Assembly: GCF_030540825.1 (NCBI RefSeq)
Contig: NZ_JAUOEO010000001.1
Span: forward strand, 531,001 to 595,000
Length of the DNA stretch: 64,000 nucleotides
Reading direction: 5' to 3'
Source: Flavivirga spongiicola
GTDB taxonomy: Bacteria > Bacteroidota > Bacteroidia > Flavobacteriales > Flavobacteriaceae
Below, one piece after another: positions 1 to 64,000 of this stretch. The notes beneath the pieces were generated by a model that saw only the letters and a list, made by a program, of their open reading frames with translations, was not told the origin of the DNA and did no database searches. A program made the position numbers and the translations under genes. Position 1 is the stretch's first letter. Each line of letters starts with the position of its first letter.

Positions 1-988
1 CTGCATTTTGGCTTGTTTCTAAAGTCACTTTGGCTTGACCATTAAGTAATCCTTCGTAAGGATTAGAATCACCATCCGAATCACCATCTGCGGCAGGAGC
101 AAAATACTCACTGATACGAGGGTCATCATAACCTTTTAAAATACTTTCCATTGTAGCACTCATTCTAAACTCTCCCCAATCTGTAATCGTTTCTAAAGGG
201 TTTCTGTTAGTATCATCAACAGATACTAAAGCATTATCATCATTGGTCATAAATACACCATCAGTCACCGCTTTTTCAGCTTCCGTTTTTGCTTTAGCTG
301 CGTCTACATATTTGATTCTTAAGGCTAATCGTAAGCGTAAACTATTGGCAAATTTCAGCCATTTATCAGCATTACCACCATAAGTACGATCACCACCTGC
401 ATAAGAGGATCCTCCAGAGTTTGCTTTTAGTTTAGCAACCGCGTCATCTAAAGTTGTAAAGAAATCGTTATATATGTCTTCTTGAGAATCGTAAGGCACT
501 GATAATTCCAAGTTCCCAAACTGAGAATAAGGTATTGGCCCCCAATAATCGGTAATTCTATGATAAGCATGTACTCTTACTATTTTTGCCATCGCATTAC
601 CTACATCATTGCCATTCGCAGCAGAAAGATCTTCTACCAACTTAATTTGTGGTGCAGCTTCACCATAAAATGACCCCCAAGCTAAATCTGCCCAACGTCC
701 TACTTGCACATATCTATCAGAATCAAATCCTGAAGCTGTAGTGGCAAAATATTGACACCAGATGTCTGAAAATAAATTTTGAGATATCTGAAAACGCCAG
801 TGTAATCCATTTACAGAAACATATTGTGCTTGTGCAAAAGCTTGTCCTTGTAATATTTGACTATTCTCTAAGGCATCTATATTTAAAGAAAGTGGATTTG
901 TATTCAGTTCATTAAAATCTTTGTCACAGCCAATAAACAGTATTGACATAAATATACCAAAACTAATTTTTATTAATATTCTTTTCAT
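1..988 (-). CDS. SusD/RagB-family nutrient-binding outer-membrane lipoprotein (C-terminus outside window)
   Basis: The ATG at 988 opens a frame that stays open to the window edge (about 329 codons seen). The N-terminus is a lipoprotein signal with lipobox F-I-G-C (Cys21), followed by a start typical of SusD proteins (CDKDFNELNTNP). Later stretches such as WCQYFATTASG, HRITDYWGPIPYSQ and LKFANSLRLRLALR fit the helical TPR-like core of the SusD_2-type family. SusD proteins cap the SusC TonB-dependent channel at the cell surface and bind its substrate. The start lies 23 nt after the susC stop, so the two are co-transcribed from the sigma-fecR operon. The substrate cannot be told from the sequence; no carbohydrate-active enzyme is seen on this side of the window. 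Confidence 0.93.
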   Translation of the reverse strand, partial: MKRILIKISFGIFMSILFIGCDKDFNELNTNPLSLNIDALENSQILQGQAFAQAQYVSVNGLHWRFQISQNLFSDIWCQYFATTASGFDSDRYVQVGRWADLAWGSFYGEAAPQIKLVEDLSAANGNDVGNAMAKIVRVHAYHRITDYWGPIPYSQFGNLELSVPYDSQEDIYNDFFTTLDDAVAKLKANSGGSSYAGGDRTYGGNADKWLKFANSLRLRLALRIKYVDAAKAKTEAEKAVTDGVFMTNDDNALVSVDDTNRNPLETITDWGEFRMSATMESILKGYDDPRISEYFAPAADGDSDGDSNPYEGLLNGQAKVTLETSQNA

Positions 989-1011
989 GTTTTTATCTTT
1001 TAAGTTATTTT

Positions 1012-4000
1012 TTAGAATCCAATTTTTAAGTTCAAACCAATACTCCTTGTTGAAGGTGGCGCAAAAGATTCAAATCCATCTGCTCTTACCTCTTCGTTTG
1101 TGTTTGTACTAGTGTTTGAAGCTAGGTTAGCGCTATTAGGTGAAGTAATAACCTCTGGATCCACAGAAGCATTATTAGATATAAAGAAAAGGTTTCTCCC
1201 TACTAAAGAAATTTTAGCTTTTTTAAATGGTGTCTTATCTAACAAACTTTGTGGGAAACTATAACCTAAAGTAATTTCTCGCATTCTAATGTTGGAGGCA
1301 TCTTCTGAAAAAGCCTCACCAACTGGTGAATTTCTCCCCCCTATTTTAGCCCAAAATTGTTCAGCATTCACCTGTATATCATTAGGCGTTCCATCTGCTT
1401 TAACTACTTCTAAACCAGAAAAAATATTACTACCAAAAACCAAACTACCATCTCTACCTACTAATGTTTTAGCTAGTGCTCCATCTGAAGACAATACAGC
1501 ATTAGTAAAAGAACCTATTTCACCACCTTGACGAATATCTATAAGGAAACTTAAGTTAAAGTTTTTATAAGTAAAGCTATTGTAAATACCACCTAACCAA
1601 TCTGGATTGAAATTAGCAACTAACACATCTTGACCTGATGTGACTTCTGGTGTACCATCGGCTGCAACTAATACTCTGCCTTGTGCATCTCTGGCAAACC
1701 CTCTAGAATACACATTACCCCACTCTTCTCCTACATTCAATTCAAATCTTCTAAAAAAATCACCTCCAAAACTTAGTGTTTCTAATCCGTCTGCCAATGC
1801 TAATATCTCACTATCGTTCTTAGAGAAGTTAACTGTTATATTCCAGTTAAAATCTGGTGTTCTAATTGGGTTTCCTGTTAAAATTAATTCAACCCCCGAG
1901 TTTTGTATATCAGCCCCATTTATAAATCGGGTAGAAACCCCTGACGCCTGTGAGACTTGCTGACCAAATAGCTGATCAATACTATTCGTTTTATAATAGG
2001 TAAAGTCTATACCTAAACGGCTATCTAAAAAACGTGCGTCAAAACCAACTTCAAAAGATTTAGTTCGTTCTGGTTTTAAATTTGGATTAGGTAGTGAGTT
2101 TGATAATTGTATAAAACCACCAGGTATTAAATTGGCTGTTCTACTTAAACCAAACGGATCTGTATCATTACCTACCTCTGCATAAGACGTTCTTAGTTTT
2201 AAATAAGAAAACGCTTCTGGTAGTTCTAATAAATCAGAAAGCACAGCACTTAGACCTACTGAGTAATAATCAAACCTTCTGTTTGCTTCTGGTAATGTAG
2301 AACTCCAATCGCTTCTATAGGTTAAATCTAAGAAAACAGCATCTTTAAATGCGAGTTGGCTAAATGCATATAAAGAATTCACTTCTCTACGCGACAATTC
2401 ATGTTCAGCTGTTAAATTTTGAGCATTACTAATAGCAAAGATATTTGCAGCATTTAAACCTCCGTTGGTTGTTCTAACAAACTTAGCATTCGCTATCCTA
2501 TGGTTTCCACCTAGGTTTGCATTAAAAGAAAAATCATCACTTAATTTTTTATTATAACTTAATAAAAAATCTGTATTCCACTCTAACTGACTGAAACTAT
2601 ACGTTAAAAATTCTCCATTATCAGCAATAATATAAGAATCATTATGATCTTTATCCTCTCTAAATGTATTGTTTTGATCTACCGCTGTACGTGCTAAAAT
2701 ACTTAAATCGTCTGTAATGTTATATGTCAAAGACCCGTACCCTATAACACGGTTAGTAACAATTTCATTAAGGTTTTTATTAATGGTCCAATATGGATTT
2801 GCACCACCATTATTCCCTGGGTCCCAATAATTTTGTCTAACATCACCTTGAGCATCTACATATTGAAATACACTAACATCTGATGTTCTAATATTTCTTG
2901 GTAACCTATAGGCATGTCTCCATGGATTTGCAAAACTCTCTCCTGTATCTAATTGATTATCTATTTTCGTTCTTATATAGTTAACCTTAGCACTTAATTT
3001 TAATTTATCATCAATTAATTTATTATCAATCTTCAAACTTACATTGTGTCTTTGCAGCTCATTCCCTGGAACAATACCTTTTTTATTTTCATTGGTATAA
3101 CCAAAAAATGTTTGATTTTTTGCACTTCCTGAGCGTACCGAAATATTATTTGCAAAACTTACTCCTGTTTCATGAAAATCATCTACATTATTAGACTGAG
3201 CAGCATAAGGTATGTTCGCAGAATTATTAGGATCAGGTGACCAATTAGCAACAGAACTTCCATCTAAACTAGATCCCCATGATCCTAAAGAAGCAGGGTT
3301 ATAAGTACCTCCACTACCTTGACCATATTGGTTTTGGTAGTCAAATAAAATATTTCCAGTTTCTGTAGTTATTGTAGAACTAAAATCTACACTTAGTCTA
3401 TCTTCACTACCAGATTTTGTTGTTATAATTATGGCACCATTATTTGCTCTTGCTCCATAAAGTGCTGCTGCATTCGCTCCTTTTAACACATTAATAGATT
3501 GAACGTCATCAGGACTAAGATCTGATATATCTCCTCCCAAAGGCACACCATCTACAATATATAAAGCTTGGCTACTTCCCGCAATGGATCTATTACCCCT
3601 AAGTACGACCTTTGAAGACCCACTTACTCCGTTTCCAGAACGTTGAATAGAGACACCTGCAATCTTACCTGATAAACTATTTACCAAGTTTTGATTTGGT
3701 CTAGCCTCATCAATACCATCAACATCTACATTTTGAGTCGCATAGGTTAACGATTTCTTTTGCCTTTTAATACCTAGAGCCGTTACTACAACTTCGTCTA
3801 ATTGACTGGCATCTTCTTCCATGGTTACATTAATAGTATTCGAATCACCAACAGTGATTGTTTGTGTTTTAAAACCTATATAAGAAAACTTTAAAACGGC
3901 ACCATTATTGGCTTGAATACGATACTCACCATCAAAATTTGACTGTACCCCTGTTGAAGTTCCTTGAATAATAATATTCACACCAGCTAGAGGAATGCCT

Positions 4001-4470
4001 TTTTCATCTACTACTGTTCCTTTTATTTCATTTTGAAGAACATCTTTAATAATGGTTTCTATTTCCTTATCTAAATTCTCATTATTAATTAAGTCTTCAA
4101 TGACTTTAACAACAGATTTGTCATTCTTAGGAAATAATATGATTTGATTTTTTAGAAACCTATAATCTATATTCGTTCTCTTAAACAAACTAGTAAGAAC
4201 CTCGTTTAAATCTTGATTATCGGCACTTAAAGAAACCTTTTTAGTGACATCAACCAAACTATTATTATAGAAGAAATTAAATTTGGTTTTCTTCTCTATT
4301 TTATTAAAAACAGTTCTAAGTTCTTTATTATTGACATTAATAGTAACATTTTGCCCATTAGCATCAATCGCAAAGAGTTTAGCCATGGTGACAAAAAGTA
4401 AAAGGGTATAAATTTTCATAATTCGTAAAAGAATTTTTTTTGACAAAAATTTAGTGTCGTTTTTTTTCAT
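1012..4470 (-). CDS. SusC/RagA-family TonB-linked outer-membrane transporter with STN signalling domain
   Basis: A protein of 1152 residues. Order of parts: signal sequence (to about 40), STN/secretin-like N-terminal domain (about 42-115), carboxypeptidase-regulatory-like domain (about 148-208), TonB-box-like stretch LDEVVVTALG (224-233), plug domain (to about 350) containing the SusC signature KGANAAALYGARANNGAIII, then a large beta-barrel ending in Phe. The STN domain is the part that contacts a FecR anti-sigma factor, and fecR plus an ECF sigma gene lie directly upstream, so this is a self-sensing uptake system: substrate binding outside is passed through STN to FecR to sigma. M1 is chosen because MKKN..LLRIMK is a common start in this family and because two decayed upstream copies repeat the same start. 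M18 would also leave a signal peptide. Confidence 0.95.
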   Translation of the reverse strand: MKKNDTKFLSKKILLRIMKIYTLLLFVTMAKLFAIDANGQNVTINVNNKELRTVFNKIEKKTKFNFFYNNSLVDVTKKVSLSADNQDLNEVLTSLFKRTNIDYRFLKNQIILFPKNDKSVVKVIEDLINNENLDKEIETIIKDVLQNEIKGTVVDEKGIPLAGVNIIIQGTSTGVQSNFDGEYRIQANNGAVLKFSYIGFKTQTITVGDSNTINVTMEEDASQLDEVVVTALGIKRQKKSLTYATQNVDVDGIDEARPNQNLVNSLSGKIAGVSIQRSGNGVSGSSKVVLRGNRSIAGSSQALYIVDGVPLGGDISDLSPDDVQSINVLKGANAAALYGARANNGAIIITTKSGSEDRLSVDFSSTITTETGNILFDYQNQYGQGSGGTYNPASLGSWGSSLDGSSVANWSPDPNNSANIPYAAQSNNVDDFHETGVSFANNISVRSGSAKNQTFFGYTNENKKGIVPGNELQRHNVSLKIDNKLIDDKLKLSAKVNYIRTKIDNQLDTGESFANPWRHAYRLPRNIRTSDVSVFQYVDAQGDVRQNYWDPGNNGGANPYWTINKNLNEIVTNRVIGYGSLTYNITDDLSILARTAVDQNNTFREDKDHNDSYIIADNGEFLTYSFSQLEWNTDFLLSYNKKLSDDFSFNANLGGNHRIANAKFVRTTNGGLNAANIFAISNAQNLTAEHELSRREVNSLYAFSQLAFKDAVFLDLTYRSDWSSTLPEANRRFDYYSVGLSAVLSDLLELPEAFSYLKLRTSYAEVGNDTDPFGLSRTANLIPGGFIQLSNSLPNPNLKPERTKSFEVGFDARFLDSRLGIDFTYYKTNSIDQLFGQQVSQASGVSTRFINGADIQNSGVELILTGNPIRTPDFNWNITVNFSKNDSEILALADGLETLSFGGDFFRRFELNVGEEWGNVYSRGFARDAQGRVLVAADGTPEVTSGQDVLVANFNPDWLGGIYNSFTYKNFNLSFLIDIRQGGEIGSFTNAVLSSDGALAKTLVGRDGSLVFGSNIFSGLEVVKADGTPNDIQVNAEQFWAKIGGRNSPVGEAFSEDASNIRMREITLGYSFPQSLLDKTPFKKAKISLVGRNLFFISNNASVDPEVITSPNSANLASNTSTNTNEEVRADGFESFAPPSTRSIGLNLKIGF

Positions 4471-4521
4471 AATTTTGCATAGTTTAAATAGTTATTACTT
4501 TCCGAAGTAATGATTTTAATC

Positions 4522-4551
4522 GAAAAGAGGATGTTACAGCATTCTCTTTTC
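4522..4551 (-). promoter_or_regulatory. Inverted repeat in the susC leader
   Basis: GAAAAGAG (4522-4529) and CTCTTTTC (4544-4551) form an 8-bp perfect stem around a 14-nt loop containing GTTAC (GTAAC on the minus strand). The equivalent place in the two upstream repeat units keeps shorter pairings. It lies about 50 nt before the susC start and could be a leader hairpin or part of a promoter. The role is inferred only from position. Confidence 0.4.
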
Positions 4552-4559
4552 TTGTTTAT

Positions 4560-4684
4560 TATTCCAGAGTTTGTTTATTAATAGAGTTTTAAAAAGCCAA
4601 AGAGAAAAGAAATAATGGCTTTAGTAACTCTTTAATACCTTAAATTGTTTTTTTTGAGAAAAATTAAGAGTTGTTTTTTTTCAT
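4560..4684 (-). pseudogene. Relic 2: decayed susC start (4648-4684) followed by strongly decayed fecR end (about 4560-4647)
   Basis: 4684-4648 on the minus strand reads M-K-K-N-N-S-stop followed by FFSKK, again a copy of the susC start (MKKNDTKFLSKK). The following 4647-4560 keeps only the beginning of the FecR tail recognisably (NL then RV, nucleotides TTTAGTAACTCTTTAATACC against TTTAAGTACTTCATAGATGC in the real gene). This is the most diverged copy and lies next to the functional susC, so it may be the oldest duplication. Confidence 0.7.
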
Positions 4685-4778
4685 AGTTTGGTATAGTTTA
4701 AATAGTTATTAATATTAATTATTTTCGGAGTTATAATTTTTCGAAAAGAGAATAAGTTACAGCTACCTCTTATATTTA

Positions 4779-4916
4779 TTATGGCTCCAGAATTATTTTT
4801 TGCCTTCTATAGTGTACTTAATTGGGGAAGAAGCATTATAATATTATAATAACCTAAGTACTTTATAGATATTTAAATTGCTTTTTTTGAAAAATTTAAA
4901 AGTCGTTTTTTCTCAT
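4779..4916 (-). pseudogene. Relic 1: decayed susC start (4881-4916) followed by decayed fecR end (4779-4880)
   Basis: On the minus strand 4916-4881 reads M-R-K-N-D-F-stop, matching the real susC start M-K-K-N-D-T-K with an early stop. It is followed directly by 4880-4779, which reads NLNIYKVLRLL, a stop, then ASSPIKYTIEGKK and another stop. The real FecR C-terminus reads NLSIYEVLKLL ... SSPIKYTIEGKEIF. The fragment therefore corresponds to about the last 30 codons of fecR joined to the first 12 or so codons of susC, in the opposite order to the functional genes, as expected from a tandem duplication of the junction. It is not translated as a protein. Confidence 0.85.
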
Positions 4917-5004
4917 GGTTTGGTATAGTTTAAATAGTTATTAATTATTTTCGGAGTTATAATTTTTCGAAAAGAGAATAGTTACAGCTACTTCTTATTA
5001 TAAA

Positions 5005-5988
5005 TTATGGTTCCAAAAATATTTCTTTGCCTTCTATAGTGTACTTAATTGGGGAAGATATGGTCAATAGTTTAAGTACTTCATAGATGCTTAAATTGTC
5101 AAATGTACCTGTATACTCATAGTTTAATAGTTTTAGTGAGTTAATATTAATTTCTATATTATATTTTCTTTCTAAATCAATGGCAACTTCACGCAATGGT
5201 GTTTTATTAAATATTAATGTTCCATCCTTCCACGCAACTACATCTAACGATTTTACCTCTTCAATTTCTAACTTATTTTCTTTTTTATGAAATACAGCCT
5301 TTTGAGAAGGCGCTAATACAATAGGTGTTTCTTCATCTTTTATTAATTCTACTTTTCCTGTTACCAAGGTGGTTTCAACTTTTGTATCTTTAGCATAAGA
5401 CTTCACATTAAACGATGTCCCTAAAACTCGAATTTTAATACTATTTGTATTTACAATAAAAGGTTTGTTTTCATCTCTTTTAATATCGAAAAAAGCTTCT
5501 CCAATAAGAGTTACTTCTCTAATACTATCATTAAACTCCTTTGGGTAAGTTAATTCACTATCTGCGTTTAATACTATTTTAGACCCATCTGGAAGATATA
5601 CTTCTTTTTTATCCCCTCTATTTGTAATAAAACTAAAATGACCGTTTGGAGCAGCTTGACTAATTTGAGTAGATTCTTGGGGAATTATATTATTCAAACT
5701 GATCACTTCTTTGAAATTAAATATTAATATGGTTATGATAGCTATCGAAACAGCAATGTAAGAAAATTTATCTAATTTTCTCTTTTTTATGCTATTTTTA
5801 AACCTTTGAAAAAAGAAATCACTATTAACATTAGGAACATCTTTAAAAGTAGAAGCAATATATTCAGCCTTTAAAACATTGTACACTTTTTGATTTTCAG
5901 GGCTTTTTCTTACCCACTCTATCGTTTTTCTTTTTTCGACAGAATTCAAATCGTTCTTAATGTATTTTAATAGTTGCTTTTTATTCAT
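5005..5988 (-). CDS. FecR-family transmembrane anti-sigma factor
   Basis: A protein of 327 residues with the usual Bacteroidota FecR plan. A cytoplasmic helical N-terminus (1-70) binds the sigma factor. One membrane segment lies at about 75-92. A periplasmic FecR domain (about 113-215) contains PDGSKIVLNADSELTYP and VLGTSFNVKSY. A C-terminal DUF4974 domain (about 255-325) receives the signal from the STN domain of the transporter. The start lies 73 nt after the sigma gene stop, so they are one operon. The last 30 codons have been copied twice into the downstream intergenic region (see the repeat entry). Confidence 0.95.
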   Translation of the reverse strand: MNKKQLLKYIKNDLNSVEKRKTIEWVRKSPENQKVYNVLKAEYIASTFKDVPNVNSDFFFQRFKNSIKKRKLDKFSYIAVSIAIITILIFNFKEVISLNNIIPQESTQISQAAPNGHFSFITNRGDKKEVYLPDGSKIVLNADSELTYPKEFNDSIREVTLIGEAFFDIKRDENKPFIVNTNSIKIRVLGTSFNVKSYAKDTKVETTLVTGKVELIKDEETPIVLAPSQKAVFHKKENKLEIEEVKSLDVVAWKDGTLIFNKTPLREVAIDLERKYNIEININSLKLLNYEYTGTFDNLSIYEVLKLLTISSPIKYTIEGKEIFLEP

Positions 5989-6061
5989 TATAATTGACCA
6001 GTTATATATATGACGTATTTAATTAAGGGTACCCCTTAGTTAAAAGTGACTTTATTAAAAT

Positions 6062-6631
6062 TTATAGGAAAGGAAGGAATTCGCGAAGGGATACGCGCAG
6101 GTGCTTAAGAGCTTTAGTAATATGTGTTTCGATCGTTTTTTTAGAAATATCCATTTTTTCAGAAATTTCCTTATGATTTAGCCCCTCGATACGACTTTTC
6201 ACAAATACATCCTTACATTTAGGAGGAAGTAACTCTATGGACTTTAGCACAGCTTCAAATAATTCTTTTTCAATTATCAAAGAGGTTGCATCATCAGAAA
6301 ATGCCGTATAATTTATGGAAGCCTCTAATTGAGATAAATTGTTTTCAATATTCAATAACTGTTTTTTAGACCTTAAGTAATCTAAACAAGCATTTCGTGT
6401 GACCTTATATAAGTAACCATTAATATTCGATTGAATATTTTTTTTTGACCACACTTTAAGAAATACGTTTTGGATTATTTCCTCAGCGTCTTCTCTGTTT
6501 GAAACATATTGAGATGCTATGTATAATAGTTTTGAGCGATATAACTTGAATAAAATTTCAAAAGCAGCAACATTACCTTCATTTAATAAACTAATAAATT
6601 CTTCGTCGTTTATGCTTGTTGCCATATTCAT
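6062..6631 (-). CDS. ECF RNA polymerase sigma factor (FecI-like, Bacteroidota expansion family)
   Basis: A protein of 189 residues with sigma region 2 at about 20-75 (LYRSKLLYIASQYVSNREDA, EEIIQNVFLKVW, then VTRNACLDYLRSKK) and region 4 at about 130-185 (LLPPKCKDVFVKSRIEGLNH, KEISEKMDISKKTIETHI). It should direct transcription of the downstream susC-susD genes when FecR is relieved. The start is either M1 (6631) or M3 (6625, reading MATSINDEE). A TAnnTTTG box at 6639-6646 puts the expected transcript start only a few bases upstream, so M3 with a very short leader, or a leaderless M1, are both possible. Confidence 0.94.
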   Translation of the reverse strand: MNMATSINDEEFISLLNEGNVAAFEILFKLYRSKLLYIASQYVSNREDAEEIIQNVFLKVWSKKNIQSNINGYLYKVTRNACLDYLRSKKQLLNIENNLSQLEASINYTAFSDDATSLIIEKELFEAVLKSIELLPPKCKDVFVKSRIEGLNHKEISEKMDISKKTIETHITKALKHLRVSLREFLPFL

Positions 6632-6638
6632 TTAAGAA

Positions 6639-6646
6639 CAAAATTA
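6639..6646 (-). promoter_or_regulatory. Candidate Bacteroidota -7 box (TAATTTTG) for the sigma-fecR-susCD operon
   Basis: On the minus strand 6646-6639 reads TAATTTTG, matching TAnnTTTG, 8 nt before the sigma start at 6631. No TTG -33 element is found at the usual 17-23 nt spacing, so the assignment is tentative. Confidence 0.4.
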
Positions 6647-7029
6647 ATACTTAATTTAGGAGTTGTTTATAAAAAAAACTTATCAAAGTTAGTAAATTTC
6701 ATTAATTAATTAATGGTTTGTTTACAACTATTTTTAATTATCTCACATAAACCGGTTAAATATTATGGTACTGTAAAGACTGATAATCACTAATTGTTTG
6801 CTAGATTCAAGAAAAATAAAGGTATAAATATTTTAGCTTTATTAGATAAAAAGTAATGGAGTTATGAATGTAAAAAATGTAAAAGTAAAACGTATTTACA
6901 CAGTGGAGTTAAACTAAAATACAGAAATACAGAGTTCGAAATTTATCATTTTTAATTTGATATAAAATCATATTTTTATTAGTAACAACAAAAAAGAGTT
7001 TTCGAGTGAAGAAATGTAATTCATCAATA
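6647..7029. other. Intergenic region without a convincing gene
   Basis: About 380 nt of very AT-rich sequence between the sigma gene and pepD. It holds ATTAATTAATTAAT-type low-complexity DNA and no open frame with coding character. The end (about 6985-7016) contains TTTCGAGTGAAGAAAT, which is identical to the 3' end of btuD in this window (48163-48178), within a weakly similar context. It may be a remnant of an ABC-transporter ATPase gene end, but this is uncertain. Confidence 0.5.
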
Positions 7030-8490
7030 TTATTTGTTCGGAATATCCTTCAAAATCTCTAATACAAATTTCCAATATTTCTGAACTGAAGAGATTTGAG
7101 CACGTTCATCCGGTGAGTGTGCGCCTTTTATATTGGGTCCGAAACTAATCATATCCATATCTGGATAATTTGTTCCCAAAATACCACATTCTAATCCAGC
7201 ATGACATGCTGCTACATGTGGTTTTTCTCCATTTAAATCTTCATACAATTTGGCCATTACTTTTAAAATAGCCGAATCCATATTTGGTGTCCACCCTGGA
7301 TAATCTCCAGAGAGCTCAACTTCACAACCAGTCAGCTCAAATGTTGCACGCAATGTATTTGCCAGATCCATTTTAGAGCTTTCAACAGATGAGCGTGTTA
7401 AACAACCAATATGAATATTCCCATCTTTAACCAGAACTTTGGCAATATTGTTTGACGTTTCAACTAACTCTGGAATATCAGCACTCATTCTGTAAACACC
7501 ATTGTAAGCGGCATATAAAGCTCTGGTCAATCCTTCCTGAACTCCTAAATCCATAATCTTTTTTGGTGTTTCCGACTTAGATATTATAATTTCTAAGTCT
7601 GGTTCCATCGTTTTAAATTCCTTCTTAATAGTATTAGAAATCAAAGCTATTTCTAATAAAAAAGCATCTTCATGTACAGCATCAATAGCAACGATGGCAT
7701 TACTTTCTCGAGGAATAGCATTACGTAAGCTACCTCCATCAATCTCAGAAATCCGTAATCCGAAGTTTTCAAAACCATCGAACAACACACGGTTCATAAG
7801 TTTATTAGCATTCCCTAAACCTTCGTGAATTTGCATTCCTGAATGTCCGCCTTGTAAACCTTTTACAGTAACCTTATACCCTATTTTAAATTCTGGCGTT
7901 TCTTCTTCGTTATAAGTTCTTGTTGCTGTGACATCGACACCTCCTGCGCACCCTACACCAATTTCGTCATCTTCTTCCGTATCCAGATTCAAAAGAATAC
8001 CACCAGAAAGCAATCCTCCTTTTAAGCCCATTGCTCCTGTCATACCAGTTTCTTCATCAATAGTAAATAAAGCTTCAATAGTCGGATGTTCAATCTCTGT
8101 ACTTTCTAAAATAGCCATGATAGTAGCAACTCCTAAACCATTATCTGCTCCTAAAGTGGTCCCTTTTGCTCGTACCCAATCACCATCTACGTACATATCA
8201 ATTCCTTGAGTATCAAAATCAAAATTAGTATCATTATTTTTCTGGTGAACCATATCTAAATGCGATTGCATGACTATGGTAGTTCTATTTTCCATTCCTG
8301 GTGTTGCTGGCTTTTTAATGATAACGTTTCCAACTTCATCTTCAATGGTTTCTAAGCCTAGATTTTTACCAAAATCTTTTATAAATGTAATAACGCGCTC
8401 TTCTTTTTTTGACCCTCTTGGTACTGCATTTAAATCTGCAAATCTATTCCAAAGTTGTTGTGGTTGAAGTTCTCTTATTTCTGTACTCAT
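7030..8490 (-). CDS. pepD: Aminoacyl-histidine dipeptidase / cytosol non-specific dipeptidase (M20 family)
   Basis: A protein of 486 residues counted from the ATG at 8490. It has the M20/PepD metal and catalytic motifs: SHLDMVH (H77, D79), GADNG (D116), IDEETG (Glu146/Glu147) and VGCAGG, then HSG in the dimerisation/lid part and a C-terminal AHSPDERA. It hydrolyses Xaa-His and other dipeptides in the cytoplasm. The frame is open a further 32 codons upstream, but a promoter box (8512-8519) lies inside that extension and the family starts MSxEIRxLxP, so 8490 is the start. Length is normal for PepD. It stands alone, divergent from the DUF3810 gene. Confidence 0.95.
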   Translation of the reverse strand: MSTEIRELQPQQLWNRFADLNAVPRGSKKEERVITFIKDFGKNLGLETIEDEVGNVIIKKPATPGMENRTTIVMQSHLDMVHQKNNDTNFDFDTQGIDMYVDGDWVRAKGTTLGADNGLGVATIMAILESTEIEHPTIEALFTIDEETGMTGAMGLKGGLLSGGILLNLDTEEDDEIGVGCAGGVDVTATRTYNEEETPEFKIGYKVTVKGLQGGHSGMQIHEGLGNANKLMNRVLFDGFENFGLRISEIDGGSLRNAIPRESNAIVAIDAVHEDAFLLEIALISNTIKKEFKTMEPDLEIIISKSETPKKIMDLGVQEGLTRALYAAYNGVYRMSADIPELVETSNNIAKVLVKDGNIHIGCLTRSSVESSKMDLANTLRATFELTGCEVELSGDYPGWTPNMDSAILKVMAKLYEDLNGEKPHVAACHAGLECGILGTNYPDMDMISFGPNIKGAHSPDERAQISSVQKYWKFVLEILKDIPNK

Positions 8491-8511
8491 AGTATTGTTT
8501 ATAAAGTTGTG

Positions 8512-8519
8512 CAAAGGTA
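8512..8519 (-). promoter_or_regulatory. -7 promoter box TACCTTTG for pepD
   Basis: The minus-strand sequence TACCTTTGCAC (TAnnTTTG) ends 21 nt before the pepD start at 8490, predicting a leader of about 15 nt. It lies within the upstream extension of the pepD frame and so decides the start codon. No TTG -33 element at ideal spacing was seen. Confidence 0.55.
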
Positions 8520-8619
8520 GCAAAATTGCTTTGACATTGGCTATTGCCCCAAATGAAATAGCATCTCTTTTAAAATAGATTAGCAATGAATTTTGTTTTT
8601 GGTAAATAATTCATAGATA

Positions 8620-8660
8620 GCCACATTTCGACTCCGCTTAACGCAAGTCTACTCTCTCTA
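8620..8660. repeat. Short intergenic repeat fragment (TTTCGACTCCGCTTAACGC type)
   Basis: Contains TTTCGACTCCGCTTAACGCAAG, related to the TTTCGACTGCGCTCAGG element at about 25213-25232 and the GGCTGCGCTCAGCATGAAC element at about 20951. These short, more GC-rich, dyad-containing fragments lie only between genes and look like a degenerate dispersed repeat family. Confidence 0.4.
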
Positions 8661-8758
8661 CATTATAACATTTTAAAAAGGTATTTTGTAAAGCAAGAAT
8701 ACTCCTTGTATAAACAAACAACAACTATTTAGATGCTAATTTTTATTACTTTTGATAC

Positions 8759-9826
8759 ATGTTGAAAAAGAAAAAGACCTTATTGTCATTGTCGCTAATT
8801 CCTCAATATTTATTAATTACATGGCTATCTAATTATCCTGAATTTGTAGAGCAATTTTATAGCCATGGTATTTACCCGTTTATCTCGAGAATCTTTAGAT
8901 ATATCTTAGGTTGGATACCATTTTCGTTTGGAGATTTGGTTTATACGCTTTCTATTATTTATGTGGTTCGATGGTTTTATAAAAACAGAAAAGCACTTAG
9001 AAAAAACACGAAGCAATGGTTTATTGATATATTTTCTGCATTTGCGATTATGTACTTTGTATTTCACCTGTTTTGGGGATTTAACTATTATCGGTTACCA
9101 TTACACAAGAGTTTAGATATCGCTAATGACTATACTACGGAACAATTAATTTCTGTGACTGAGAAATTGATTAAAAAATCGAATGCCCTTCATTTAAAAG
9201 TCACTAAAAATGATACCATTAAAACTGATTTACCTTATAGCAAAAGTGAGATACTAAAGATGACTCCTATAGGTTATGAAAATCTAAAACAAGTATTCCC
9301 TCATTTAGAATATCACCCAAAAAGTATAAAAAAGTCATTATATAGTTATCCGTTAACTTATATGGGTTTTAGTGGCTATTTGAATCCATTTACCAACGAA
9401 GCTCAGGTTGATGGATTAATCCCTGCTTATAAAGTCCCTACAACAGCTTCTCATGAAATTGCTCATCAATTAGGTTATGCCGCTGAAAATGAAGCTAACT
9501 TTATAGGGTGCATGGCTGCTATAAATCATGACGATATCTACTTTAGATACACGGGGTATACCTTTGGCTTGCGCTTTTGTCTGAATGAAATTTATAGACG
9601 AGACGAGTGCATCTATGAAGACATGGTTGCAGATGTTAACATAGGCATTTTAAAAAACTATAGAGAGGTTCGACAATTTTGGGAATCACATGAAAACCTT
9701 GCCGAACCTTTATTCAAATTATTCTACGGTAACTTTTTAAAAGTCAACAAACAAAATAAAGGTATGGAAAGCTATAGTTATGTGGTTGCTTTATTAGTTA
9801 ACTATTTTAAGGCTAATCCCCTTTGA
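8759..9826 (+). CDS. DUF3810 family membrane protein with HExxH zinc motif
   Basis: A protein of 355 residues. Membrane segments are at about 7-25, 55-72 and 90-110, with the family signature GIYPFISRIFRYILGWIPFS followed by FGD. The C-terminal part carries SHEIAHQLGYAAENEANFIG (H232-E-I-A-H236, with Glu243/Glu245 as possible third ligand), the pattern of a zinc metallopeptidase. The family function is not established. A TACTTTTG box at 8747-8754 ends 4 nt before the ATG, so the transcript may be nearly leaderless. It is divergent from pepD. Confidence 0.85.
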   Translation: MLKKKKTLLSLSLIPQYLLITWLSNYPEFVEQFYSHGIYPFISRIFRYILGWIPFSFGDLVYTLSIIYVVRWFYKNRKALRKNTKQWFIDIFSAFAIMYFVFHLFWGFNYYRLPLHKSLDIANDYTTEQLISVTEKLIKKSNALHLKVTKNDTIKTDLPYSKSEILKMTPIGYENLKQVFPHLEYHPKSIKKSLYSYPLTYMGFSGYLNPFTNEAQVDGLIPAYKVPTTASHEIAHQLGYAAENEANFIGCMAAINHDDIYFRYTGYTFGLRFCLNEIYRRDECIYEDMVADVNIGILKNYREVRQFWESHENLAEPLFKLFYGNFLKVNKQNKGMESYSYVVALLVNYFKANPL

Positions 9827-9910
9827 GTGTGTTAAATAAATCTTAATAAATCGCATCTGTCTTCAATATTCATATCTTTAAAGCTTTAATTTTTTAATTA
9901 ACTACTCTAT

Positions 9911-12886
9911 ATGAATAAAATGTATCTGGCTATACTCGCTTTTTTGTGTAGCATATCTTTTTTTGCTCAAGATTATTTTCCAAAAAATAGCGGTGTAAGT
10001 ACAAACAATACAAATTATACAGCCTTAACTAATGCCAAAATTTTTATTACTCCTACGCAAGTTATTGAAAATGGAACCTTATTAATAAAAGACGGTAAAG
10101 TTCTAAGTACAGGAACTTCAGTTGTAATTCCTAAAAACACAAATATTATTGATGTTTCAGGAAAAAGTATATATCCTTCTTTTATTGACATATATTCAGA
10201 TTTTGGAGTTAAAAAGCCTCAACCGGCGCCAAGAAGTCAAACGCCGCAATACGAAGCTAGTAGAACAGGATATTATTGGAATGACCATATTATGCCTGAA
10301 AACAAAACTATAAGCAAGTTTAATTATGATTCTAAAAAAGCCAACGAACTTATTAAAGCAGGTTTTGGTGTTGTAAATACACATATTCATGATGGTATTG
10401 TTAGAGGGAGTGGAACTTTGGTTGCTTTAAATAATCATAGTGGTAACGAAACTAGGGTTATTGCCGAAAAATCTGGTCAATATCTATCAGGAAGAAAAAG
10501 TGTGACCTCTAGACAAGTTTACCCAACTTCTCCAATGGGAGCTTTAGCTTTACTTCGTCAAATGTACTTAGACGCAGATTGGTATGCACAAGGCCATAGC
10601 AAAACAAAAGACTTATCGCTTGAAGCATTAAACAACAACAAAGACCTTGTTCAGATTATAGAAGCTGGCAGTAGAGCAAATGTTTTAAGAGCTGATAAAA
10701 TAGGTGATGAAAATGGTATTCAGTATGTCATTCTTGGAGGAGGTGATGAATATGAACGCATAAATGACATAAAGGCTACAAATGCATCACTAATTATTCC
10801 AATTAATTTCCCTAAGCCTTACAATGTTGAAAACACCTTTTTGGCATCCTCGCTTTCATTACAAGATATGAAAGCATGGAACCAAAAACCTACAAATCCA
10901 AAAGTACTAGCAGAACATGGCATCCCGTTTACATTGACAACGCATAGCTTAAAATCTCCGGCAGATTTTAAAGCTAATTTGTTAAGTGCTATCAAGCATG
11001 GTTTATCTAAAGAAAAAGCGTTAGAAGCCCTAACAACTATTCCAGCTCAACTTTTAGGAAAATCTGATGTTATTGGCTCTCTTAAAAATGGCGCTTATGC
11101 TAATTTTTTAATTACTTCCGGAGATATTTTTAATAAGAAAACAACACTCTTTGAAAACTGGGTTCAAGGTCAGCAAAATATTATTAAGGATATGAACACT
11201 ATAGATATTAGAGGTGATTACCGTTTTTCTTTAGCTGGAAACTCCTTTCAAATGTCTTTAAAAGGTGAATTATCAAAATTAAAATCAGAAATTAAAACGA
11301 ATACAGATACTTACGGGTCTAAAATATCGTATAACAAAGATTGGGTAAATATATCGTTAAAAACGAAAGACTCAACAAAACAAGAATTTATTAGAATTAC
11401 TGCACATGTAAACCCTAATAAAGACCTTAAAGGTAAAGCTATTACGCCTGACGGGAGAGCGCTTCCATTTTCAGCAAAATATTCTAAAAAAGAGAGTGAT
11501 AAGGAGGAGAAAAAGAAGAAAGAAGAAGATAAAAAAGTAGCAAAAATGTTCCCAATAACCTTTCCAAATAATGGTTATGGTTTTGCTGAATTACCAAAAG
11601 CTGAAACGCTTTTATTTAAGAACGCCACAGTTTGGACTAACGAAAAAGAAGGGGTTTTAGAAAACACCGACGTATTAATAAAAAATGGAAAAATTTCTAA
11701 AATCGGGCAAAACCTTTCAAGTAAAAATGCTAAGCTAATTGATGCAAAAGGTAAACACTTAACTGCGGGTATCATTGATGAACATTCACATATTGCGGCA
11801 GCTTCAATAAATGAAAGTGGGCAAAACTCCTCTGCCGAGGTAACTATAGAGGACGTTATTGACGAAACGGATATTAGTATTTACAGGAATTTGGCCGGTG
11901 GTGTAACATCCATTCAAATTTTACATGGATCAGCAAATCCTATTGGTGGGCGTTCTGCTATTATTAAATTAAAATGGGGAGAATCGGCAAACAACCTTAT
12001 TTACAATAACAGTCCAAAATTTATAAAGTTTGCCCTAGGTGAAAACGTTAAACAATCGCGTTCTAACAATGGGGTTCGTTTTCCACAAACACGAATGGGT
12101 GTAGAACAAGTTTATATCGATTATTTTACTCGGGCAAAAGAATATGATGCCCTTAAGAAAAGTGGAAAACCATATCGTAAAGACATTGAATTAGAAACTT
12201 TAGCAGAAATTTTAAGTAAAGAGCGTTTCATTTCTTGTCACTCTTATGTTCAAAGTGAGATTAATATGCTTATGAAAGTTGCTGAAAATTTCAACTTTAA
12301 CATCAATACATTTACCCATATCCTTGAAGGCTATAAGGTTGCCGATAAAATGAAAATGCATGGCGTGGGTGGTTCTACATTCAGTGATTGGTGGGCCTAT
12401 AAATATGAAGTTAACGATGCTATTCCTTACAATGCTTCTATCATGCATAATGAAGGGGTTACTGTGGCCATTAATAGTGACGATGGCGAAATGTCCCGTA
12501 GACTAAACCAAGAAGCTGCTAAGTCAGTTAAATATGGTGACGTTAGTGAAGAAGATGCTTTAAAATTCGTAACTCTTAATCCTGCAAAATTATTGCATAT
12601 TGATAATAGAGTTGGTAGCATTAAGGTTGGTAAAGATGCCGATGTTGTTTTATGGACCGATCACCCACTTTCGATTTATGCTAAAGCAGAAAAAACAATT
12701 ATTGAAGGTGTTACTTATTTCGATTTAGAAGCCGATAAAAAAATACGTGCTAGAATAAAAGAAGAAAAAAGTGAGCTTATTAATATGATGATGCAAGCCA
12801 AAAACAAAGGTTTAAAAACGCAGCCAATAAAAAAGAAAGAGAAAGAATATCTACACTGTGATTCCATTGATAATGAACGTCATTAG
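9911..12886 (+). CDS. Exported amidohydrolase-family protein with two amidohydrolase domains, the first lacking the HxH metal motif
   Basis: A protein of 991 residues with a signal peptide (MNKMYLAILAFLCSISFFAQ). An imidazolonepropionase-like amidohydrolase fold is present twice (about 35-430 and 600-960), separated by a lysine-rich linker (about 535-560). In the second domain the HxH metal motif is present (D623-E-H625-S-H627), with later His residues (FISCHSY, FTHILEG) and Asp (INSDDGE). In the first domain the matching place reads PSFIDIYSDFG, with no HxH, so it is probably not metal-dependent. The next gene encodes another such protein. Substrate unknown; exported amidohydrolases of this type in Bacteroidota are usually only annotated by family. 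Confidence 0.85.
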   Translation: MNKMYLAILAFLCSISFFAQDYFPKNSGVSTNNTNYTALTNAKIFITPTQVIENGTLLIKDGKVLSTGTSVVIPKNTNIIDVSGKSIYPSFIDIYSDFGVKKPQPAPRSQTPQYEASRTGYYWNDHIMPENKTISKFNYDSKKANELIKAGFGVVNTHIHDGIVRGSGTLVALNNHSGNETRVIAEKSGQYLSGRKSVTSRQVYPTSPMGALALLRQMYLDADWYAQGHSKTKDLSLEALNNNKDLVQIIEAGSRANVLRADKIGDENGIQYVILGGGDEYERINDIKATNASLIIPINFPKPYNVENTFLASSLSLQDMKAWNQKPTNPKVLAEHGIPFTLTTHSLKSPADFKANLLSAIKHGLSKEKALEALTTIPAQLLGKSDVIGSLKNGAYANFLITSGDIFNKKTTLFENWVQGQQNIIKDMNTIDIRGDYRFSLAGNSFQMSLKGELSKLKSEIKTNTDTYGSKISYNKDWVNISLKTKDSTKQEFIRITAHVNPNKDLKGKAITPDGRALPFSAKYSKKESDKEEKKKKEEDKKVAKMFPITFPNNGYGFAELPKAETLLFKNATVWTNEKEGVLENTDVLIKNGKISKIGQNLSSKNAKLIDAKGKHLTAGIIDEHSHIAAASINESGQNSSAEVTIEDVIDETDISIYRNLAGGVTSIQILHGSANPIGGRSAIIKLKWGESANNLIYNNSPKFIKFALGENVKQSRSNNGVRFPQTRMGVEQVYIDYFTRAKEYDALKKSGKPYRKDIELETLAEILSKERFISCHSYVQSEINMLMKVAENFNFNINTFTHILEGYKVADKMKMHGVGGSTFSDWWAYKYEVNDAIPYNASIMHNEGVTVAINSDDGEMSRRLNQEAAKSVKYGDVSEEDALKFVTLNPAKLLHIDNRVGSIKVGKDADVVLWTDHPLSIYAKAEKTIIEGVTYFDLEADKKIRARIKEEKSELINMMMQAKNKGLKTQPIKKKEKEYLHCDSIDNERH

Positions 12887-12924
12887 TGTTCAGTAAGCAG
12901 TGTTAAGTGAGCAGTGTTCAGTTG
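12884..12924. repeat. Tandem CAGTGTT-type short repeats between the two amidohydrolase genes
   Basis: AGTGTTCAGT, GCAGTGTTAAGT and GCAGTGTTCAGT follow one another directly after the stop of the first gene. This is a simple tandem repeat of about 12 nt; no function is visible. Confidence 0.6.
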
Positions 12925-12990
12925 AGGGTCTTAATTCCATATAATTTAAAAATAAATATTCGTGTATTCGTGGCGAAAAAAATAATCCAG

Positions 12991-14298
12991 ATGAAAAATT
13001 TAAAAACAGCGTGTTTACTAATTATAATGTTGTGTGCTTCTATTGTTATTGCACAACAAACACCAGCTCCTAAACAAACAAATGATATCGCTATTATTGG
13101 TGCTACTGCTCATATTGGTAATGGAACTATAATTAACAATAGCATTATAGTTATTAAAAATGGAAAAATAGATTTAATTGGTGATGCTGAGGAATCTATA
13201 ATAGATATGAAAGATTTTGAAACCATTGATGCTAAAGGAAAGCATATTTATCCAGGTTTTATAGTGCCCAATTCAACTTTAGGATTGGTAGAAATTGATG
13301 CCGTAAAAGCTTCGGATGATGATGCCGAAATTGGATCGCTAAATCCGCATATAAGAAGTTTAATTGCCTACAATGCTGAATCAAAAGTTATTGAGTCCAT
13401 GCGGCCAAATGGTGTCTTGTTAGGTCAAATAACTCCAAGAGGTGGACGTCTTTCCGGGACTTCATCTGTAGTACAATTTGATGCGTGGAACTGGGAAGAT
13501 GCTGTTATAAAAACAGATGAAGGTCTGCACTTAAACTGGCCTAGTAGTTTTTCCAGAGGTCGCCAGTGGTTAGGTGAAGATCCCGGATTGCAACCTAATA
13601 AAAATTATAACAAACAGATAAGCCAATTAAAAGATTATTTTAATGAATGTAAAGCTTACAATAATGGTAATAAAACAAAAATACATTTACCATTTGAAGC
13701 AACTAAGGGTCTTTTTGATGGCTCCAAAAAATTATATGTGCATGTTAATGACGAAAAAGGTATCACAGATGCTGTAAATTTTACCAATCAGAATGCTATT
13801 AAAAACATGGTAATAGTTGGCGGTCGTCAAGCTCATAAAGCAACCGGTGTGCTTAAGAAAAATAATATTCCTGTAGTTTTAAAAAGAGTACACTCTACAC
13901 CAAGTCATGTTGACGACGACTACGATTTACCATATAAAGCAGCTAAACTATTGGTAGATAACGGTGTTTTAGTAGCTCTGGAAACTAGCGGGCAAATGGA
14001 ACGTATGAACACCAGAAACCTTCCTTTCTATGCTGGTACTACAGTTGCTCACGGTTTAACAAAAGAACAAGCTTTACAACTTATTACTTTAAATCCGGCA
14101 AAAATTTTAGGCATTGATGATCTATATGGAAGTATAGAAAAAGGTAAAAGTGCTACACTGTTTATTAGTGAAGGGGATGCTTTAGATATGCGAACCAATA
14201 AACTAACTCATGCCTTTATAGATGGCCGAGAAATAAGTTTAGAAACTCACCAAACTAAACTCTGGAAACGATATTCTGATAAATATAAGAATCAATAA
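12991..14298 (+). CDS. Exported amidohydrolase-family protein lacking the HxH metal motif
   Basis: A protein of 435 residues from the ATG at 12991. The frame is open from 12907, but only the inner Met gives a proper signal peptide (MKNLKTACLLIIMLCASIVIAQQ). The fold markers of an amidohydrolase are present (GATAHIGNGTIINNSIIVIK, KGKHIYPGF near the N-terminus; LITLNPAKILGIDDLYGSIE, KGKSATLFI near the C-terminus), but the expected HxH after 'PGFI' is replaced by PGFIVPNSTLG. It is likely the partner of the preceding gene (104 nt apart, same strand). Possibly a non-catalytic paralogue, or a metal-independent enzyme. Confidence 0.82.
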   Translation: MKNLKTACLLIIMLCASIVIAQQTPAPKQTNDIAIIGATAHIGNGTIINNSIIVIKNGKIDLIGDAEESIIDMKDFETIDAKGKHIYPGFIVPNSTLGLVEIDAVKASDDDAEIGSLNPHIRSLIAYNAESKVIESMRPNGVLLGQITPRGGRLSGTSSVVQFDAWNWEDAVIKTDEGLHLNWPSSFSRGRQWLGEDPGLQPNKNYNKQISQLKDYFNECKAYNNGNKTKIHLPFEATKGLFDGSKKLYVHVNDEKGITDAVNFTNQNAIKNMVIVGGRQAHKATGVLKKNNIPVVLKRVHSTPSHVDDDYDLPYKAAKLLVDNGVLVALETSGQMERMNTRNLPFYAGTTVAHGLTKEQALQLITLNPAKILGIDDLYGSIEKGKSATLFISEGDALDMRTNKLTHAFIDGREISLETHQTKLWKRYSDKYKNQ

Positions 14299-14302
14299 TG
14301 AT

Positions 14303-14336
14303 AAAAGGTTCTCTATAAAAACCAGAGAACCTTTTT
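14303..14336 (+). terminator. Rho-independent terminator after the amidohydrolase pair
   Basis: A 12-bp stem (left 14303-14314, AAAAGGTTCTCT; right 14324-14335) with a 9-nt loop, running into T5. It lies 5 nt after the stop at 14298. The A-rich left flank could also serve the convergent gene ending at 14360. Confidence 0.85.
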
Positions 14337-14359
14337 ATTTTACAATACAGACATGTATG

Positions 14360-15148
14360 TTATTCTATTATTTTGGCGCCTTCAGGGCTTTCAAATAAAA
14401 TATTGTTAGGTTTCTCTTTTGAAAGCTTAATGTTTGTAAAATTCACATCACTACGCTTTTTTGTAGGTACATTGTTTTCATAGTTGTACCATGTTAAGGT
14501 TTTTGGTAATAATAACTCTTCTACCGTTTGCCAATTGCTATACTTTATAAATTTAAATTCTTTACTCTTTTCTTTTGAAAAATAAGTCACTGTATAACTT
14601 AACCAGGCCATTTGATTGGTCTCAGAATCATAGTATAAAACATATTCGTCTTCTGGAGACTCTCCTACCCCACTTTCATAAGAAATCTTAATACCAGGAT
14701 ATGATTTACCTTCAAATACCAAAGGTTCCACATCTTTATAAATAATGCCATCATCAGCCAATACAAAAGGCATCGCGTAAAAATAGAACATCAAATTATA
14801 ATAAAACTTGGCATTGCCTTTATAGGCAGTTGTATCTTTAGAATGCAACCAAACATCTTTACCATTAAAACCAATAGTATGTTTTGGCATTTCAATAAGT
14901 GACCTTCTACTTTTTAAATCGGTTGTAGTCACTTCATCTCCGTTTGGTTTTGCCATCGTAAACGTTAAAGATTGCATACTGTTCCAGGTATCTAAGCCTC
15001 CATGTGCTTTAAATATTTTTGATATGTTTTCCGGATAGACACTTGTGGTAACATCTAAGTTTTTTTCAGAATAGTTTACAGTTTCTTTAGTATTGTTTTT
15101 ACAGGAAACAAATAAAATGATGATTGCTAAAAAAAGGATATTCTTCAT
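14360..15148 (-). CDS. DUF6503-like lipoprotein
   Basis: A protein of 262 residues with a lipoprotein signal (lipobox F-V-S-C, Cys16). The mature part begins with a region containing KIFKAHGGLDTWNSMQSLTF, typical of flavobacterial DUF6503 proteins, followed by beta-rich sequence that resembles outer-membrane lipoprotein-sorting (LolA/LolB-like) folds. No catalytic motif is seen. It lies between two clear terminators and is therefore probably a single-gene unit. Confidence 0.7.
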   Translation of the reverse strand: MKNILFLAIIILFVSCKNNTKETVNYSEKNLDVTTSVYPENISKIFKAHGGLDTWNSMQSLTFTMAKPNGDEVTTTDLKSRRSLIEMPKHTIGFNGKDVWLHSKDTTAYKGNAKFYYNLMFYFYAMPFVLADDGIIYKDVEPLVFEGKSYPGIKISYESGVGESPEDEYVLYYDSETNQMAWLSYTVTYFSKEKSKEFKFIKYSNWQTVEELLLPKTLTWYNYENNVPTKKRSDVNFTNIKLSKEKPNNILFESPEGAKIIE

Positions 15149-15204
15149 TTTTATATTTTGAATTGATTGATTCTTTTGGTCGGTTGGTAAGATACTACAT
15201 TACA

Positions 15205-15234
15205 AAAAAAGCTTCAGATTAAATCTGAAGCTTT
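15205..15234 (-). terminator. Rho-independent terminator after the T9SS-exported protein gene
   Basis: A perfect 13-bp stem (AAAGCTTCAGATT 15208-15220 with its complement 15222-15234) around one base, followed on the minus strand by U7. It lies 25 nt past the stop at 15260. Confidence 0.9.
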
Positions 15235-15259
15235 GATAGAATAAGACTGAATCTATATT

Positions 15260-17875
15260 TTATTCAATAATCAATTTTTGCGTCACATCATTTATACCAT
15301 CATTTACATTCAAAAAATACATACCACTCTTTAAGGAGGATACATTTATTTGTGTTGTGTTTTTTTGTAAAACCCGCTTTGTGTTTAATATCAATTTTCC
15401 TTGAATATTATAAACGTTCAAGTTTATTTTATCACTAATATTTTTATCAAACTTTAAATCAACAATGGCTGTTGCTGGGTTGGGTGAAATTGATACATTA
15501 GATGATGCATTAAACTTTTTATTATTAAGTGTAGCAATAAATTCTGTATTGAATGTATTAGTTATAACAGCTGGATTAAAATCAAAGTAAATTTCAGCTG
15601 TATTTGGAATGATATCTCCAACCTTATAACCTCCTAATGGTTTTATTTTATAATACACATAGCCATGACTGTTAGGTTCATCCATATCCTCGCTTGGTAG
15701 ATGGATATTATCAAACTTCCAGTTTAATTGATTATTAGTTCTTGTAAATACATTAGTGTGACTTGACGAGACCATTTGAATGGTTGACTTATCTAGTCGA
15801 GCATCTAAAGTATTATCTATTGATACGTTTATAGCATCTGCGGTTCCAACGTTTTGAAATCTTACGGTGTAATATAAATATTCATCACTTTTAAAATCAT
15901 CATAAAGTATTTCTGGACCATGAGATTCTACAATGTCGTTTGGGTCGTAGGAGCCTATAACGGTTTGTACTAATGTAGATGTGTTATTTTCGGAATAATT
16001 ATCATTAACAACGGTAATATAGGCTGCACTATTGGCAACCTCTTTTCCAAGCTCAATATCTGATGGGATTGTTAACGAAATTTGAATGTCCTCAATACCT
16101 CCAGGCCTTAAATTCACAAAATCTAAAGTAAATCCATTAGCATTATTTGTAACTAGATAATTCGGGTTATTACTATTTGCATAATTAAACATAATTAACG
16201 AATCTACAATAAATTCTATTTCACCCGAAGAAATGATAGAAGAACCTAAATTTTCTAAAACCAAATAATTTTGGCAAGTAAAACCGGGGCGTGGAGGAGC
16301 AGATGTATTTATAAGATATATACCAAGATCCTCACAATTTTCTACTTCTAATACAGGAAAATCAATTTTATAAGTATTACTCGGTGAAACACTTATGTTA
16401 CTTAAAACGCTTTGGGAATTGTTAAAACAATTTTCCACTTCTTCGAACACTTCATAACTAACTTCATATATATCTGTTTCACTATCAACTACCACAGTTG
16501 CCTGACCAGTTGAAGACACAATTTCAGTAATTATTCCATCACCATTCTTTTCATAGCTAAAAACACCTTTTGGATAATATGGTTCATTTGCATCTATGTT
16601 TCCATTCCTATTACCATCTAAAAATGACGATAGTTTAAGAAGCCCAACATCACTAGAGCAATTAATATCAATATCGATAGATCGATAGATATCTGGATTT
16701 TGATTACATGTATTTAAAGCTGAATAAAACTCGAAAGTAATTGAATTTCCCGTTGATTGAAATACAAGTCCAGCCAAACTATTTAGACGATTAGTTGTGG
16801 TATGCGTACCATCTCCATTATAAAGTTCCGTACCATCTGAATCTCTAACTACAATGTAGCCTGAATCGAAACCAAAAGTATCAATTGTACCTTCGTTAAT
16901 CTCTAATGTCAATGGCGAGCCTTCATTATTAAAAAACGTATAACTAACATCACCTCTAGTTTGACAAAAATTTAAGTTAAAAGTCTCTCCGCAATTAACT
17001 TCACATGGCCCTGTGAAATTAAAAAACACACTTGTGTAGCTATAGCAACCTGATTGATTATCATTTACTCTTACAAAAATTTCCTTCATCTCATAAGTAA
17101 ATTCCATAATTGATGGGTTTTCAATTGCATTAATCTCGGCAAGCATGTCCACAAAACTATTATAATATGAGAAAGTAAGATTACTCATGTCGTTTACCAG
17201 TTGTGGTTCATAAGCTGTTAAATCGTAAATACCTATTTCAGTAGGACAATAAATTTGTGTTGGCAAATTATTAATTAGAGGAGGCTCGCTATTATTTATT
17301 CTAAGTTCTAATTCCTTTATGGTATAACACTTAAATCCTGATCTCATATAGATAGTTTGAGGATTAGATGTATTTTTATACACCAAAGGCAGAGTATTAG
17401 AATTATTTACAGCATCTTCCATAGTGTTGAAAAAGGAAACATAATCACCTGCTTCTTGTTGAATTTTATGACGTATCGATTCTAAATAAAAAGTAGCGAT
17501 ACCATCATAATCCGACTCACATATTTCATAAACTTCATCTTCAAAAACAGGAAATTGCTTAACTTCGAGATAAACAGTAGCTGTTTCATAGCAATCACTA
17601 TGTTCTAACCGAGCATAAACTCTGTCATAATATGGGTCTAAGTTTAAAAAATTAGGCGGCAAAGCATTTATCCCCTGATTCGCATCAGATAATGTTCTAT
17701 GCATAGAGTCAGGTGAATAATAGGAAATATCATTTTTTGAAAAACTCGTAATACCATCAGCTATATCATCATCACATTTAATTATTTCTGTATCAAATAA
17801 AATAGGGGATTCGCACTGAGCATAAAATTTAAACGAAAAGATAAGAGTAAAAAATAAAAGTAAAAGATGTTTCAT
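15260..17875 (-). CDS. Large secreted protein with DUF7619 region and T9SS type A sorting domain
   Basis: A protein of 871 residues. Signal peptide at the N-terminus (MKHLLLLFFTLIFSFKFYAQ), then several beta-rich adhesin-like repeats with paired cysteines. A DUF7619-type region (about 640-785) contains GSYDPNDI, YTVRFQNVGTADA and NTAEIYFDFNPAV. A C-terminal T9SS type A sorting domain (about 795-871) contains SISPNPA, LNVYNIQGK, LKSGMYFLNV and ends QKLIIE. The protein should be exported by the type IX system and anchored or released at the surface. Role in adhesion or polymer binding is inferred from architecture only. Confidence 0.9.
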   Translation of the reverse strand: MKHLLLLFFTLIFSFKFYAQCESPILFDTEIIKCDDDIADGITSFSKNDISYYSPDSMHRTLSDANQGINALPPNFLNLDPYYDRVYARLEHSDCYETATVYLEVKQFPVFEDEVYEICESDYDGIATFYLESIRHKIQQEAGDYVSFFNTMEDAVNNSNTLPLVYKNTSNPQTIYMRSGFKCYTIKELELRINNSEPPLINNLPTQIYCPTEIGIYDLTAYEPQLVNDMSNLTFSYYNSFVDMLAEINAIENPSIMEFTYEMKEIFVRVNDNQSGCYSYTSVFFNFTGPCEVNCGETFNLNFCQTRGDVSYTFFNNEGSPLTLEINEGTIDTFGFDSGYIVVRDSDGTELYNGDGTHTTTNRLNSLAGLVFQSTGNSITFEFYSALNTCNQNPDIYRSIDIDINCSSDVGLLKLSSFLDGNRNGNIDANEPYYPKGVFSYEKNGDGIITEIVSSTGQATVVVDSETDIYEVSYEVFEEVENCFNNSQSVLSNISVSPSNTYKIDFPVLEVENCEDLGIYLINTSAPPRPGFTCQNYLVLENLGSSIISSGEIEFIVDSLIMFNYANSNNPNYLVTNNANGFTLDFVNLRPGGIEDIQISLTIPSDIELGKEVANSAAYITVVNDNYSENNTSTLVQTVIGSYDPNDIVESHGPEILYDDFKSDEYLYYTVRFQNVGTADAINVSIDNTLDARLDKSTIQMVSSSHTNVFTRTNNQLNWKFDNIHLPSEDMDEPNSHGYVYYKIKPLGGYKVGDIIPNTAEIYFDFNPAVITNTFNTEFIATLNNKKFNASSNVSISPNPATAIVDLKFDKNISDKINLNVYNIQGKLILNTKRVLQKNTTQINVSSLKSGMYFLNVNDGINDVTQKLIIE

Positions 17876-17883
17876 ATTTGTAG

Positions 17884-17905
17884 TAAATTTGCCTAAACAA
17901 AACTA
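17884..17905. promoter_or_regulatory. Divergent -7 boxes between the T9SS protein gene and the rRNA methyltransferase gene
   Basis: On the minus strand 17905-17898 reads TAGTTTTG, with a TTTG 16 nt upstream (17925-17922), pointing to the T9SS gene at 17875. On the plus strand 17884-17891 reads TAAATTTG, pointing to the start at 17915. Both match TAnnTTTG; only the minus one has a near-fitting -33 element. Confidence 0.5.
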
Positions 17906-17914
17906 GTTAATATA

Positions 17915-18715
17915 TTGTCTACAAAGTTAATATCCAGTACGCAAAACCCAATTATTCGACAACTTACTCAATTAAAGGATAAGTCGCGAGAACGGAGGAA
18001 AACAGGGCTTTTTTTGATTGAAGGCGCACGTGAAATTTCGCTTGCCCAAAAAGGTAATTATGAGATTGAAATCATCTTATTTCATCCAGAATTATTTTCT
18101 AAAGAAAAACTAAACGATTTATCTACTGAACATGTAAACATTATAGAAATTTCCAAAGAGGTATATCAAAAGTTAGCTTATCGTGATACAACTGAAGGTA
18201 TTCTAGCTGTTGCTAAAAGTAAAAATCATAACATAACTGATTTAAAATTCAATACGAAAAACCCTTTAGTTTTAGTTGCAGAGGCTCCGGAAAAACCCGG
18301 TAATATTGGCGCTATTTTAAGAACTGCCGATGCTGCTAATATAGATGCCGTTATTATTGCAAACCCAAAAACAGATTTTTATAACCCCAATATTATTCGT
18401 TCTAGTGTGGGTTGCGTATTTACAAATCAAATTGCTACAGGTAGTATTTCTGAAATTATTGGCTTCTTAAAAGAAAATAATATTAATATTTACTGCGCCG
18501 CTTTACAAGCATCTGTAAATTACCATACGCAAGATTTTAACAAATCGACAGCTATTGTTGTTGGCACTGAAGCAACTGGACTGAGTAATGAATGGCTAGA
18601 AAGTTCGACTCAAAATATTATTATCCCCATGCAAGGTGAAATTGATTCTATGAATGTGTCTGTTGCCGCTGGAATTCTTATTTTTGAGGCCAAAAGACAA
18701 CGGGGGTTTTTATAA
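17915..18715 (+). CDS. SpoU/TrmH-family 2'-O-ribose RNA methyltransferase (RlmB-like)
   Basis: A protein of 266 residues starting at TTG. An N-terminal substrate-binding domain (about 1-105) contains RRKTGLFLIEGARE. The SPOUT knot domain has motif 1 KPGNIGAILRTADA (128-140), motif 2 GTEATGLS (217-224) and motif 3 IPMQGEIDSMNVSVAAG (237-253). It uses S-adenosylmethionine to methylate a ribose 2'-OH in RNA, most likely 23S rRNA; the exact target cannot be read from the sequence. There is no in-frame ATG upstream after the divergent promoter, so TTG is the best start. A second TrmH-type gene is at 26284. Confidence 0.88.
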   Translation: MSTKLISSTQNPIIRQLTQLKDKSRERRKTGLFLIEGAREISLAQKGNYEIEIILFHPELFSKEKLNDLSTEHVNIIEISKEVYQKLAYRDTTEGILAVAKSKNHNITDLKFNTKNPLVLVAEAPEKPGNIGAILRTADAANIDAVIIANPKTDFYNPNIIRSSVGCVFTNQIATGSISEIIGFLKENNINIYCAALQASVNYHTQDFNKSTAIVVGTEATGLSNEWLESSTQNIIIPMQGEIDSMNVSVAAGILIFEAKRQRGFL

Positions 18716-18779
18716 AACGTCATTAGGAGCAGAATACAATGGCATGAAGTAATCTTTTAAAAGAAGTTACCAATAAACA

Positions 18780-18830
18780 GATCACACAGTGCAGGCTAGC
18801 TTTGCTCCTCAGAATGACAACAAAAAGATA
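18780..18830. repeat. Intergenic repeat fragment ending AGAATGACAA
   Basis: Contains GTGCAGGCTAGCTTTGCTCC then TCAGAATGACAA just before the M48 gene. The tail 'GAATGACAA' recurs in related form in other intergenic spots (CTGGATGACAA about 20985; GAAATGACAA about 26993). Part of the same degenerate dispersed family as the entry at 20935. Confidence 0.4.
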
Positions 18831-18832
18831 AT

Positions 18833-20065
18833 ATGACATCAACAACTTTATTTTACATCATCATCGCAATATTAATTATCAACTTTCTAGTCGATAAAAT
18901 CTTAGATGCTTTAAATGCGAAACATTATAACGATGCCCTTCCTGAAGATTTACAGGATGTCTACGATGATACTGAATATAAAAAATCACAAAATTATAAA
19001 ACGACTAATTACAAATTTGGAATCTTGACTTCAACATTCTCCATTCTTTTAACCTTAGGTTTTTTACTTTTTGATGGTTTTGAGTTTGTAGATAATATAG
19101 CGAGAGGTTATAGTGACCATCCAACTATTGTTGCGCTTATTTTCTTTGGAATTATTATGATTGGTAGTGATATTCTATCTACACCTTTCTCCTATTACAG
19201 CACCTTCGTCATTGAAGAAAAATTTGGGTTTAATAAAACAACCGTCAAAACATTTATTCTAGATAAAATAAAAGGCTGGTTGATGATGGCGATTGTTGGT
19301 GGTGGCATTTTAGCACTTATTATTTGGTTTTATCAAGTTACGGGGAATCATTTTTGGCTGTATGCCTGGGGCTTGGTTGCTGTATTTACTTTGTTCATGA
19401 ATATGTTTTACTCAAAACTTATTGTGCCTTTATTTAATAAACAAACCCCTTTGGAAGCTGGAAGTTTAAGAGATAAAATTTCTGAATATGCACAAACTGT
19501 TGGTTTTAAACTTGATAAAATATTCGTGATAGATGGCTCTAAACGTAGTACAAAAGCCAATGCATATTTCTCTGGGTTTGGTAGTGAAAAACGTGTGACA
19601 CTCTACGATACTTTAATTAATGATTTAGACGAGGAAGAAATCGTTGCTGTACTTGCACACGAAGTTGGTCACTATAAAAAGAAACATATTATTTTTAATT
19701 TGTTTACTTCTATTCTATTAACAGGGTTAACACTTTTTATTTTGTCGCTTTTCATTTCAAATCCATTGTTATCGCATGCTTTGGGTGTAGACATTCCTAG
19801 TTTTCATATTGGACTCATTGCTTTTGGGTTATTATACTCCCCTATTTCTGAAATTACAGGTTTAATTATGAATGTATTTTCCAGAAAGTTTGAATACCAA
19901 GCAGATGACTATGCAAAAAACACCTATAAAGGAGAGCCTTTAATTACATCGCTTAAAAAACTTTCTAAAAATAGTTTGAGTAATTTAACACCTCATCGTG
20001 CTTATGTATTTATGCATTACTCACATCCTACCTTGTTAGAGCGGATCAAAAATTTAAAAGCTTAA
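18833..20065 (+). CDS. M48-family integral-membrane metalloprotease (Ste24/CAAX prenyl protease 1-like)
   Basis: A protein of 410 residues with membrane segments at about 4-20, 62-82, 100-118, 148-170 and 178-200, and two more after the active site. The zinc motif H276-E-V-G-H280 lies in VAVLAHEVGHYKKKH, and the third ligand is the Glu in SRKFEYQADDYA (about 345). Length and order of membrane segments fit Ste24-type rather than the shorter HtpX-type proteases. Proteins of this group degrade or process membrane proteins; there is no prenyl-protein pathway implied here. Confidence 0.9.
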   Translation: MTSTTLFYIIIAILIINFLVDKILDALNAKHYNDALPEDLQDVYDDTEYKKSQNYKTTNYKFGILTSTFSILLTLGFLLFDGFEFVDNIARGYSDHPTIVALIFFGIIMIGSDILSTPFSYYSTFVIEEKFGFNKTTVKTFILDKIKGWLMMAIVGGGILALIIWFYQVTGNHFWLYAWGLVAVFTLFMNMFYSKLIVPLFNKQTPLEAGSLRDKISEYAQTVGFKLDKIFVIDGSKRSTKANAYFSGFGSEKRVTLYDTLINDLDEEEIVAVLAHEVGHYKKKHIIFNLFTSILLTGLTLFILSLFISNPLLSHALGVDIPSFHIGLIAFGLLYSPISEITGLIMNVFSRKFEYQADDYAKNTYKGEPLITSLKKLSKNSLSNLTPHRAYVFMHYSHPTLLERIKNLKA

Positions 20066-20221
20066 AAACAATGACATATCCATAATGTAACATATTTCCT
20101 TGGTACTGCACACATGGCTTTATAAGTAAATTTTCAAAATACATATTATTTTTTTACCAAAAAGGGTAACATTCACATGACGTGGTTGATATAAGTATGT
20201 AAAACATTTATTGATTCAGTC

Positions 20222-20737
20222 ATGAAAACTCAAATTAAAAAATCCATAATACTGCTATTAGCAGTACTTTTTGCCAATTGCTCTAAAGATGATGATACTC
20301 ATATAGATGAAGGCGTAACATTGTTCGAAACAACAGAAGAATGGAACTGTAATTTGTCTGAAACCTGTGAAGATATTTATCAATTCAAATTTAAAAAAGG
20401 CAGCAGAATATCTATAAGCATCGAAAATGTTACGGGTAAATCTGTTGTTTCATTAGATCTATCTGCTAACTTTGGAGAGTTTGGTGGTCCAAACTTACTT
20501 ACCCAAGGCAAACTTACTTATTATGGATGTACTACCCAGGATGAGAGTGTGGCTATTGTTAATATTTATATCTCTGAAACTGGAACTTACAATCTAGCCA
20601 TTGCCAGAGATTGGGGTTTAAGTGCTGGATTTGGTGGCACTTATAGATTAACAATAATATCAGACACCGCATTCACTGAAGGTGAAACACCGGTAAATGA
20701 TATAGAAGCTACAAACTATGAAAGAGAATGTATTTAG
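20222..20737 (+). CDS. Small exported lipoprotein of unknown function
   Basis: A protein of 171 residues. The signal sequence ends ...LFANCSKDDD; the residue before Cys20 is Asn, which is not the classical lipobox but is followed by the Ser-Lys-Asp run usual for flavobacterial surface lipoproteins. The mature part has two Cys (ETCED, YYGCTT) and a pattern TFETTEEWNCN ... GTYNLAIARD ... GTYRLTII that resembles a beta-sandwich pre-peptidase C-terminal-like domain. No family could be named firmly. Confidence 0.65.
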   Translation: MKTQIKKSIILLLAVLFANCSKDDDTHIDEGVTLFETTEEWNCNLSETCEDIYQFKFKKGSRISISIENVTGKSVVSLDLSANFGEFGGPNLLTQGKLTYYGCTTQDESVAIVNIYISETGTYNLAIARDWGLSAGFGGTYRLTIISDTAFTEGETPVNDIEATNYERECI

Positions 20738-21181
20738 TTTTATTTTTAATTCTTATTTTAACGTGAGTTCAACATAAGTAATCACGATTGTTACTGATAA
20801 CCATATGATTATTTAGGTGTATGTCTCCTCGAGCATTATTGAAATATAAAATATATTTTATATTGAAGATACCTAGCGAAGCTTAACGAGAGATTCTTAA
20901 ACAACTTCAAATTTTAATAAGTCTCGATTTTAGCCTGCCTTGAGTACTTCGGCTGCGCTCAGCATGAACTAAAGTCGAAGCACTCTGGATGACAAAATAT
21001 ATCACTTTTTAGACCTCTTTTATGTATAGACGATTTAATTATAAAAAGTCTTTTAAGAAAGCATGTTAAAATACCCACAAAAAGACTTAAAAACTTCAAG
21101 TAAATAAGATTCTTGCCTGCGCAGGAATGAAGTTAAAATTTAAAAAGATTCCCTCTTTCAAGGGAATAACAAATATTAACG
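20738..21181. repeat. Gene-free region carrying several dispersed-repeat fragments
   Basis: No gene is visible. At 20935-20997 lies GCCTTGAGTACTTCGGCTGC, GCTCAGCATGAAC and AAGTCGAAGCACTCTGGATG, where GTACTTCG/CGAAGCAC form an imperfect dyad. At 21110-21128 lies GATTCTTGCCTGCGCAGGAA, a near-palindrome (CCTGCGCAGG is a perfect 10-bp dyad). At 21148-21170 lies ATTCCCTCTTTCAAGGGAAT (stem ATTCCCT/AGGGAAT). These look like a cluster of degenerate hairpin-forming elements. Confidence 0.55.
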
Positions 21182-21189
21182 TATATTTG
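21182..21189 (+). promoter_or_regulatory. -7 promoter box TATATTTG for the DEAD-box helicase gene; leader of about 120 nt
   Basis: TATATTTG (TAnnTTTG) predicts a transcript start near 21196 and an untranslated leader of about 120 nt before the ATG at 21318. Long leaders are common on cold-induced RNA helicase and cold-shock mRNAs. No clear TTG -33 element at fitting distance. The leader contains ACTCAGAAAATGAGT (stem ACTCA/TGAGT, about 21198-21213). Confidence 0.5.
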
Positions 21190-21317
21190 CCGCTTGAAAC
21201 TCAGAAAATGAGTTAAATTCCTCAGAGAGAGGGTGTGTTATTAGAAGTTTAAGGTTAAGTATGTCGATTCGCTTCTTTATGTAACACTGCATAACATAAT
21301 CGCATACATGATACAGA

Positions 21318-23120
21318 ATGAGCACATTCCAAGAATTAGGTCTTAATGACGACCTATTACACGCTATTACAGATTTAGGTTTTATTAAACCAAGTGAGGT
21401 ACAAGAAAAAGCAATCCCTATTTTATTAGAATCTGAAACAGATTTAGTGGCATTGGCCCAAACAGGAACTGGTAAAACTGCCGCTTTTGGTTTTCCAATG
21501 CTTGAAAAAATTGATGTAGATAGCAGAACAACACAGGGCTTAATTTTATCGCCTACAAGAGAGCTTTGTTTGCAGATTACCAACGAAATGAAACAATACG
21601 GCAAGTACTGTAAAGGGCTTAACGTAGTTGCTATTTATGGTGGGTCTAGTATTACAGATCAAGCCAGAGAAGTTAAAAGAGGTGCACAAATTATTGTAGC
21701 GACTCCGGGGCGTATGAAGGATATGATAAGCAGACGTATGGTTGATATTTCTAAAATTCAATATTCAGTTTTAGATGAAGCCGATGAGATGCTGAATATG
21801 GGTTTTAAAGAAGATATTACGGACATACTTTCTCATACTCCTGAAGATAAAAATACCTGGTTGTTTTCTGCAACAATGCCAAGAGAGGTGGCTGCCATTG
21901 CTAAAAACTTTATGAGTAATCCCCAGGAAATTACTGTTGGAAATAAAAATGAAAGCACAAGTAATGTATCACATGAATACTATTTAGTAAATGCCAGAGA
22001 TCGTTACCAAGCTTTAAGACGTTTATCGGATGCAAACCCTGATATTTTCTCGGTCGTATTTTGTAGAACCAAACGAGATACACAGAAAGTAGCTGAAAAC
22101 CTTATTGAAGATGGTTATAGCGCTGGTGCACTGCATGGTGATTTAAGTCAGAATCAACGTGATTTGGTGATGAAATCGTTTAGGAATAAACAAATACAAA
22201 CACTGGTAGCTACAGATGTTGCTGCTCGTGGTATTGATGTAGACGATATTACCCATGTTATAAATTATCAATTACCTGACGAAATTGAAACCTACACCCA
22301 CCGTTCTGGACGAACTGGACGTGCTGGAAAAACAGGGGTTTCTATGGTGATTGTTTCGAAAAGCGAAGTGCGTAAAATAAAAAGTATTGAACGCATTATT
22401 AAACGTCAATTTGAGAAAAAAGATATTCCTGATGGATCAGAAATTTGCGAAGTACAATTGATGTCTCTTGCAAATAAAATACATAACACAGAGATTAACC
22501 ATGAAATTGATAAGCATTTATCGAATATTAACGCCTTGTTTGAGGATACAGATAAAGATGAATTGATTAAAAAATTCTTTTCAGTTGAATTTACCCGTTT
22601 CTACAACTATTATCAAAAATCTAAAAACTTAAATGTTTCTGATGATGGTGGTCGCGATCGTGATGGCGGGCGTGATTTTGGAGGCAAGTCTGATTCTTCG
22701 CGTTACTTTATTAATGTTGGTAGCAAAGATGGTTTTGACTGGATGAAACTTAAAGATTTCTTAAAAGAACAGTTACAACTTGGAAGAGATGATGTTTTTA
22801 AAGTTGAAGTAAAAGATAGCTTCTCATTTTTTAATACTGAAAACGAATTAAAAGAGAAAGTATTAGCTTTCTTTACAGACTTTAAACATAACGGACGCTT
22901 TGTAAATGTTGAAGTATCTGAAAACCGCGGTGGTGGCAGACGTAACGACAGAAACCGAGGCAGAAGGCGTGACGATAGAAAAGGTGGTGGAAGACGTGAT
23001 GACAGAAGATCTAGCTCTGGAAACAGAAGCGAAAGACGTCGTTCTGAAGGAGCTTCAAAACCAAGACGTTCAGATTCTGGTAGTTCTAGTTCTTTTAAGC
23101 CCAGACGCTCAAGACGCTAG
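21318..23120 (+). CDS. DEAD-box ATP-dependent RNA helicase with DbpA-type RNA-binding domain and basic tail
   Basis: A protein of 600 residues. Q motif FQELGLNDDLLHAITDLGF with Gln29; motif I AQTGTGKT (47-54); motif Ia PTREL (79-83); motif II D153-E-A-D156; SAT motif; and HRSGRTGR (about 328-335). A DbpA-like RNA-binding domain follows at about 455-545 (YFINVGSKDGFDWMKLKDFL and FVNVEV), then an Arg/Gly/Asp/Ser-rich tail (about 546-600), probably disordered and RNA-binding. It probably acts in ribosome assembly and mRNA unwinding (DeaD/CsdA-like). A putative long leader precedes it. Confidence 0.95.
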   Translation: MSTFQELGLNDDLLHAITDLGFIKPSEVQEKAIPILLESETDLVALAQTGTGKTAAFGFPMLEKIDVDSRTTQGLILSPTRELCLQITNEMKQYGKYCKGLNVVAIYGGSSITDQAREVKRGAQIIVATPGRMKDMISRRMVDISKIQYSVLDEADEMLNMGFKEDITDILSHTPEDKNTWLFSATMPREVAAIAKNFMSNPQEITVGNKNESTSNVSHEYYLVNARDRYQALRRLSDANPDIFSVVFCRTKRDTQKVAENLIEDGYSAGALHGDLSQNQRDLVMKSFRNKQIQTLVATDVAARGIDVDDITHVINYQLPDEIETYTHRSGRTGRAGKTGVSMVIVSKSEVRKIKSIERIIKRQFEKKDIPDGSEICEVQLMSLANKIHNTEINHEIDKHLSNINALFEDTDKDELIKKFFSVEFTRFYNYYQKSKNLNVSDDGGRDRDGGRDFGGKSDSSRYFINVGSKDGFDWMKLKDFLKEQLQLGRDDVFKVEVKDSFSFFNTENELKEKVLAFFTDFKHNGRFVNVEVSENRGGGRRNDRNRGRRRDDRKGGGRRDDRRSSSGNRSERRRSEGASKPRRSDSGSSSSFKPRRSRR

Positions 23121-23219
23121 TAATTGATCAGTATTATTTAAGAATCTACATATCATCTTATTTGTTATAATAAGAAGGGTTACAACCTATTGCTTTTTTG
23201 AATTAAATAGGTAGTATTG

Positions 23220-23717
23220 TTAGCATTTGTTGTTTTCTTTCAAATATTTTATGATTATTCCAAGTTGTCCTAAATGATAAATATCGTGATGTAGCATGCC
23301 GTTAATTACAAAACCATACTTATAATTGCCCTTAAAATCTGTATCATAATATAGTCCATTCAAGAATTCATCGTCTTTCGATTTCAATAAGTCAATCAAT
23401 TCCGACAAAGTTCTATCATATTCTGATTTAATATTATCCCAGCCTACAATTTCGAGCTTATCATTAGTCAACCAATTTTCCTCACAATCGTCTGTCTTAC
23501 TTCCTTTCCTAGTCTGGATTTTCAAAATGGTCTCTTTTCTCCATAGTGTCAAATGGGAAATTATTTCCGCAACACTGTGCAAATTTTCAATTGGTCTTAA
23601 AAAAACCGAATTTTCATCTACTTGATTCAATTTGCCATTAAAAGTACTACCTATCCATAATTTTCCTTTCTGGACTTCCTCTAGCTGCTGAATAATATTT
23701 TCGATAAGGTATTTCAT
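23220..23717 (-). CDS. DinB-like (DinB/YfiT superfamily) protein
   Basis: A protein of 165 residues predicted as a four-helix bundle. The three expected metal-ligand histidines are seen in SVAEIISHLTLW and MLHHDIYHLGQLG. Flavobacterial DinB-like proteins of this length are thought to be thiol-dependent S-transferases or stress proteins, but the activity of this one is unknown. It is convergent with the helicase gene and appears to be a single-gene unit. Confidence 0.8.
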   Translation of the reverse strand: MKYLIENIIQQLEEVQKGKLWIGSTFNGKLNQVDENSVFLRPIENLHSVAEIISHLTLWRKETILKIQTRKGSKTDDCEENWLTNDKLEIVGWDNIKSEYDRTLSELIDLLKSKDDEFLNGLYYDTDFKGNYKYGFVINGMLHHDIYHLGQLGIIIKYLKENNKC

Positions 23718-23862
23718 TCTAATTGGCTAAGACAGTTTTGTATGACTAGTTCCATGTTTTAAGCAACTAATTTAGCAAATACAAACCGAATAGAAAATTC
23801 GCGAGGATTTTCGTAAATAAGCTTACACTAGCAATTAATTTTATAAGGCTTAGCCAAGGTTT

Positions 23863-24239
23863 TTATTTTTTCAGGGCTCTCATTTTCGTTATTAAATCAT
23901 CTCCATATTTAGATAAATTCCAATAAGTATTTGTGTCATCAACTCGCCTTTTTTCCTCGTTTTTTTATAATCAGTTTTAATGCTCCTAATTAAATAATAA
24001 TAGTGTAAAAATCGTCTGGTGCTATCTGGAAATTATAAATGACTGAATTATCAAAGTTTTCCTCGATATTAGAACTCTCTTTAATTTGAATAAGTTTATT
24101 AATTGAACTCATTAATTCAGATTCAATCGATTTATTAATCATTAATGGGCTTACTGAATAAAAAATGTCATTCCAAGATGATGCATTAGGATACAAAAAC
24201 CAATAAAGTTCAAATTCTTATTACACTTTCAACCTTCAT
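23863..24239 (-). pseudogene. Frameshifted remnant of a small protein gene of unknown family
   Basis: On the minus strand three consecutive frames each continue the last. From the ATG at 24239: MKVESVIR; shift to a frame reading ELYWFLYPNASSWNDIFYSV ... FQIAPDDFYT; shift at the ATTATTATT run (about 23991-23999) to YYYLIRSIKTDYKK; shift in an A7 run (about 23966-23972) to NEEKRRVDDTNTYWNLSKYG, then DDLITKMRALKK and a stop at 23863. The combined product would be about 125 residues. The conserved-looking C-terminal segment and lack of any single open frame argue for a decayed gene. The region on both sides (23718-23862 and 24240-24366) holds no gene. Confidence 0.6.
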
Positions 24240-24366
24240 AAAAAACTTTAATTCATATTATAATTTAAACTTTTTTGTTAATTTTTAGTCAAATTGCGAC
24301 TAAACCATAACTTTTGCCGTTTTGTTTAGTATTTTAGCTATTGAATTTTAATGACAATATACACAG

Positions 24367-25143
24367 ATGAAAAACTACCTACTTTTTTTTGCTTTTATAT
24401 GGACTTCCGCTATTTGTGTGGGACAAGAAGCTGATAAAGTTATTGGGGTTGTTATTAATTCATCAAATGATATACCTCTCGAGAATGTTAACATTGTTAA
24501 CCTCAATCAAGTAATTGGTACGACTACCAATAAAAAAGGAGAATTTGAGATCTCTGCCAAAACAAACGATACACTACATTTTTCGTATTTAGGTTTTAAA
24601 TCTATAAAAGTTAGAGTTACTAACGACTGGTTAAAGTTTGGAAGCTCTAATATTGAATTAACAGAATTGGCTTTAGCTCTTGAAGAAGTAGTTGTAAACC
24701 AACTAAAACTTACAGGGTATTTAGAAGTTGATATAAAACAACTACCTGTGGTCAATAATAATTATCGTTACAGTATTTCCGGGTTACCTAGTACAGGCTA
24801 TGAAGCTGGTTCTAAAAGTGCTATAACCAAAATTATTGGATCTATTTTTAATCCTGCCGATTTTTTACATCGTATGTTTGGTAAAAAACCAAACGAATTA
24901 CGAAAGTTAAAAAAGATGAAAGAGGATGATGAAATTAGAACATTACTAGCATCGCGTTTTGATAGGGAAATGCTCACTGTTTTATTACAAGTAGACCGTG
25001 TTGATTTAGATGAGATTGTAAGTCAATGTGATTATTCTAAAGGCTTTATACAAACTGCAAACGACTTACAAATACTTGATGCTATTAGCGAGTGTTATGA
25101 AGAATATAAAGTACTAAGCCGAAGCAGAAGTAAAAGAATATAA
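24367..25143 (+). CDS. Exported protein with carboxypeptidase-regulatory-like domain
   Basis: A protein of 258 residues. Signal peptide MKNYLLFFAFIWTSAICVGQ, then a carboxypeptidase-regulatory-like beta-sandwich (about 25-105: VIGVVINSSNDIPLENVNIV, NKKGEFEISA, DTLHFSYLGFKSI) and a TonB-plug-like link (LALEEVVVNQLKLTG). The C-terminal half (about 150-258) is charged and helical and does not form a barrel. This 'CarboxypepD_reg-like' architecture is common in flavobacteria and the function is unknown. An approximate promoter element, TAACTTTTG (one base longer than the consensus), lies about 45 nt before the start. Confidence 0.8.
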   Translation: MKNYLLFFAFIWTSAICVGQEADKVIGVVINSSNDIPLENVNIVNLNQVIGTTTNKKGEFEISAKTNDTLHFSYLGFKSIKVRVTNDWLKFGSSNIELTELALALEEVVVNQLKLTGYLEVDIKQLPVVNNNYRYSISGLPSTGYEAGSKSAITKIIGSIFNPADFLHRMFGKKPNELRKLKKMKEDDEIRTLLASRFDREMLTVLLQVDRVDLDEIVSQCDYSKGFIQTANDLQILDAISECYEEYKVLSRSRSKRI

Positions 25144-25199
25144 AAAACTCTAAAAAGATTAAGCCCTCAAAATTTTAATTTACACGCTTTATATGGGAT

Positions 25200-25275
25200 A
25201 GTGTCTTACAAACCTTTCGACTGCGCTCAGGGAGACTGTAGAACTATCATTTTCGAGCATCTTCGATTACGTCGT
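25200..25275. repeat. Dispersed intergenic repeat fragment (TTTCGACTGCGCTCAGGGAG)
   Basis: Lies between two unrelated genes. The block at about 25214-25233 shares TCGACT.CGCT with 8625-8640 and CTGCGCTCAG with 20953-20962. Followed by TTTCGAGCATCTTCGA. No coding function. Confidence 0.45.
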
Positions 25276-25331
25276 CTATAGTTAGTTTTTTTATCGATGG
25301 ACTCTGAATAACTCTTTTTGCTTCCTCTTTT

Positions 25332-25709
25332 TTATGCCCTGGAATGTAGCGCTATTCGATTCCCTTCACTATCAATAAAAATACCCATATAGCCAACATC
25401 TGGTGAAATTTGTGTTTTAGCTTGAATCACTTTTCCACCAGCATCTTCCACCCTATTCAATTCGTTGTTAACATCTTCTGAGTTGAAATAAATCAAAGCT
25501 CCCTTTTTATCACTTGGCTCATAGGCCTGATTTTGGACCAAAGAACCCGCAGCTCCTGGCTTTCCTTCTTCAAATGGAAACCATCCCATTAAAGTACCTC
25601 CAAAATCCTGTGCTTGTATTTTTATTTTGAATACTGCATTATAAAAAGCTATGGCGCGATCCATATTAATTACAGGAATCTCAAACCAACCTACCATATT
25701 ATTTTCCAT
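25332..25709 (-). CDS. VOC-superfamily (glyoxalase/bleomycin-resistance-like) protein
   Basis: A protein of 125 residues with the VOC pattern: GWFEIPVINMDRAIAFYNAVF at the N-terminus, a second beta-alpha-beta unit at the end (GGKVIQAKTQISPDVGYMGI and FIDSEGNRIALHS). This single-module protein should pair as a dimer to bind a metal and small substrate; the substrate is unknown. The start lies 5 nt after the stop of the SRPBCC gene, so they form an operon. Confidence 0.88.
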   Translation of the reverse strand: MENNMVGWFEIPVINMDRAIAFYNAVFKIKIQAQDFGGTLMGWFPFEEGKPGAAGSLVQNQAYEPSDKKGALIYFNSEDVNNELNRVEDAGGKVIQAKTQISPDVGYMGIFIDSEGNRIALHSRA

Positions 25710-25714
25710 AATTT

Positions 25715-26251
25715 CTATTTTTCTAAAATTATTTTTAAACTCGCTAAACCTTCTTCAAAATCTTTTCCCACATGCTTATCAACATTATACAGCATCATAA
25801 AAATATTTGCAGGCACTTTATTAATTCCAGAAAAGCCCCAAGTTACTTTTGTATTTCCATCACCAATATCTTCAACACTTGTAATGGCATCAGACTCAGA
25901 TTTCCAGGGTTTAAAAAACCGTAATCTGGCTTCCACACGATTATTTTCAACAATATTTGTAATTTCTTGCTCTCCCAGACCTACATCTTTATTACCATCC
26001 CATTTGGCTATAAATCCAATTTCACCATCATTACCAACAAATTCTTGTTTCATATCAGGATCTTTCTTTTTCCAGGGAGACCAGTCATCTTGATTTTTTA
26101 TATGCTTTAAGTATTGAAATACTTCTGGAAGCGGTTTATTAATGATAATACTTCGATTTACTTGATACTTTTTAGGAGCTAAGAGGGCTAAAAGAATGAA
26201 TAGACCAACAATTGAAAGGACAACATAAAGAGCTATATACATGATTACCAA
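25715..26251 (-). CDS. SRPBCC-family (START-like) ligand-binding protein with N-terminal membrane anchor
   Basis: A protein of 178 residues. Residues about 3-25 form a hydrophobic segment (ALYVVLSIVGLFILLALLA), followed by the SRPBCC fold: VNRSIIINKPLPEVFQYLKH, then WSPWKKKDPDMK and a C-terminal helix VGKDFEEGLASLK. This fold binds hydrophobic ligands. The membrane-anchored variant is common in Bacteroidota; the ligand is unknown. Upstream partner of the VOC gene (5 nt apart). Confidence 0.85.
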   Translation of the reverse strand: MVIMYIALYVVLSIVGLFILLALLAPKKYQVNRSIIINKPLPEVFQYLKHIKNQDDWSPWKKKDPDMKQEFVGNDGEIGFIAKWDGNKDVGLGEQEITNIVENNRVEARLRFFKPWKSESDAITSVEDIGDGNTKVTWGFSGINKVPANIFMMLYNVDKHVGKDFEEGLASLKIILEK

Positions 26252-26283
26252 ATTATTAATTAATTGTTTTAAAATTACAAAAA

Positions 26284-26940
26284 TTATTTCTGACCATAAA
26301 AACGGGCAACAATCTCATCATAACTTTTAATAGTTTTTGTAATCCAGTCCAACCGTTTATCTAACATCTCTTCTTCAGTTAATTGCCAATTAATGGTTGT
26401 TTGCCTTAGTTTGGTAGTGACATGCTGTAAAATGATTGCTGCAGATACCGAAATATTTAAACTTTCGGTAAAACCAACCATGGGTATTTTTAAATAACAA
26501 TCGGCAGCATCCATAACTTCTTGAGATAATCCTTCGGTTTCTCTTCCAAAGAAAAAGCATGATTTTTTAGTGATATCAAACTCATGTAATTTACAATCAT
26601 CTGTATGAGGTGTGGTAGCCACTATTTGATAGTTTTTTTCTTTTAAACCTAAAATACAATCGCTTACTGTGCTGTATCTATTTAAATCCACCCATTTTTG
26701 GGATCCCATTGCTATTTCTTTATCAATGTGTTTCGAGTTTTGTTCCTCAACAATATTAACCTCTTGTATGCCAAACACATCACAACTACGTATTACCGCA
26801 CTTGTATTATGTAATTGATAAACATCCTCGGTTGCCACAGTAAAATGTTTAGTACGTTGAGATAGAACACTATCAAAACGTGTTTTACGGTTTTCTGTTA
26901 AGTAAGTTTCTAAATGCTCTAAAAGTTTTAAATCAATCAT
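26284..26940 (-). CDS. trmH: TrmH-family tRNA (guanosine-2'-O-)-methyltransferase
   Basis: A protein of 218 residues with SPOUT motifs HNTSAVIRSCDVFGIQEV (motif 1), FFGRETEGLS (motif 2) and IPMVGFTESLNISVSAAI (motif 3), plus the C-terminal helical extension typical of TrmH. It most likely makes Gm18 in tRNA. The GSQKWV stretch after motif 1 is shared with TrmH. It is separated by 32 nt from the SRPBCC gene downstream and could be co-transcribed. Confidence 0.88.
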   Translation of the reverse strand: MIDLKLLEHLETYLTENRKTRFDSVLSQRTKHFTVATEDVYQLHNTSAVIRSCDVFGIQEVNIVEEQNSKHIDKEIAMGSQKWVDLNRYSTVSDCILGLKEKNYQIVATTPHTDDCKLHEFDITKKSCFFFGRETEGLSQEVMDAADCYLKIPMVGFTESLNISVSAAIILQHVTTKLRQTTINWQLTEEEMLDKRLDWITKTIKSYDEIVARFYGQK

Positions 26941-26964
26941 GTTTTAGTAAAATATCGAATTTAA

Positions 26965-27005
26965 GAAAAAAGTGTGGATTCCGGTCTTCACAGAAATGAC
27001 AAATA
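26965..27005. repeat. Dispersed intergenic repeat fragment (GTGGATTCCGGTCTTCACAG, AAATGACAA)
   Basis: Short GC-richer fragment between divergent genes, ending AGAAATGACAAATAATGAC. Similar in position and tail to those at 18780 and 20935. Very degenerate. Confidence 0.35.
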
Positions 27006-27110
27006 ATGACTATTTTTATAATTATGAAATATCCATAACTAAAAGTTCGATACCCAAGGACAATGATTATATGGATATTACATACTATAAAAAACAATAG
27101 ACATACACAC

Positions 27111-27797
27111 ATGAAAAAACATTTAGTTGTACTAACTGGGGCCGGAATGAGTGCCGAAAGTGGTATTAAAACCTTTAGAGATGCTGATGGTTTGTGGGAA
27201 GGTCATGATGTTATGGAGGTTGCAACACCCGAAGGCTTTAAGGCAAACCCTGAATTGGTCTTAGACTTTTATAATCAACGTCGTAGACAACTTTTCGAAG
27301 TGGAACCTAATAAAGCTCATTATGATTTAGCTAGACTTGAAAACAACTTTAACGTTACCATTATAACACAAAACGTAGATGATTTGCATGAGCGCGCAGG
27401 AAGTAATAACGTCATTCATCTACACGGTGAACTTTTAAAAGTAAGAAGCACTGGTAATGAAAGTGATATACAAGCATGGCAAACGGATTTGGTTTTAGGA
27501 GACACATGTAAAAAAGGCTACCAATTACGGCCGCATATTGTTTGGTTTGGTGAAGATGTGCCTATGATTGAAAAAGCGGTTTCTATTTGTGAAACTGCAG
27601 ATACTTTACTCATTATTGGCACGTCTATGCAAGTATATCCTGCTGCGGGTTTGATGCATTATGTCCCTCATAATACACCTACTTATTTTGTAGACCCCAA
27701 ACCTAATATTAGCAGTAAAGAAAATTTAACTGTTATTACCGAACCTGCTACAGTTGGTGTCTCAAAAATTTCAAATATGCTAAATAAAGGTGATTGA
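27111..27797 (+). CDS. Sirtuin: NAD-dependent protein deacylase lacking the usual zinc-binding cysteines
   Basis: A protein of 228 residues from the ATG at 27111; the 16 upstream in-frame codons have no family resemblance. NAD-binding motifs: TGAGMSAESGIKTFRD (9-24), TQNVD (86-90), HLHGE with catalytic His105, and GTSMQVYPAAG near the C-terminus. It removes acyl groups from protein lysines. The small domain that normally carries two CxxC pairs is short here (KVRSTGNESD ... GDTCKKGYQLRPHIVWFGE) and has a single Cys, so zinc is probably not bound. This looks like a recurring flavobacterial form rather than a broken gene. Class (deacetylase or desuccinylase) is not certain. Confidence 0.9.
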   Translation: MKKHLVVLTGAGMSAESGIKTFRDADGLWEGHDVMEVATPEGFKANPELVLDFYNQRRRQLFEVEPNKAHYDLARLENNFNVTIITQNVDDLHERAGSNNVIHLHGELLKVRSTGNESDIQAWQTDLVLGDTCKKGYQLRPHIVWFGEDVPMIEKAVSICETADTLLIIGTSMQVYPAAGLMHYVPHNTPTYFVDPKPNISSKENLTVITEPATVGVSKISNMLNKGD

Positions 27798-27859
27798 TAA
27801 AGGGTTCTTTAATGGCTTTAAAGGTTCATTTTAGGAAACACTTTAAAAATAATTAAACA

Positions 27860-28279
27860 CTAATCTTTTTCAATAACTGTAATAGGTAAATCTTCCGTTC
27901 CTGCATAAAACACCACAATTTCGGCTGGTTTATTACCTTTATTTATGCCATAATGTATTTTGTTTACAAGTTCCACAATAACATCTCCCGCTTTAAGTTC
28001 TAAAACCTTTTTATCCTTATCTACAACAGTTAATTCTCCTTTTAACAGAATACCCGAATTGATAACAGGATGGTAATGTTTATGCAATTTCATTTTAGGC
28101 GGAATAGTTATTCTTAAAACCGTAATTTTTGGGTTTCCTTCTGGGTAATTTGGAAGCTTGTCTCCATTCCAACTTTTAGTTGTTTCGACTAACTTAACAA
28201 CTTCAATTTTTTTTATTTTACTGGCTTTACAAGATGATAATACCAGTACAAAACTTAAAACAAAAAGTATTCTGTTCAT
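27860..28279 (-). CDS. Cupin-domain lipoprotein
   Basis: A protein of 139 residues with lipobox L-S-S-C (Cys17). The cupin motif 1 is seen as MKLHKHYHPVINSGILLKGE and motif 2 as LELKAGDVIVELVNKIHYG. It probably binds a metal through HxHxxP histidines on the periplasmic side. Substrate unknown. Single gene, convergent with the sirtuin gene. Confidence 0.85.
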   Translation of the reverse strand: MNRILFVLSFVLVLSSCKASKIKKIEVVKLVETTKSWNGDKLPNYPEGNPKITVLRITIPPKMKLHKHYHPVINSGILLKGELTVVDKDKKVLELKAGDVIVELVNKIHYGINKGNKPAEIVVFYAGTEDLPITVIEKD

Positions 28280-28413
28280 TTTCTATTAATTATTTTATTT
28301 ATTCTTTTCTTTAATCCATTTAACTATTTATATATTTTTAACAAAAAACCTAATATTTATTTATAATTTGGTTAATTTAAGCATTAATTATTTATAATTT
28401 AAAAGCGTAAAAG

Positions 28414-29721
28414 TTGAGAAAAGGAGAAAAATTAAGGCAATCCATCTTTTGGTCTTTAGATTTTATTAAAGGAGGGAAAATAAAAAAGCACTATGATGAT
28501 ATAAAAAATATGATCGAATTTCCCGAAAATTCAATGTCTTCAAAGAAAAGAAGCCGTTACCTAAAAAAAATAATGACACATGCTGCTAATTCTGTCCCTC
28601 TTTATAACAATATTAATCCTTCTAACATTCAAAACTTCCCTGTCATAAATAAAGAAATAATTAAGGAATCTTATAATAAATTTCAATCATACAAATACAA
28701 AAACAAAAAGAAAATAAGTGTCTCCACTAGTGGATCTACGGGGGCTTCTTTTACAGTATTTCAAGATTTAAACAAAAAAGCCAGAAACACTGCCGATATT
28801 GTTTATTTCTCTGAGTTAGCAGGGTATAAATTAGGATATAAACTATATTATTTAAGATTTTGGAGTATGTTTCAAGGTAATAACAAAGTTTTAAATTGGA
28901 TGCAAAATGTCATTCCTATTGACGTCTTTAATTTATCTCCCCATTCTATAAAAAATTTAATCGACCAAATAAAAAATACCTCTGGTAATAAAAGTATGAT
29001 TGGATATGCTTCAATCTTTCATAAAATATGCAATTATTTAGAGTCTGTAGAGTCTGATTCTGTAGATTGTAATCTTAAATCTGTGATAGGAATTTCGGAA
29101 CGTTTGGATCCTTCTACAAAAAAATCAGTCAAAAAATATTTCAATGTTGATATGGTTTCCAGATATTCCAATGCCGAGAATGGCATGATAGCACAACAAC
29201 CTAAGTGTAAAGAATATTTCGATATTAATTGGGCGAGTTACTATGTAGAAATTTTAAGTTTACACAATAATAAACAAGCTAAACCTGGAGAATTAGGTAG
29301 GGTTGTAATAACAGACTTATTTAACTATTACATGCCTATAATACGCTATGATACAGGAGACGTAGGAATTATGTCTGACTTAATTCATAATAATAAAACC
29401 CGAAAGGTTCTCGAAAAAATAGAAGGAAGGAAAATGGATATGATCCGAAATACATCCGGAGAAATATTATCTACTAGTATATTACTATTGATTAATAATT
29501 ATAAAGAAATTACACAAAGACAAATTATACAAAAAACTAAAACCGAATACTTATTTAAACTTATAGTAAAAAATAAACCTTTTAAAAAGGAAGACGAATT
29601 TATTAATGAATTCAAAAACTATTTAGGACAGAACGCTAGTATTACATTAAAATTTGTTGATAATATTCCTCTACTACCTTCTGGAAAACAGCAATCTATA
29701 ATTAATGAAGTTAAACCTTAA
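28414..29721 (+). CDS. CapK/PaaK-like adenylate-forming enzyme (phenylacetate-CoA ligase family, coenzyme F390 synthetase-like)
   Basis: A protein of 435 residues starting at TTG (28414). The N-terminus WSLDFIKGGKIKKHYDDIKN is shared with CapK-type proteins of polysaccharide loci, which supports this start over the later ATG. The phosphate loop reads SVSTSGSTGASFTVF, later YDTGDVG and GRKMDMIRN are the adenylation-domain motifs, and a C-terminal lid (PSGKQQSI) follows. Such enzymes activate a carboxylic acid with ATP; in capsule loci they are thought to modify sugars. Here it stands without an export or polymerase gene; only a convergent glycosyltransferase is near. Its sequence is noticeably AT- and Lys/Asn-rich, a possible sign of transfer. 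Confidence 0.82.
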   Translation: MRKGEKLRQSIFWSLDFIKGGKIKKHYDDIKNMIEFPENSMSSKKRSRYLKKIMTHAANSVPLYNNINPSNIQNFPVINKEIIKESYNKFQSYKYKNKKKISVSTSGSTGASFTVFQDLNKKARNTADIVYFSELAGYKLGYKLYYLRFWSMFQGNNKVLNWMQNVIPIDVFNLSPHSIKNLIDQIKNTSGNKSMIGYASIFHKICNYLESVESDSVDCNLKSVIGISERLDPSTKKSVKKYFNVDMVSRYSNAENGMIAQQPKCKEYFDINWASYYVEILSLHNNKQAKPGELGRVVITDLFNYYMPIIRYDTGDVGIMSDLIHNNKTRKVLEKIEGRKMDMIRNTSGEILSTSILLLINNYKEITQRQIIQKTKTEYLFKLIVKNKPFKKEDEFINEFKNYLGQNASITLKFVDNIPLLPSGKQQSIINEVKP

Positions 29722-29765
29722 CCTAAGATTTTTAGTTATAAAAATTAATAAAGGTATGTGTGTTT

Positions 29766-31001
29766 TCAGTTTTTATTCTTCTCTTCAATCCATTTACTCA
29801 TAAACTTAGTACTCTGTAAACCGTGATGCTGCAACATTTGTCCCATAAAATTATTAAGTCGATGTTCCTTTAATTGTTTAACGATTTCTTCTATTCTTAA
29901 AAAGAATTTTTGTTGATGTTCTTGTCTATTAAAGCGTTCGTTAAAAACCTTATAACCTTTTTGTTGTTTCTCTCTCCATAATGACGCATCAACATATAAT
30001 TGTATTGCTTTATTTGCAAATATTTCCGGGGAATCTTCTATAAACCCATTAGGTTTTAAATCTCCAAACATGCCTTCTGCTCCAACTATAGTGGTAACAC
30101 AAGGCGTGCCATTTTGCATCGCATCAATCAATTTCCCTTTTAAACCCGCTCCAAATCTTACTGATGCTAAACAAACTCTCGCTTGCTGCATAACTTTATT
30201 AACATCATTAGCAAACCCTTTAATTAAAAATCGTTCTTTATCATTATGAAGCTGATTTACTTTTTGAGATGCATAGGCTCCATAGATATGCAGTTCTGCC
30301 TTTGGTAATTGTTTTTTTATTAATGGCCAAATAGTCTCTTTTAAATATAACATCGCATTGTAATTGGGTTCGTGCAAAAAATTACCAATGGTTATAAAAT
30401 GTTGACGTGCTTGAAAATTTGGAAGCCTTTCAATAGTTTTTTCTGATACTTCGTCTAACATAAAGGGCAAATAATGTAATAAAGTATCATCCACCTTAAA
30501 TTCATTTTTAAGAATGTCCATTTCTGCCTCAGAAATAATCAAACTTAAATCACTTCTATAAATACTCGCTATTTCCCGTTTTGCTATATCGTTGAATAAA
30601 TAAGTTTTATCAAATTCTTTGCCGTCTTTAAAAGCTTGTTGTCTTCCTTTTCGTAAACAGTGTAAATCTTCTGTATCTATAATTCTTAACGCATTTGGGC
30701 ATTGTTCTACAACACGCCAACCAAATTGTTCTTCCATCATAAAACGGTCAAACAAGATCATATCTGGTTGTAGCTCTTTTACAAAAACATCGAAACTAGT
30801 ATTATTTAATTCAATAGCAATTTGGTCAATTCCTATAATAGTCAAATCAAAAGCATGATCACTTTTAGCACAGGGACTAGAAAATGTTATTTCATAATTC
30901 TGAGCTTGAAAAAACTGAATAAGCTGTATCATTCTACTACCAGCAGCAGAACTTTTAGGTTCTGGCCAAACAAAACCAATAATTAAAAGTTTTTTTGTCA
31001 C
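29766..31001 (-). CDS. Family 4-type glycosyltransferase
   Basis: A protein of 411 residues with GT-B layout. N-terminal Rossmann start KLLIIGFVWPEPKSSAAGSR; a middle linker LPNFQARQHFITIGNFLHEPN; C-terminal nucleotide-sugar domain with GAGLKGKLIDAMQNGTPCVT followed by GAEGM, the GT4 donor-binding site with the conserved Glu. It transfers a sugar from an activated donor; acceptor unknown. No other glycan genes lie on this strand nearby. Confidence 0.85.
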   Translation of the reverse strand: MTKKLLIIGFVWPEPKSSAAGSRMIQLIQFFQAQNYEITFSSPCAKSDHAFDLTIIGIDQIAIELNNTSFDVFVKELQPDMILFDRFMMEEQFGWRVVEQCPNALRIIDTEDLHCLRKGRQQAFKDGKEFDKTYLFNDIAKREIASIYRSDLSLIISEAEMDILKNEFKVDDTLLHYLPFMLDEVSEKTIERLPNFQARQHFITIGNFLHEPNYNAMLYLKETIWPLIKKQLPKAELHIYGAYASQKVNQLHNDKERFLIKGFANDVNKVMQQARVCLASVRFGAGLKGKLIDAMQNGTPCVTTIVGAEGMFGDLKPNGFIEDSPEIFANKAIQLYVDASLWREKQQKGYKVFNERFNRQEHQQKFFLRIEEIVKQLKEHRLNNFMGQMLQHHGLQSTKFMSKWIEEKNKN

Positions 31002-31066
31002 TAATTCACGAATGTTTTTAATTAATTGTTGGTTAATGGTTGCTTGTTGTTGGTTCCTAGGCTTCT

Positions 31067-31133
31067 CACTCCTAATTCCTAATTCCTAATTCTTACTTCC
31101 TAATTTTTAACTCATAATTCCTAATTCCTCACT
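31067..31133. repeat. Imperfect CCTAATT/ CTTACTT tandem heptamers
   Basis: From 31067 the sequence runs CTCACTCCTAATTCCTAATT, CCTAATTCTTACTTCCTAAT, TTTTAACTCATAATTCCTAA, TTCCTCACTC: about eight units of a 7-nt pattern. It ends at the stop codon of the heme-binding protein gene (31129 onward). No dyad, no coding role seen. Confidence 0.7.
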
Positions 31134-31602
31134 CTGGTTTAGGAACCAAACTATACTTAAAACGTACTTGTTTTGCCCAATCAATAATAGCAGTTACTTG
31201 CTCTTCTGTAAGTTTAGCCTCTGTATGTGTCCAGGTATATGAGTTAAGAGGCATGCTTTTATCTTCGACCATCTCTATAAGTTCTTCAAATTTATGATCT
31301 TTTCGTTTTACAGAATTCCCTTCCCAACTTGATACATTAAAATGTTTTTTTCCATGTTTTATATGGTCTGCCAACCAATAATTCACAGGCGTAATATAAT
31401 TGTACCAAGGATATCTTGTAACATCACTATGGCAATCAAAGCAACTCTCCTTTAAAATAGTTTTAACGTCTTCTGGCGGGTTTGTTTCATTAAAAAAAGC
31501 CTCTATCGATACGATGTCGCCTTCATTCTTTTCTGGACCGAAAAATTGAGCGATGATAAATACGATCACTAACAACAGGAATATCTTTTTTATTATTTTC
31601 AT
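31129..31602 (-). CDS. Membrane-anchored heme-binding-domain protein (c-type cytochrome-like)
   Basis: A protein of 157 residues with an N-terminal membrane anchor (about 4-20) and one heme-attachment site C54-F-D-C57-H58, in SCFDCHSDVTRYPWYNYITP, the signature of the Haem_bd family. A conserved NYWLADHIKHGKKHFN follows. The heme would be on the periplasmic side. The role (electron transfer or sensing) is not established. The stop codon lies inside the tandem heptamer repeat. Confidence 0.88.
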   Translation of the reverse strand: MKIIKKIFLLLVIVFIIAQFFGPEKNEGDIVSIEAFFNETNPPEDVKTILKESCFDCHSDVTRYPWYNYITPVNYWLADHIKHGKKHFNVSSWEGNSVKRKDHKFEELIEMVEDKSMPLNSYTWTHTEAKLTEEQVTAIIDWAKQVRFKYSLVPKPE

Positions 31603-31727
31603 ACGTTTAAATTTTTGTAATTATTATGATAATAGATTAATTAAAAAATTGAGAACGTATGCAACCGCTTCGCTCTCTCATTAAAAATTTTAAACATATT
31701 CTTTTTTGAATATATTTTTAAAATTTA

Positions 31728-31838
31728 TTAATGCTCGTTTCATATGGATATATTTATTATTTTTAATTGTTAGATACCCTACACATATAAAACATTTTTA
31801 TTAATATTGAGTCATCTATAATGCTCATTTCATTATGG
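31728..31838. repeat. Pair of direct repeats TTAATGCTCrTTTCATatGG upstream of the 31873 gene
   Basis: TAATGCTCGTTTCATATGG (about 31729-31747) and TAATGCTCATTTCATTATGG (about 31819-31838) are near-identical, about 90 nt apart, in a 270-nt AT-rich spacer. They may be remnants of a duplication or binding sites. No other signal seen in this spacer. Confidence 0.45.
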
Positions 31839-31872
31839 TATTTTAGATATCTAAAATAGATAAAATTATCTT

Positions 31873-32463
31873 ATGTCTTTAGAAGAATTCTATAAAGAAT
31901 TAAGCTATATAAATGCCTCTCGGGAAAATCGAATGAAATATGCCAATATGGTTTTAAACGATATGGGCTTATTCCCTAAACTAATAGACATTTTATTTAT
32001 GGTTGATGATAAAGTATCGTCCCGTGCAGCTTGGGTCTTCGAGTTTGTTTGTGCGAAGTATATTTATGCTATTGTTCCATATTTAGAAACGTTTACTAAA
32101 AACATTAATAAAATTCATTTAGATTCGTCTGTACGTCCTGTATCCAAAGTCTGTGAATTTATTACTAAAGAATACTATTCTAAAAACCCTAATACAATAA
32201 AAAACACATTGAGTCCACAACATAAGGAACGAATTATTGAAGCCTGTTTTGATTGGATGATTAGTGACCAAAAAGTAGCACCAAAAGTATATGCTATGGA
32301 ATCTTTATTTCTTTATGGAAGGGATAATGATTGGATTCATCCCGAATTAACACAGATTTTAGAGCAAGATTTCCAAAAACAAAGTGCTGCTTTTAAAGCA
32401 CGGGCAAAACGTACGTTACTTAAAATAAAGAAAAGCAACGCAAGGTCGCTTAAAAAATCGTAA
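31873..32463 (+). CDS. Conserved helical (HEAT-like) protein encoded upstream of purB
   Basis: A protein of 196 residues with no enzyme motif. The sequence is a series of amphipathic helices (LFPKLIDILFMVDDKVSSRA, AWVFEFVCAKYIYAIVPYLE, KVCEFITKEYY, KVAPKVYAMESLFLYGRDND) that suggests a HEAT-type repeat scaffold. It ends in a basic tail (KIKKSNARSLKKS). It lies 64 nt before purB and has the same strand, although purB has its own promoter box. Function unknown. Confidence 0.7.
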   Translation: MSLEEFYKELSYINASRENRMKYANMVLNDMGLFPKLIDILFMVDDKVSSRAAWVFEFVCAKYIYAIVPYLETFTKNINKIHLDSSVRPVSKVCEFITKEYYSKNPNTIKNTLSPQHKERIIEACFDWMISDQKVAPKVYAMESLFLYGRDNDWIHPELTQILEQDFQKQSAAFKARAKRTLLKIKKSNARSLKKS

Positions 32464-32494
32464 ATCAAATACCAGAAAACGCAAATCAAAAACG

Positions 32495-32502
32495 TATCTT
32501 TG
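32495..32502 (+). promoter_or_regulatory. -7 promoter box TATCTTTG for purB
   Basis: TATCTTTGC matches TAnnTTTG and lies 25 nt before the purB ATG, predicting a leader of about 20 nt. No TTG -33 element is evident. Confidence 0.5.
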
Positions 32503-32527
32503 CAACTTCCAAAAAAACACATAAATA

Positions 32528-33871
32528 ATGTCATTATCATCATTAAATGCCATCTCTCCTATTGATGGACGATATAGAAGTAAAGTTAACGAATTAGCCC
32601 CCTATTTTTCTGAAGAAGCACTTATAAGATATCGGGTTTTAGTAGAAATTGAATATTTTATTGCGCTTTGTGAAATTCCGTTACCACAGCTTAAAAATAT
32701 TGATATTACCATTTTTGATGATTTAAGAAACATTTATAAAGATTTCTCTGAAGATGATGCTTTAGCGATCAAAAAAATTGAAAGTGTTACAAATCATGAT
32801 GTTAAAGCTGTTGAATATTTTATAAAAGAAAAATTTGAGGCTTTAAATCTATCACAATATAAAGAATTTATCCACTTCGGATTAACTTCGCAAGACATTA
32901 ATAATACAGCTATTCCTTTAAGTATTAAGGAAGCGATGAACGATGTATATGTTCCTGAATATTTTAATGTCTTAAATAGATTAAAAGAATTAACCAATGA
33001 TTGGGCATCTGTTTCTATGCTTGCCAGAACACATGGGCAACCAGCTTCTCCTACCCGTTTGGGAAAAGAAATTGAGGTTTTCGTAAAACGTTTAGAAGAA
33101 CAATTTAATTTATTAAATGATATTCCTAGTGCAGCTAAATTTGGTGGTGCTACTGGTAATTTTAACGCACACCATGTAGCATATCCTACTATTGATTGGA
33201 AAGCATTTGGTTCTAAATTTGTGCAAGAAAAACTAGGTTTACAACATTCATTTCCAACAACTCAAATTGAACATTACGACCATATGGCTGCATTGTTTGA
33301 TACTTTAAAACGTATAAACACTATTTTAATTGATTTAGATCGAGATATTTGGACTTATGTTTCCATGGACTATTTCAAGCAAAAAATTAAAGCAGGTGAA
33401 GTTGGAAGTTCTGCAATGCCACATAAAGTAAACCCGATTGATTTTGAAAATAGTGAAGGGAATTTAGGCATTGCCAATGCCCTTTTCGAACATTTATCGG
33501 CAAAACTTCCTATTTCCAGATTACAACGTGATTTAACAGACAGTACTGTTCTACGTAATGTAGGAGTCCCTTTTGGACATACACTTATCGGGTTTAAATC
33601 CACTTTAAAAGGTCTTGATAAATTACTTTTAAATGAATCTAAATTTGCTGAAGACTTAGAGAATAATTGGGCTGTGGTTGCTGAAGCCATTCAAACCATT
33701 CTACGTCGTGAAGCATACCCAAATCCATACGAAGCTTTAAAGGGCTTAACGAGAACCAATACTAAAATTAATCAAGATTCTATTTCTAATTTTATTGATA
33801 CTTTAGAGGTCTCAAATACAATAAAAGAAGAATTAAAACGTATTACACCTAGTAATTATACAGGAATCTAA
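32528..33871 (+). CDS. purB: Adenylosuccinate lyase
   Basis: A protein of 447 residues with the fumarase/aspartase-superfamily signature GSSAMPHKVNPIDFENSEGN; the serine pair S294-S295 belongs to the mobile catalytic loop. TSQDINNTA and ARTHGQPASPTRLGKE are the other two conserved regions (the His of RTHGQ is the general acid). N-terminus LNAISPIDGRYRSKV is typical of PurB. It cleaves SAICAR and adenylosuccinate in purine synthesis, in the cytoplasm. A small membrane protein gene follows 11 nt later. Confidence 0.97.
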   Translation: MSLSSLNAISPIDGRYRSKVNELAPYFSEEALIRYRVLVEIEYFIALCEIPLPQLKNIDITIFDDLRNIYKDFSEDDALAIKKIESVTNHDVKAVEYFIKEKFEALNLSQYKEFIHFGLTSQDINNTAIPLSIKEAMNDVYVPEYFNVLNRLKELTNDWASVSMLARTHGQPASPTRLGKEIEVFVKRLEEQFNLLNDIPSAAKFGGATGNFNAHHVAYPTIDWKAFGSKFVQEKLGLQHSFPTTQIEHYDHMAALFDTLKRINTILIDLDRDIWTYVSMDYFKQKIKAGEVGSSAMPHKVNPIDFENSEGNLGIANALFEHLSAKLPISRLQRDLTDSTVLRNVGVPFGHTLIGFKSTLKGLDKLLLNESKFAEDLENNWAVVAEAIQTILRREAYPNPYEALKGLTRTNTKINQDSISNFIDTLEVSNTIKEELKRITPSNYTGI

Positions 33872-33882
33872 AAATCAGGTAT

Positions 33883-34083
33883 ATGTTAAACGATAAGCAA
33901 TCTTTATTACTTTGTGGTCTAATGGCTTGTGGTATTTTTGTTGCTGGAATTTTAGACATCTTGAAAAATTTTATTGTTTTAACGCTTCTTACCATCATAT
34001 TTTTAACAATTATTGCTAATCTTTTTTATTCAAAATTGAATCAGAAAGAGGATACAGAAAATCAAAATGATGACTCAAAATAA
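33883..34083 (+). CDS. Small membrane protein, two predicted transmembrane segments
   Basis: A protein of 66 residues with hydrophobic segments at about 8-25 and 28-48 and an acidic tail (KEDTENQNDDSK). It lies 11 nt after purB and is followed directly by a terminator whose left arm overlaps the stop region, so it is the last gene of the purB transcript. No family recognised. Confidence 0.65.
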   Translation: MLNDKQSLLLCGLMACGIFVAGILDILKNFIVLTLLTIIFLTIIANLFYSKLNQKEDTENQNDDSK

Positions 34084-34116
34084 AAAGGCTTGCCGAAATA
34101 TTGGCAAACCTTTTTT
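34083..34116 (+). terminator. Rho-independent terminator of the purB transcript
   Basis: Stem AAAAGGCTTGCC (34083-34094) with GGCAAACCTTTT (34103-34114), one mismatch, 8-nt loop, then a T6 run (34111-34116). It begins at the stop codon of the small membrane protein gene. A second hairpin, CCTCGCTTAGCGAGG (34120-34134), follows and belongs to the dispersed intergenic element type. Confidence 0.85.
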
Positions 34117-34203
34117 GTTCCTCGCTTAGCGAGGATGAAAATCTTTAAAAGGAACCCCTAGACCTAAGTCTTTAAGAGTTTAATTAATTAACATTACTAT
34201 AAA

Positions 34204-34746
34204 TTATTTAAAGAAATTCATGATATCTTGTACTTGATTTTCATCAACATTAGCCTTTTGCAAAGCAGTAATTAGAGTGACCATTTTATCTGGACTCATA
34301 TCATCACCCAATACACGAACAATAGCAAAACCAAGCTCTTTAGCGTGTCCAAAAACAACCACTTCATCAGCTTCATCATCAGTACCAATATACTTTACAC
34401 TAATTTTTCTTCCTTTATCGTTAAATTCCATTAAATCCTTATACTTAGAATCTTTTAAAATAGCTTTTATTATTTTTATCTCTGCTTTTAATGCTTCGGC
34501 ATTATTTTCATTAGCCTTATATCCTAAGAAATTTAATTTATTTACTGAGTTATAGGCCTCTTTTTGTTCCTCTGAAAAAGTAGTTTGGTCTAATTTAACC
34601 ATTGATAAGGGAAGGTCTTGTGAAATAAAATTTGATGCTTCTTGATTATCTACAAAATAGCTTTGTAAACTTGCATTACTAGCACAGCTCACTAAAATAA
34701 TTGCTGTAAATAAAGTGTATAAAACATGTTTGATTGTTCGTTTCAT
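34204..34746 (-). CDS. DUF4252-family lipoprotein
   Basis: A protein of 180 residues from the ATG at 34746, which begins a lipoprotein signal (MKRTIKHVLYTLFTAIILVS, Cys21); the frame is open 17 codons further up but those do not fit. The mature part carries the DUF4252 pattern (LNFLGYKANENNAEALKAEI, KGRKISVKYIGTDDEADEVV, DMSPDKMVTLITALQ). Function unknown. It is the last gene of the sigma - anti-sigma-like - DUF4252 - DUF4252 operon, a conserved set in flavobacteria. Confidence 0.85.
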   Translation of the reverse strand: MKRTIKHVLYTLFTAIILVSCASNASLQSYFVDNQEASNFISQDLPLSMVKLDQTTFSEEQKEAYNSVNKLNFLGYKANENNAEALKAEIKIIKAILKDSKYKDLMEFNDKGRKISVKYIGTDDEADEVVVFGHAKELGFAIVRVLGDDMSPDKMVTLITALQKANVDENQVQDIMNFFK

Positions 34747-34862
34747 CTGTGTATATTTTTTTGTTGTATGATTATGATGGTCAGATATAATTTGCATATC
34801 TAAAAATCTCCATAATTATTGAGATTTTTAGATATGCTATTATTATGATTGATGATTTTTTT

Positions 34863-35423
34863 TTAATTCTTTTTTTCCAAATGTTTACCTCCCGGAATAT
34901 TCATTTTATCAGTAAGTTTAGAGATTTCATTTAGATCTATATCTCCTGTAAGCGCTACTATTACCGTTTCTATTTTTCTGGTTTCGCCATTAATTTCAAC
35001 ACCTTGCCCTTTCATAGCCTTATCGATACCATTTACAAAAATTAAAAGTTCTTTTACATGATCTGCATCTTTACCTTCTTTTACATAAAATTTCACTTCG
35101 GTACCATCATCTTTAACTTCCATTAATTCTTCTAAAGAACTTGAACGAGATTTTACCCATTTTTTGATGTCTCCAGAAATAGCCTTATTATCTGTTACAA
35201 TTGTTTTAAAACTAGTGATACTTTTTACCATATCCACATAAGCTTTAGCTTCAGCATCTTCTACATTGATTCCCATTTTTGCTATCATTTGAAACATTTT
35301 AGGCTTTATGGATACATAAGTAACATCGGAATTATCGCTGTATTTATCAAAAATATTTTGCGCCATTCCTGTTAATGGTAATAACATCAATGCCAGTATA
35401 AATACAATTATTTTTTTATTCAT
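34863..35423 (-). CDS. DUF4252-family exported protein
   Basis: A protein of 186 residues from the ATG at 35423 (signal peptide MNKKIIVFILALMLLPLTGM then AQ). Similar overall to the downstream paralogue: KSRSSSLEELMEVKDDGTEV, VKFYVKEGK, ELLIFVNGI, GDIDLNEISKLTDKM. It differs in having a cleavable signal in place of a lipobox. Probably controlled by the ECF sigma factor encoded two genes upstream. Confidence 0.85.
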   Translation of the reverse strand: MNKKIIVFILALMLLPLTGMAQNIFDKYSDNSDVTYVSIKPKMFQMIAKMGINVEDAEAKAYVDMVKSITSFKTIVTDNKAISGDIKKWVKSRSSSLEELMEVKDDGTEVKFYVKEGKDADHVKELLIFVNGIDKAMKGQGVEINGETRKIETVIVALTGDIDLNEISKLTDKMNIPGGKHLEKKN

Positions 35424-35474
35424 CTTTTCCTTATTAAAATTTATTATTGTTTTCATTTCTTCGTTTTTTACTTG

Positions 35475-35939
35475 TTAATTTTTAAAAATTATACTTGTGG
35501 TATTTTCAATTTCATTAAGATAACCCAGTGTAGCAGTACCTTTATTTACTTCGTTTAGGTAATTTACAGTAGAGACTCCTTTATTAAAATTGCTTGAAAT
35601 CATTTCCAAAGCTTTTGATACTTCGTTAAAAGCAAGCTGTGGATCTTCAATTGTACCAACATCATTAGGTTGATTAAAATAAAACCCTAACATAAGAACA
35701 GCAACTGCAGCGACAGAAATCCATTTGTAATTAAAAGTACGTTTAGTTTTTAACGGGACGTCTTTAGTAAATTGTTCTTGTTGGTTTACCAAAAAATATG
35801 CAAACATGGGCTTATACATTTCTAAATGTGGCTCTACAGTTTCTTGCGAAAAATAGTGTTTTAACTGCTGCTCTTCCTTTAGCGTTGTTTCACCGTTTTC
35901 ATACTTTTCTAGTAATTTTTCTATATTATTTAATACCAT
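35475..35939 (-). CDS. Putative anti-sigma factor (short membrane protein)
   Basis: A protein of 154 residues. The N-terminal 70 residues are helical ([20 protein letters not shown]), as in the sigma-binding part of Bacteroidota anti-sigma factors. One membrane segment lies at about 73-88 ([15 protein letters not shown]), and a short periplasmic tail follows. Its start overlaps the sigma gene stop by 14 nt, a strong sign of coupling. It has no FecR domain. Anti-sigma function is inferred from position and layout. Confidence 0.7.
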
Positions 35940-36435
35940 AATTATGTGTATTAGTTAATTTCTCTCTTATTGTTTTTCTTGCTCTCGATAAATTTACACG
36001 TACCGCTGTATTATTCATATCCAGCATTTTTGCAATCTCATCAAAATCATATTCTTCTATATCTCGTAATTGAATGATGACTCTTTGTTGTTCGGGTAAC
36101 TCCTCAATAATTTTTGAAACCCAATCTACACTATCATTTAATTCAACTTGTTTTTGTAATGGTGTGTTTCCATCTTCATAATTACTATGTACAATTTTTA
36201 AATTTTGAGCTTGTTTAGATTTTAATTTATCAAAACAAAAATTCTTAGTCATTGTCATAGAAAAAGCTTCTACATTCTTATATTCCTGAATCTTCTTTTT
36301 ATTATTCCACAATTTCAACAAAACCTCTTGTGTTGCATCTTCAGCTTCCTCGGTAGATACAAGCAATCGCTTTGCTAAACGAAAGACTTTATCTTTAAAA
36401 GGCATTACAATATTTAAAAACTCTACTTGAGTCAT
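35926..36435 (-). CDS. ECF RNA polymerase sigma factor
   Basis: A protein of 169 residues with region 2 ([31 protein letters not shown]) and region 4 ([40 protein letters not shown]). First gene of an operon with a putative anti-sigma factor and two DUF4252 proteins. A classical ECF promoter (GTAAC-N16-CGTC) lies 50-75 nt upstream on the same strand, so it is probably autoregulated. Confidence 0.93.
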
Positions 36436-36485
36436 TGATGGTTTGGTTTAGTTAAATCAGCTTTATTATTGCTATTTGATATTAC

Positions 36486-36510
36486 GACGACCTATATTCT
36501 ATTTTGTTAC
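36486..36510 (-). promoter_or_regulatory. ECF-type promoter (-35 TTGTAAC, -10 CGTC) of the sigma/DUF4252 operon
   Basis: On the minus strand GTAAC (36510-36506) is followed after 16 nt by CGTC (36489-36486). AAC-containing -35 and CGTC -10 elements at this spacing are the hallmark of ECF-sigma promoters. Predicted leader about 45 nt. It supports autoregulation. Confidence 0.6.
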
Positions 36511-36584
36511 AAAATATTTTTAATTATATAATAATGTAAGTAAATTTAGAGTTTTAAAGACTAAACGTTTATAAAAAAAAAGCT

Positions 36585-38051
36585 ATGAAATATTTTAAAG
36601 CCCTAATTCTATTACTTGCACTTACCTTTTTAACAACAAGTTGTTTTGAAGATGATGATGACATTGCCATTACTGCAAGTGAAATAAATGATTTTGTTTG
36701 GAAAGGCATGAACGCATTTTACCTCTATAAAGAGAACATTCCTAATCTTGCTAATGATAGATTTTCCAATAACCAAGATTATGCTGATTATCTAAATAGT
36801 TTTTCTAAGCCTGAAGAGTTATTTGAAAGTTTAATATATCAAAGAGAAACAATAGATAGGTTTAGCTGGATTGTTGACGATTATATTGCATTAGAACAGT
36901 TATTTAGTGGTATATCGACAAGCAATGGCATGGAGTTTAAAATATTTCAATTTTCTTCAACAGATACTAATATTTATGGTTTTGTAACGCACGTGTTGCC
37001 TAATACTGATGCTGATTCTAAAGGTGTTACGCGAGGTGATATTTTTTATGGAATTGATGGTACACAACTTACGACTAACAACTACAGATCTCTTTTAAAT
37101 CAGAGTAATTACACAGTTAATCTGGGTAGCTATAATGATAATGATACTCCAGATAATTCTGATGATTCCATAGATCAAAGCTCCGAAAGTGTCTCATTAT
37201 CAAAATCTCAATACACAGAAAATCCAATTTTTATTAATTCTGTGTTGGATATAGCCGGAACTAAAGTTGCTTATTTAATGTATAATGGTTTTACAGGAAC
37301 CGAACAATTTAATGCTGAATTAAATGATACCTTCGGAACATTTAAAAACGCTAATACTACAGAGCTAGTTCTCGATTTACGTTACAATCCTGGCGGATCT
37401 GTTAATACAGCTATCATGTTATCTAGTTTAGTTACTGGACAATTTAATGGTGATGTTTTTAGTACAGAACAATGGAATAGTGAATTACAACAAGCTTTTC
37501 AAAATGATAATCCAGAGTCATTAATCAATCGATTCGTAAATAATAATGAGGGTACACCTTTAAATAGTTTAAATCTAAATAAGGTCTACGTATTAACTAG
37601 CCGTAGTAGTGCTTCTGCTAGTGAATTGGTTATTAATTCATTAAAGCCGTACATTGATGTTGTACAAATTGGAACAGCAACAGCTGGTAAATATCAAGCA
37701 TCAACAACATTATACGATTCTGAGAACTTTAGACGTAGCGGAGCTAACCCTGGCCATACATATGCCATGCAACCATTAATATTTAAATCGTTAAATATCG
37801 ATGGTGTAACCGATTATTTTGATGGACTTTCTCCTGAAACCGGAAATGTATTATCTGAAAGCATAAATAATCTAGGCGTTTTAGGCGATATAAATGAACC
37901 GCTTCTTGCCGCTGCAATTGCTAAAATAACAGGCACAGGGCGATCTATCACTGAAAAGGCTACATCTGTACATTTTATAGGAGATAGCAAAGATTTACTT
38001 CCTTTTTCTAAAGGTATGTACACAAACAAAAAACTACCAACAGGATTATAA
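36585..38051 (+). CDS. S41-family (C-terminal processing-like) peptidase, lipoprotein
   Basis: A protein of 488 residues with lipobox T-T-S-C (Cys20) followed by FEDDDD. A PDZ-like region lies at about 120-170 (GFVTHVLPNTDADSKGVTRG DIFYGIDG). The protease core has DLRYNPGGSVNTAIML and SRSSASASELVINSL; Ser344 and Lys369 (25 residues apart, as in Prc) form the likely Ser-Lys dyad. A surface or periplasmic protease is expected. The PP-loop ATPase gene starts 1 nt after its stop, so they share a transcript. Confidence 0.9.
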   Translation: MKYFKALILLLALTFLTTSCFEDDDDIAITASEINDFVWKGMNAFYLYKENIPNLANDRFSNNQDYADYLNSFSKPEELFESLIYQRETIDRFSWIVDDYIALEQLFSGISTSNGMEFKIFQFSSTDTNIYGFVTHVLPNTDADSKGVTRGDIFYGIDGTQLTTNNYRSLLNQSNYTVNLGSYNDNDTPDNSDDSIDQSSESVSLSKSQYTENPIFINSVLDIAGTKVAYLMYNGFTGTEQFNAELNDTFGTFKNANTTELVLDLRYNPGGSVNTAIMLSSLVTGQFNGDVFSTEQWNSELQQAFQNDNPESLINRFVNNNEGTPLNSLNLNKVYVLTSRSSASASELVINSLKPYIDVVQIGTATAGKYQASTTLYDSENFRRSGANPGHTYAMQPLIFKSLNIDGVTDYFDGLSPETGNVLSESINNLGVLGDINEPLLAAAIAKITGTGRSITEKATSVHFIGDSKDLLPFSKGMYTNKKLPTGL

Positions 38052-38052
38052 T

Positions 38053-38775
38053 TTGAATAAAACCAAAACCTATTTCAATTGGAGTTCTGGAAAAGACTCT
38101 GCATTGGCACTTCATCATTTATTGCAAAACAAACGCTATGCTGTTGAAGAGCTCATTACCACAGTAAATAGTCATTACAATCGGGTGTCTATGCATGGAC
38201 TTCGAAAAGAGTTATTACTTGCGCAGACCAGCGCCCTGAATATAAAATCGAGTCTTATTGAATTGCCCGAAATGCCAAGTATGGAAATCTACGAGCAAAA
38301 AATGACAGACATTGTTACTCGGTTAAAAGGTGATGGTTTTACACACAGTGCATTTGGTGATATTTTCCTTGAAGATTTAAAAACTTATCGTGAAAACCAA
38401 TTAGCTGAAGTCGGCTTAAAAGCAGTTTTTCCTATTTGGAAACGAGACACTAAAGAACTGATTTATGAATTTTTAGATTTAGGTTTTAAAACGATTATTG
38501 TGTGCGCCAATTCTAAATATTTTAATGAAGATTTTGTTGGTACCATTATAGATAAAAATTTTATTGACAACTTACCTGAAGGTGTAGATCCGTGTGGTGA
38601 AAATGGTGAATTTCATACCTTTTGTTTTGATGGCCCCATCTTTAACAAACCCATTCCGTTTACCATAGGCGAAAAAGTATATCGAGAATACAACGCCCCA
38701 AAAACAGATGATTCTATTTGTAAAACTGATAAATATGGGGTTTGGTATTGTGATTTAATACCAAAAAACTCATAA
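38053..38775 (+). CDS. PP-loop ATP pyrophosphatase of the diphthine-ammonia ligase (Dph6) type
   Basis: A protein of 240 residues starting at TTG. The PP-loop reads NWSSGKDSALALHHLL near the N-terminus. The Dph6-type motif PCGENGEFHTFCFDGPIF is at about 192-209. Dph6 amidates diphthine in archaea and eukaryotes, but bacteria have no diphthamide, so the bacterial substrate differs and is unknown. It lies 1 nt after the S41 protease gene and next to the cobalamin salvage locus. I recall, without certainty, that relatives are often found near cobalamin genes in this phylum; here the adjacency is direct. Confidence 0.85.
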   Translation: MNKTKTYFNWSSGKDSALALHHLLQNKRYAVEELITTVNSHYNRVSMHGLRKELLLAQTSALNIKSSLIELPEMPSMEIYEQKMTDIVTRLKGDGFTHSAFGDIFLEDLKTYRENQLAEVGLKAVFPIWKRDTKELIYEFLDLGFKTIIVCANSKYFNEDFVGTIIDKNFIDNLPEGVDPCGENGEFHTFCFDGPIFNKPIPFTIGEKVYREYNAPKTDDSICKTDKYGVWYCDLIPKNS

Positions 38776-38837
38776 TTATATTATAGTTAGTAATCTATTG
38801 AAACTTTTATTCCTTTAATAAAACAGGTGTCTAAATA

Positions 38838-38863
38838 AAAAATGCCGCTTTTAGCGGCATTTA
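38838..38863. terminator. Terminator hairpin between the PP-loop ATPase gene and the BtuG-like gene (convergent)
   Basis: Perfect stem AAATGCCGCT (38840-38849) with AGCGGCATTT (38853-38862), 3-nt loop, A-run before and T-rich after, so it could act in both directions. It lies between two convergent genes. Confidence 0.85.
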
Positions 38864-38901
38864 ATAAAGTAGTTAAGAATTTTGGTAGAAAATACTAATT
38901 C

Positions 38902-39954
38902 TTAATTAAAATAAATTTTAGAAGCTCCTAAAGCTATAGCCTTAGTAGTTATTTTATTTTTAGTTGATAAATCATAAATATTTAGCTCGCTTAAATCTGT
39001 AAAATCCGCATCCAATAAATATATTTTGTCATCTTTCACTTCCATTCCATATAAATACCCTTGTGATTCTACTATTGATGTAGAAGATAATGCTGTTGCA
39101 TCTTCATCAATTGAATATACTTTTCCTCCTAATTCATAATATAGCATACCATTATCTAATACCATTAAAGATGGATGTTCACCATCCGCAAAGGTTAAAG
39201 CTGACACCTCTGTATTTGTAGACATATTTATATTAACAATTGATGCTATAGTTTCATTTCCTGTCCAGGATTCATTTCCTCCACATAAAACAACTAACTC
39301 GCCCTTAGTATTTACAAAAATCTCATCCGGTTTATAACCAACAGTTATAGTTTCTACACTATTATCTGATAAATCAATTACAGATATGATATTATTAGTA
39401 CCAAACCCTCCTTTATGAGACACATATAATTTGCCGTTACTTTCTATAATTCTTTCAGGTCCGTTCCCTACTGCTATCGTTCCGTCTACAGCATATGTAT
39501 TTAAATCAACAATAGCAATGAAATCATCTGTTTCATCTGCCGTAGACCCCCAGTTAGTTACATACCCTTTATTATCTACAGTTTCCATATATCTGGGTTT
39601 ATTTAAGCCTGTAGTTATTGTAGCCTTATCTTCAAAAGTATACCTATCTACAACTGTAACTGAATTTGTATTATCTACAACAATAAATGCTCTATCATTA
39701 TCAAAAGTTATTGATTGCAAATAAACACCCAATTCATTAGTATTTACTTTTTTATAAATAAGATTTTCTGTTGTGGTCAAATCATTTGAAATAAAAGAGA
39801 TAGAGCCTGTTCCTGCTCCACTACCTTCTCCGCTAATTAGAATTCCGTTTTCGTAGTCCCCTTTTGGTAGTTGCGGTGAATCATCATCACTACAAGATGC
39901 TAAAAATAACGCACTTAAAATAAAGGCTTTTGATATTAATTTATTGATTTTCAT
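38902..39954 (-). CDS. BtuG-like surface lipoprotein (DUF5074/YncE-type beta-propeller)
   Basis: A protein of 350 residues with lipobox L-A-S-C (Cys21) then SDDD. The mature part shows repeated propeller blades: NRAFIVVDNTNSVTVVDRYT type, YVTNWGSTADETDDFIAIVD, LYVSHKGGFGTNNIISVIDL, GKVYSIDEDATAL. It lies 3 nt after the stop of the TonB-dependent receptor gene and below a cobalamin riboswitch. BtuG of Bacteroides, a DUF5074-type surface propeller, binds cobalamin very tightly and partners BtuB; the same role is inferred here from fold and location. Confidence 0.82.
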   Translation of the reverse strand: MKINKLISKAFILSALFLASCSDDDSPQLPKGDYENGILISGEGSGAGTGSISFISNDLTTTENLIYKKVNTNELGVYLQSITFDNDRAFIVVDNTNSVTVVDRYTFEDKATITTGLNKPRYMETVDNKGYVTNWGSTADETDDFIAIVDLNTYAVDGTIAVGNGPERIIESNGKLYVSHKGGFGTNNIISVIDLSDNSVETITVGYKPDEIFVNTKGELVVLCGGNESWTGNETIASIVNINMSTNTEVSALTFADGEHPSLMVLDNGMLYYELGGKVYSIDEDATALSSTSIVESQGYLYGMEVKDDKIYLLDADFTDLSELNIYDLSTKNKITTKAIALGASKIYFN

Positions 39955-39957
39955 TGA

Positions 39958-41829
39958 TTAGAATTTATAGTTTATATTAAAGTTTAAATTTCTATTAGGC
40001 ATAGGTCTTCTAGGTTGTACCTCATAATATTTATTAAATATGTTGTTTACCTTAAGACCAATTGTTAATTGTTTATTTTGAAGATTTAAAAGTTTATAGT
40101 CCAATCCTGTATTGGCCACAAAGTAATGAGGTATTACAAAGTCGTTAGAATTGCTTTCTGTCGTATACACTTTACCATTGATTAACTGCTGATAAAAAAA
40201 ACTAAATCGTTTATGAGTATACCCTAGATTGCCATTAAGTAAATGCTTAGGCACAAAAATTAGTTGATTGTCTGTAGCCTTATTAGTTGCCACAGTATAA
40301 CTATAGTTCATATTAAGCTTTACAATATGTTTATTAAAAGTTCTATTAAATGACAAAGATACTTCCATACCTTTATTATTAACTTCTGATAGATTTATTG
40401 GTACCCAAACTCCAGGTTTGTCAGGATCCCCTCCGGGTGTCCAAACTATTTTATCTTTAGCATTTATGTAAAATACTCCGATATCAATTAAAAATTGATT
40501 GTTCTTATAACCAATTCCAAATTCTCCCTGTAAAGCTGTTTCGGGTATTAAATCCAAATTCCCTTGTCCCGGCCAAAACAAATCATTGTAAGTTGGTACC
40601 CGAAAGTTTTTAGAACCATTGGCTCTAAAAAACAAATTCCTGAATGGTTTTACTTTTATCCCTAAAGCATAAGTAAATGGGACGTCATAATCTGAATTAA
40701 AATCTTTTCTAAGTTTAGCGTCGAAAGACACCAAGCTATTGATATTCTGATTATAAATTAAAGATTGAGAAAATTGTTTTCTATTTCTTTCCGTGATTTG
40801 ATCTGTTTTTCCAAAAGCAGATTCATACTCTGAATAAGAGGTTATACTAGCTTTTAATTCAGGGAAACTGTAAGAAACATTATAATTAACAAGATAACGT
40901 TTGGACTTTCCAAAATTAAATGTGCTTAAAGTTCTATCTTCAAAATATCGATACTCCTGAGTTAAAAAAGCAAATTTAGCCTCGTGACTTAGCCTTGGTT
41001 TTTCAAGTGTGTAAACCAATAAGTTTCTATGGCTAAAATCTTGATACTTATCATTAGCAGATAATGGGTTTGGCAATTCGCCAGAAAAAAATCTTTCTCC
41101 TAAGTAATTAGCACTATAGAATTTTAATTTAGAAGACTTTGTTAACGAATAAGCAACACTTGCATTTAATCCAAAATTCTCGTAAGCACCATTTGTATTC
41201 TTAAAATCTGTATTTAAAAACTTATAATCGTTTTCAGATTGGTTATAAGAAACACCAGAGTTAATAGCAAGCTTAGAATTTGAGAATTTAAATTTATACA
41301 AGCCTCTGTAAGTTTCAAAACTTCCAAGAGAAGCCTTTAATTGGTTTTTAATTTGCTTGGTATTGGTAAACTGTAAATGGTCACTTAAATGGATGGTACC
41401 TCCTACTGCTCCAGATCCATATTCCAAACTCCCTCCTCCACTCCTTACATCTATCGCATCAAACAAGCTCACTGTTAACGAGTTAAACCCGGTTTGACCG
41501 TTATTAATAGAATTGATATTAATACCATTCCAAATTACAGCAGTGTTTGACGCACTGGTACCTCTAAAACTAGCAGAACTCGTTCCTCCCGATCCATACT
41601 CTCTTAAGTATAAAGGCGAATTAAAACGTAATAAAGAAGTAAACGATTCTGTATTTCTCAATATAACAGAATCACTTAAAGTAATAACTTTATATCCTAC
41701 AGAATGTTTTTTCAATTTCTTGTCGGCCTGAATGACAACCTCCTCTAAACGATTCACCAGACTATCATTTTGAGCCGTGCCATTAAAGCAAACTATATAA
41801 AATATCGATACAATTAGAATTCTCCTCAT
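39958..41829 (-). CDS. btuB: BtuB-like TonB-dependent cobalamin receptor
   Basis: A protein of 623 residues with a signal peptide (about 1-19), a TonB-box-like RLEEVVIQADKKL, a plug domain (about 45-150, containing TSASFRGTSASNTAVIWNGI, GGGSLEYGSGAVGGTIHLSD) and a beta-barrel ending in Phe. Length is close to BtuB rather than SusC types and there is no STN or regulatory domain. A cobalamin riboswitch lies immediately upstream. It carries cobalamins or other corrinoids across the outer membrane using TonB. Confidence 0.93.
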   Translation of the reverse strand: MRRILIVSIFYIVCFNGTAQNDSLVNRLEEVVIQADKKLKKHSVGYKVITLSDSVILRNTESFTSLLRFNSPLYLREYGSGGTSSASFRGTSASNTAVIWNGININSINNGQTGFNSLTVSLFDAIDVRSGGGSLEYGSGAVGGTIHLSDHLQFTNTKQIKNQLKASLGSFETYRGLYKFKFSNSKLAINSGVSYNQSENDYKFLNTDFKNTNGAYENFGLNASVAYSLTKSSKLKFYSANYLGERFFSGELPNPLSANDKYQDFSHRNLLVYTLEKPRLSHEAKFAFLTQEYRYFEDRTLSTFNFGKSKRYLVNYNVSYSFPELKASITSYSEYESAFGKTDQITERNRKQFSQSLIYNQNINSLVSFDAKLRKDFNSDYDVPFTYALGIKVKPFRNLFFRANGSKNFRVPTYNDLFWPGQGNLDLIPETALQGEFGIGYKNNQFLIDIGVFYINAKDKIVWTPGGDPDKPGVWVPINLSEVNNKGMEVSLSFNRTFNKHIVKLNMNYSYTVATNKATDNQLIFVPKHLLNGNLGYTHKRFSFFYQQLINGKVYTTESNSNDFVIPHYFVANTGLDYKLLNLQNKQLTIGLKVNNIFNKYYEVQPRRPMPNRNLNFNINYKF

Positions 41830-41871
41830 AATTAACTTTTATCCCGAAAGTTTAGCTTATTTTGTTTTGAA

Positions 41872-42106
41872 AATGGCAGGTCTCCTGACTTGCGTCTTCA
41901 TGTTCGTCTTCCCAGAAAAAATCCAGTGACTAGAAGTTTAACATGAAGCTTACAGCTTACAGTTGCGGGAACAGTTCAGGACTCGAGATTTTAGATTTTA
42001 GATTTAGATTTTAGAATTCAAAAATTCGTAAGCCATCTATCTACAATCGGCAATCACTTCACCTGATTCCCTTTTAATCCGTTCAATTTAAAACTGAACA
42101 GAACCA
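41872..42106 (-). ncRNA. Cobalamin riboswitch controlling btuB and the BtuG-like gene
   Basis: Read on the minus strand: GGTTCTGTTCAG opens the element (about 42106), then GGGAATCAGGTG, then CCCGCAACTGTAAGCT, then TCACTGG, GGGAAGAC and the B12 box AAGTCAGGAGACCTGCC (ending about 41874). All core segments of the adenosylcobalamin-type family are present in the right order. Between GGGAATCAGGTG and CCCGCAACTG there is a peripheral arm containing several tandem AATCTAAA-type repeats (about 41985-42015). It should repress the operon when cobalamin is plentiful. It ends about 44 nt before the btuB start. Confidence 0.95.
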
Positions 42107-42116
42107 AAATTCGCTG

Positions 42117-42124
42117 CAAATATA
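42117..42124 (-). promoter_or_regulatory. -7 promoter box TATATTTG for the riboswitch/btuB transcript
   Basis: On the minus strand 42124-42117 reads TATATTTG (TAnnTTTG), ending about 11 nt before the 5' end of the riboswitch, so the transcript start fits well. No TTG at the usual -33 spacing. Confidence 0.65.
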
Positions 42125-42213
42125 CTAATCAATTTTAGAATTAAGAGTACACTTCTCGCTTTATTCATATAAAATATTTAATCTTTGCAAATACAATAAA
42201 TAATTTTCTGGAT

Positions 42214-42717
42214 ATGATTTTTTACATAACAGGAGGCGAACGCTCAGGAAAAAGTCGCTACGCACAAGACTTAGCGTTATCTCTTTCAAAAACTCCTAAA
42301 TATATTGCTACATCACGTGTTTGGGATGATGATCATAGAAAACGAATTGATAGACATATTGCCGATAGAGATGAAAGATGGACGTCTGTTGAAGAAGAAA
42401 AAGTTCTTTCTAAAATGATAAACCCGAAAGATGTGGTCGTTATTGATTGTGTAACACTGTGGCTTACTAATTTCTTTGTAGACACCAAAAATGATATTGA
42501 AAAAAGCTTAGAATTAGCTAAATCTGAATTTGAAAAATTACTTGATATAGATGCGACCATCATTATAATTTCCAATGAAATTGGCATGGGTGTACATGCC
42601 CAAACAGAAATAGGTAGAAAATTTACAGAACTTCAAGGTTGGATGAATCAACATATTGCTAAACATGCAAATAAGGCAACTATGATGGTATCAGGAATCC
42701 CTTTAACTCTAAAATAA
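42214..42717 (+). CDS. cobU: Adenosylcobinamide kinase / adenosylcobinamide-phosphate guanylyltransferase
   Basis: A protein of 167 residues with the P-loop TGGERSGKSRYAQ (Gly7-Ser14), RHIADRDERW (the region of the guanylylated His), and IGMGVHAQTEIGRKFTELQG WMNQ, all characteristic of CobU/CobP. It phosphorylates adenosylcobinamide and attaches GMP. First gene of the seven-gene plus-strand cobalamin salvage operon; its stop overlaps the cobT start (TAATGA type). The promoter region (42125-42213) has TTAATCTTTGC near 42179-42189, an imperfect -7 box. Confidence 0.96.
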   Translation: MIFYITGGERSGKSRYAQDLALSLSKTPKYIATSRVWDDDHRKRIDRHIADRDERWTSVEEEKVLSKMINPKDVVVIDCVTLWLTNFFVDTKNDIEKSLELAKSEFEKLLDIDATIIIISNEIGMGVHAQTEIGRKFTELQGWMNQHIAKHANKATMMVSGIPLTLK

Positions 42718-43763
42718 TGACGCACACCATAACATCTATAAACAATTCTAAATTAAAACTTGAGCTTCAAAAAAAGATTGACCTTAAAACAAAACCTTTA
42801 GGTGCTTTAGGGCTCTTGGAGCATTTAGCTTTAAAAATTGGTTGTATCCAAAATACTTTAAACCCAGAGATATCTAGTCCCTCTATTGTTGTATTTGCAG
42901 GCGACCATGGTATTGCAACTAAGGGAGAAGTAAATCCTTTTCCGCAAGAAGTAACGGCTCAAATGGTTTATAATTTTGTAAATGGTGGTGCCGCCATAAA
43001 TATTTTCAGCAATACCAATAACCTAAACTTAAAGATAGTTGACGCCGGAGTAAACCATAAGTTCCCTGAAGCACTTGATATTATTAATGCTAAAATTGAT
43101 TTTGGCACTAATAACTATCAGGAAGAACCCGCTATGACATTAGAACAATGCGAAAAGGCTATTAATAAAAGTGGTAACATTATTTCTAAACTTAAAAACG
43201 AAGGCACAAACACCATTGGTTTTGGAGAAATGGGAATTAGCAACACCTCTTCTGCAGCGTTACTTATGTCATATTTTACAAAAATGCCTATTTCTGAATG
43301 TGTAGGTGCAGGCACAGGATTAAATAAAGAAGGCATCAGTAAAAAACAACAAATCTTATCTGAAGTTTTAAAAAAACACAATCCCAAAAATGCTTTAGAA
43401 GCTGTATCAATTTTTGGTGGTTTTGAAATAGCCATGCTTTGTGGTGCTATTTTAAAAGCAGCAGAACTAAAAATGATCATAGTTGTTGACGGATTTATTG
43501 TAACTGCCGCCTTATTGGCCGCGCAGGCAATAAATAAAAATGTTTTAGACTATTGTGTATTTGCTCATAATTCAAATGAAAAAGGACACATAAAAATGTT
43601 AGCCTTTTTAAATGCAAAACCGCTATTATCTTTAGGCTTAAGACTAGGTGAAGGTACAGGAGCTGCATTAGCAATACCACTATTACAAGCATCGGTGAAT
43701 TTTTTAAATAATATGGCGAGTTTTGATACGGCCGGGGTAAGCGAGGAAACTGTAGCTAATTAG
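42717..43763 (+). CDS. cobT: Nicotinate-nucleotide-dimethylbenzimidazole phosphoribosyltransferase
   Basis: A protein of 348 residues with FAGDHGIATKGEVNPFPQEV TAQMVYNFVNGGAAINIF, GFGEMGISNTSSAALL, GAGTGLNKEGISKK and the C-terminal LRLGEGTGAALAIPLL, where Glu312 corresponds to the catalytic base of CobT. It makes alpha-ribazole phosphate from dimethylbenzimidazole or related bases, giving the lower ligand. Overlaps cobU by 1 nt; cobS starts 36 nt after it. Confidence 0.96.
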   Translation: MTHTITSINNSKLKLELQKKIDLKTKPLGALGLLEHLALKIGCIQNTLNPEISSPSIVVFAGDHGIATKGEVNPFPQEVTAQMVYNFVNGGAAINIFSNTNNLNLKIVDAGVNHKFPEALDIINAKIDFGTNNYQEEPAMTLEQCEKAINKSGNIISKLKNEGTNTIGFGEMGISNTSSAALLMSYFTKMPISECVGAGTGLNKEGISKKQQILSEVLKKHNPKNALEAVSIFGGFEIAMLCGAILKAAELKMIIVVDGFIVTAALLAAQAINKNVLDYCVFAHNSNEKGHIKMLAFLNAKPLLSLGLRLGEGTGAALAIPLLQASVNFLNNMASFDTAGVSEETVAN

Positions 43764-43799
43764 AAATGAGTATGGTTAAAAATTAATTAATACAAACAG

Positions 43800-44561
43800 A
43801 TGAAAAAGGAACTCCAAATTTTCTTAACAGCCGTCATGTTTTTTACAAGAATTCCTTGCCCGAGGTGGGTAGATCACAATCCCGAATATCTTTCAAAAAG
43901 TGCTAAGTATTTTTCGCTAGTCGGTGTTATTGTTGGTAGTATAGGCGCTTTAGTTTTTTATGGTTTTTCTTTTATTCTTTCTACAGAAATAGCACTTTTA
44001 CTTAGCATGGTTGCTACCATATACATAACAGGAGCATTTCATGAGGATGGTTTCGCAGATGTTTGTGACGGATTTGGAGGTGGATGGACTAAAGAAAAAA
44101 TTCTTCTTATTATGAAGGATTCCCGCTTAGGAACCTATGGTGTCACTGGGCTGATGTTAATGCTTGCCATTAAATTTTCAGCACTAAGAGAGGTTCCTAT
44201 TCATTTTATTCCAATAACGATCATTGCAGGACATAGTTTAAGTAGGTTTATAGCAACTACATTAATTTACACACATCCTTATGTTAGAGATGCTGAGGAT
44301 AGTAAAGCAAAACCAGCCGCAAAAAATATCACTATAAATATGCTCCTTATTAGTGCTATGTTTGGGGTAACGCCATTATTATTTTTCAATAAACCTTTAA
44401 TTTTCATAGCTATTATTCCATGTTATTTAGCAAAAATCTATCTAGGCACTAAATTTAAGAAATGGTTAGGTGGACAAACAGGAGATTGCGCAGGAGCTGT
44501 CCAGCAGTTATGTGAAATTGTATTTTATTTAAGTGTCGTAGCCTTATGGAAATTTATATAA
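43800..44561 (+). CDS. cobS: Adenosylcobinamide-GDP ribazoletransferase (cobalamin synthase)
   Basis: A protein of 253 residues, an integral membrane protein with about five to seven membrane segments. The CobS signature is present as FFTRIPCPRW, GAFHEDGFADVCDGFGGGWT KEKILLIMKDSRLGTYG, and RFIATTLIYTHPYVRD. The Asp-rich first motif binds Mg2+ for the transfer of ribazole to GDP-cobinamide. It overlaps the next gene by 16 nt, indicating translational coupling. Confidence 0.96.
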   Translation: MKKELQIFLTAVMFFTRIPCPRWVDHNPEYLSKSAKYFSLVGVIVGSIGALVFYGFSFILSTEIALLLSMVATIYITGAFHEDGFADVCDGFGGGWTKEKILLIMKDSRLGTYGVTGLMLMLAIKFSALREVPIHFIPITIIAGHSLSRFIATTLIYTHPYVRDAEDSKAKPAAKNITINMLLISAMFGVTPLLFFNKPLIFIAIIPCYLAKIYLGTKFKKWLGGQTGDCAGAVQQLCEIVFYLSVVALWKFI

Positions 44562-45112
44562 TTAGACATACAACTCCCAACATTGAAAAAGGAGTTTGTT
44601 ACGGACAAACCGATCTAAACTTAGTTGACACTTATCTTGAAGAATTTAAAACTATAAAACAACAAATCCCTAATAGCAAAAAATGTACTATAAAAAGTAG
44701 CCCGTTAAAACGATGTGCGTTGTTAGCAAATCATTTAGGATCTCCTGTCCTTTTTGATGATCGTTTAAAAGAACTTGATTTTGGAGATTGGGAAATGAAA
44801 CCATGGAATGATATTTCTGAAGAAATATTAAACCCCTGGATGGAAGATTTTGTATATACCAGAGTTCCTAATGGAGAATCCTATATTGATTTGGCATCAA
44901 GAATAAATAGTTTCTTTGAAGACATTATAAAATCACATGATAAACAGCCTCTAATAATAGTAAGCCATGCTGGCCCTATACGAGCATTTCTTTCATCTGT
45001 TTTAAACATTTCTTTAGAGAAATCATTTCGTATTAAAATTCAATACGGTGATGTTTTTCATCTTAAAAAAGAAGATAATTCGTTAAAGCTTATTTCTGAA
45101 ATTAAAATATAA
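44546..45112 (+). CDS. cobC: Histidine-phosphatase family protein, probable alpha-ribazole phosphatase
   Basis: A protein of 188 residues with the phosphatase start MEIYIIRHTTPN (R7-H8-T; a T replaces the usual G), KSSPLKRCALLANHL, DDRLKELDFGDWEMKPW and the second catalytic His in SHAGPIRAFL. Within this operon it should remove the phosphate from alpha-ribazole phosphate or adenosylcobalamin phosphate. RHTxP is common for CobC in this phylum. Confidence 0.9.
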   Translation: MEIYIIRHTTPNIEKGVCYGQTDLNLVDTYLEEFKTIKQQIPNSKKCTIKSSPLKRCALLANHLGSPVLFDDRLKELDFGDWEMKPWNDISEEILNPWMEDFVYTRVPNGESYIDLASRINSFFEDIIKSHDKQPLIIVSHAGPIRAFLSSVLNISLEKSFRIKIQYGDVFHLKKEDNSLKLISEIKI

Positions 45113-45210
45113 CCCGTTTTTAATAAATACTAATTCAGTAAAATTATAATTATCGGAAGACTATAGTTTTTCAAAAAAAATAAAGACCTTTAGACCTTAA
45201 TTACTTTTCC

Positions 45211-46353
45211 ATGCGTTTTTTAATTCTTTTAGTAACATGTTCTGTACTTCTTACATCCTGTAAAAAGGAGAATCGACAAACAGCGGTTTCTATAAATAAA
45301 TCAGAGGGAACTGAAGAAATTATTAGTTACGCTAAAGGCTTCTCCATTACTAATTATGAAGATTATAAAAAAGTGGTTGTTAATTCCGCATGGCCAAATA
45401 GCAATAAAATCTTTACTTATTTATTAGTAAATAAAGGCAAAAAACGACCAAAGCATGATAACAATACTAAAATAATAGAAATACCAATAAAAACCCTTGT
45501 TGCTGTTTCTACAACCAATATTTCTATTTTGGATTATTTGGGAGTGGGCAACAGTTTAATTGGTTTTCCCAATACAAAATACATTTGCTCTGAAAAAGCA
45601 AGGAAACGTGTAGATAATGGAGACATTAAAGAATTAGGTAACGATTTAGAGCTCAACATTGAATTACTTTTAGAGTTAAATCCAGAAATGGTACTCGGTT
45701 TTTCGGTTAATGGGGTTAATAAAAAATTAGATCAAATAGAGAAATTAGGCATTCCAGTAGTCCTCGATGGTGCTTGGACTGAGCAACACCCTTTAGGAAG
45801 ATCTGAATGGATTAAATTTGTAGCGGCATTTTATAATAAAGAAAAAGAAGCCGATTCCATTTTTAAAACTATAGAAGCCAATTATTTAAAAGCAAAAGAA
45901 GCAGCAAAAAATATCGTTAGAAAACCAACAGTGATGTCTGGTTCTACTTTTAAAGATATATGGAGTGTTCCTGGAGGTAAAAGTTTTATTGCTAAATATT
46001 TAGAAGATGCCAATACCGATTATCTTTGGAAAGAAAATGATAGTAACGGAAGTATACAACTGAACTTTGAAAATGTATTAGAGAAAGCTCAAAATGCAGA
46101 ATTATGGATAGGGTCCGGAAACTTTGACACGAAAAAAGAAATGTTATATGAACATAAAGGTTATGCCTTTTTTGATGCTTATAAAAACAACAATGTATAT
46201 ACTTATACTGAAAAAAAAGGTGCAAAAGGAGGGTTGTTTTATTACGAATTGGGGACTTTACGGCCTGATTTAATTTTAAAAGATTTTATAAAAATTGCAC
46301 ATCCAGAATTATTAAATGATTATGAACTTTTCTTTTTTAAACGTTTAAAATAG
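45211..46353 (+). CDS. btuF: BtuF-like cobalamin-binding lipoprotein of an ABC transporter
   Basis: A protein of 380 residues with lipobox L-T-S-C (Cys17). The solute-binding core of the BtuF/FhuD class is seen in IIEIPIKTLVAVSTTNISIL DYLGVGNSLIGF, ELLLELNPEMVLGFS and the C-terminal GTLRPDLILKDFIKIAHPEL. It binds cobalamin in the periplasm and hands it to BtuC. The start is 98 nt after cobC, and the btuC TTG start follows its stop directly. Confidence 0.9.
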   Translation: MRFLILLVTCSVLLTSCKKENRQTAVSINKSEGTEEIISYAKGFSITNYEDYKKVVVNSAWPNSNKIFTYLLVNKGKKRPKHDNNTKIIEIPIKTLVAVSTTNISILDYLGVGNSLIGFPNTKYICSEKARKRVDNGDIKELGNDLELNIELLLELNPEMVLGFSVNGVNKKLDQIEKLGIPVVLDGAWTEQHPLGRSEWIKFVAAFYNKEKEADSIFKTIEANYLKAKEAAKNIVRKPTVMSGSTFKDIWSVPGGKSFIAKYLEDANTDYLWKENDSNGSIQLNFENVLEKAQNAELWIGSGNFDTKKEMLYEHKGYAFFDAYKNNNVYTYTEKKGAKGGLFYYELGTLRPDLILKDFIKIAHPELLNDYELFFFKRLK

Positions 46354-47385
46354 TTGCCAGAGACTAAAACATATAAACTATCATTTACAGTATTAATTTT
46401 AGTACTTCTTCTGTGTTTCTGCGCAAATATTAGCTTAGGCTCGGTTTTCATTCCTTTTCAAGATGTTTTTAACGGTTTAATTGGAAACCCAACAGGAAAT
46501 GCATCCTGGCAACATATTATTCACGAATACAGATTACCAAAAGCTTTAACAGCTATTATCGTTGGGTCAGGTTTGGGAATCTCTGGATTGCTCATGCAAA
46601 CCCTATTCAGAAATCCGCTGGCGGGCCCTTTCGTTTTAGGAATTACATCTGGTTCCAGTTTAGGCGTGGCTTTAGTTATTATGGGAGCCTCTCTTTTTGG
46701 TGGTGCATTTGCTGGAATATTTGTTTCCAAATGGAGTATTGTAATTGCAGCCAGTTTAGGTAGCTTTACGGTACTTTTATTTGTTCTAATCATATCTAAT
46801 AAAGTTAGAGACACCATGGCCATATTAATTATAGGCTTAATGTTTGGTAGTATTACTACTGCTACGGTTAGCGTTCTCTCCTATTTTAGTTCTGCTGAAG
46901 AATTACAACAATATATTTTTTGGGGCTTTGGTAGCATAGGGAATCTTACATGGCACGAATTATTTATTTTCTTTATAATTTATGTCATAGGTATATTAAT
47001 GAGTTTAGTCTCCATTAAGGCATTAAACACATTATTATTAGGAGAAAATTATGCAAAAAGCTTAGGGTTAAATATAAGAACAAGTCGATTATTTATAATC
47101 ATTGCTACCAGCTTATTAGCAGGGACCATTACTGCTTTTGCAGGTCCTATCGTATTTATTGGATTAGCTATCCCACATATGACACGACAAATTTTTAACA
47201 CCTCCAACCATAAGATATTATTACCTGCAGTTTTTTTATTTGGCGCTATTGTCATGCTTATTTGTGATAGTATTGCACAATTACCCTCAAGCGACCTTAC
47301 CTTACCAATTAATGCTATAACTTCTTTAATTGGAGCACCTGTTATAATTTGGTTACTAGTTAGAAAACGAAAAATGGTATTTTAA
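46354..47385 (+). CDS. btuC: BtuC-like ABC transporter permease (FecCD family)
   Basis: A protein of 343 residues starting at TTG immediately after the btuF stop. About ten membrane segments and the FecCD/BtuC signatures EYRLPKALTAIIVGSGLGIS GLLMQTLFRNPLAGPFVLGI TSGSSLG, LLGENYAKSLGLNIR and AGPIVFIGLAIPHMTRQ are present. It forms the channel of the cobalamin importer in the inner membrane. It overlaps btuD by 1 nt (TAATG). Confidence 0.93.
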   Translation: MPETKTYKLSFTVLILVLLLCFCANISLGSVFIPFQDVFNGLIGNPTGNASWQHIIHEYRLPKALTAIIVGSGLGISGLLMQTLFRNPLAGPFVLGITSGSSLGVALVIMGASLFGGAFAGIFVSKWSIVIAASLGSFTVLLFVLIISNKVRDTMAILIIGLMFGSITTATVSVLSYFSSAEELQQYIFWGFGSIGNLTWHELFIFFIIYVIGILMSLVSIKALNTLLLGENYAKSLGLNIRTSRLFIIIATSLLAGTITAFAGPIVFIGLAIPHMTRQIFNTSNHKILLPAVFLFGAIVMLICDSIAQLPSSDLTLPINAITSLIGAPVIIWLLVRKRKMVF

Positions 47386-48179
47386 TGACAAATAACAATC
47401 AACATATCGTTTTAAAAACCCAGGATTTAGCCATTGGTTATACTTCTAAAAAAGTAAAAACGATTATAGCTTCTAACATAAATATTGAATTACATAAAGG
47501 AGAACTTGTTGGACTTATTGGAGCAAACGGTATTGGAAAGTCTACATTATTACGAACACTTACTAATGTTCAGCATAAACTAGGTGGGAGCATTACAATT
47601 AATAATACATCTTTAGAAAACTATTCAAATATTAATTTAGCTAAAGCATTAAGCTTAGTCCTTACAGAATCTCTGGGATCAAAAAACTTAACTGTTTTTG
47701 AGTTGGTGGCTCTAGGTCGTCAACCTTATACTAATTGGGTTGGAAATTTAACTAGCGAAGATTTTCAAATTATAAAGCAATGTTTACTTCAAACAAATAT
47801 TGATAGTCTAAAACATAAAAAATGTTACGAACTAAGCGATGGTCAACTACAAAAAGTTATGATTGCACGTGCTTTGGTTCAAGATACCGATTTAATTATT
47901 CTGGATGAACCCACCACACATCTAGATATGTACCACAAAGCTTATATTTTAAAACTACTTCAAAAACTAGCTAAAGAAACCAACAAAACTATTCTATTTT
48001 CTTCTCATGAAATAGATTTAGCTATTCAATTATGCGATACTTTAATTGTAATGAATAAAGATGCTGTTATTACAGATCTGCCGTGTAACCTTATAGAAAA
48101 AGGGGTTTTTAATGATTTATTCCCAAAAGATTTAATAATTTTTGATAATAAAACAGGGAGCTTTCGAGTGAAGAAATAA
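47385..48179 (+). CDS. btuD: BtuD-like ABC transporter ATP-binding protein
   Basis: A protein of 264 residues with Walker A GANGIGKST, Q-loop region, signature LSDGQLQKV (normally LSGGQ; the second residue of the motif is Asp here), Walker B LIILDEPTTHLD and the switch His in LFSSHEIDLA. Last gene of the cobalamin operon. The variant signature is seen in several iron/B12-type ATPases of this phylum and does not by itself indicate loss of function. Confidence 0.93.
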   Translation: MTNNNQHIVLKTQDLAIGYTSKKVKTIIASNINIELHKGELVGLIGANGIGKSTLLRTLTNVQHKLGGSITINNTSLENYSNINLAKALSLVLTESLGSKNLTVFELVALGRQPYTNWVGNLTSEDFQIIKQCLLQTNIDSLKHKKCYELSDGQLQKVMIARALVQDTDLIILDEPTTHLDMYHKAYILKLLQKLAKETNKTILFSSHEIDLAIQLCDTLIVMNKDAVITDLPCNLIEKGVFNDLFPKDLIIFDNKTGSFRVKK

Positions 48180-48533
48180 AGGCTTTTCAATTTTTATTTA
48201 AATATGAACATTTTTACTTCATTGAAAATAAATCATTTAGAAACTCTCCCCAAATTTACCGTCATTTTTAGTATATAATTTCTAAAATCTATTCTAATGA
48301 ATTCATTAAAGATTTTTTTGTCTTTATATTAATGAATCTGTGATTTCATGGGAATGATAATTTCAACGGAAACCCAAGGCAAATCCTCAAGGAATTCTTT
48401 TCGATTAAACTTACCTGTTGTTCATTTTTGTATTCTCCCAACAAAAATGAACAACAGGTTAAGAAAGTATGCCTTAATTCAAGTCGTTTATCGTTAATAA
48501 TTAATGTTCTACTTATACCAATTATAATTGGTA
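48180..48533. other. Gene-free spacer between convergent btuD and the GH109-like gene
   Basis: 354 nt with no coding frame. It holds a strong long hairpin (48410-48463) and a 20-bp perfect palindrome (48515-48534), each described separately. The remaining sequence is AT-rich and featureless. Confidence 0.7.
48410..48463. terminator. Long hairpin between convergent operons (candidate bidirectional terminator or mobile-element remnant)
   Basis: CCTGTTGTTCATTTTTGT (48414-48431) pairs perfectly with 48441-48458 around a 9-nt loop; the pairing extends through CTTA/TAAG with one bulged base. A stem of 18-22 bp is longer than the other terminators in this window (10-13 bp) and lacks a clear U-run. 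It is about 230 nt past btuD and 70 nt past the GH109-like stop. Confidence 0.5.
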
Positions 48534-48534
48534 T
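48515..48534. repeat. Perfect 20-bp palindrome at the 3' end of the GH109-like gene
   Basis: ATACCAATTATAATTGGTAT is fully self-complementary, ending at the first base of the stop codon triplet of the minus-strand gene. No U-run follows on either strand. It may be a terminator, a protein-binding site or a dispersed palindromic element. Confidence 0.6.
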
Positions 48535-49934
48535 TACTGAACAATACCAAGTGGTTTGGTTGTTTTCCAACTTCCTTTGGTGAAATCCGGGAACTCTTGC
48601 GAACTACCATGTTCAGCAACAGAAGCTTCACTTAGTGGTCCTACAGCACTCCAAAAACAACCTTCATAAACATTTTGATCTAATGGTTGTCCATTTCTTA
48701 GACATTCAATTATACGATATGACATCATATAATCCATACCACCATGACCGCCATTTTTCTTAGATATTTCACCTAAGCGTTTATATAGTGGATGTTCATA
48801 CTTTTCGTAGATAGCATCTAATTGTTCTCCTTGAGCCCAGGAATGATGATTTTTAGTCGCTCCTTCTACTCCCCCTTCAAATGCTATTCTAGTAGGAAAT
48901 CCAGTTAAAATTCCTTTAGTACCTTGAATTAAATTATGCCTTGAGTAAGGTCTTGGACTTGTTTCATCCCATTGTACCATTACTGTACGTCCCATAGTCG
49001 TTTTAATAATAGAAGTATTTATATCTCCGCCTTTAAAATCCATTTGATTCCATTTATGACTTGCATCGAAATTCTTCTTAGCATAGAGGTTACGTCCTTT
49101 TCCAGGTGAGGACATCGATACAATACGTTCAAAATTATCTTCACCCCTAGCAAGGTTCATATATTGAGCTACCGGTCCTAAACCATGAGTCGGATAAAGG
49201 TTTCCATCTCTTTTTGCGTAATGATAGGTTCTCCATGATCCAGTTCCTCTTTCTACAGAATTCATTTGTCCTCTTAATTCATGAATATAGGATGCTTCGC
49301 CATGAAGTAATTCGCCAATAACACCTTGACGACACATGTTTAAATATAACAATTCATCACGTCCATAATTAACGTTTTCCATCATCATACAATGTTTCCC
49401 CGTTTTTTCGGAAGTTTCAACAATCTCCCACATTTCTTTAATGGTTAAAGCTATAGGAACTTCAACAAAAGCATGAGCACCTTGCTTCATGGCTTCAATA
49501 GCCATTGGTGCATGGTCTTTCCATGGTGTAGCAATAAAAACGGCATCTGGCTTAACCTCCTTCAACATTTTCTTCCATTCATTCTTACCGCCAGTATATA
49601 GGGCAATATCTTTATGACGTACACCTGCACCTTTTTCAACACATCTACTAGCTACTTTAGTGGCCAAGTCTTTATATAAATCACAAATAGCAACAACTTC
49701 TGTTCCTTCAATAGAAGCTGTTCGAGTTGCATGCCCCGATCCTCTTGCTCCAACACCAATAAAGGCACAACGAACCGTGTCCAATTTTGGAGCAGCATAA
49801 TCGCCCATATATTTTGGCCTAAAAGCCATAGATGATGTATTAAAAGTACTGGCACTTAAAAAATTAGGCAAAAGAGCCAAGCCAGCTCCTGCAATGGATG
49901 ATTTTTTTAAAAAATCTCTTCTATTGGAATTCAT
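48534..49934 (-). CDS. Tat-exported Gfo/Idh/MocA-family protein, GH109-like
   Basis: A protein of 466 residues. The N-terminus has a Tat signal (NRRDFLKKSSIAGAGLALLP). A Rossmann NAD-binding fold follows: CAFIGVGARGSGH (57-68), then DAVFIATPWKDHAPMAIEAM and HAFVEVPIALTIKEMWEI. The middle has GNLYPTHGLGPVAQYMNLAR, a stretch conserved in GH109 glycosidases (NAD-dependent alpha-N-acetylgalactosaminidases), whose catalytic mechanism uses a His in YPTH. The function is probably glycan-side: either glycosidase or sugar oxidoreductase. Its upstream neighbour (50065) is a membrane regulator with a sugar-binding-type domain. Confidence 0.85.
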   Translation of the reverse strand: MNSNRRDFLKKSSIAGAGLALLPNFLSASTFNTSSMAFRPKYMGDYAAPKLDTVRCAFIGVGARGSGHATRTASIEGTEVVAICDLYKDLATKVASRCVEKGAGVRHKDIALYTGGKNEWKKMLKEVKPDAVFIATPWKDHAPMAIEAMKQGAHAFVEVPIALTIKEMWEIVETSEKTGKHCMMMENVNYGRDELLYLNMCRQGVIGELLHGEASYIHELRGQMNSVERGTGSWRTYHYAKRDGNLYPTHGLGPVAQYMNLARGEDNFERIVSMSSPGKGRNLYAKKNFDASHKWNQMDFKGGDINTSIIKTTMGRTVMVQWDETSPRPYSRHNLIQGTKGILTGFPTRIAFEGGVEGATKNHHSWAQGEQLDAIYEKYEHPLYKRLGEISKKNGGHGGMDYMMSYRIIECLRNGQPLDQNVYEGCFWSAVGPLSEASVAEHGSSQEFPDFTKGSWKTTKPLGIVQ

Positions 49935-50064
49935 ACTCTATAATTGTTTTAGTATTAAATAAAAGCTAAAGATATATAGAAAGGAAGTCTAAACAGGTGA
50001 ACGTTTGGGTGAACAAAGTAATTTTTAAAATTAAAATTAAGTTAAAATATCATTTTTACATGAT

Positions 50065-52461
50065 TTATTTTTTTGTAAAACTTTGATATTCTATTCTAAA
50101 AGGTTCTGCATAAAGTATTTCATAATTTTTTGAAAACGTAGTATAAGCGCTTTGTGCCAACCCATGTTTTCCTGAAGAAACAAGTTCACTAATCAGTATT
50201 TTAAGGGCATTTTCATTAAGACTATCAAACAAAAGAATCGTTTTAGCTATTTTTATATTCAATTCTGCGTACAGATGTTTATTTTGATCATTATAAATTT
50301 TTGATAATAGATTTTCAACCTCATTGGATATCTTATTCTTAAAATAATCGACCCATTCTGTTTGTATATTTTGTAAAATATTGCCTCTTTTCAATAGTTC
50401 GATAAAAGCTTCCAAATCCTTTAAAGTTAGTTTTCCCAATCTCAATTCGTGTTCAATAGACTTCTTAAGTTTTATATATTGAAAAATATCGATTTCAAAA
50501 TTTGTAGTATTTATAATACGCCATTTTTTTTCTGTAAAAACAACCTCTAAGCCTTCTATTTTTGATAAGGCCTTTCTCAACTTTCTAATGTTACCATTTC
50601 TATTTTCTTTAGCTTTCATTTTTGAAACTCCAGGCCAAAATGTTTCTGTAAGCTTATTAGTACTGACCCCATCTTTTTCTTCTAAAGTAGATAAAATCAA
50701 AAAAGACAATAATTGTTTGTGAAGTGGTGAAAAAGAAAGAGGTAATGCTTTTTCCGAAACTAAATCGATACGAAAATTACCGAAAAGATAAAGTGTATTT
50801 TGTTTTGGTCGTGACTGTTTTAAGTATTCTGAATCTTGTTGTGGTTTTATATGCGGTTTAACGGATGATTTTTTTCTTTTATAAAGAAATACAAAGATGC
50901 TCCCAAAGAAAACAAAGGCACCAATTATCACATAAGCCATAAGATTACTTCTTTTAAATGGTTCATGCTGAAACAAGGTAGTAATTTCTTTTTGTGAAAG
51001 TCCTCTATTCCATATTTTCAAGTCATCAATTGATCCATGAAATTGTTCTCCCCAAATATTATTACCAATGACTAAAGATTGTTTAGAAGGTATAATATTA
51101 TGAGCATCTGCTTCTCCTATCCTTTCCCCATCAAGATAAAATTCCACAGTGGCTTTAGGATTATAAACGACAACTAAATGTTGCCATTCATTTATTTTAA
51201 GTGGCTGTTCAATAATATGATCTTTTACAGTAGCCATAGTAAAATCTGGATTCCCATCTCTTAATTTAAGGGAAAACGCCATACCGAAACCCAAAATCCC
51301 CATATAATGGGGGATACTATCCGGCTTTACCCAAGCAGCAATACTAATAGGAGTTTCAAAATTGAGCGTGTTCTCTTTTGAATAATCAATAAAAGAATCA
51401 TCAGAATTGAAGTACAAAACACGTCCTCTCTCAGAATCATTTACAATTGAAACATTTTTAGAAATAAACCTATCCCAAGTGCGTTCCACAGTATTCTCAA
51501 TCCTATTTTCAAAAGAAAAGTCATAAATAAGTTTATCTTTTATATCAATGTTATAAGCACTAAAAATTCTAGGTGCATCGTTTTGACCAACATGATGAAT
51601 AACTTCTGCTGGAGTAATTCTATATCCATTCTTATATGGAGAGAGTACTTGTTCTGTTTCGGTTAACGGAAAAGAGAACTTAGCAGGGGTAATACTTTTA
51701 GGAGATTTCACCCAAGAAATGGCATTTAAAAGTTTACCGTTATATTCAGCAACCCCTCTAAAACGTCTTTTGCTATTTAATGAATCTGCAATCTTTTTCA
51801 CCGCTTCAATTTGAATTTCTGAGGCAAGAATAAAGTTAGGTGGCTTTCCTGTACATTTCCATAATTCTAAAGTATTGTTTAAAAGTATAGTGTCCATTCT
51901 AGCTGAAGAATTATAAAGAACTAACTTATCTAAAGGATCTGAAGAAAACCTATTTTCATATTTATTCTCGCTCCTAATCCGTTGAATTGATGTTGATGCT
52001 ATTTGAGATTCCAAAACAGCAAAAACCTGAATCCCTTTGTCTTGCAAAAATTTTATTTTAGGCCATTCGTTTTTTTTATGGAATAAACATTTTTCAAAAA
52101 AAATGTTATTTAAAAAATGCTGTAACTTCTGTTCATCCAACTCTCCTTTAAACACTAACGATATTATAGTCTGAGTGTCATTTTTTAAAAACTTTTTTAT
52201 ATTGTTTAATACTTGTCCAAGGTTTCTTTGGGGTTTTGCATTTTTAATAATATATGTTGTTTCTGTTTCTTCTATTTTCAGAAAAAAAGCATTAATACCA
52301 GAGCGAAGTTTGTTTTCAATAGATTCTATTTTGTCTTCACAAACAAAGACAAAATCATCAATAGATAAATCGTTTTGAGAATATATTAAACGAGGTAATA
52401 AGAAGCATAAAAAATAAAATAAGTACTTTTTTTTTAACACGATCCATTTATCCATTACCAT
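50065..52461 (-). CDS. Membrane-spanning regulator: periplasmic PLC-like and LamG domains, one TM, cytoplasmic winged-helix and BTAD-like domains
   Basis: A protein of 798 residues. Parts in order: signal/anchor (about 12-29); an extracytoplasmic region of about 30-260 that may be a phosphodiesterase (PLC-like) fold remnant; a LamG/concanavalin-type domain (about 312-487: LIYDFSFENRIE, ISIAAWVKPDS, EWQHLVVVYNPKATVEFYLD GERIGEA, HGSIDDLKIWNRGLSQ); a membrane segment (about 507-527) followed by basic RKK; a cytoplasmic winged helix (about 557-652: LFGNFRIDLVSEKALPLSFS PLHKQLLSFLIL, NGNIRKLRKALSKIEGL) and a helical C-terminal region resembling the bacterial transcriptional activator domain (about 655-795). 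This is a one-protein route from a periplasmic ligand to DNA. It lies 130 nt upstream of the GH109-like gene on the same strand. Confidence 0.8.
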   Translation of the reverse strand: MVMDKWIVLKKKYLFYFLCFLLPRLIYSQNDLSIDDFVFVCEDKIESIENKLRSGINAFFLKIEETETTYIIKNAKPQRNLGQVLNNIKKFLKNDTQTIISLVFKGELDEQKLQHFLNNIFFEKCLFHKKNEWPKIKFLQDKGIQVFAVLESQIASTSIQRIRSENKYENRFSSDPLDKLVLYNSSARMDTILLNNTLELWKCTGKPPNFILASEIQIEAVKKIADSLNSKRRFRGVAEYNGKLLNAISWVKSPKSITPAKFSFPLTETEQVLSPYKNGYRITPAEVIHHVGQNDAPRIFSAYNIDIKDKLIYDFSFENRIENTVERTWDRFISKNVSIVNDSERGRVLYFNSDDSFIDYSKENTLNFETPISIAAWVKPDSIPHYMGILGFGMAFSLKLRDGNPDFTMATVKDHIIEQPLKINEWQHLVVVYNPKATVEFYLDGERIGEADAHNIIPSKQSLVIGNNIWGEQFHGSIDDLKIWNRGLSQKEITTLFQHEPFKRSNLMAYVIIGAFVFFGSIFVFLYKRKKSSVKPHIKPQQDSEYLKQSRPKQNTLYLFGNFRIDLVSEKALPLSFSPLHKQLLSFLILSTLEEKDGVSTNKLTETFWPGVSKMKAKENRNGNIRKLRKALSKIEGLEVVFTEKKWRIINTTNFEIDIFQYIKLKKSIEHELRLGKLTLKDLEAFIELLKRGNILQNIQTEWVDYFKNKISNEVENLLSKIYNDQNKHLYAELNIKIAKTILLFDSLNENALKILISELVSSGKHGLAQSAYTTFSKNYEILYAEPFRIEYQSFTKK

Positions 52462-52707
52462 TCTTGATTTTTTTAAAATAATAGTAATGTTTTTATAAAG
52501 TTAAAACACAGGAAACCTCTAATGAATTATACACAAGCTTTCCTTCTTATAATCTATTGTATCAAAAATATATAAAATTATCAAAAGCAAAAAGGGATAC
52601 CTCTAAAGACTCAAATAAACATGCCCCCAAATGTTAAGAAAGATTATTATAAAGATAAAATTCAAAACTTATAATTTACTATTTTTACCGTATTACATAT
52701 TTAATTT

Positions 52708-54027
52708 ATGAACGACAATCTTATTCTCATTCTTACTATCGTTATTTCTGCTGTTATTGGTGCTTATTTAGGTATTCTTTTTATAAAACTTAAAACTAAA
52801 AGTGAAAAAAGCACGCTTGAAGAACGCCAAAAGCAAATGAGCTTAATTATTGATGATTTAAAGCAAAACTTAAATAAAGTTGAAAGTGAGCGCGAAGATA
52901 TTCGTCGCGAAAAAGATTTTTTAAACACAGAATTAACTCGAAAAAATACCGAATACGAAAATCTTCAACAACAAAATATAAAACGCGATAAAGAACTAGA
53001 AGAACGCCAAGAACAATTACGTAAAGATTTTGAACTTTTAGCCACTAAAATTCTTGATGAAAAATCAGAAAAATTCACACTTCAGAATAAAGAAAACATA
53101 AAGAATATTTTAAATCCGCTTCAAGAAAAAATTAAAACTTTCGAAGAAAAAGTAGATTTAACTCAAAAGGAAAGTATTAGTATGCATTCTGCTTTAAAAG
53201 AGCAATTACTAGGTTTAAAAGATCTTAATCAACAAATGACCAAAGAAGCTACCAACCTTACACGAGCCTTAAAAGGAGATAGTAAAATGCAAGGGAATTG
53301 GGGAGAATTGGTTTTAGAACGTGTTCTTGAAAAATCTGGATTAGAAAAAGACAGAGAATATTTTGTACAACAGAGTTTCACCTTAGATGATGGATCCAGA
53401 GTGCTACCCGATGTTGTTTTGCATCTTCCTGATAGCAAAAAGATGATTATCGATTCTAAAGTATCATTAACAGATTACGAACGTTTGGTAAATGCCGATG
53501 ATGACGATAAAATACCATTTTTAAAAGCACATGTTAATTCTATTAGAAAACATGTCGATCAACTTTCGGAAAAAAATTATCAAGATTTATATGATATAGA
53601 ATCGCCAGATTTTGTGCTCATGTTTATCCCTATAGAGCCTGCTTTTGCTGTAGTTGTAAACGAAGACAATGCTATATACAACAAAGCTTTTGAGAAAAAT
53701 ATTGTCATTGTAACACCATCCACTTTACTAGCCACGCTTCGTACTATCGATACCATGTGGAATAATGAAAAACAACAGCGAAATGCTATAGAAATTGCTA
53801 GACAAGCCGGTGCCTTATACGATAAGTTTGAAGGCCTGGTGAAAGATTTAACTGGTGTCGGCAAAAAAATTGATGCGGCAAAAACGGATTATTCTGCAGC
53901 TATGAACAAGTTGGTTGATGGCAAAGGTAATCTGGTTACAAGCGTTGAAAAACTAAAAAAAATGGGTGCTAAAGCTAAAAAAGCACTACCAGAAGCCATT
54001 ATAAAACGTGCAGAAGAAGACCATTAA
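52708..54027 (+). CDS. rmuC: DNA recombination protein RmuC
   Basis: A protein of 439 residues with an N-terminal membrane segment (about 4-25), a long coiled coil (about 30-130), and the RmuC nuclease-like domain (about 180-400) with KGDSKMQGNWGELVLERVLE, VLPDVVLHLPDSKKMIIDSK VSLTDYERL and FIPIEPAFAVV. RmuC limits inversions between short inverted repeats. Length normal. It is followed by the operator array of satD. Confidence 0.95.
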   Translation: MNDNLILILTIVISAVIGAYLGILFIKLKTKSEKSTLEERQKQMSLIIDDLKQNLNKVESEREDIRREKDFLNTELTRKNTEYENLQQQNIKRDKELEERQEQLRKDFELLATKILDEKSEKFTLQNKENIKNILNPLQEKIKTFEEKVDLTQKESISMHSALKEQLLGLKDLNQQMTKEATNLTRALKGDSKMQGNWGELVLERVLEKSGLEKDREYFVQQSFTLDDGSRVLPDVVLHLPDSKKMIIDSKVSLTDYERLVNADDDDKIPFLKAHVNSIRKHVDQLSEKNYQDLYDIESPDFVLMFIPIEPAFAVVVNEDNAIYNKAFEKNIVIVTPSTLLATLRTIDTMWNNEKQQRNAIEIARQAGALYDKFEGLVKDLTGVGKKIDAAKTDYSAAMNKLVDGKGNLVTSVEKLKKMGAKAKKALPEAIIKRAEEDH

Positions 54028-54038
54028 CAATGTTTTTT

Positions 54039-54140
54039 ATCACACAATAACGTGATATATCAAATTATCACATAAAAATGCGATATTATTGTTTATCACA
54101 CAAAAATGTGATACATTTGTTTATCACACAAAAACGTGAT
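54039..54140. promoter_or_regulatory. Four-copy operator array (18-bp dyads, 28-bp period) upstream of satD
   Basis: Four imperfect inverted repeats start at 54039, 54067, 54095 and 54123, exactly 28 nt apart: ATCACACAATAACGTGAT, ATCACATAAAAATGCGAT, ATCACACAAAAATGTGAT and ATCACACAAAAACGTGAT. Consensus arms ATCACA / yGTGAT, central A-rich. The last ends 2 nt before the satD ATG at 54143. Copy 3 sits between the -33 and -7 promoter boxes and copy 4 covers the expected transcript start, an arrangement expected for repression. The C-terminal helix-turn-helix of the SatD-like protein is the likely binder. Confidence 0.85.
54089..54119 (+). promoter_or_regulatory. Bacteroidota promoter of satD: TTG - N20 - TACATTTG
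   Basis: TTG at 54089-54091, 20-nt spacer, TACATTTG at 54112-54119, an excellent match to the housekeeping consensus (TTG, 17-23 nt, TAnnTTTG). The transcript would start near 54126, inside the fourth dyad. Confidence 0.75.
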
Positions 54141-54142
54141 GT

Positions 54143-54772
54143 ATGATATCAAACACAATAACAAGTGTCATAACGGGAGACATTATCAAGTCCAGAGCTC
54201 AGGTAAATCCAGAAGTATGGATAACGGTGCTAAAGAGAGCTTTATCTTATTTAAGTAATGATAAGGCCTACTGGGAAATATATCGCGGTGACAGTTTTCA
54301 AATAGAAATTAAAGATATTTACTCTAGCTTTATAGCTGCATTATATATAAAAGCCTGTATAAAATCCATTCATGGTTTAGATGTGCGTTTAGCTATAGGC
54401 ATTGGCAATAAAACCTACGAAGGCGAAAACGTAACAGAATCTAATGGAGAAGCCTTTGTGTTTTCGGGAGAAACACTGGAAACCTTGAAAAAAGAGAAAC
54501 AAAATTTACGCATAAAAACCAATAGTCATGAAATTGACGAAACATTAAATTTATATTTTAAGTTAGCCCTTATATCCATGGATAGCTGGACAGTGAATCT
54601 AGCAGAAATTGTTAAGTTAAGTATAGAAAAGCCTGATGCATTACAAAGCGAACTAGGAAAACTTATAGGTATAAATCAAAATGCAATAAGTACCAGGCAA
54701 AAAAGGGCTCATTTAGATGAAATCAAGGAGTTAGACCTTATGTACAGACAAAAAATAAATGCTTTAACATGA
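54143..54772 (+). CDS. SatD-family protein with cyclase/GGDEF-like palm features and C-terminal helix-turn-helix
   Basis: A protein of 209 residues. The N-terminal part (about 5-145) reads SVITGDIIKSR (Gly12-Asp13, Ser17), YRGDSFQIEI (48-57), DVRLAIGIG (80-88) and ESNGEAFVFSG (99-109), a sequence order that resembles palm-type nucleotidyl cyclase and GGDEF domains (RGDSFQ in the position of GGDEF); this likeness is my inference. The C-terminus (about 150-200) has a helix-turn-helix QSELGKLIGINQNAISTRQK R. Its stop overlaps the DUF3307 start by 4 nt. SatD-type proteins are often paired with DUF3307; function unknown. Confidence 0.8.
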   Translation: MISNTITSVITGDIIKSRAQVNPEVWITVLKRALSYLSNDKAYWEIYRGDSFQIEIKDIYSSFIAALYIKACIKSIHGLDVRLAIGIGNKTYEGENVTESNGEAFVFSGETLETLKKEKQNLRIKTNSHEIDETLNLYFKLALISMDSWTVNLAEIVKLSIEKPDALQSELGKLIGINQNAISTRQKRAHLDEIKELDLMYRQKINALT

Positions 54773-55470
54773 TACTACTAAAACTTTTATTAGCGCACTT
54801 AATTGGTGATTTTTTTCTGCAACCTCAAAAGTGGGTAAAAGAAAAAGAAAAGAAAAAATTAAAATCGCCAAAACTATATTTACACATACTAATTCATGTT
54901 TTGCTATTAATAGTATTACTATGGGATATATCGCTATGGCCATTTGTGCTAACAATAGGCGTTTCACATCTTTTAATTGATGGTTTTAAGCTTATTATTC
55001 AAAAGAAAAAAACAAAACGATTACTGTTTTTTATAGATCAGTTACTTCATATTTTAGTGATTATTGGGTGTTATTTTTTCTATTTAGACAATACATTTCA
55101 TTTAGAGTCTTTTATAACCGAAGACAATCTTTTACTACTAACTTGTTTATTGTTTTTAACAATTCCCGTCTCTATAATTATGAAAACCATTTTTTTAAAA
55201 TGGAATATTTCAGAACTTACTAAAAATAACGAGTCACTTAAGGATGCAGGCAAAATTATTGGTATTTTAGAACGTATTTTAGTGTTTATATTTATAATTG
55301 TAAATCACTGGGAAGCTGTTGGGTTTTTAATTACCGCTAAATCAGTTTTTAGATTTGGAGATTTAAAAGAATCCAAGGACAGACAGCTTACAGAGTATAT
55401 TTTAATAGGTACTTTAATCAGTTTTGGAATAGCAATAATTATAGGTATTATATATACCGTGTTAACTTAG
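54769..55470 (+). CDS. DUF3307 integral-membrane protein
   Basis: A protein of 233 residues with about six membrane segments. Polar residues inside membrane stretches are conserved in the family: AHLIGDFFLQP (His9, Asp13, Gln17), HILIHVLLL, GVSHLLIDGFK and FFIDQLLHI. Such buried His/Asp residues suggest a metal site or a membrane-embedded enzyme. Translationally coupled to satD (ATGA overlap) and followed 6 nt later by a thioesterase gene. Function unknown. Confidence 0.85.
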   Translation: MILLKLLLAHLIGDFFLQPQKWVKEKEKKKLKSPKLYLHILIHVLLLIVLLWDISLWPFVLTIGVSHLLIDGFKLIIQKKKTKRLLFFIDQLLHILVIIGCYFFYLDNTFHLESFITEDNLLLLTCLLFLTIPVSIIMKTIFLKWNISELTKNNESLKDAGKIIGILERILVFIFIIVNHWEAVGFLITAKSVFRFGDLKESKDRQLTEYILIGTLISFGIAIIIGIIYTVLT

Positions 55471-55475
55471 AGTAC

Positions 55476-56012
55476 ATGTTTAAAACTATAAAAGAATCTC
55501 AAATTATCATCTCGGAATTAATGTTACCATCGCACTCAAACTTTAGTGGAAAAATTCACGGTGGGTATATTTTAAACTTAATGGATCAAATAGCTTTTGC
55601 CTGTGCGTCAAAGCATTCCAGAAACTATTGTGTTACGGCATCTGTAAATAAAGTAGATTTTTTAAACTCTATAGATGTTGGCGAGTTGGTAACATTAAAA
55701 GCATCTGTTAATTATACAGGTAGAACTTCTATGGTTATTGGTGTTCGTGTTGAATCGGAAAATATTCAAACTGGCCATACAAAACATTGCAATTCTTCTT
55801 ATTTCACCATGGTAGCTAAAGATGAAAACGGAAAAAATGCTTCAGTACCTGGTATTATACTAGATTCAGAACAAAGTATCCGTCGTTTTTCAAGAAGTAT
55901 TGCAAGACAAGAACAAGCAAAGGAAAGATCTAATAGTTTTAAAGCTTCCGAATTTAAAATAGATGATTACATAGAACTTTTAAAAGACCATAACACAAAA
56001 GTAGCACTTTAA
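55476..56012 (+). CDS. Hotdog-fold acyl-CoA thioesterase
   Basis: A protein of 178 residues. The hotdog signature is HSNFSGKIHGGYILNLMDQI AFACASKHS (catalytic Asp in LMDQ), and TLKASVNYTGRTSMVIGVRV ESE follows. It resembles YciA/BFIT-type acyl-CoA hydrolases with a basic C-terminal extension. It begins 6 nt after DUF3307 and may be on the same transcript, though the functional link is not obvious. Confidence 0.9.
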   Translation: MFKTIKESQIIISELMLPSHSNFSGKIHGGYILNLMDQIAFACASKHSRNYCVTASVNKVDFLNSIDVGELVTLKASVNYTGRTSMVIGVRVESENIQTGHTKHCNSSYFTMVAKDENGKNASVPGIILDSEQSIRRFSRSIARQEQAKERSNSFKASEFKIDDYIELLKDHNTKVAL

Positions 56013-56063
56013 AAGGCGTAAAAAATAGTATTCATGTTATTTAATACGCCCCTATTTTTTTAA

Positions 56064-56411
56064 CTAATCTGTCGATAGCTTATATAAAGTATAAGCACCA
56101 ATTGCCATAACCAAATCTCTAACAGCCACATCTAGATAGTGTCCACTAAAAATTAACACTAATGCTATAAGGGTTAACCAGGCAGCAACTATTATGGCTC
56201 CAATTTTAGTTTTAACTAACACTAAAACTCCAGCAATAATTTCAATAATACCAATAATCATCATAAAAGTCGAAGCTTCAAATGGTAGAGTGTCTTGTAA
56301 ACCTGCTCCCAGATACTGAGACCAATCGGTTAAAATATTGGTAAACTTGTCTAATCCTGCTACGATAGGTACTAAACCATACGTATACTTAAGCAAATCT
56401 TTTACATCCAT
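56064..56411 (-). CDS. DoxX-like small membrane protein
   Basis: A protein of 115 residues with four membrane segments (about 7-24, 45-65, 70-88, 92-110) in the order expected of DoxX-like proteins: LLKYTYGLVPIVAGLDKFTN, FMMIIGIIEIIAGVLVLVK, DLVMAIGAYTLYKL. Redox or quinone-related functions have been suggested for this family. It is divergent from the sigma gene and shares with it a perfectly symmetric promoter region (56439-56504), so it probably belongs to the same regulon. Confidence 0.82.
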   Translation of the reverse strand: MDVKDLLKYTYGLVPIVAGLDKFTNILTDWSQYLGAGLQDTLPFEASTFMMIIGIIEIIAGVLVLVKTKIGAIIVAAWLTLIALVLIFSGHYLDVAVRDLVMAIGAYTLYKLSTD

Positions 56412-56438
56412 AATTCTTATTTTTAGTTAATTACACGC

Positions 56439-56504
56439 TTTAGATGTTGAAACAAAAAAAAAGTTACAAAATGTTGTAACTTTTTACCAATATATTTATC
56501 TAAA
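56439..56504. promoter_or_regulatory. Symmetric divergent ECF-type promoters (TTGTAAC - N18 - TCTAAA on both strands)
   Basis: Plus strand: TTGTAAC at 56474-56480, 18-nt spacer, TCTAAA at 56499-56504, 12 nt before the sigma ATG at 56517. Minus strand: TTGTAAC at 56469-56463, 18-nt spacer, TCTAAA at 56444-56439, 27 nt before the DoxX ATG at 56411. The two -35-like elements form a perfect 12-bp inverted repeat (AAAAAGTTACAA / TTGTAACTTTTT) with a 4-nt centre, and both -10-like hexamers are symmetric about the same axis. The arrangement points to two promoters read by one sigma factor, most likely the one encoded next door. Confidence 0.75.
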
Positions 56505-56516
56505 GGAAAAATAAAT

Positions 56517-57155
56517 ATGGAAGCAATAAAAATTGGTGATTATAAAAACCCTAAGGTTCATGATTTTGATGTTATTAAAAAAGTGCTGAGCGGAGAGAAA
56601 GGCTTATATGAGATTTTAATGCGTAGAAATAATCAAAAATTATATAGAGTTATAAAAAGCTATGTAAATGATGAAGCGCTAATTAAAGATGTCATGCAAA
56701 ACACATATATAAAAGCCTATGAGAAGCTTCACCAATTTAGAGAAAAATCTCAGTTCTCTACATGGTTAATTAGAATAGGCATTAATGAAGCACTTTACGA
56801 ATTAAAATCAAATCAAATTAAAAAAACTACTAAACCTTTTATTGAAGCCCCAAAAGATATGAACCCTGAAAAAGCTATTATACAAAGAGAAGCAACATGG
56901 GTCTTAGAAAAAGTTATTAGCGAGCTTCCCGAAAAGTATAGAATCATTTATATGCTGAGTGAAGTTGAAAACATGAAAATTAAAGACATTAGTGATTGTT
57001 TAAATGTTTCAGTAAGCAATGTTAAAGTAAGGATTCATCGTGCCAAACATATGCTCAAAGATAAGTTATATGAATTATCTCAAAAACCCAATGTTTTTGA
57101 ATTTGGTTTTGAAAAATGCGACCGCTTAGTCAATAATGTAATGAAAATTCTTTAA
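56517..57155 (+). CDS. ECF-type RNA polymerase sigma factor with extended C-terminus
   Basis: A protein of 212 residues: region 2 at about 35-105 (NNQKLYRVIKSYVNDEALIK, DVMQNTYIKAYEKLHQF, FSTWLIRIGINEALYELK), region 4 at about 130-185 (ISELPEKYRIIYMLSEVENM, KIKDISDCLNVSVSNVKVRI). The tail reads NVFEFGFEKCDRLVNNVMKI; F..F..CDR.V..V is a recurring ending of this sigma subgroup. No anti-sigma gene lies beside it. It leads an operon with an OB-fold protein, DUF5777, a mono-heme lipoprotein and YceI. Confidence 0.92.
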   Translation: MEAIKIGDYKNPKVHDFDVIKKVLSGEKGLYEILMRRNNQKLYRVIKSYVNDEALIKDVMQNTYIKAYEKLHQFREKSQFSTWLIRIGINEALYELKSNQIKKTTKPFIEAPKDMNPEKAIIQREATWVLEKVISELPEKYRIIYMLSEVENMKIKDISDCLNVSVSNVKVRIHRAKHMLKDKLYELSQKPNVFEFGFEKCDRLVNNVMKIL

Positions 57156-57182
57156 CTTCGACTATATCAATTTACTTTAAAA

Positions 57183-57587
57183 ATGGCTATAAACAAAAAA
57201 TCCCGTATTGGTATTAGTGTTATAATATTGATATTCATTACGCTTGTTGTTGTTTTTGGATATAATTATATATATCAAGATCATCGTAATATTGAAACAG
57301 AACAGGCAACTTTCTCTTTATCAGCTAATGAAATTAGTGCCGAATTTTCAAAAAACCTTGAAGCATCAGAGAAAAAATATTTGAATAAAACAGTTGAAAT
57401 TTACGGACTCATTACAGAATTAAATACTATGGATCTAACCTTAAATGACAATGTATATTGTGCTTTTAGTACACCATTTAACACATCATATAATATTGAT
57501 TCAGAAATAAAAATAAAAGGACGATGCATCGGTTATGACGATTTACTAGAGCAAGTTAAACTAGACCAATGTTCTATTGTAAATTAA
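57183..57587 (+). CDS. Small exported OB-fold (tRNA_anti-like) protein
   Basis: A protein of 134 residues with one N-terminal membrane segment (about 8-28) and a C-terminal OB-like domain (about 45-130): SANEISAEFSKNLEASEKKY, LNKTVEIYGLITELNTMDLT, LDQCSIVN. This resembles the tRNA_anti-like family, which has no known function. It lies 28 nt after the sigma gene in the same operon. Confidence 0.8.
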   Translation: MAINKKSRIGISVIILIFITLVVVFGYNYIYQDHRNIETEQATFSLSANEISAEFSKNLEASEKKYLNKTVEIYGLITELNTMDLTLNDNVYCAFSTPFNTSYNIDSEIKIKGRCIGYDDLLEQVKLDQCSIVN

Positions 57588-57655
57588 ATTTAAAAACATA
57601 CTTGGCTCTTATATAATTAAAAAACAATAATTTATCTCGTTTAATCTTTACTTAT

Positions 57656-58504
57656 ATGAAATACTTACTAATCTTTATTTTTTGTTTTCCTTTGCTAACC
57701 TATTCCCAGAATGACTTACTTGATGAGATTGATTCAGATCCTACAGGAAAAGAGTATGTCACTGCTGCTTTTAAAGGTTTAAAAATAGTAAACTTTGAAT
57801 CTACTAAACTCGTTGCCAAAAAAGAGCTTAAACTTGTTGTATCCCATCGATTCGGTAGCATTGAAAATGGTATTGATTCTTTTTTTGGATTAGATGATGC
57901 TGTTACGCGTCTAAATTTTGTTTATGGAATTTCGGACGGGTTTAATATTGGAATCTCAAGAAGTTCATTTCAAAAAATTTATCAAGTATCTGTAAAATAT
58001 AGACTTTTAAGACAAGAAAAAAATGGATTTCCATTTACTATTGTAGGTTTTAATGACTTTTTAATTAATACCGGTTTGGATAAAGATAATTTACCCCTCA
58101 TTGAATTTAAACACCGACTTAGTTACACAGCTCAATTACTAATATCAAGAAAAATAAACACCAATTTATCAATAGAATTAGCACCTACATTCTTTCATGA
58201 TAATTATGTTCAAATCGATGGGCAAGATAATTCTCAGTTTGCACTTGGCTTAGGAGGTCGACATAAACTATCTAAACGCTGGTCTGTTAATATAGATTAT
58301 GGCTGGCATTTAAATAGGGCCAGTAATTCTCCTTTTAAAAACCCATTATCAATTGGTTTTGATCTAGAAACCGGAGGGCATGTATTTCAGTTGCATTTTA
58401 CCAATACACAAGGTATGAATACCAATACTTTTTTAGGTCAAGGATCTGGAGATTGGGCTGATGGAAATATTTATTTTGGATTTAACTTAAGCAGAGTTTT
58501 TTAA
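57656..58504 (+). CDS. DUF5777-family outer-membrane beta-barrel protein
   Basis: A protein of 282 residues with a signal peptide (MKYLLIFIFCFPLLTYSQ). The N-terminal YVTAAFKGLKIVNFESTKLV and VVSHRFGSIENGIDSFFGLD are typical of DUF5777. Alternating hydrophobic strands run to the C-terminal aromatic residue (Phe). Probably an outer-membrane barrel. It is 68 nt after the OB-fold gene and 12 nt before the heme lipoprotein gene, the order in which these families usually occur. Confidence 0.85.
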   Translation: MKYLLIFIFCFPLLTYSQNDLLDEIDSDPTGKEYVTAAFKGLKIVNFESTKLVAKKELKLVVSHRFGSIENGIDSFFGLDDAVTRLNFVYGISDGFNIGISRSSFQKIYQVSVKYRLLRQEKNGFPFTIVGFNDFLINTGLDKDNLPLIEFKHRLSYTAQLLISRKINTNLSIELAPTFFHDNYVQIDGQDNSQFALGLGGRHKLSKRWSVNIDYGWHLNRASNSPFKNPLSIGFDLETGGHVFQLHFTNTQGMNTNTFLGQGSGDWADGNIYFGFNLSRVF

Positions 58505-58516
58505 TACCCTAATGTT

Positions 58517-58882
58517 ATGAAAAACATACTTTTATTACTCACCTTTATTCTTATCGTTTTTTCTAGTTGCACTAATGTTAGCGAAGATGATTTAATAATT
58601 AAAACACCTCAACCGGTATTAACGACCTATAATGATGGTGTTAAAACAATTATTGATAATAATTGTATTGCTTGTCATGCAAATCCTCCAATAAATGGCG
58701 CTCCAATATCTTTAACTACTTTTAGTGATGTAAAAAACGCTGTGATGAATAGTAATTTAATTGATCGAATTTCCCGTCAAGCCGGAGAAAGTGGAGCTAT
58801 GCCCTTTGGAGGTCCACGATTACCTCAAAATTTGATTGATCTAATAAAAAAGTGGGAAGACGATGGGTTGTTGGAAGAATAG
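58517..58882 (+). CDS. Mono-heme cytochrome c-like lipoprotein
   Basis: A protein of 121 residues with lipobox F-S-S-C (Cys18) and one heme site C50-I-A-C53-H54 in IIDNNCIACHANPPINGAPI. A Met in GAMPFGGPRLPQ could be the second axial ligand. It should sit in the outer or inner membrane facing the periplasm. Lies between the DUF5777 barrel and YceI; a small electron-transfer module is likely. Confidence 0.88.
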   Translation: MKNILLLLTFILIVFSSCTNVSEDDLIIKTPQPVLTTYNDGVKTIIDNNCIACHANPPINGAPISLTTFSDVKNAVMNSNLIDRISRQAGESGAMPFGGPRLPQNLIDLIKKWEDDGLLEE

Positions 58883-58935
58883 ACCCTTTTTTTCGACTAA
58901 TTTTTTACCTTATTAATTTTAAAATAACTTATGAT

Positions 58936-59484
58936 ATGAAAAAGATTTTTCTTTTAATGACGTTTTTTATTGGCTTAGGGCTATCTGCACAAAGCAAATA
59001 TTTAACAAAAAAAGGTTCCGTTGCATTTGAAGCCTCAGTACCCTCTTTTGAAGAAGTAAAAGCATCTCATAATTCTGTAACTGCCATAGTAAATTCTGAA
59101 AACGGCGAGTTTGCAGCATTAGTTCTGATAAAAGGTTTTCGCTTTAAAAATGCACTTATGGAAGAACATTTTAATGAAAATTATGCAGAGTCCGACACCT
59201 ATCCTAAAGCAACATTTAAAGGACAAATATTAGATTTTTCTTTAAATAAGTTAAATGCACAAAAGCAATCTTTTTTAATTAATGGGCAATTAACTTTTCA
59301 TGGAAAGACTAAACAGCTAGATAGTACTAATATAGATATTACCCAAAATGAGGGTCTTATTACAATATCTGGAGCCTTTTTGGCTAATGCGTCAGATTTT
59401 GACATTAAAATACCAAAAGTTGTTAAAAATAAAATTGCAAATGATATAAACGTATCTTTCAATTTTAGTCTTAAAAAAAAGTAG
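58936..59484 (+). CDS. YceI-family periplasmic protein
   Basis: A protein of 182 residues from the ATG at 58936, where a signal peptide begins (MKKIFLLMTFFIGLGLSAQ); the frame is open from 58852 but that part overlaps the preceding gene and is not signal-like. The YceI lipocalin-like fold is seen in GSVAFEASVPSFEEVKASHN, MEEHFNENYAESDTYPKATF KG, LTFHGKTKQLD and FDIKIPKVVKNKIANDINV. YceI proteins bind isoprenoid quinones or similar lipids. Last gene of the sigma operon. Confidence 0.92.
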   Translation: MKKIFLLMTFFIGLGLSAQSKYLTKKGSVAFEASVPSFEEVKASHNSVTAIVNSENGEFAALVLIKGFRFKNALMEEHFNENYAESDTYPKATFKGQILDFSLNKLNAQKQSFLINGQLTFHGKTKQLDSTNIDITQNEGLITISGAFLANASDFDIKIPKVVKNKIANDINVSFNFSLKKK

Positions 59485-59529
59485 CTGTTTTTATTAAGCC
59501 TCCCCATGAATCTATAAAACAACAAAAAC

Positions 59530-60435
59530 TTGGACACTCTAAAAACATTACTTTATTTCTCTATTTTTAAATATCCACTTACTGAAGAGGAAATTTATAA
59601 ATTTTCGCGGTTAACCTCAAAAGAACTAATGCATGAGGAAATTGACTTTTTACTACAAAAAAGCATTATTTATAAATTTGATGGTTTTTATTCAACCATA
59701 AACGATATTGCTACGGTACATAGAAGAACTGAAGGGAATCGAATGGCAAAAAATATCATGCCAAAAGCTTTTAGAGTGGCTAAACTTATCACTCAATTCC
59801 CATATGTAGAAGGTGTTTCTTTATCTGGAGCTCTATCTAAAGGCTATTATGATAATGACGGGGATATCGATTTTTTTATCATTACTAAACCCAACAGATT
59901 ATGGATAGCGAGAACACTACTCATTCTATATAAGAAAATATTTTTGTTGAATTCAAAAAAATATTTTTGTGTTAATTATTTTATTAGCAGTAGCAACTTA
60001 GAAATTTTTGAGCAAAACAGATTCACTGCTACAGAAGCTATAACGCTTATTCCTGTTTCCGGAAAAGCAGTCTATACATCATTTATTAAAGAAAACCCTT
60101 GGACAAAAGATTATTTTCCTAATATAGGCCCTTTTGATTCTTCAACAATAAATGATTATAAAAAAGCATGGTTATCCCTACTCCTGCAAAGGATCTTAAA
60201 CACTAAAATTGGTGATTTCTTAGATAACTTTTTCAGAAAAATCACTTTAAAAAAATGGCATTCTAAATTTGGACATTTAGAAAAAGATGATTTCGAAATT
60301 GCCATGAAGTCTACTAAAAATATTTCCAAGCACCACCCTCAAAACTTTCAAAAAAAGGTTATTGATTTGTTAAACGAAAAATACGATACTATAAGAAAAC
60401 TGTATAACTTAGACTTACACTCAGAACATGCTTGA
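59530..60435 (+). CDS. Nucleotidyltransferase-fold protein with N-terminal winged-helix-like region
   Basis: A protein of 301 residues starting at TTG (59530). The first 55 residues (FSIFKYPLTEEEIYKFSRLT, SKELMHEEIDFLLQKSII) look like a winged helix. The nucleotidyltransferase motif follows: LSGALSKGYYDNDGDIDFFI (Gly100, then Asp112 and Asp114 as the metal-binding pair). The C-terminal half is helical. It overlaps the radical SAM gene by 8 nt and opens the operon at 59.5-64 kb. Substrate unknown. Confidence 0.8.
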   Translation: MDTLKTLLYFSIFKYPLTEEEIYKFSRLTSKELMHEEIDFLLQKSIIYKFDGFYSTINDIATVHRRTEGNRMAKNIMPKAFRVAKLITQFPYVEGVSLSGALSKGYYDNDGDIDFFIITKPNRLWIARTLLILYKKIFLLNSKKYFCVNYFISSSNLEIFEQNRFTATEAITLIPVSGKAVYTSFIKENPWTKDYFPNIGPFDSSTINDYKKAWLSLLLQRILNTKIGDFLDNFFRKITLKKWHSKFGHLEKDDFEIAMKSTKNISKHHPQNFQKKVIDLLNEKYDTIRKLYNLDLHSEHA

Positions 60436-61891
60436 TATAGTCTTTTCTCATTCTTATTATTATAAATTCGATCAAAAACAATGGAAGAATAAAACACCTT
60501 ATCCGCCATTAGGCACTATATATGCTGCATCTTACCTTAGAGAACATGGATATACTGTTGATCTTTTTGATGCAAACCTCTTAGATGATCCTAAAACAAT
60601 TAAACCGTATTTGGAAATACATAAACCGAAAACATTTGTTCTTTACGATGATGGTTTTAATTATCTAACAAAAATGTGCTTAACAACCATGCGTGAAGCC
60701 GCCTTTGAGATGATAAAAATTGCCAAAGAAATACATTGCAACGTTATAGTCTGTAGCTCTGATTCTACAGATCATTATGAAAAGTATTTAGATTATGGTG
60801 CCGATTTTGTGATTCAGGGAGAAGGAGAAATAACCCTTAAAGAACTAGTCACGGCTCTTGAAAACAATAAAGATACCTCTCTAATACAAGGGATTGTCTT
60901 CAAAAATGATGATGGAATTATTAAAAATCCATCCAGAGCAGTCCTAAAGGAATTAGATACACTCCCTTTACCCGCCTGGGATCTGGTTGATATTGAAGCC
61001 TATCGGACCATTTGGGAGTCTCATGGAAATAAATTTACTTTAAATATAGCAACAACACGTGGTTGTCCCTATAAATGCAATTGGTGTGCGAAGCCTATTT
61101 ATGGTAACCGTTACAATTCGCATAGCCCTGAATATATCATAAAACACATAAAATACTTGGTTGAAAAATATCATGTAAACAGCTTTTGGATGTGTGACGA
61201 TATCTTTGGATTAAAACCAAATTGGGTTCAACAATTTAATAGTAACTTAAAAACCGAAAAGCTTTCTATTTCCTATTATATTCAAAGCAGAGTCGATTTA
61301 CTTTTAAAAGAAGATACTATTGAGGCTTTAGCCGAGAGTGGACTTCGCGAGGTTTGGGTTGGAGCGGAAAGTGGTTCTCAAGCAATCCTAGACGGCATGG
61401 ATAAAGGTATTACCGTTTCCCAAATCTATGAAGCGACCCGTCTGCTAAAAGAAAAAAATGTTCGTGTCGCATTTTTTATTCAGTTTGGTTACCTAAAAGA
61501 AACTAAAGAAGATATTTATAAAACCATTCGGATGATAAAAACCTTAGTTCCTGATAATCTTGGAATTTCTGTTTCGTATCCTCTACCAGGAACCAAGTTT
61601 TATGAAAAGGTTAAAGATGATTTAAAATTAAAAACTAATTGGACGGATTCTGATGATTTGGCTATGTTATTCAAAGGAACATTTAACTCCAGGTTTTATA
61701 AAAAACTACATCGCTATGTGCATAAAGAATATCGTAAAAGCCAAGGGGAAGCAAATTTAAAAAAGGTTTTAAAAAACCCTTTTTCTATCACTAAATCTGA
61801 ATTAAGATCTATACTTTTATATGGTTATTATGTACCATCAGCTTTATTAGATAAAATTATCTTAAAAAACATGGAGCATAATTATGCCTAA
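60428..61891 (+). CDS. Radical SAM enzyme with N-terminal B12-binding-like domain
   Basis: A protein of 487 residues. An N-terminal cobalamin-binding-type Rossmann domain (about 1-160: TPYPPLGTIYAASYLREHGY, VDLFDANLLDD, GADFVIQGEGEITLKELV). The radical SAM core carries the cluster motif C213-x3-C217-x2-C220 in TTRGCPYKCNWCAKPIYG, followed by GAESGSQAILDGMDKGI and FIQFGYLKETKEDIYKTI. This BchE/hopanoid-type class carries out radical methylations or cyclisations. No DxHxxG cobalamin motif is seen, as in many members. It overlaps the methyltransferase gene by 8 nt. Confidence 0.92.
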   Translation: MLDIVFSHSYYYKFDQKQWKNKTPYPPLGTIYAASYLREHGYTVDLFDANLLDDPKTIKPYLEIHKPKTFVLYDDGFNYLTKMCLTTMREAAFEMIKIAKEIHCNVIVCSSDSTDHYEKYLDYGADFVIQGEGEITLKELVTALENNKDTSLIQGIVFKNDDGIIKNPSRAVLKELDTLPLPAWDLVDIEAYRTIWESHGNKFTLNIATTRGCPYKCNWCAKPIYGNRYNSHSPEYIIKHIKYLVEKYHVNSFWMCDDIFGLKPNWVQQFNSNLKTEKLSISYYIQSRVDLLLKEDTIEALAESGLREVWVGAESGSQAILDGMDKGITVSQIYEATRLLKEKNVRVAFFIQFGYLKETKEDIYKTIRMIKTLVPDNLGISVSYPLPGTKFYEKVKDDLKLKTNWTDSDDLAMLFKGTFNSRFYKKLHRYVHKEYRKSQGEANLKKVLKNPFSITKSELRSILLYGYYVPSALLDKIILKNMEHNYA

Positions 61892-62666
61892 TGATTTTGA
61901 TATAGCTGCGAAGAACTATGATAATGTGTTTACATTTTCTAAGATTGGCAGCGCACAACGGCAGCGCGTTTTTAACTATTTAAATCCAATAATTAATACC
62001 ACTAAAAAGCTTTCTGTACTTGAATTGAACTGTGGTACTGGAGTAGATGCTATAAAACTAGCAAATCTTGGACATCATGTCTTAGCTACAGATGTATCTA
62101 AAAGTATGATCGATATAGCAAAGACTAAAGAAACTCCCAAAAATTTAGATTTTAAAATTCAAGATATTAATACCATTTCGAACCAAACTTTTCAAAAACA
62201 ATTTGACTTGGTTTTTTCAAATTTTGGAGGGTTAAACTGTCTTTCTAAAGTAGAACTGGAAACTTTCATAAAAAAAACTAAAAACCTTCTAACTCCTAAT
62301 GGAAAGCTAATTTTGGTTATAATGCCTAAATTTTGTCTTTGGGAACGTCTATATTTTTATTTAAAAGGAGACTTAAAAAATGCCAAAAGAAGGCATACTC
62401 AAAAAAGTGTTCTAGCTAATGTAGATGGTGCAAAGGTTCCAACATGGTATTACAATCCAAAAGATGTTATATCTTTAGCAAAAACGCAATATAAATCTGA
62501 AAGATTAAAACCTATAGGAATAAGTATTCCTCCTTCGTACCTTGAAGGGTCTTTTTTATCTAAAAAGCCTTTTTTAGATATATTGATTGGTATTGAAAAG
62601 ATCATCGGTTTTTCTTTTATGGCAAAATATGCAGATCACTATTTAATTGAATTGACAAAAAAGTGA
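61884..62666 (+). CDS. Class I SAM-dependent methyltransferase
   Basis: A protein of 260 residues with motif I VLELNCGTGVDAIKLANLGH, the acidic loop residue in VLATDVS, motif II LVFSNFGGLNCL, and a C-terminal helix-rich substrate part (YFYLKGDLKNAKRRHTQKSV). It transfers a methyl group to a small molecule. Lies between two radical SAM genes and overlaps both (8 nt upstream, 4 nt downstream), so tightly coupled expression is expected. Confidence 0.9.
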   Translation: MPNDFDIAAKNYDNVFTFSKIGSAQRQRVFNYLNPIINTTKKLSVLELNCGTGVDAIKLANLGHHVLATDVSKSMIDIAKTKETPKNLDFKIQDINTISNQTFQKQFDLVFSNFGGLNCLSKVELETFIKKTKNLLTPNGKLILVIMPKFCLWERLYFYLKGDLKNAKRRHTQKSVLANVDGAKVPTWYYNPKDVISLAKTQYKSERLKPIGISIPPSYLEGSFLSKKPFLDILIGIEKIIGFSFMAKYADHYLIELTKK

Positions 62667-64000
62667 GTTTAGTATTAACACATGCTTATTACTTAAATGA
62701 AGACCCGAAAGAGTTGCTCATTATGAAACCGTATACGCCTTTAGGGTTATTATATATTTCGTCTTACTTAAATGAAAAAAATGTTGAAAACCATGTTTTT
62801 GATTCTACCTTTTATTCTCAGGAAGAACAATTAGCGTTTATTCAAAATAAACAACCTAAAGCTGTAGCTATTTATACCAATTTGATGACCAAAATCAATG
62901 TCATTAAACTTATTAAACTGTTAAAAAATGATTCTAAATATGGTTTTCCTAAAATAATTTTAGGTGGACCGGATATTACTTACAATTGCGAAAATTATTT
63001 GAACACTGGTGCTCATTTTTTAGTTATAGGAGAAGGAGAACAAACAACTTTGGAATTATATCATGCCATTTTAAACGACAGCAATTATCAAAACATTCCC
63101 GGAATTGCTTTTTTAGAAAACACTAGTATCAAGAAAACAGCACCTAGAACTAAAATTAAGGACCTTTCGGAGTTACCCTTACCGAATAGAGAAGCCATTC
63201 CTATTGACAAGTATTTAGATACTTGGAAAACCTACCATGGTAAAAGCTCAATGACCGTTAGTACGCAACGAGGTTGTCCTTATACGTGTAAATGGTGTAG
63301 TACTGCCGTTTACGGACAAAGCTATAGAAGACGCCCTGCAGATATGGTTGCTGCAGAATTACGGATGCTAAAAGACACTTACAAACCAGATGCTATCTGG
63401 TTTGTAGATGATGTCTTCACTGTAAGTCATAAATGGATACAAAGCTTTCATCAAGAAGTAATAAAACAAAATGCTGTTATTCCTTTTGAATGCATTACAA
63501 GAGCAGAACGCTTAAATGATGAGATTTTACAGTTATTAAAAGAAGCCGGTTGTTTTCGAATTTGGATCGGTGCTGAAAGCGGATCTCAAAAAATTATTGA
63601 TGCCATGGATAGACGTGTAGATGTTGATGTTGTAAAAGAAGCTATTCAAAAAACGAATGCTTTAGGTATAGAAACAGGTACATTTATCATGGTTGGCTAC
63701 CCAGGTGAAGATGAAACGGATATTAATAAAACTATTAGCTATTTAAAAGCAGCTAATCCAACTCATTTCACAATTACAGTGGCGTATCCAATTAAGGGGA
63801 CTTCTTTATACAATGAGATCAAAGATAAAATAACGGTGCAACCAAATTGGGAAACTTCGACAGATCGCGATATTGATTTTACTAGAACTTATTCTAGAAA
63901 ATTTTATGATTATGCGGTGAAACGTATTGTAAATGAAGTTAATTCCCATAAAGAGATATCGAAAGGGGAAAATAAAAATTTATTGTTTTTTTTAAAGTTA
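62663..64000 (+). CDS. Second radical SAM/B12-binding-like enzyme (3' end outside window)
   Basis: A frame from GTG at 62663, overlapping the preceding stop by 4 nt (GTGA), is open to the window edge (446 codons). An N-terminal B12-binding-type domain (YTPLGLLYISSYLNEKNVEN, GGPDITYNCENYLNTGAHFL, VIGEGEQTTLELYHA) is followed by the radical SAM motif C205-x3-C209-x2-C212 in TQRGCPYTCKWCSTAVYGQS, then DDVFTVSHKWIQSF, GAESGSQKIIDAMDRRV and FIMVGYPGEDETDI. It is a clear paralogue of the upstream radical SAM protein in layout. The C-terminus is cut by the window. Confidence 0.9.
   Translation, partial: MSLVLTHAYYLNEDPKELLIMKPYTPLGLLYISSYLNEKNVENHVFDSTFYSQEEQLAFIQNKQPKAVAIYTNLMTKINVIKLIKLLKNDSKYGFPKIILGGPDITYNCENYLNTGAHFLVIGEGEQTTLELYHAILNDSNYQNIPGIAFLENTSIKKTAPRTKIKDLSELPLPNREAIPIDKYLDTWKTYHGKSSMTVSTQRGCPYTCKWCSTAVYGQSYRRRPADMVAAELRMLKDTYKPDAIWFVDDVFTVSHKWIQSFHQEVIKQNAVIPFECITRAERLNDEILQLLKEAGCFRIWIGAESGSQKIIDAMDRRVDVDVVKEAIQKTNALGIETGTFIMVGYPGEDETDINKTISYLKAANPTHFTITVAYPIKGTSLYNEIKDKITVQPNWETSTDRDIDFTRTYSRKFYDYAVKRIVNEVNSHKEISKGENKNLLFFLKL

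Follow-up and report, generated by a model that had tools for sequence, protein, structure and literature searches.

In the genome of Flavivirga spongiicola, four imperfect inverted repeats stand at regular intervals over the predicted promoter of satD, the first of two overlapping genes, and the question raised by this locus is which protein reads the repeats and with what consequence for the genes behind them. We examined the locus within a stretch of 64,000 nucleotides (hereafter the window) and compared it with satD loci of other genomes. The reading that we consider likely from these comparisons is that SatD dimers bind the array as their own operator and repress the satD-DUF3307 operon.

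The dyad array over the satD promoter

The array lies between rmuC (52708-54027) and the start of satD (54143), and its four 18-bp dyads follow one another at 28, 28 and 28 nt from start to start, exactly as the preliminary description had stated (Table 1). The promoter proposed there was likewise found as described, with a TTG followed after N20 by TACATTTG, copy 3 forming the spacer and copy 4 standing 3' of the -7 element; we take this predicted promoter to be of the Bacteroidota type from the consensus known to us. The array almost touches the satD ATG, copy 4 ending two bases before it, because the Flavivirga start codon lies five codons 5' of the start in most relatives (window 54143-54157; MTSVITGD). 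When the window was cut into 638 tiles of 200 nt and scored for periodic dyads, a single tile reached a score of at least 47, and this was the array tile (score 51, period 28), the second-best tile scoring 45 at a period of 35. The array in the window is not due to chance.

Table 1. Features of the satD locus, in window positions
Feature	Position	Strand	Basis or remark
Putative operator dyad 1, ATCACACAATAACGTGAT	54039..54056	.	Sequence; array kept upstream of orthologues
Putative operator dyad 2, ATCACATAAAAATGCGAT	54067..54084	.	Sequence; one arm imperfect
Putative operator dyad 3, ATCACACAAAAATGTGAT	54095..54112	.	Sequence; occupies promoter spacer
Putative operator dyad 4, ATCACACAAAAACGTGAT	54123..54140	.	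Sequence; covers expected start site and short leader
-33-like TTG of predicted Bacteroidota-type promoter	54089..54091	+	Consensus match
-7-like element, TACATTTG	54112..54119	+	Consensus match, N20 after TTG
satD, 209 aa; predicted N-terminal palm/cyclase-like domain (about residues 5-125) and C-terminal helix-turn-helix	54143..54772	+	Translation, model, profiles
Codons of predicted recognition helix, residues 179-188	54677..54706	+	AlphaFold2 model; covariation
Codon of residue 184 (Thr in the window protein)	54692-54694	+	Covaries with half-site
DUF3307 (PF11750) membrane protein	54769..55470	+	Pfam E 4.5e-31; start overlaps satD stop (ATGA)

A satD gene was present in all 12 genomes of the genus. 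In further samples, which overlap, it was found in 221 of 397 family genomes, in 43 of 148 from the order and in 99 of 395 from the phylum; 33 of the loci were named. We parsed 197 loci with distinct SatD proteins, comprising 137 from Flavobacteriaceae and 60 from more divergent Bacteroidota, two of which are also Flavobacteriaceae. Since the half-site varies between clades, the upstream regions were scanned for period and symmetry and not for the literal ATCACA motif, by seeking three copies with dyad symmetry at any period from 20 to 40 (18 to 40 in the set of 60) and computing z against 60 dinucleotide shuffles. The preliminary description had called for a search for such dyads upstream of orthologous satD genes, and the scan bore it out, with a best period of 28 in 133 of the 137 Flavobacteriaceae loci and of 28 or 29 in 45 of the 60 divergent ones. 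In the first set 122 loci had z>3 at period 28 and one more at 29, and the remaining 14 of 137 showed no array at that level; in the second set z exceeded 3 at 41 loci (22 at period 28, 18 at 29 and one at 18), leaving 20 of 60 with no such array at period 28 or 29. A score of at least 46 at period 28 or 29, a threshold chosen after the scan of the first set, was found in 155 of the 197 satD upstream regions and in none of 591 control windows in the same genes, these controls being coding sequence and the 638 window tiles the sole control that includes intergenic DNA. Among the 158 arrays compared further, the number of copies ranged from three to seven; the chain finder used for them prefers a gap of 28 over 29 and 27, and its gap counts are therefore not independent evidence for the period. 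At the level of sequence, it is the dyad symmetry and the period that are conserved, and not the letters of the sites.

The relationship of the array to the promoter also extends beyond the window. In 83 of the 158 arrays, the spacer directly on the 3' side of a dyad contains a TAnnTTTG box, compared with 24 of 158 shuffled upstream stretches that hold one anywhere. The offset of the box was the same at 112 of 137 scored positions, where it begins with the final two bases of the 20-mer dyad. Of these 83 arrays, 57 also have a suitably spaced TTG. This phase, together with the suitably spaced TTG, suggests that the period equals the distance from -33 to -7 and that a dyad therefore occupies the promoter spacer. 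The distance from the array to the ATG varies, the last dyad ending anywhere from 0 to -80.

Elsewhere in the genomes such sites are scarce. Over the whole 5.9-Mb Flavivirga genome, the pattern TATCRY-N8-RYGATA occurs at 13 places, of which three are adjacent array copies and ten are isolated, and the reversed control pattern occurs at 19; copy 4 ends in G and so falls outside the strict pattern. In six other genomes, all of the ATTCC class, 12 of the 17 strict sites are at satD and five are isolated, the control pattern also being found five times. The sites thus appear nearly confined to satD, which would give their binder essentially one target.

Half-site classes and the SatD recognition helix

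The ATCACA motif that the preliminary description had put forward is present in the window array, but across relatives it turned out to be only one of many half-site classes, and the ATCAC motif should therefore be regarded as one dialect. Among 158 loci the half-sites included TATTCC (35), TATCAC (24), TATTAG (19), TATAAG (18), TATCGT and TATCGG (13 each), TATTAC (7) and TATCAT (6). Six loci (L026, L028, L029, L031, L054, L060) carry mixed arrays in which ATTCC and ATCAC copies stand side by side, possibly as intermediates of operator rewriting. Genome G753 has two satD copies (L193, L196), both with K at the helix position by eye, whose half-sites are ATCAACC-like and ATCAGC/AACAACC-like.

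If SatD were the protein that reads the array, residues of its recognition helix should change with the half-site, and this is the pattern that we found. The analysis was restricted to well-filled columns of the SatD alignment and to the 158 loci that had three or more good copies, 39 of the 197 being left out. Mutual information with half-site letters 4-7, summed, was highest for residue 184 (2.20), followed by N180 (1.42), against a median of 0.49. After average-product correction, residue 184 ranked first for letter 4 and second for letter 5, behind alanine 181, while other columns led for letters 6 and 7. When operators were permuted within clades defined on the SatD N-terminal domain, residue 184 stayed first at all four cluster thresholds (z 18.1, 14.8, 10.9 and 8.3). 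We also placed the changes on a midpoint-rooted FastTree built from the N-terminal domain alone, with ancestral states assigned by simple parsimony and ties broken arbitrarily. On this tree, 31 operator-class changes and 33 residue-class changes shared 19 of 314 branches where 3.26 were expected, and among 167 columns residue 184 ranked highest for substitutions on the branches that carry an operator-class change (18 of 43, 4.2 expected, hypergeometric p 5e-10). Not all co-changes are of the pairing that would be expected, as when CA gives way to CC together with a change from T/S/M/N to E/D.

The pairing of residue 184 with the inner letters of the half-site was K with CC (36/39), Q with AG (35/41), E/D with C[GT] (28/30) and T/S/M/N with CA (26/32), so that the residue predicts the operator class in 125 of the 142 loci with one of these residues (158 loci in total); at the loci with R (6) or with other residues (10), the half-sites were mixed. 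Chemically these pairings are sensible, K being suited to GG on the other strand, Q to A and E/D to C. The covariation supports, from sequence comparison, the earlier suggestion that SatD is the binder of the array.

SatD, its DUF3307 partner and their plasmid and viral copies

The C-terminal helix-turn-helix anticipated in the preliminary description was recovered in an AlphaFold2 model, which predicts helices at residues 168-175 and 179-188 in a block with pLDDT of 93-97. Its support from sequence searches is weak, with HipB-like matches at E 0.01 and 0.14 and, in the latter search, HMG-box chains scoring nearly as high. Pfam gave no match at E<=0.1 for the window protein itself, nor did G000 match PF16264 in the genome search for that family. 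The protein nevertheless belongs with the SatD family (PF16264), that of satD in the Streptococcus mutans sat genes, through its relatives, since PF16264 is matched at E<=0.01 by 14 of the 26 proteins in an alignment of window SatD with its close relatives (best 9.3e-9), and the relatives are 62-91% identical to window SatD, with homology over the whole length to the matching proteins. Some of them are named 'SatD family protein' or 'transcriptional regulator' in the source annotation. Two satD matches (G061:C65:6716-7317 and G477:C7:13004-13599) each consist of two pieces that overlap, one of them interrupted by a stop, which points to a broken gene or a fault in the assembly.

The model of the N-terminal half gave matches of moderate score to class III adenylyl cyclases, GGDEF domains, Cas10 palms and GTP cyclohydrolase III. 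The sequence link of SatD to the class III nucleotidyl cyclase, GGDEF and Cas10 palms (PDB 4wp9, 1y10, 4zvg, 2qv6) is weak; with cyclases of related genomes, hhalign gave a weak but colinear alignment (E 3e-4, probability 39%, one comparison), whereas the DUF3307 profile, used as a negative control, aligned over 7 columns with a probability of 0.2%. In this weak profile comparison D13 and D50, which are invariant in 38 diverse rows of the SatD alignment, fall on the metal aspartates (FTD and GD) of the cyclases, and the cyclase-invariant N133 and R137 (cyclase alignment numbering) fall in a gap. The N-terminal half is thus probably a nucleotide-binding palm domain that differs from class III cyclases in this unaligned Asn/Arg pair and in its fusion to a helix-turn-helix, and the gap at this pair leads us to favour nucleotide sensing over catalysis.

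At 193 of the 197 loci, satD is followed on its own strand by a DUF3307-like frame, at a median offset of -4 nt, as judged with a profile built from these same loci; one of the four misses is cut by a contig end. The predicted model of DUF3307 had a pTM of 0.51 and no PDB match at E<=0.001, and no fold is therefore claimed for it. The wider neighbourhood is less uniform. At 32 of the 33 named loci rmuC lies within 3 kb upstream of satD. The thioesterase gene that the preliminary description counted as a possible member of the operon does stand 3' of DUF3307 in 25 of these 33 loci, but it lies between rmuC and satD in the other eight (L026, L028, L029, L031, L032, L033, L038, L041), where the gene order has accordingly been rearranged; since its position varies, it is best considered a neighbour and not a constant part of the satD-DUF3307 unit.

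No mechanism for SatD or DUF3307, and no operator or ligand for the SatD family, was found in the literature searched, a body of text that excludes most subscription journals. In PMC12005413, satD of S. suis is listed as a 'DNA-binding protein', and a re-analysis of transposon-sequencing data (PMC11323703) reports satD of S. pyogenes as essential though it is present in 178 of 249 genomes. Such essentiality is an indirect hint that would fit SatD holding down a harmful partner, provided that DUF3307 adjoins satD in that species. The word DUF3307 also occurs in the text of PMC8504454, in the context of a jumbo phage. Searches of phage and defence resources gave one phage membrane-protein family and two weak families in PHROGs for DUF3307, no PHROGs family for SatD, no tblastn match for DUF3307 in phage records and no PADLOC family for either protein at E<=0.1.

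Plasmid-borne SatD-DUF3307 pairs were found in Segatella, Pseudoalteromonas, Vibrio, Salinivibrio, Enterobacter and Sphingomonas, and a further pair on a 3,770-bp mobilizable E. coli plasmid. There were nine plasmid loci (L216-L224), of which L216-L223 were scanned; the SatD-like match of L224 is weak. A clear array of three dyads was seen at L221, dyad pairs 28 apart at L216 and L219 (three-copy scores of 40 and 41, under the threshold of 46) and a weak pair at L222, and the array score did not rise above the control level at L217, L218, L220 and L223, the last of which has by eye two GTCAACC dyads 29 nt apart. By name, the Vibrio lentus plasmid copy has three TTAGCC..GGCTAA dyads at period 28 and the Pseudoalteromonas plasmid copies (two records) have two GTAAC..GTTAC dyads 28 apart, and no array was seen in the upstream scan of the Segatella and Sphingomonas copies, nor did three further copies score above the control level. 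All three viral-contig copies that a single scan had found carry period-29 arrays (best scores 46, 53 and 50) and downstream frames that are DUF3307-like by eye; at one of them, L251, more than 100 nt separate the array from the downstream start taken, and the score is 44 in the nearest 200 nt and 53 one step further.

In L218 (NZ_CP048421.1 70070-76633, Sphingomonas insulae plasmid) the pair adjoins genes whose annotations are Pycsar effector, E2-associated cysteine-rich protein, adenylate/guanylate cyclase and TIR-domain protein, a defence-like neighbourhood. In L220 (E. coli pEC34A) a SatD-like gene is followed by a DUF3307 gene that fills much of the tiny plasmid; Klebsiella records of the same length (H17-H21) were among the matches.

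Proposed autoregulation and its alternatives

We propose that each dyad is read by one SatD dimer through its two recognition helices. The invariant Gln179, Ser183 and Arg188 would probably touch the backbone and the outer TAT/ATA, which stays constant, and the variable inner bases would be read by residues 184, 180 and 181, as the covariation suggests. Dimers spaced 28-29 bp apart would bind side by side, probably cooperatively, and as 28 bp correspond to 2.67 turns and 3 x 28 = 84 bp to about 8 turns, successive dimers should wind round the DNA, so that dimers 1 and 4 would share one face. With dyads between the -33 and -7 elements and over the expected start, occupancy should shut off the satD-DUF3307 operon, and the outcome would be negative autoregulation of essentially one target. 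The palm domain probably binds a nucleotide with Mg2+ and tunes DNA binding or oligomerisation, and the circuit probably serves to hold the membrane protein DUF3307 at a low level until there is a change of signal.

The same protein-DNA contact could serve a different output, with SatD acting mainly as an activator of the operon, or as activator or repressor in turn, depending on the ligand in its palm domain. In many arrays some copies do stand well 5' of the -7 box, and the variable distance between array and ATG would suit such a role, but the dyads of the window and the usual phase of TAnnTTTG in relatives put the sites on the spacer and the start site, a classic repression layout, and we regard activation as unlikely. 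Still less probable is that SatD is a true second-messenger cyclase signalling to DUF3307 in the manner of Pycsar, with the array serving only its autoregulation. The fold matches, the two aligned metal aspartates and the Sphingomonas insulae copy beside annotated Pycsar effector and cyclase genes speak for a cyclase; against it are the gap at the cyclase Asn and Arg, the absence of PADLOC matches and the fact that Pfam gives only DUF3307 in the partner.

Another possibility concerns the identity of the binder, since sites of unlinked regulators are common at the genes that they regulate and SatD could merely be one such gene. That a residue of the SatD recognition helix ranks first in three analyses of covariation with the sites makes this very improbable, as do the near confinement of the sites to satD and the joint presence of array and gene pair on some Pseudomonadota plasmids and viral contigs. 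It is harder still to credit that the repeats act as RNA hairpins of a leader or attenuator, or that they represent neutral tandem repeats. Every copy is indeed an inverted repeat and slippage can make tandem repeats, but the predicted promoter puts three of the four copies upstream of transcription, symmetry and period persist while the letters change in step with the protein, and such arrays are absent from the control windows.

Autorepression by SatD, which these comparisons leave as the likely reading, resembles a familiar arrangement. Several operators at the promoter of their own gene are also found in local autoregulators such as phage repressors, antitoxins, partition-type regulators and restriction-modification controller proteins, and SatD shares with them a helix-turn-helix regulator encoded by the leading gene of the operon, tandem dyads across the promoter and about one target. 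It differs in its predicted palm/cyclase-like sensor domain, in its DUF3307 membrane partner and in a 28-29 bp period that is widely kept while the half-site is rewritten. With Pycsar it has in common a cyclase-like protein beside a membrane protein, and one plasmid copy lies beside Pycsar-annotated genes, but Pycsar is set apart by the helix-turn-helix and operator array of SatD and by the lack of a PADLOC match. The sequence comparisons support the view that SatD and its array are the repressor and the operator of an autoregulatory system, in which the protein has a probable palm-type sensor and the geometry of the array hardly varies while its letters can be rewritten.

A broader picture, which we offer tentatively and hold to be doubtful as a whole, would be that of a mobile and widespread SatD-DUF3307 unit in which a nucleotide-sensing repressor, lying as a helical filament on the 28-bp array, keeps a membrane effector in check. 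In such a unit the recognition helix and its operator would have been rewritten together repeatedly, so that chromosomal, plasmid and phage copies avoid cross-repression, with a one-position code between amino acid and base.

For SatD and DUF3307, two families that came without a mechanism in the literature searched, the analysis supplies a candidate regulator, its operator and a likely target. The 31 inferred operator-class changes on the tree would make the family a natural series of changes in protein-DNA specificity, in which one geometry carries several half-site classes and one helix residue is predictive. A control switch of this kind would also open the way to the study of the membrane protein DUF3307.
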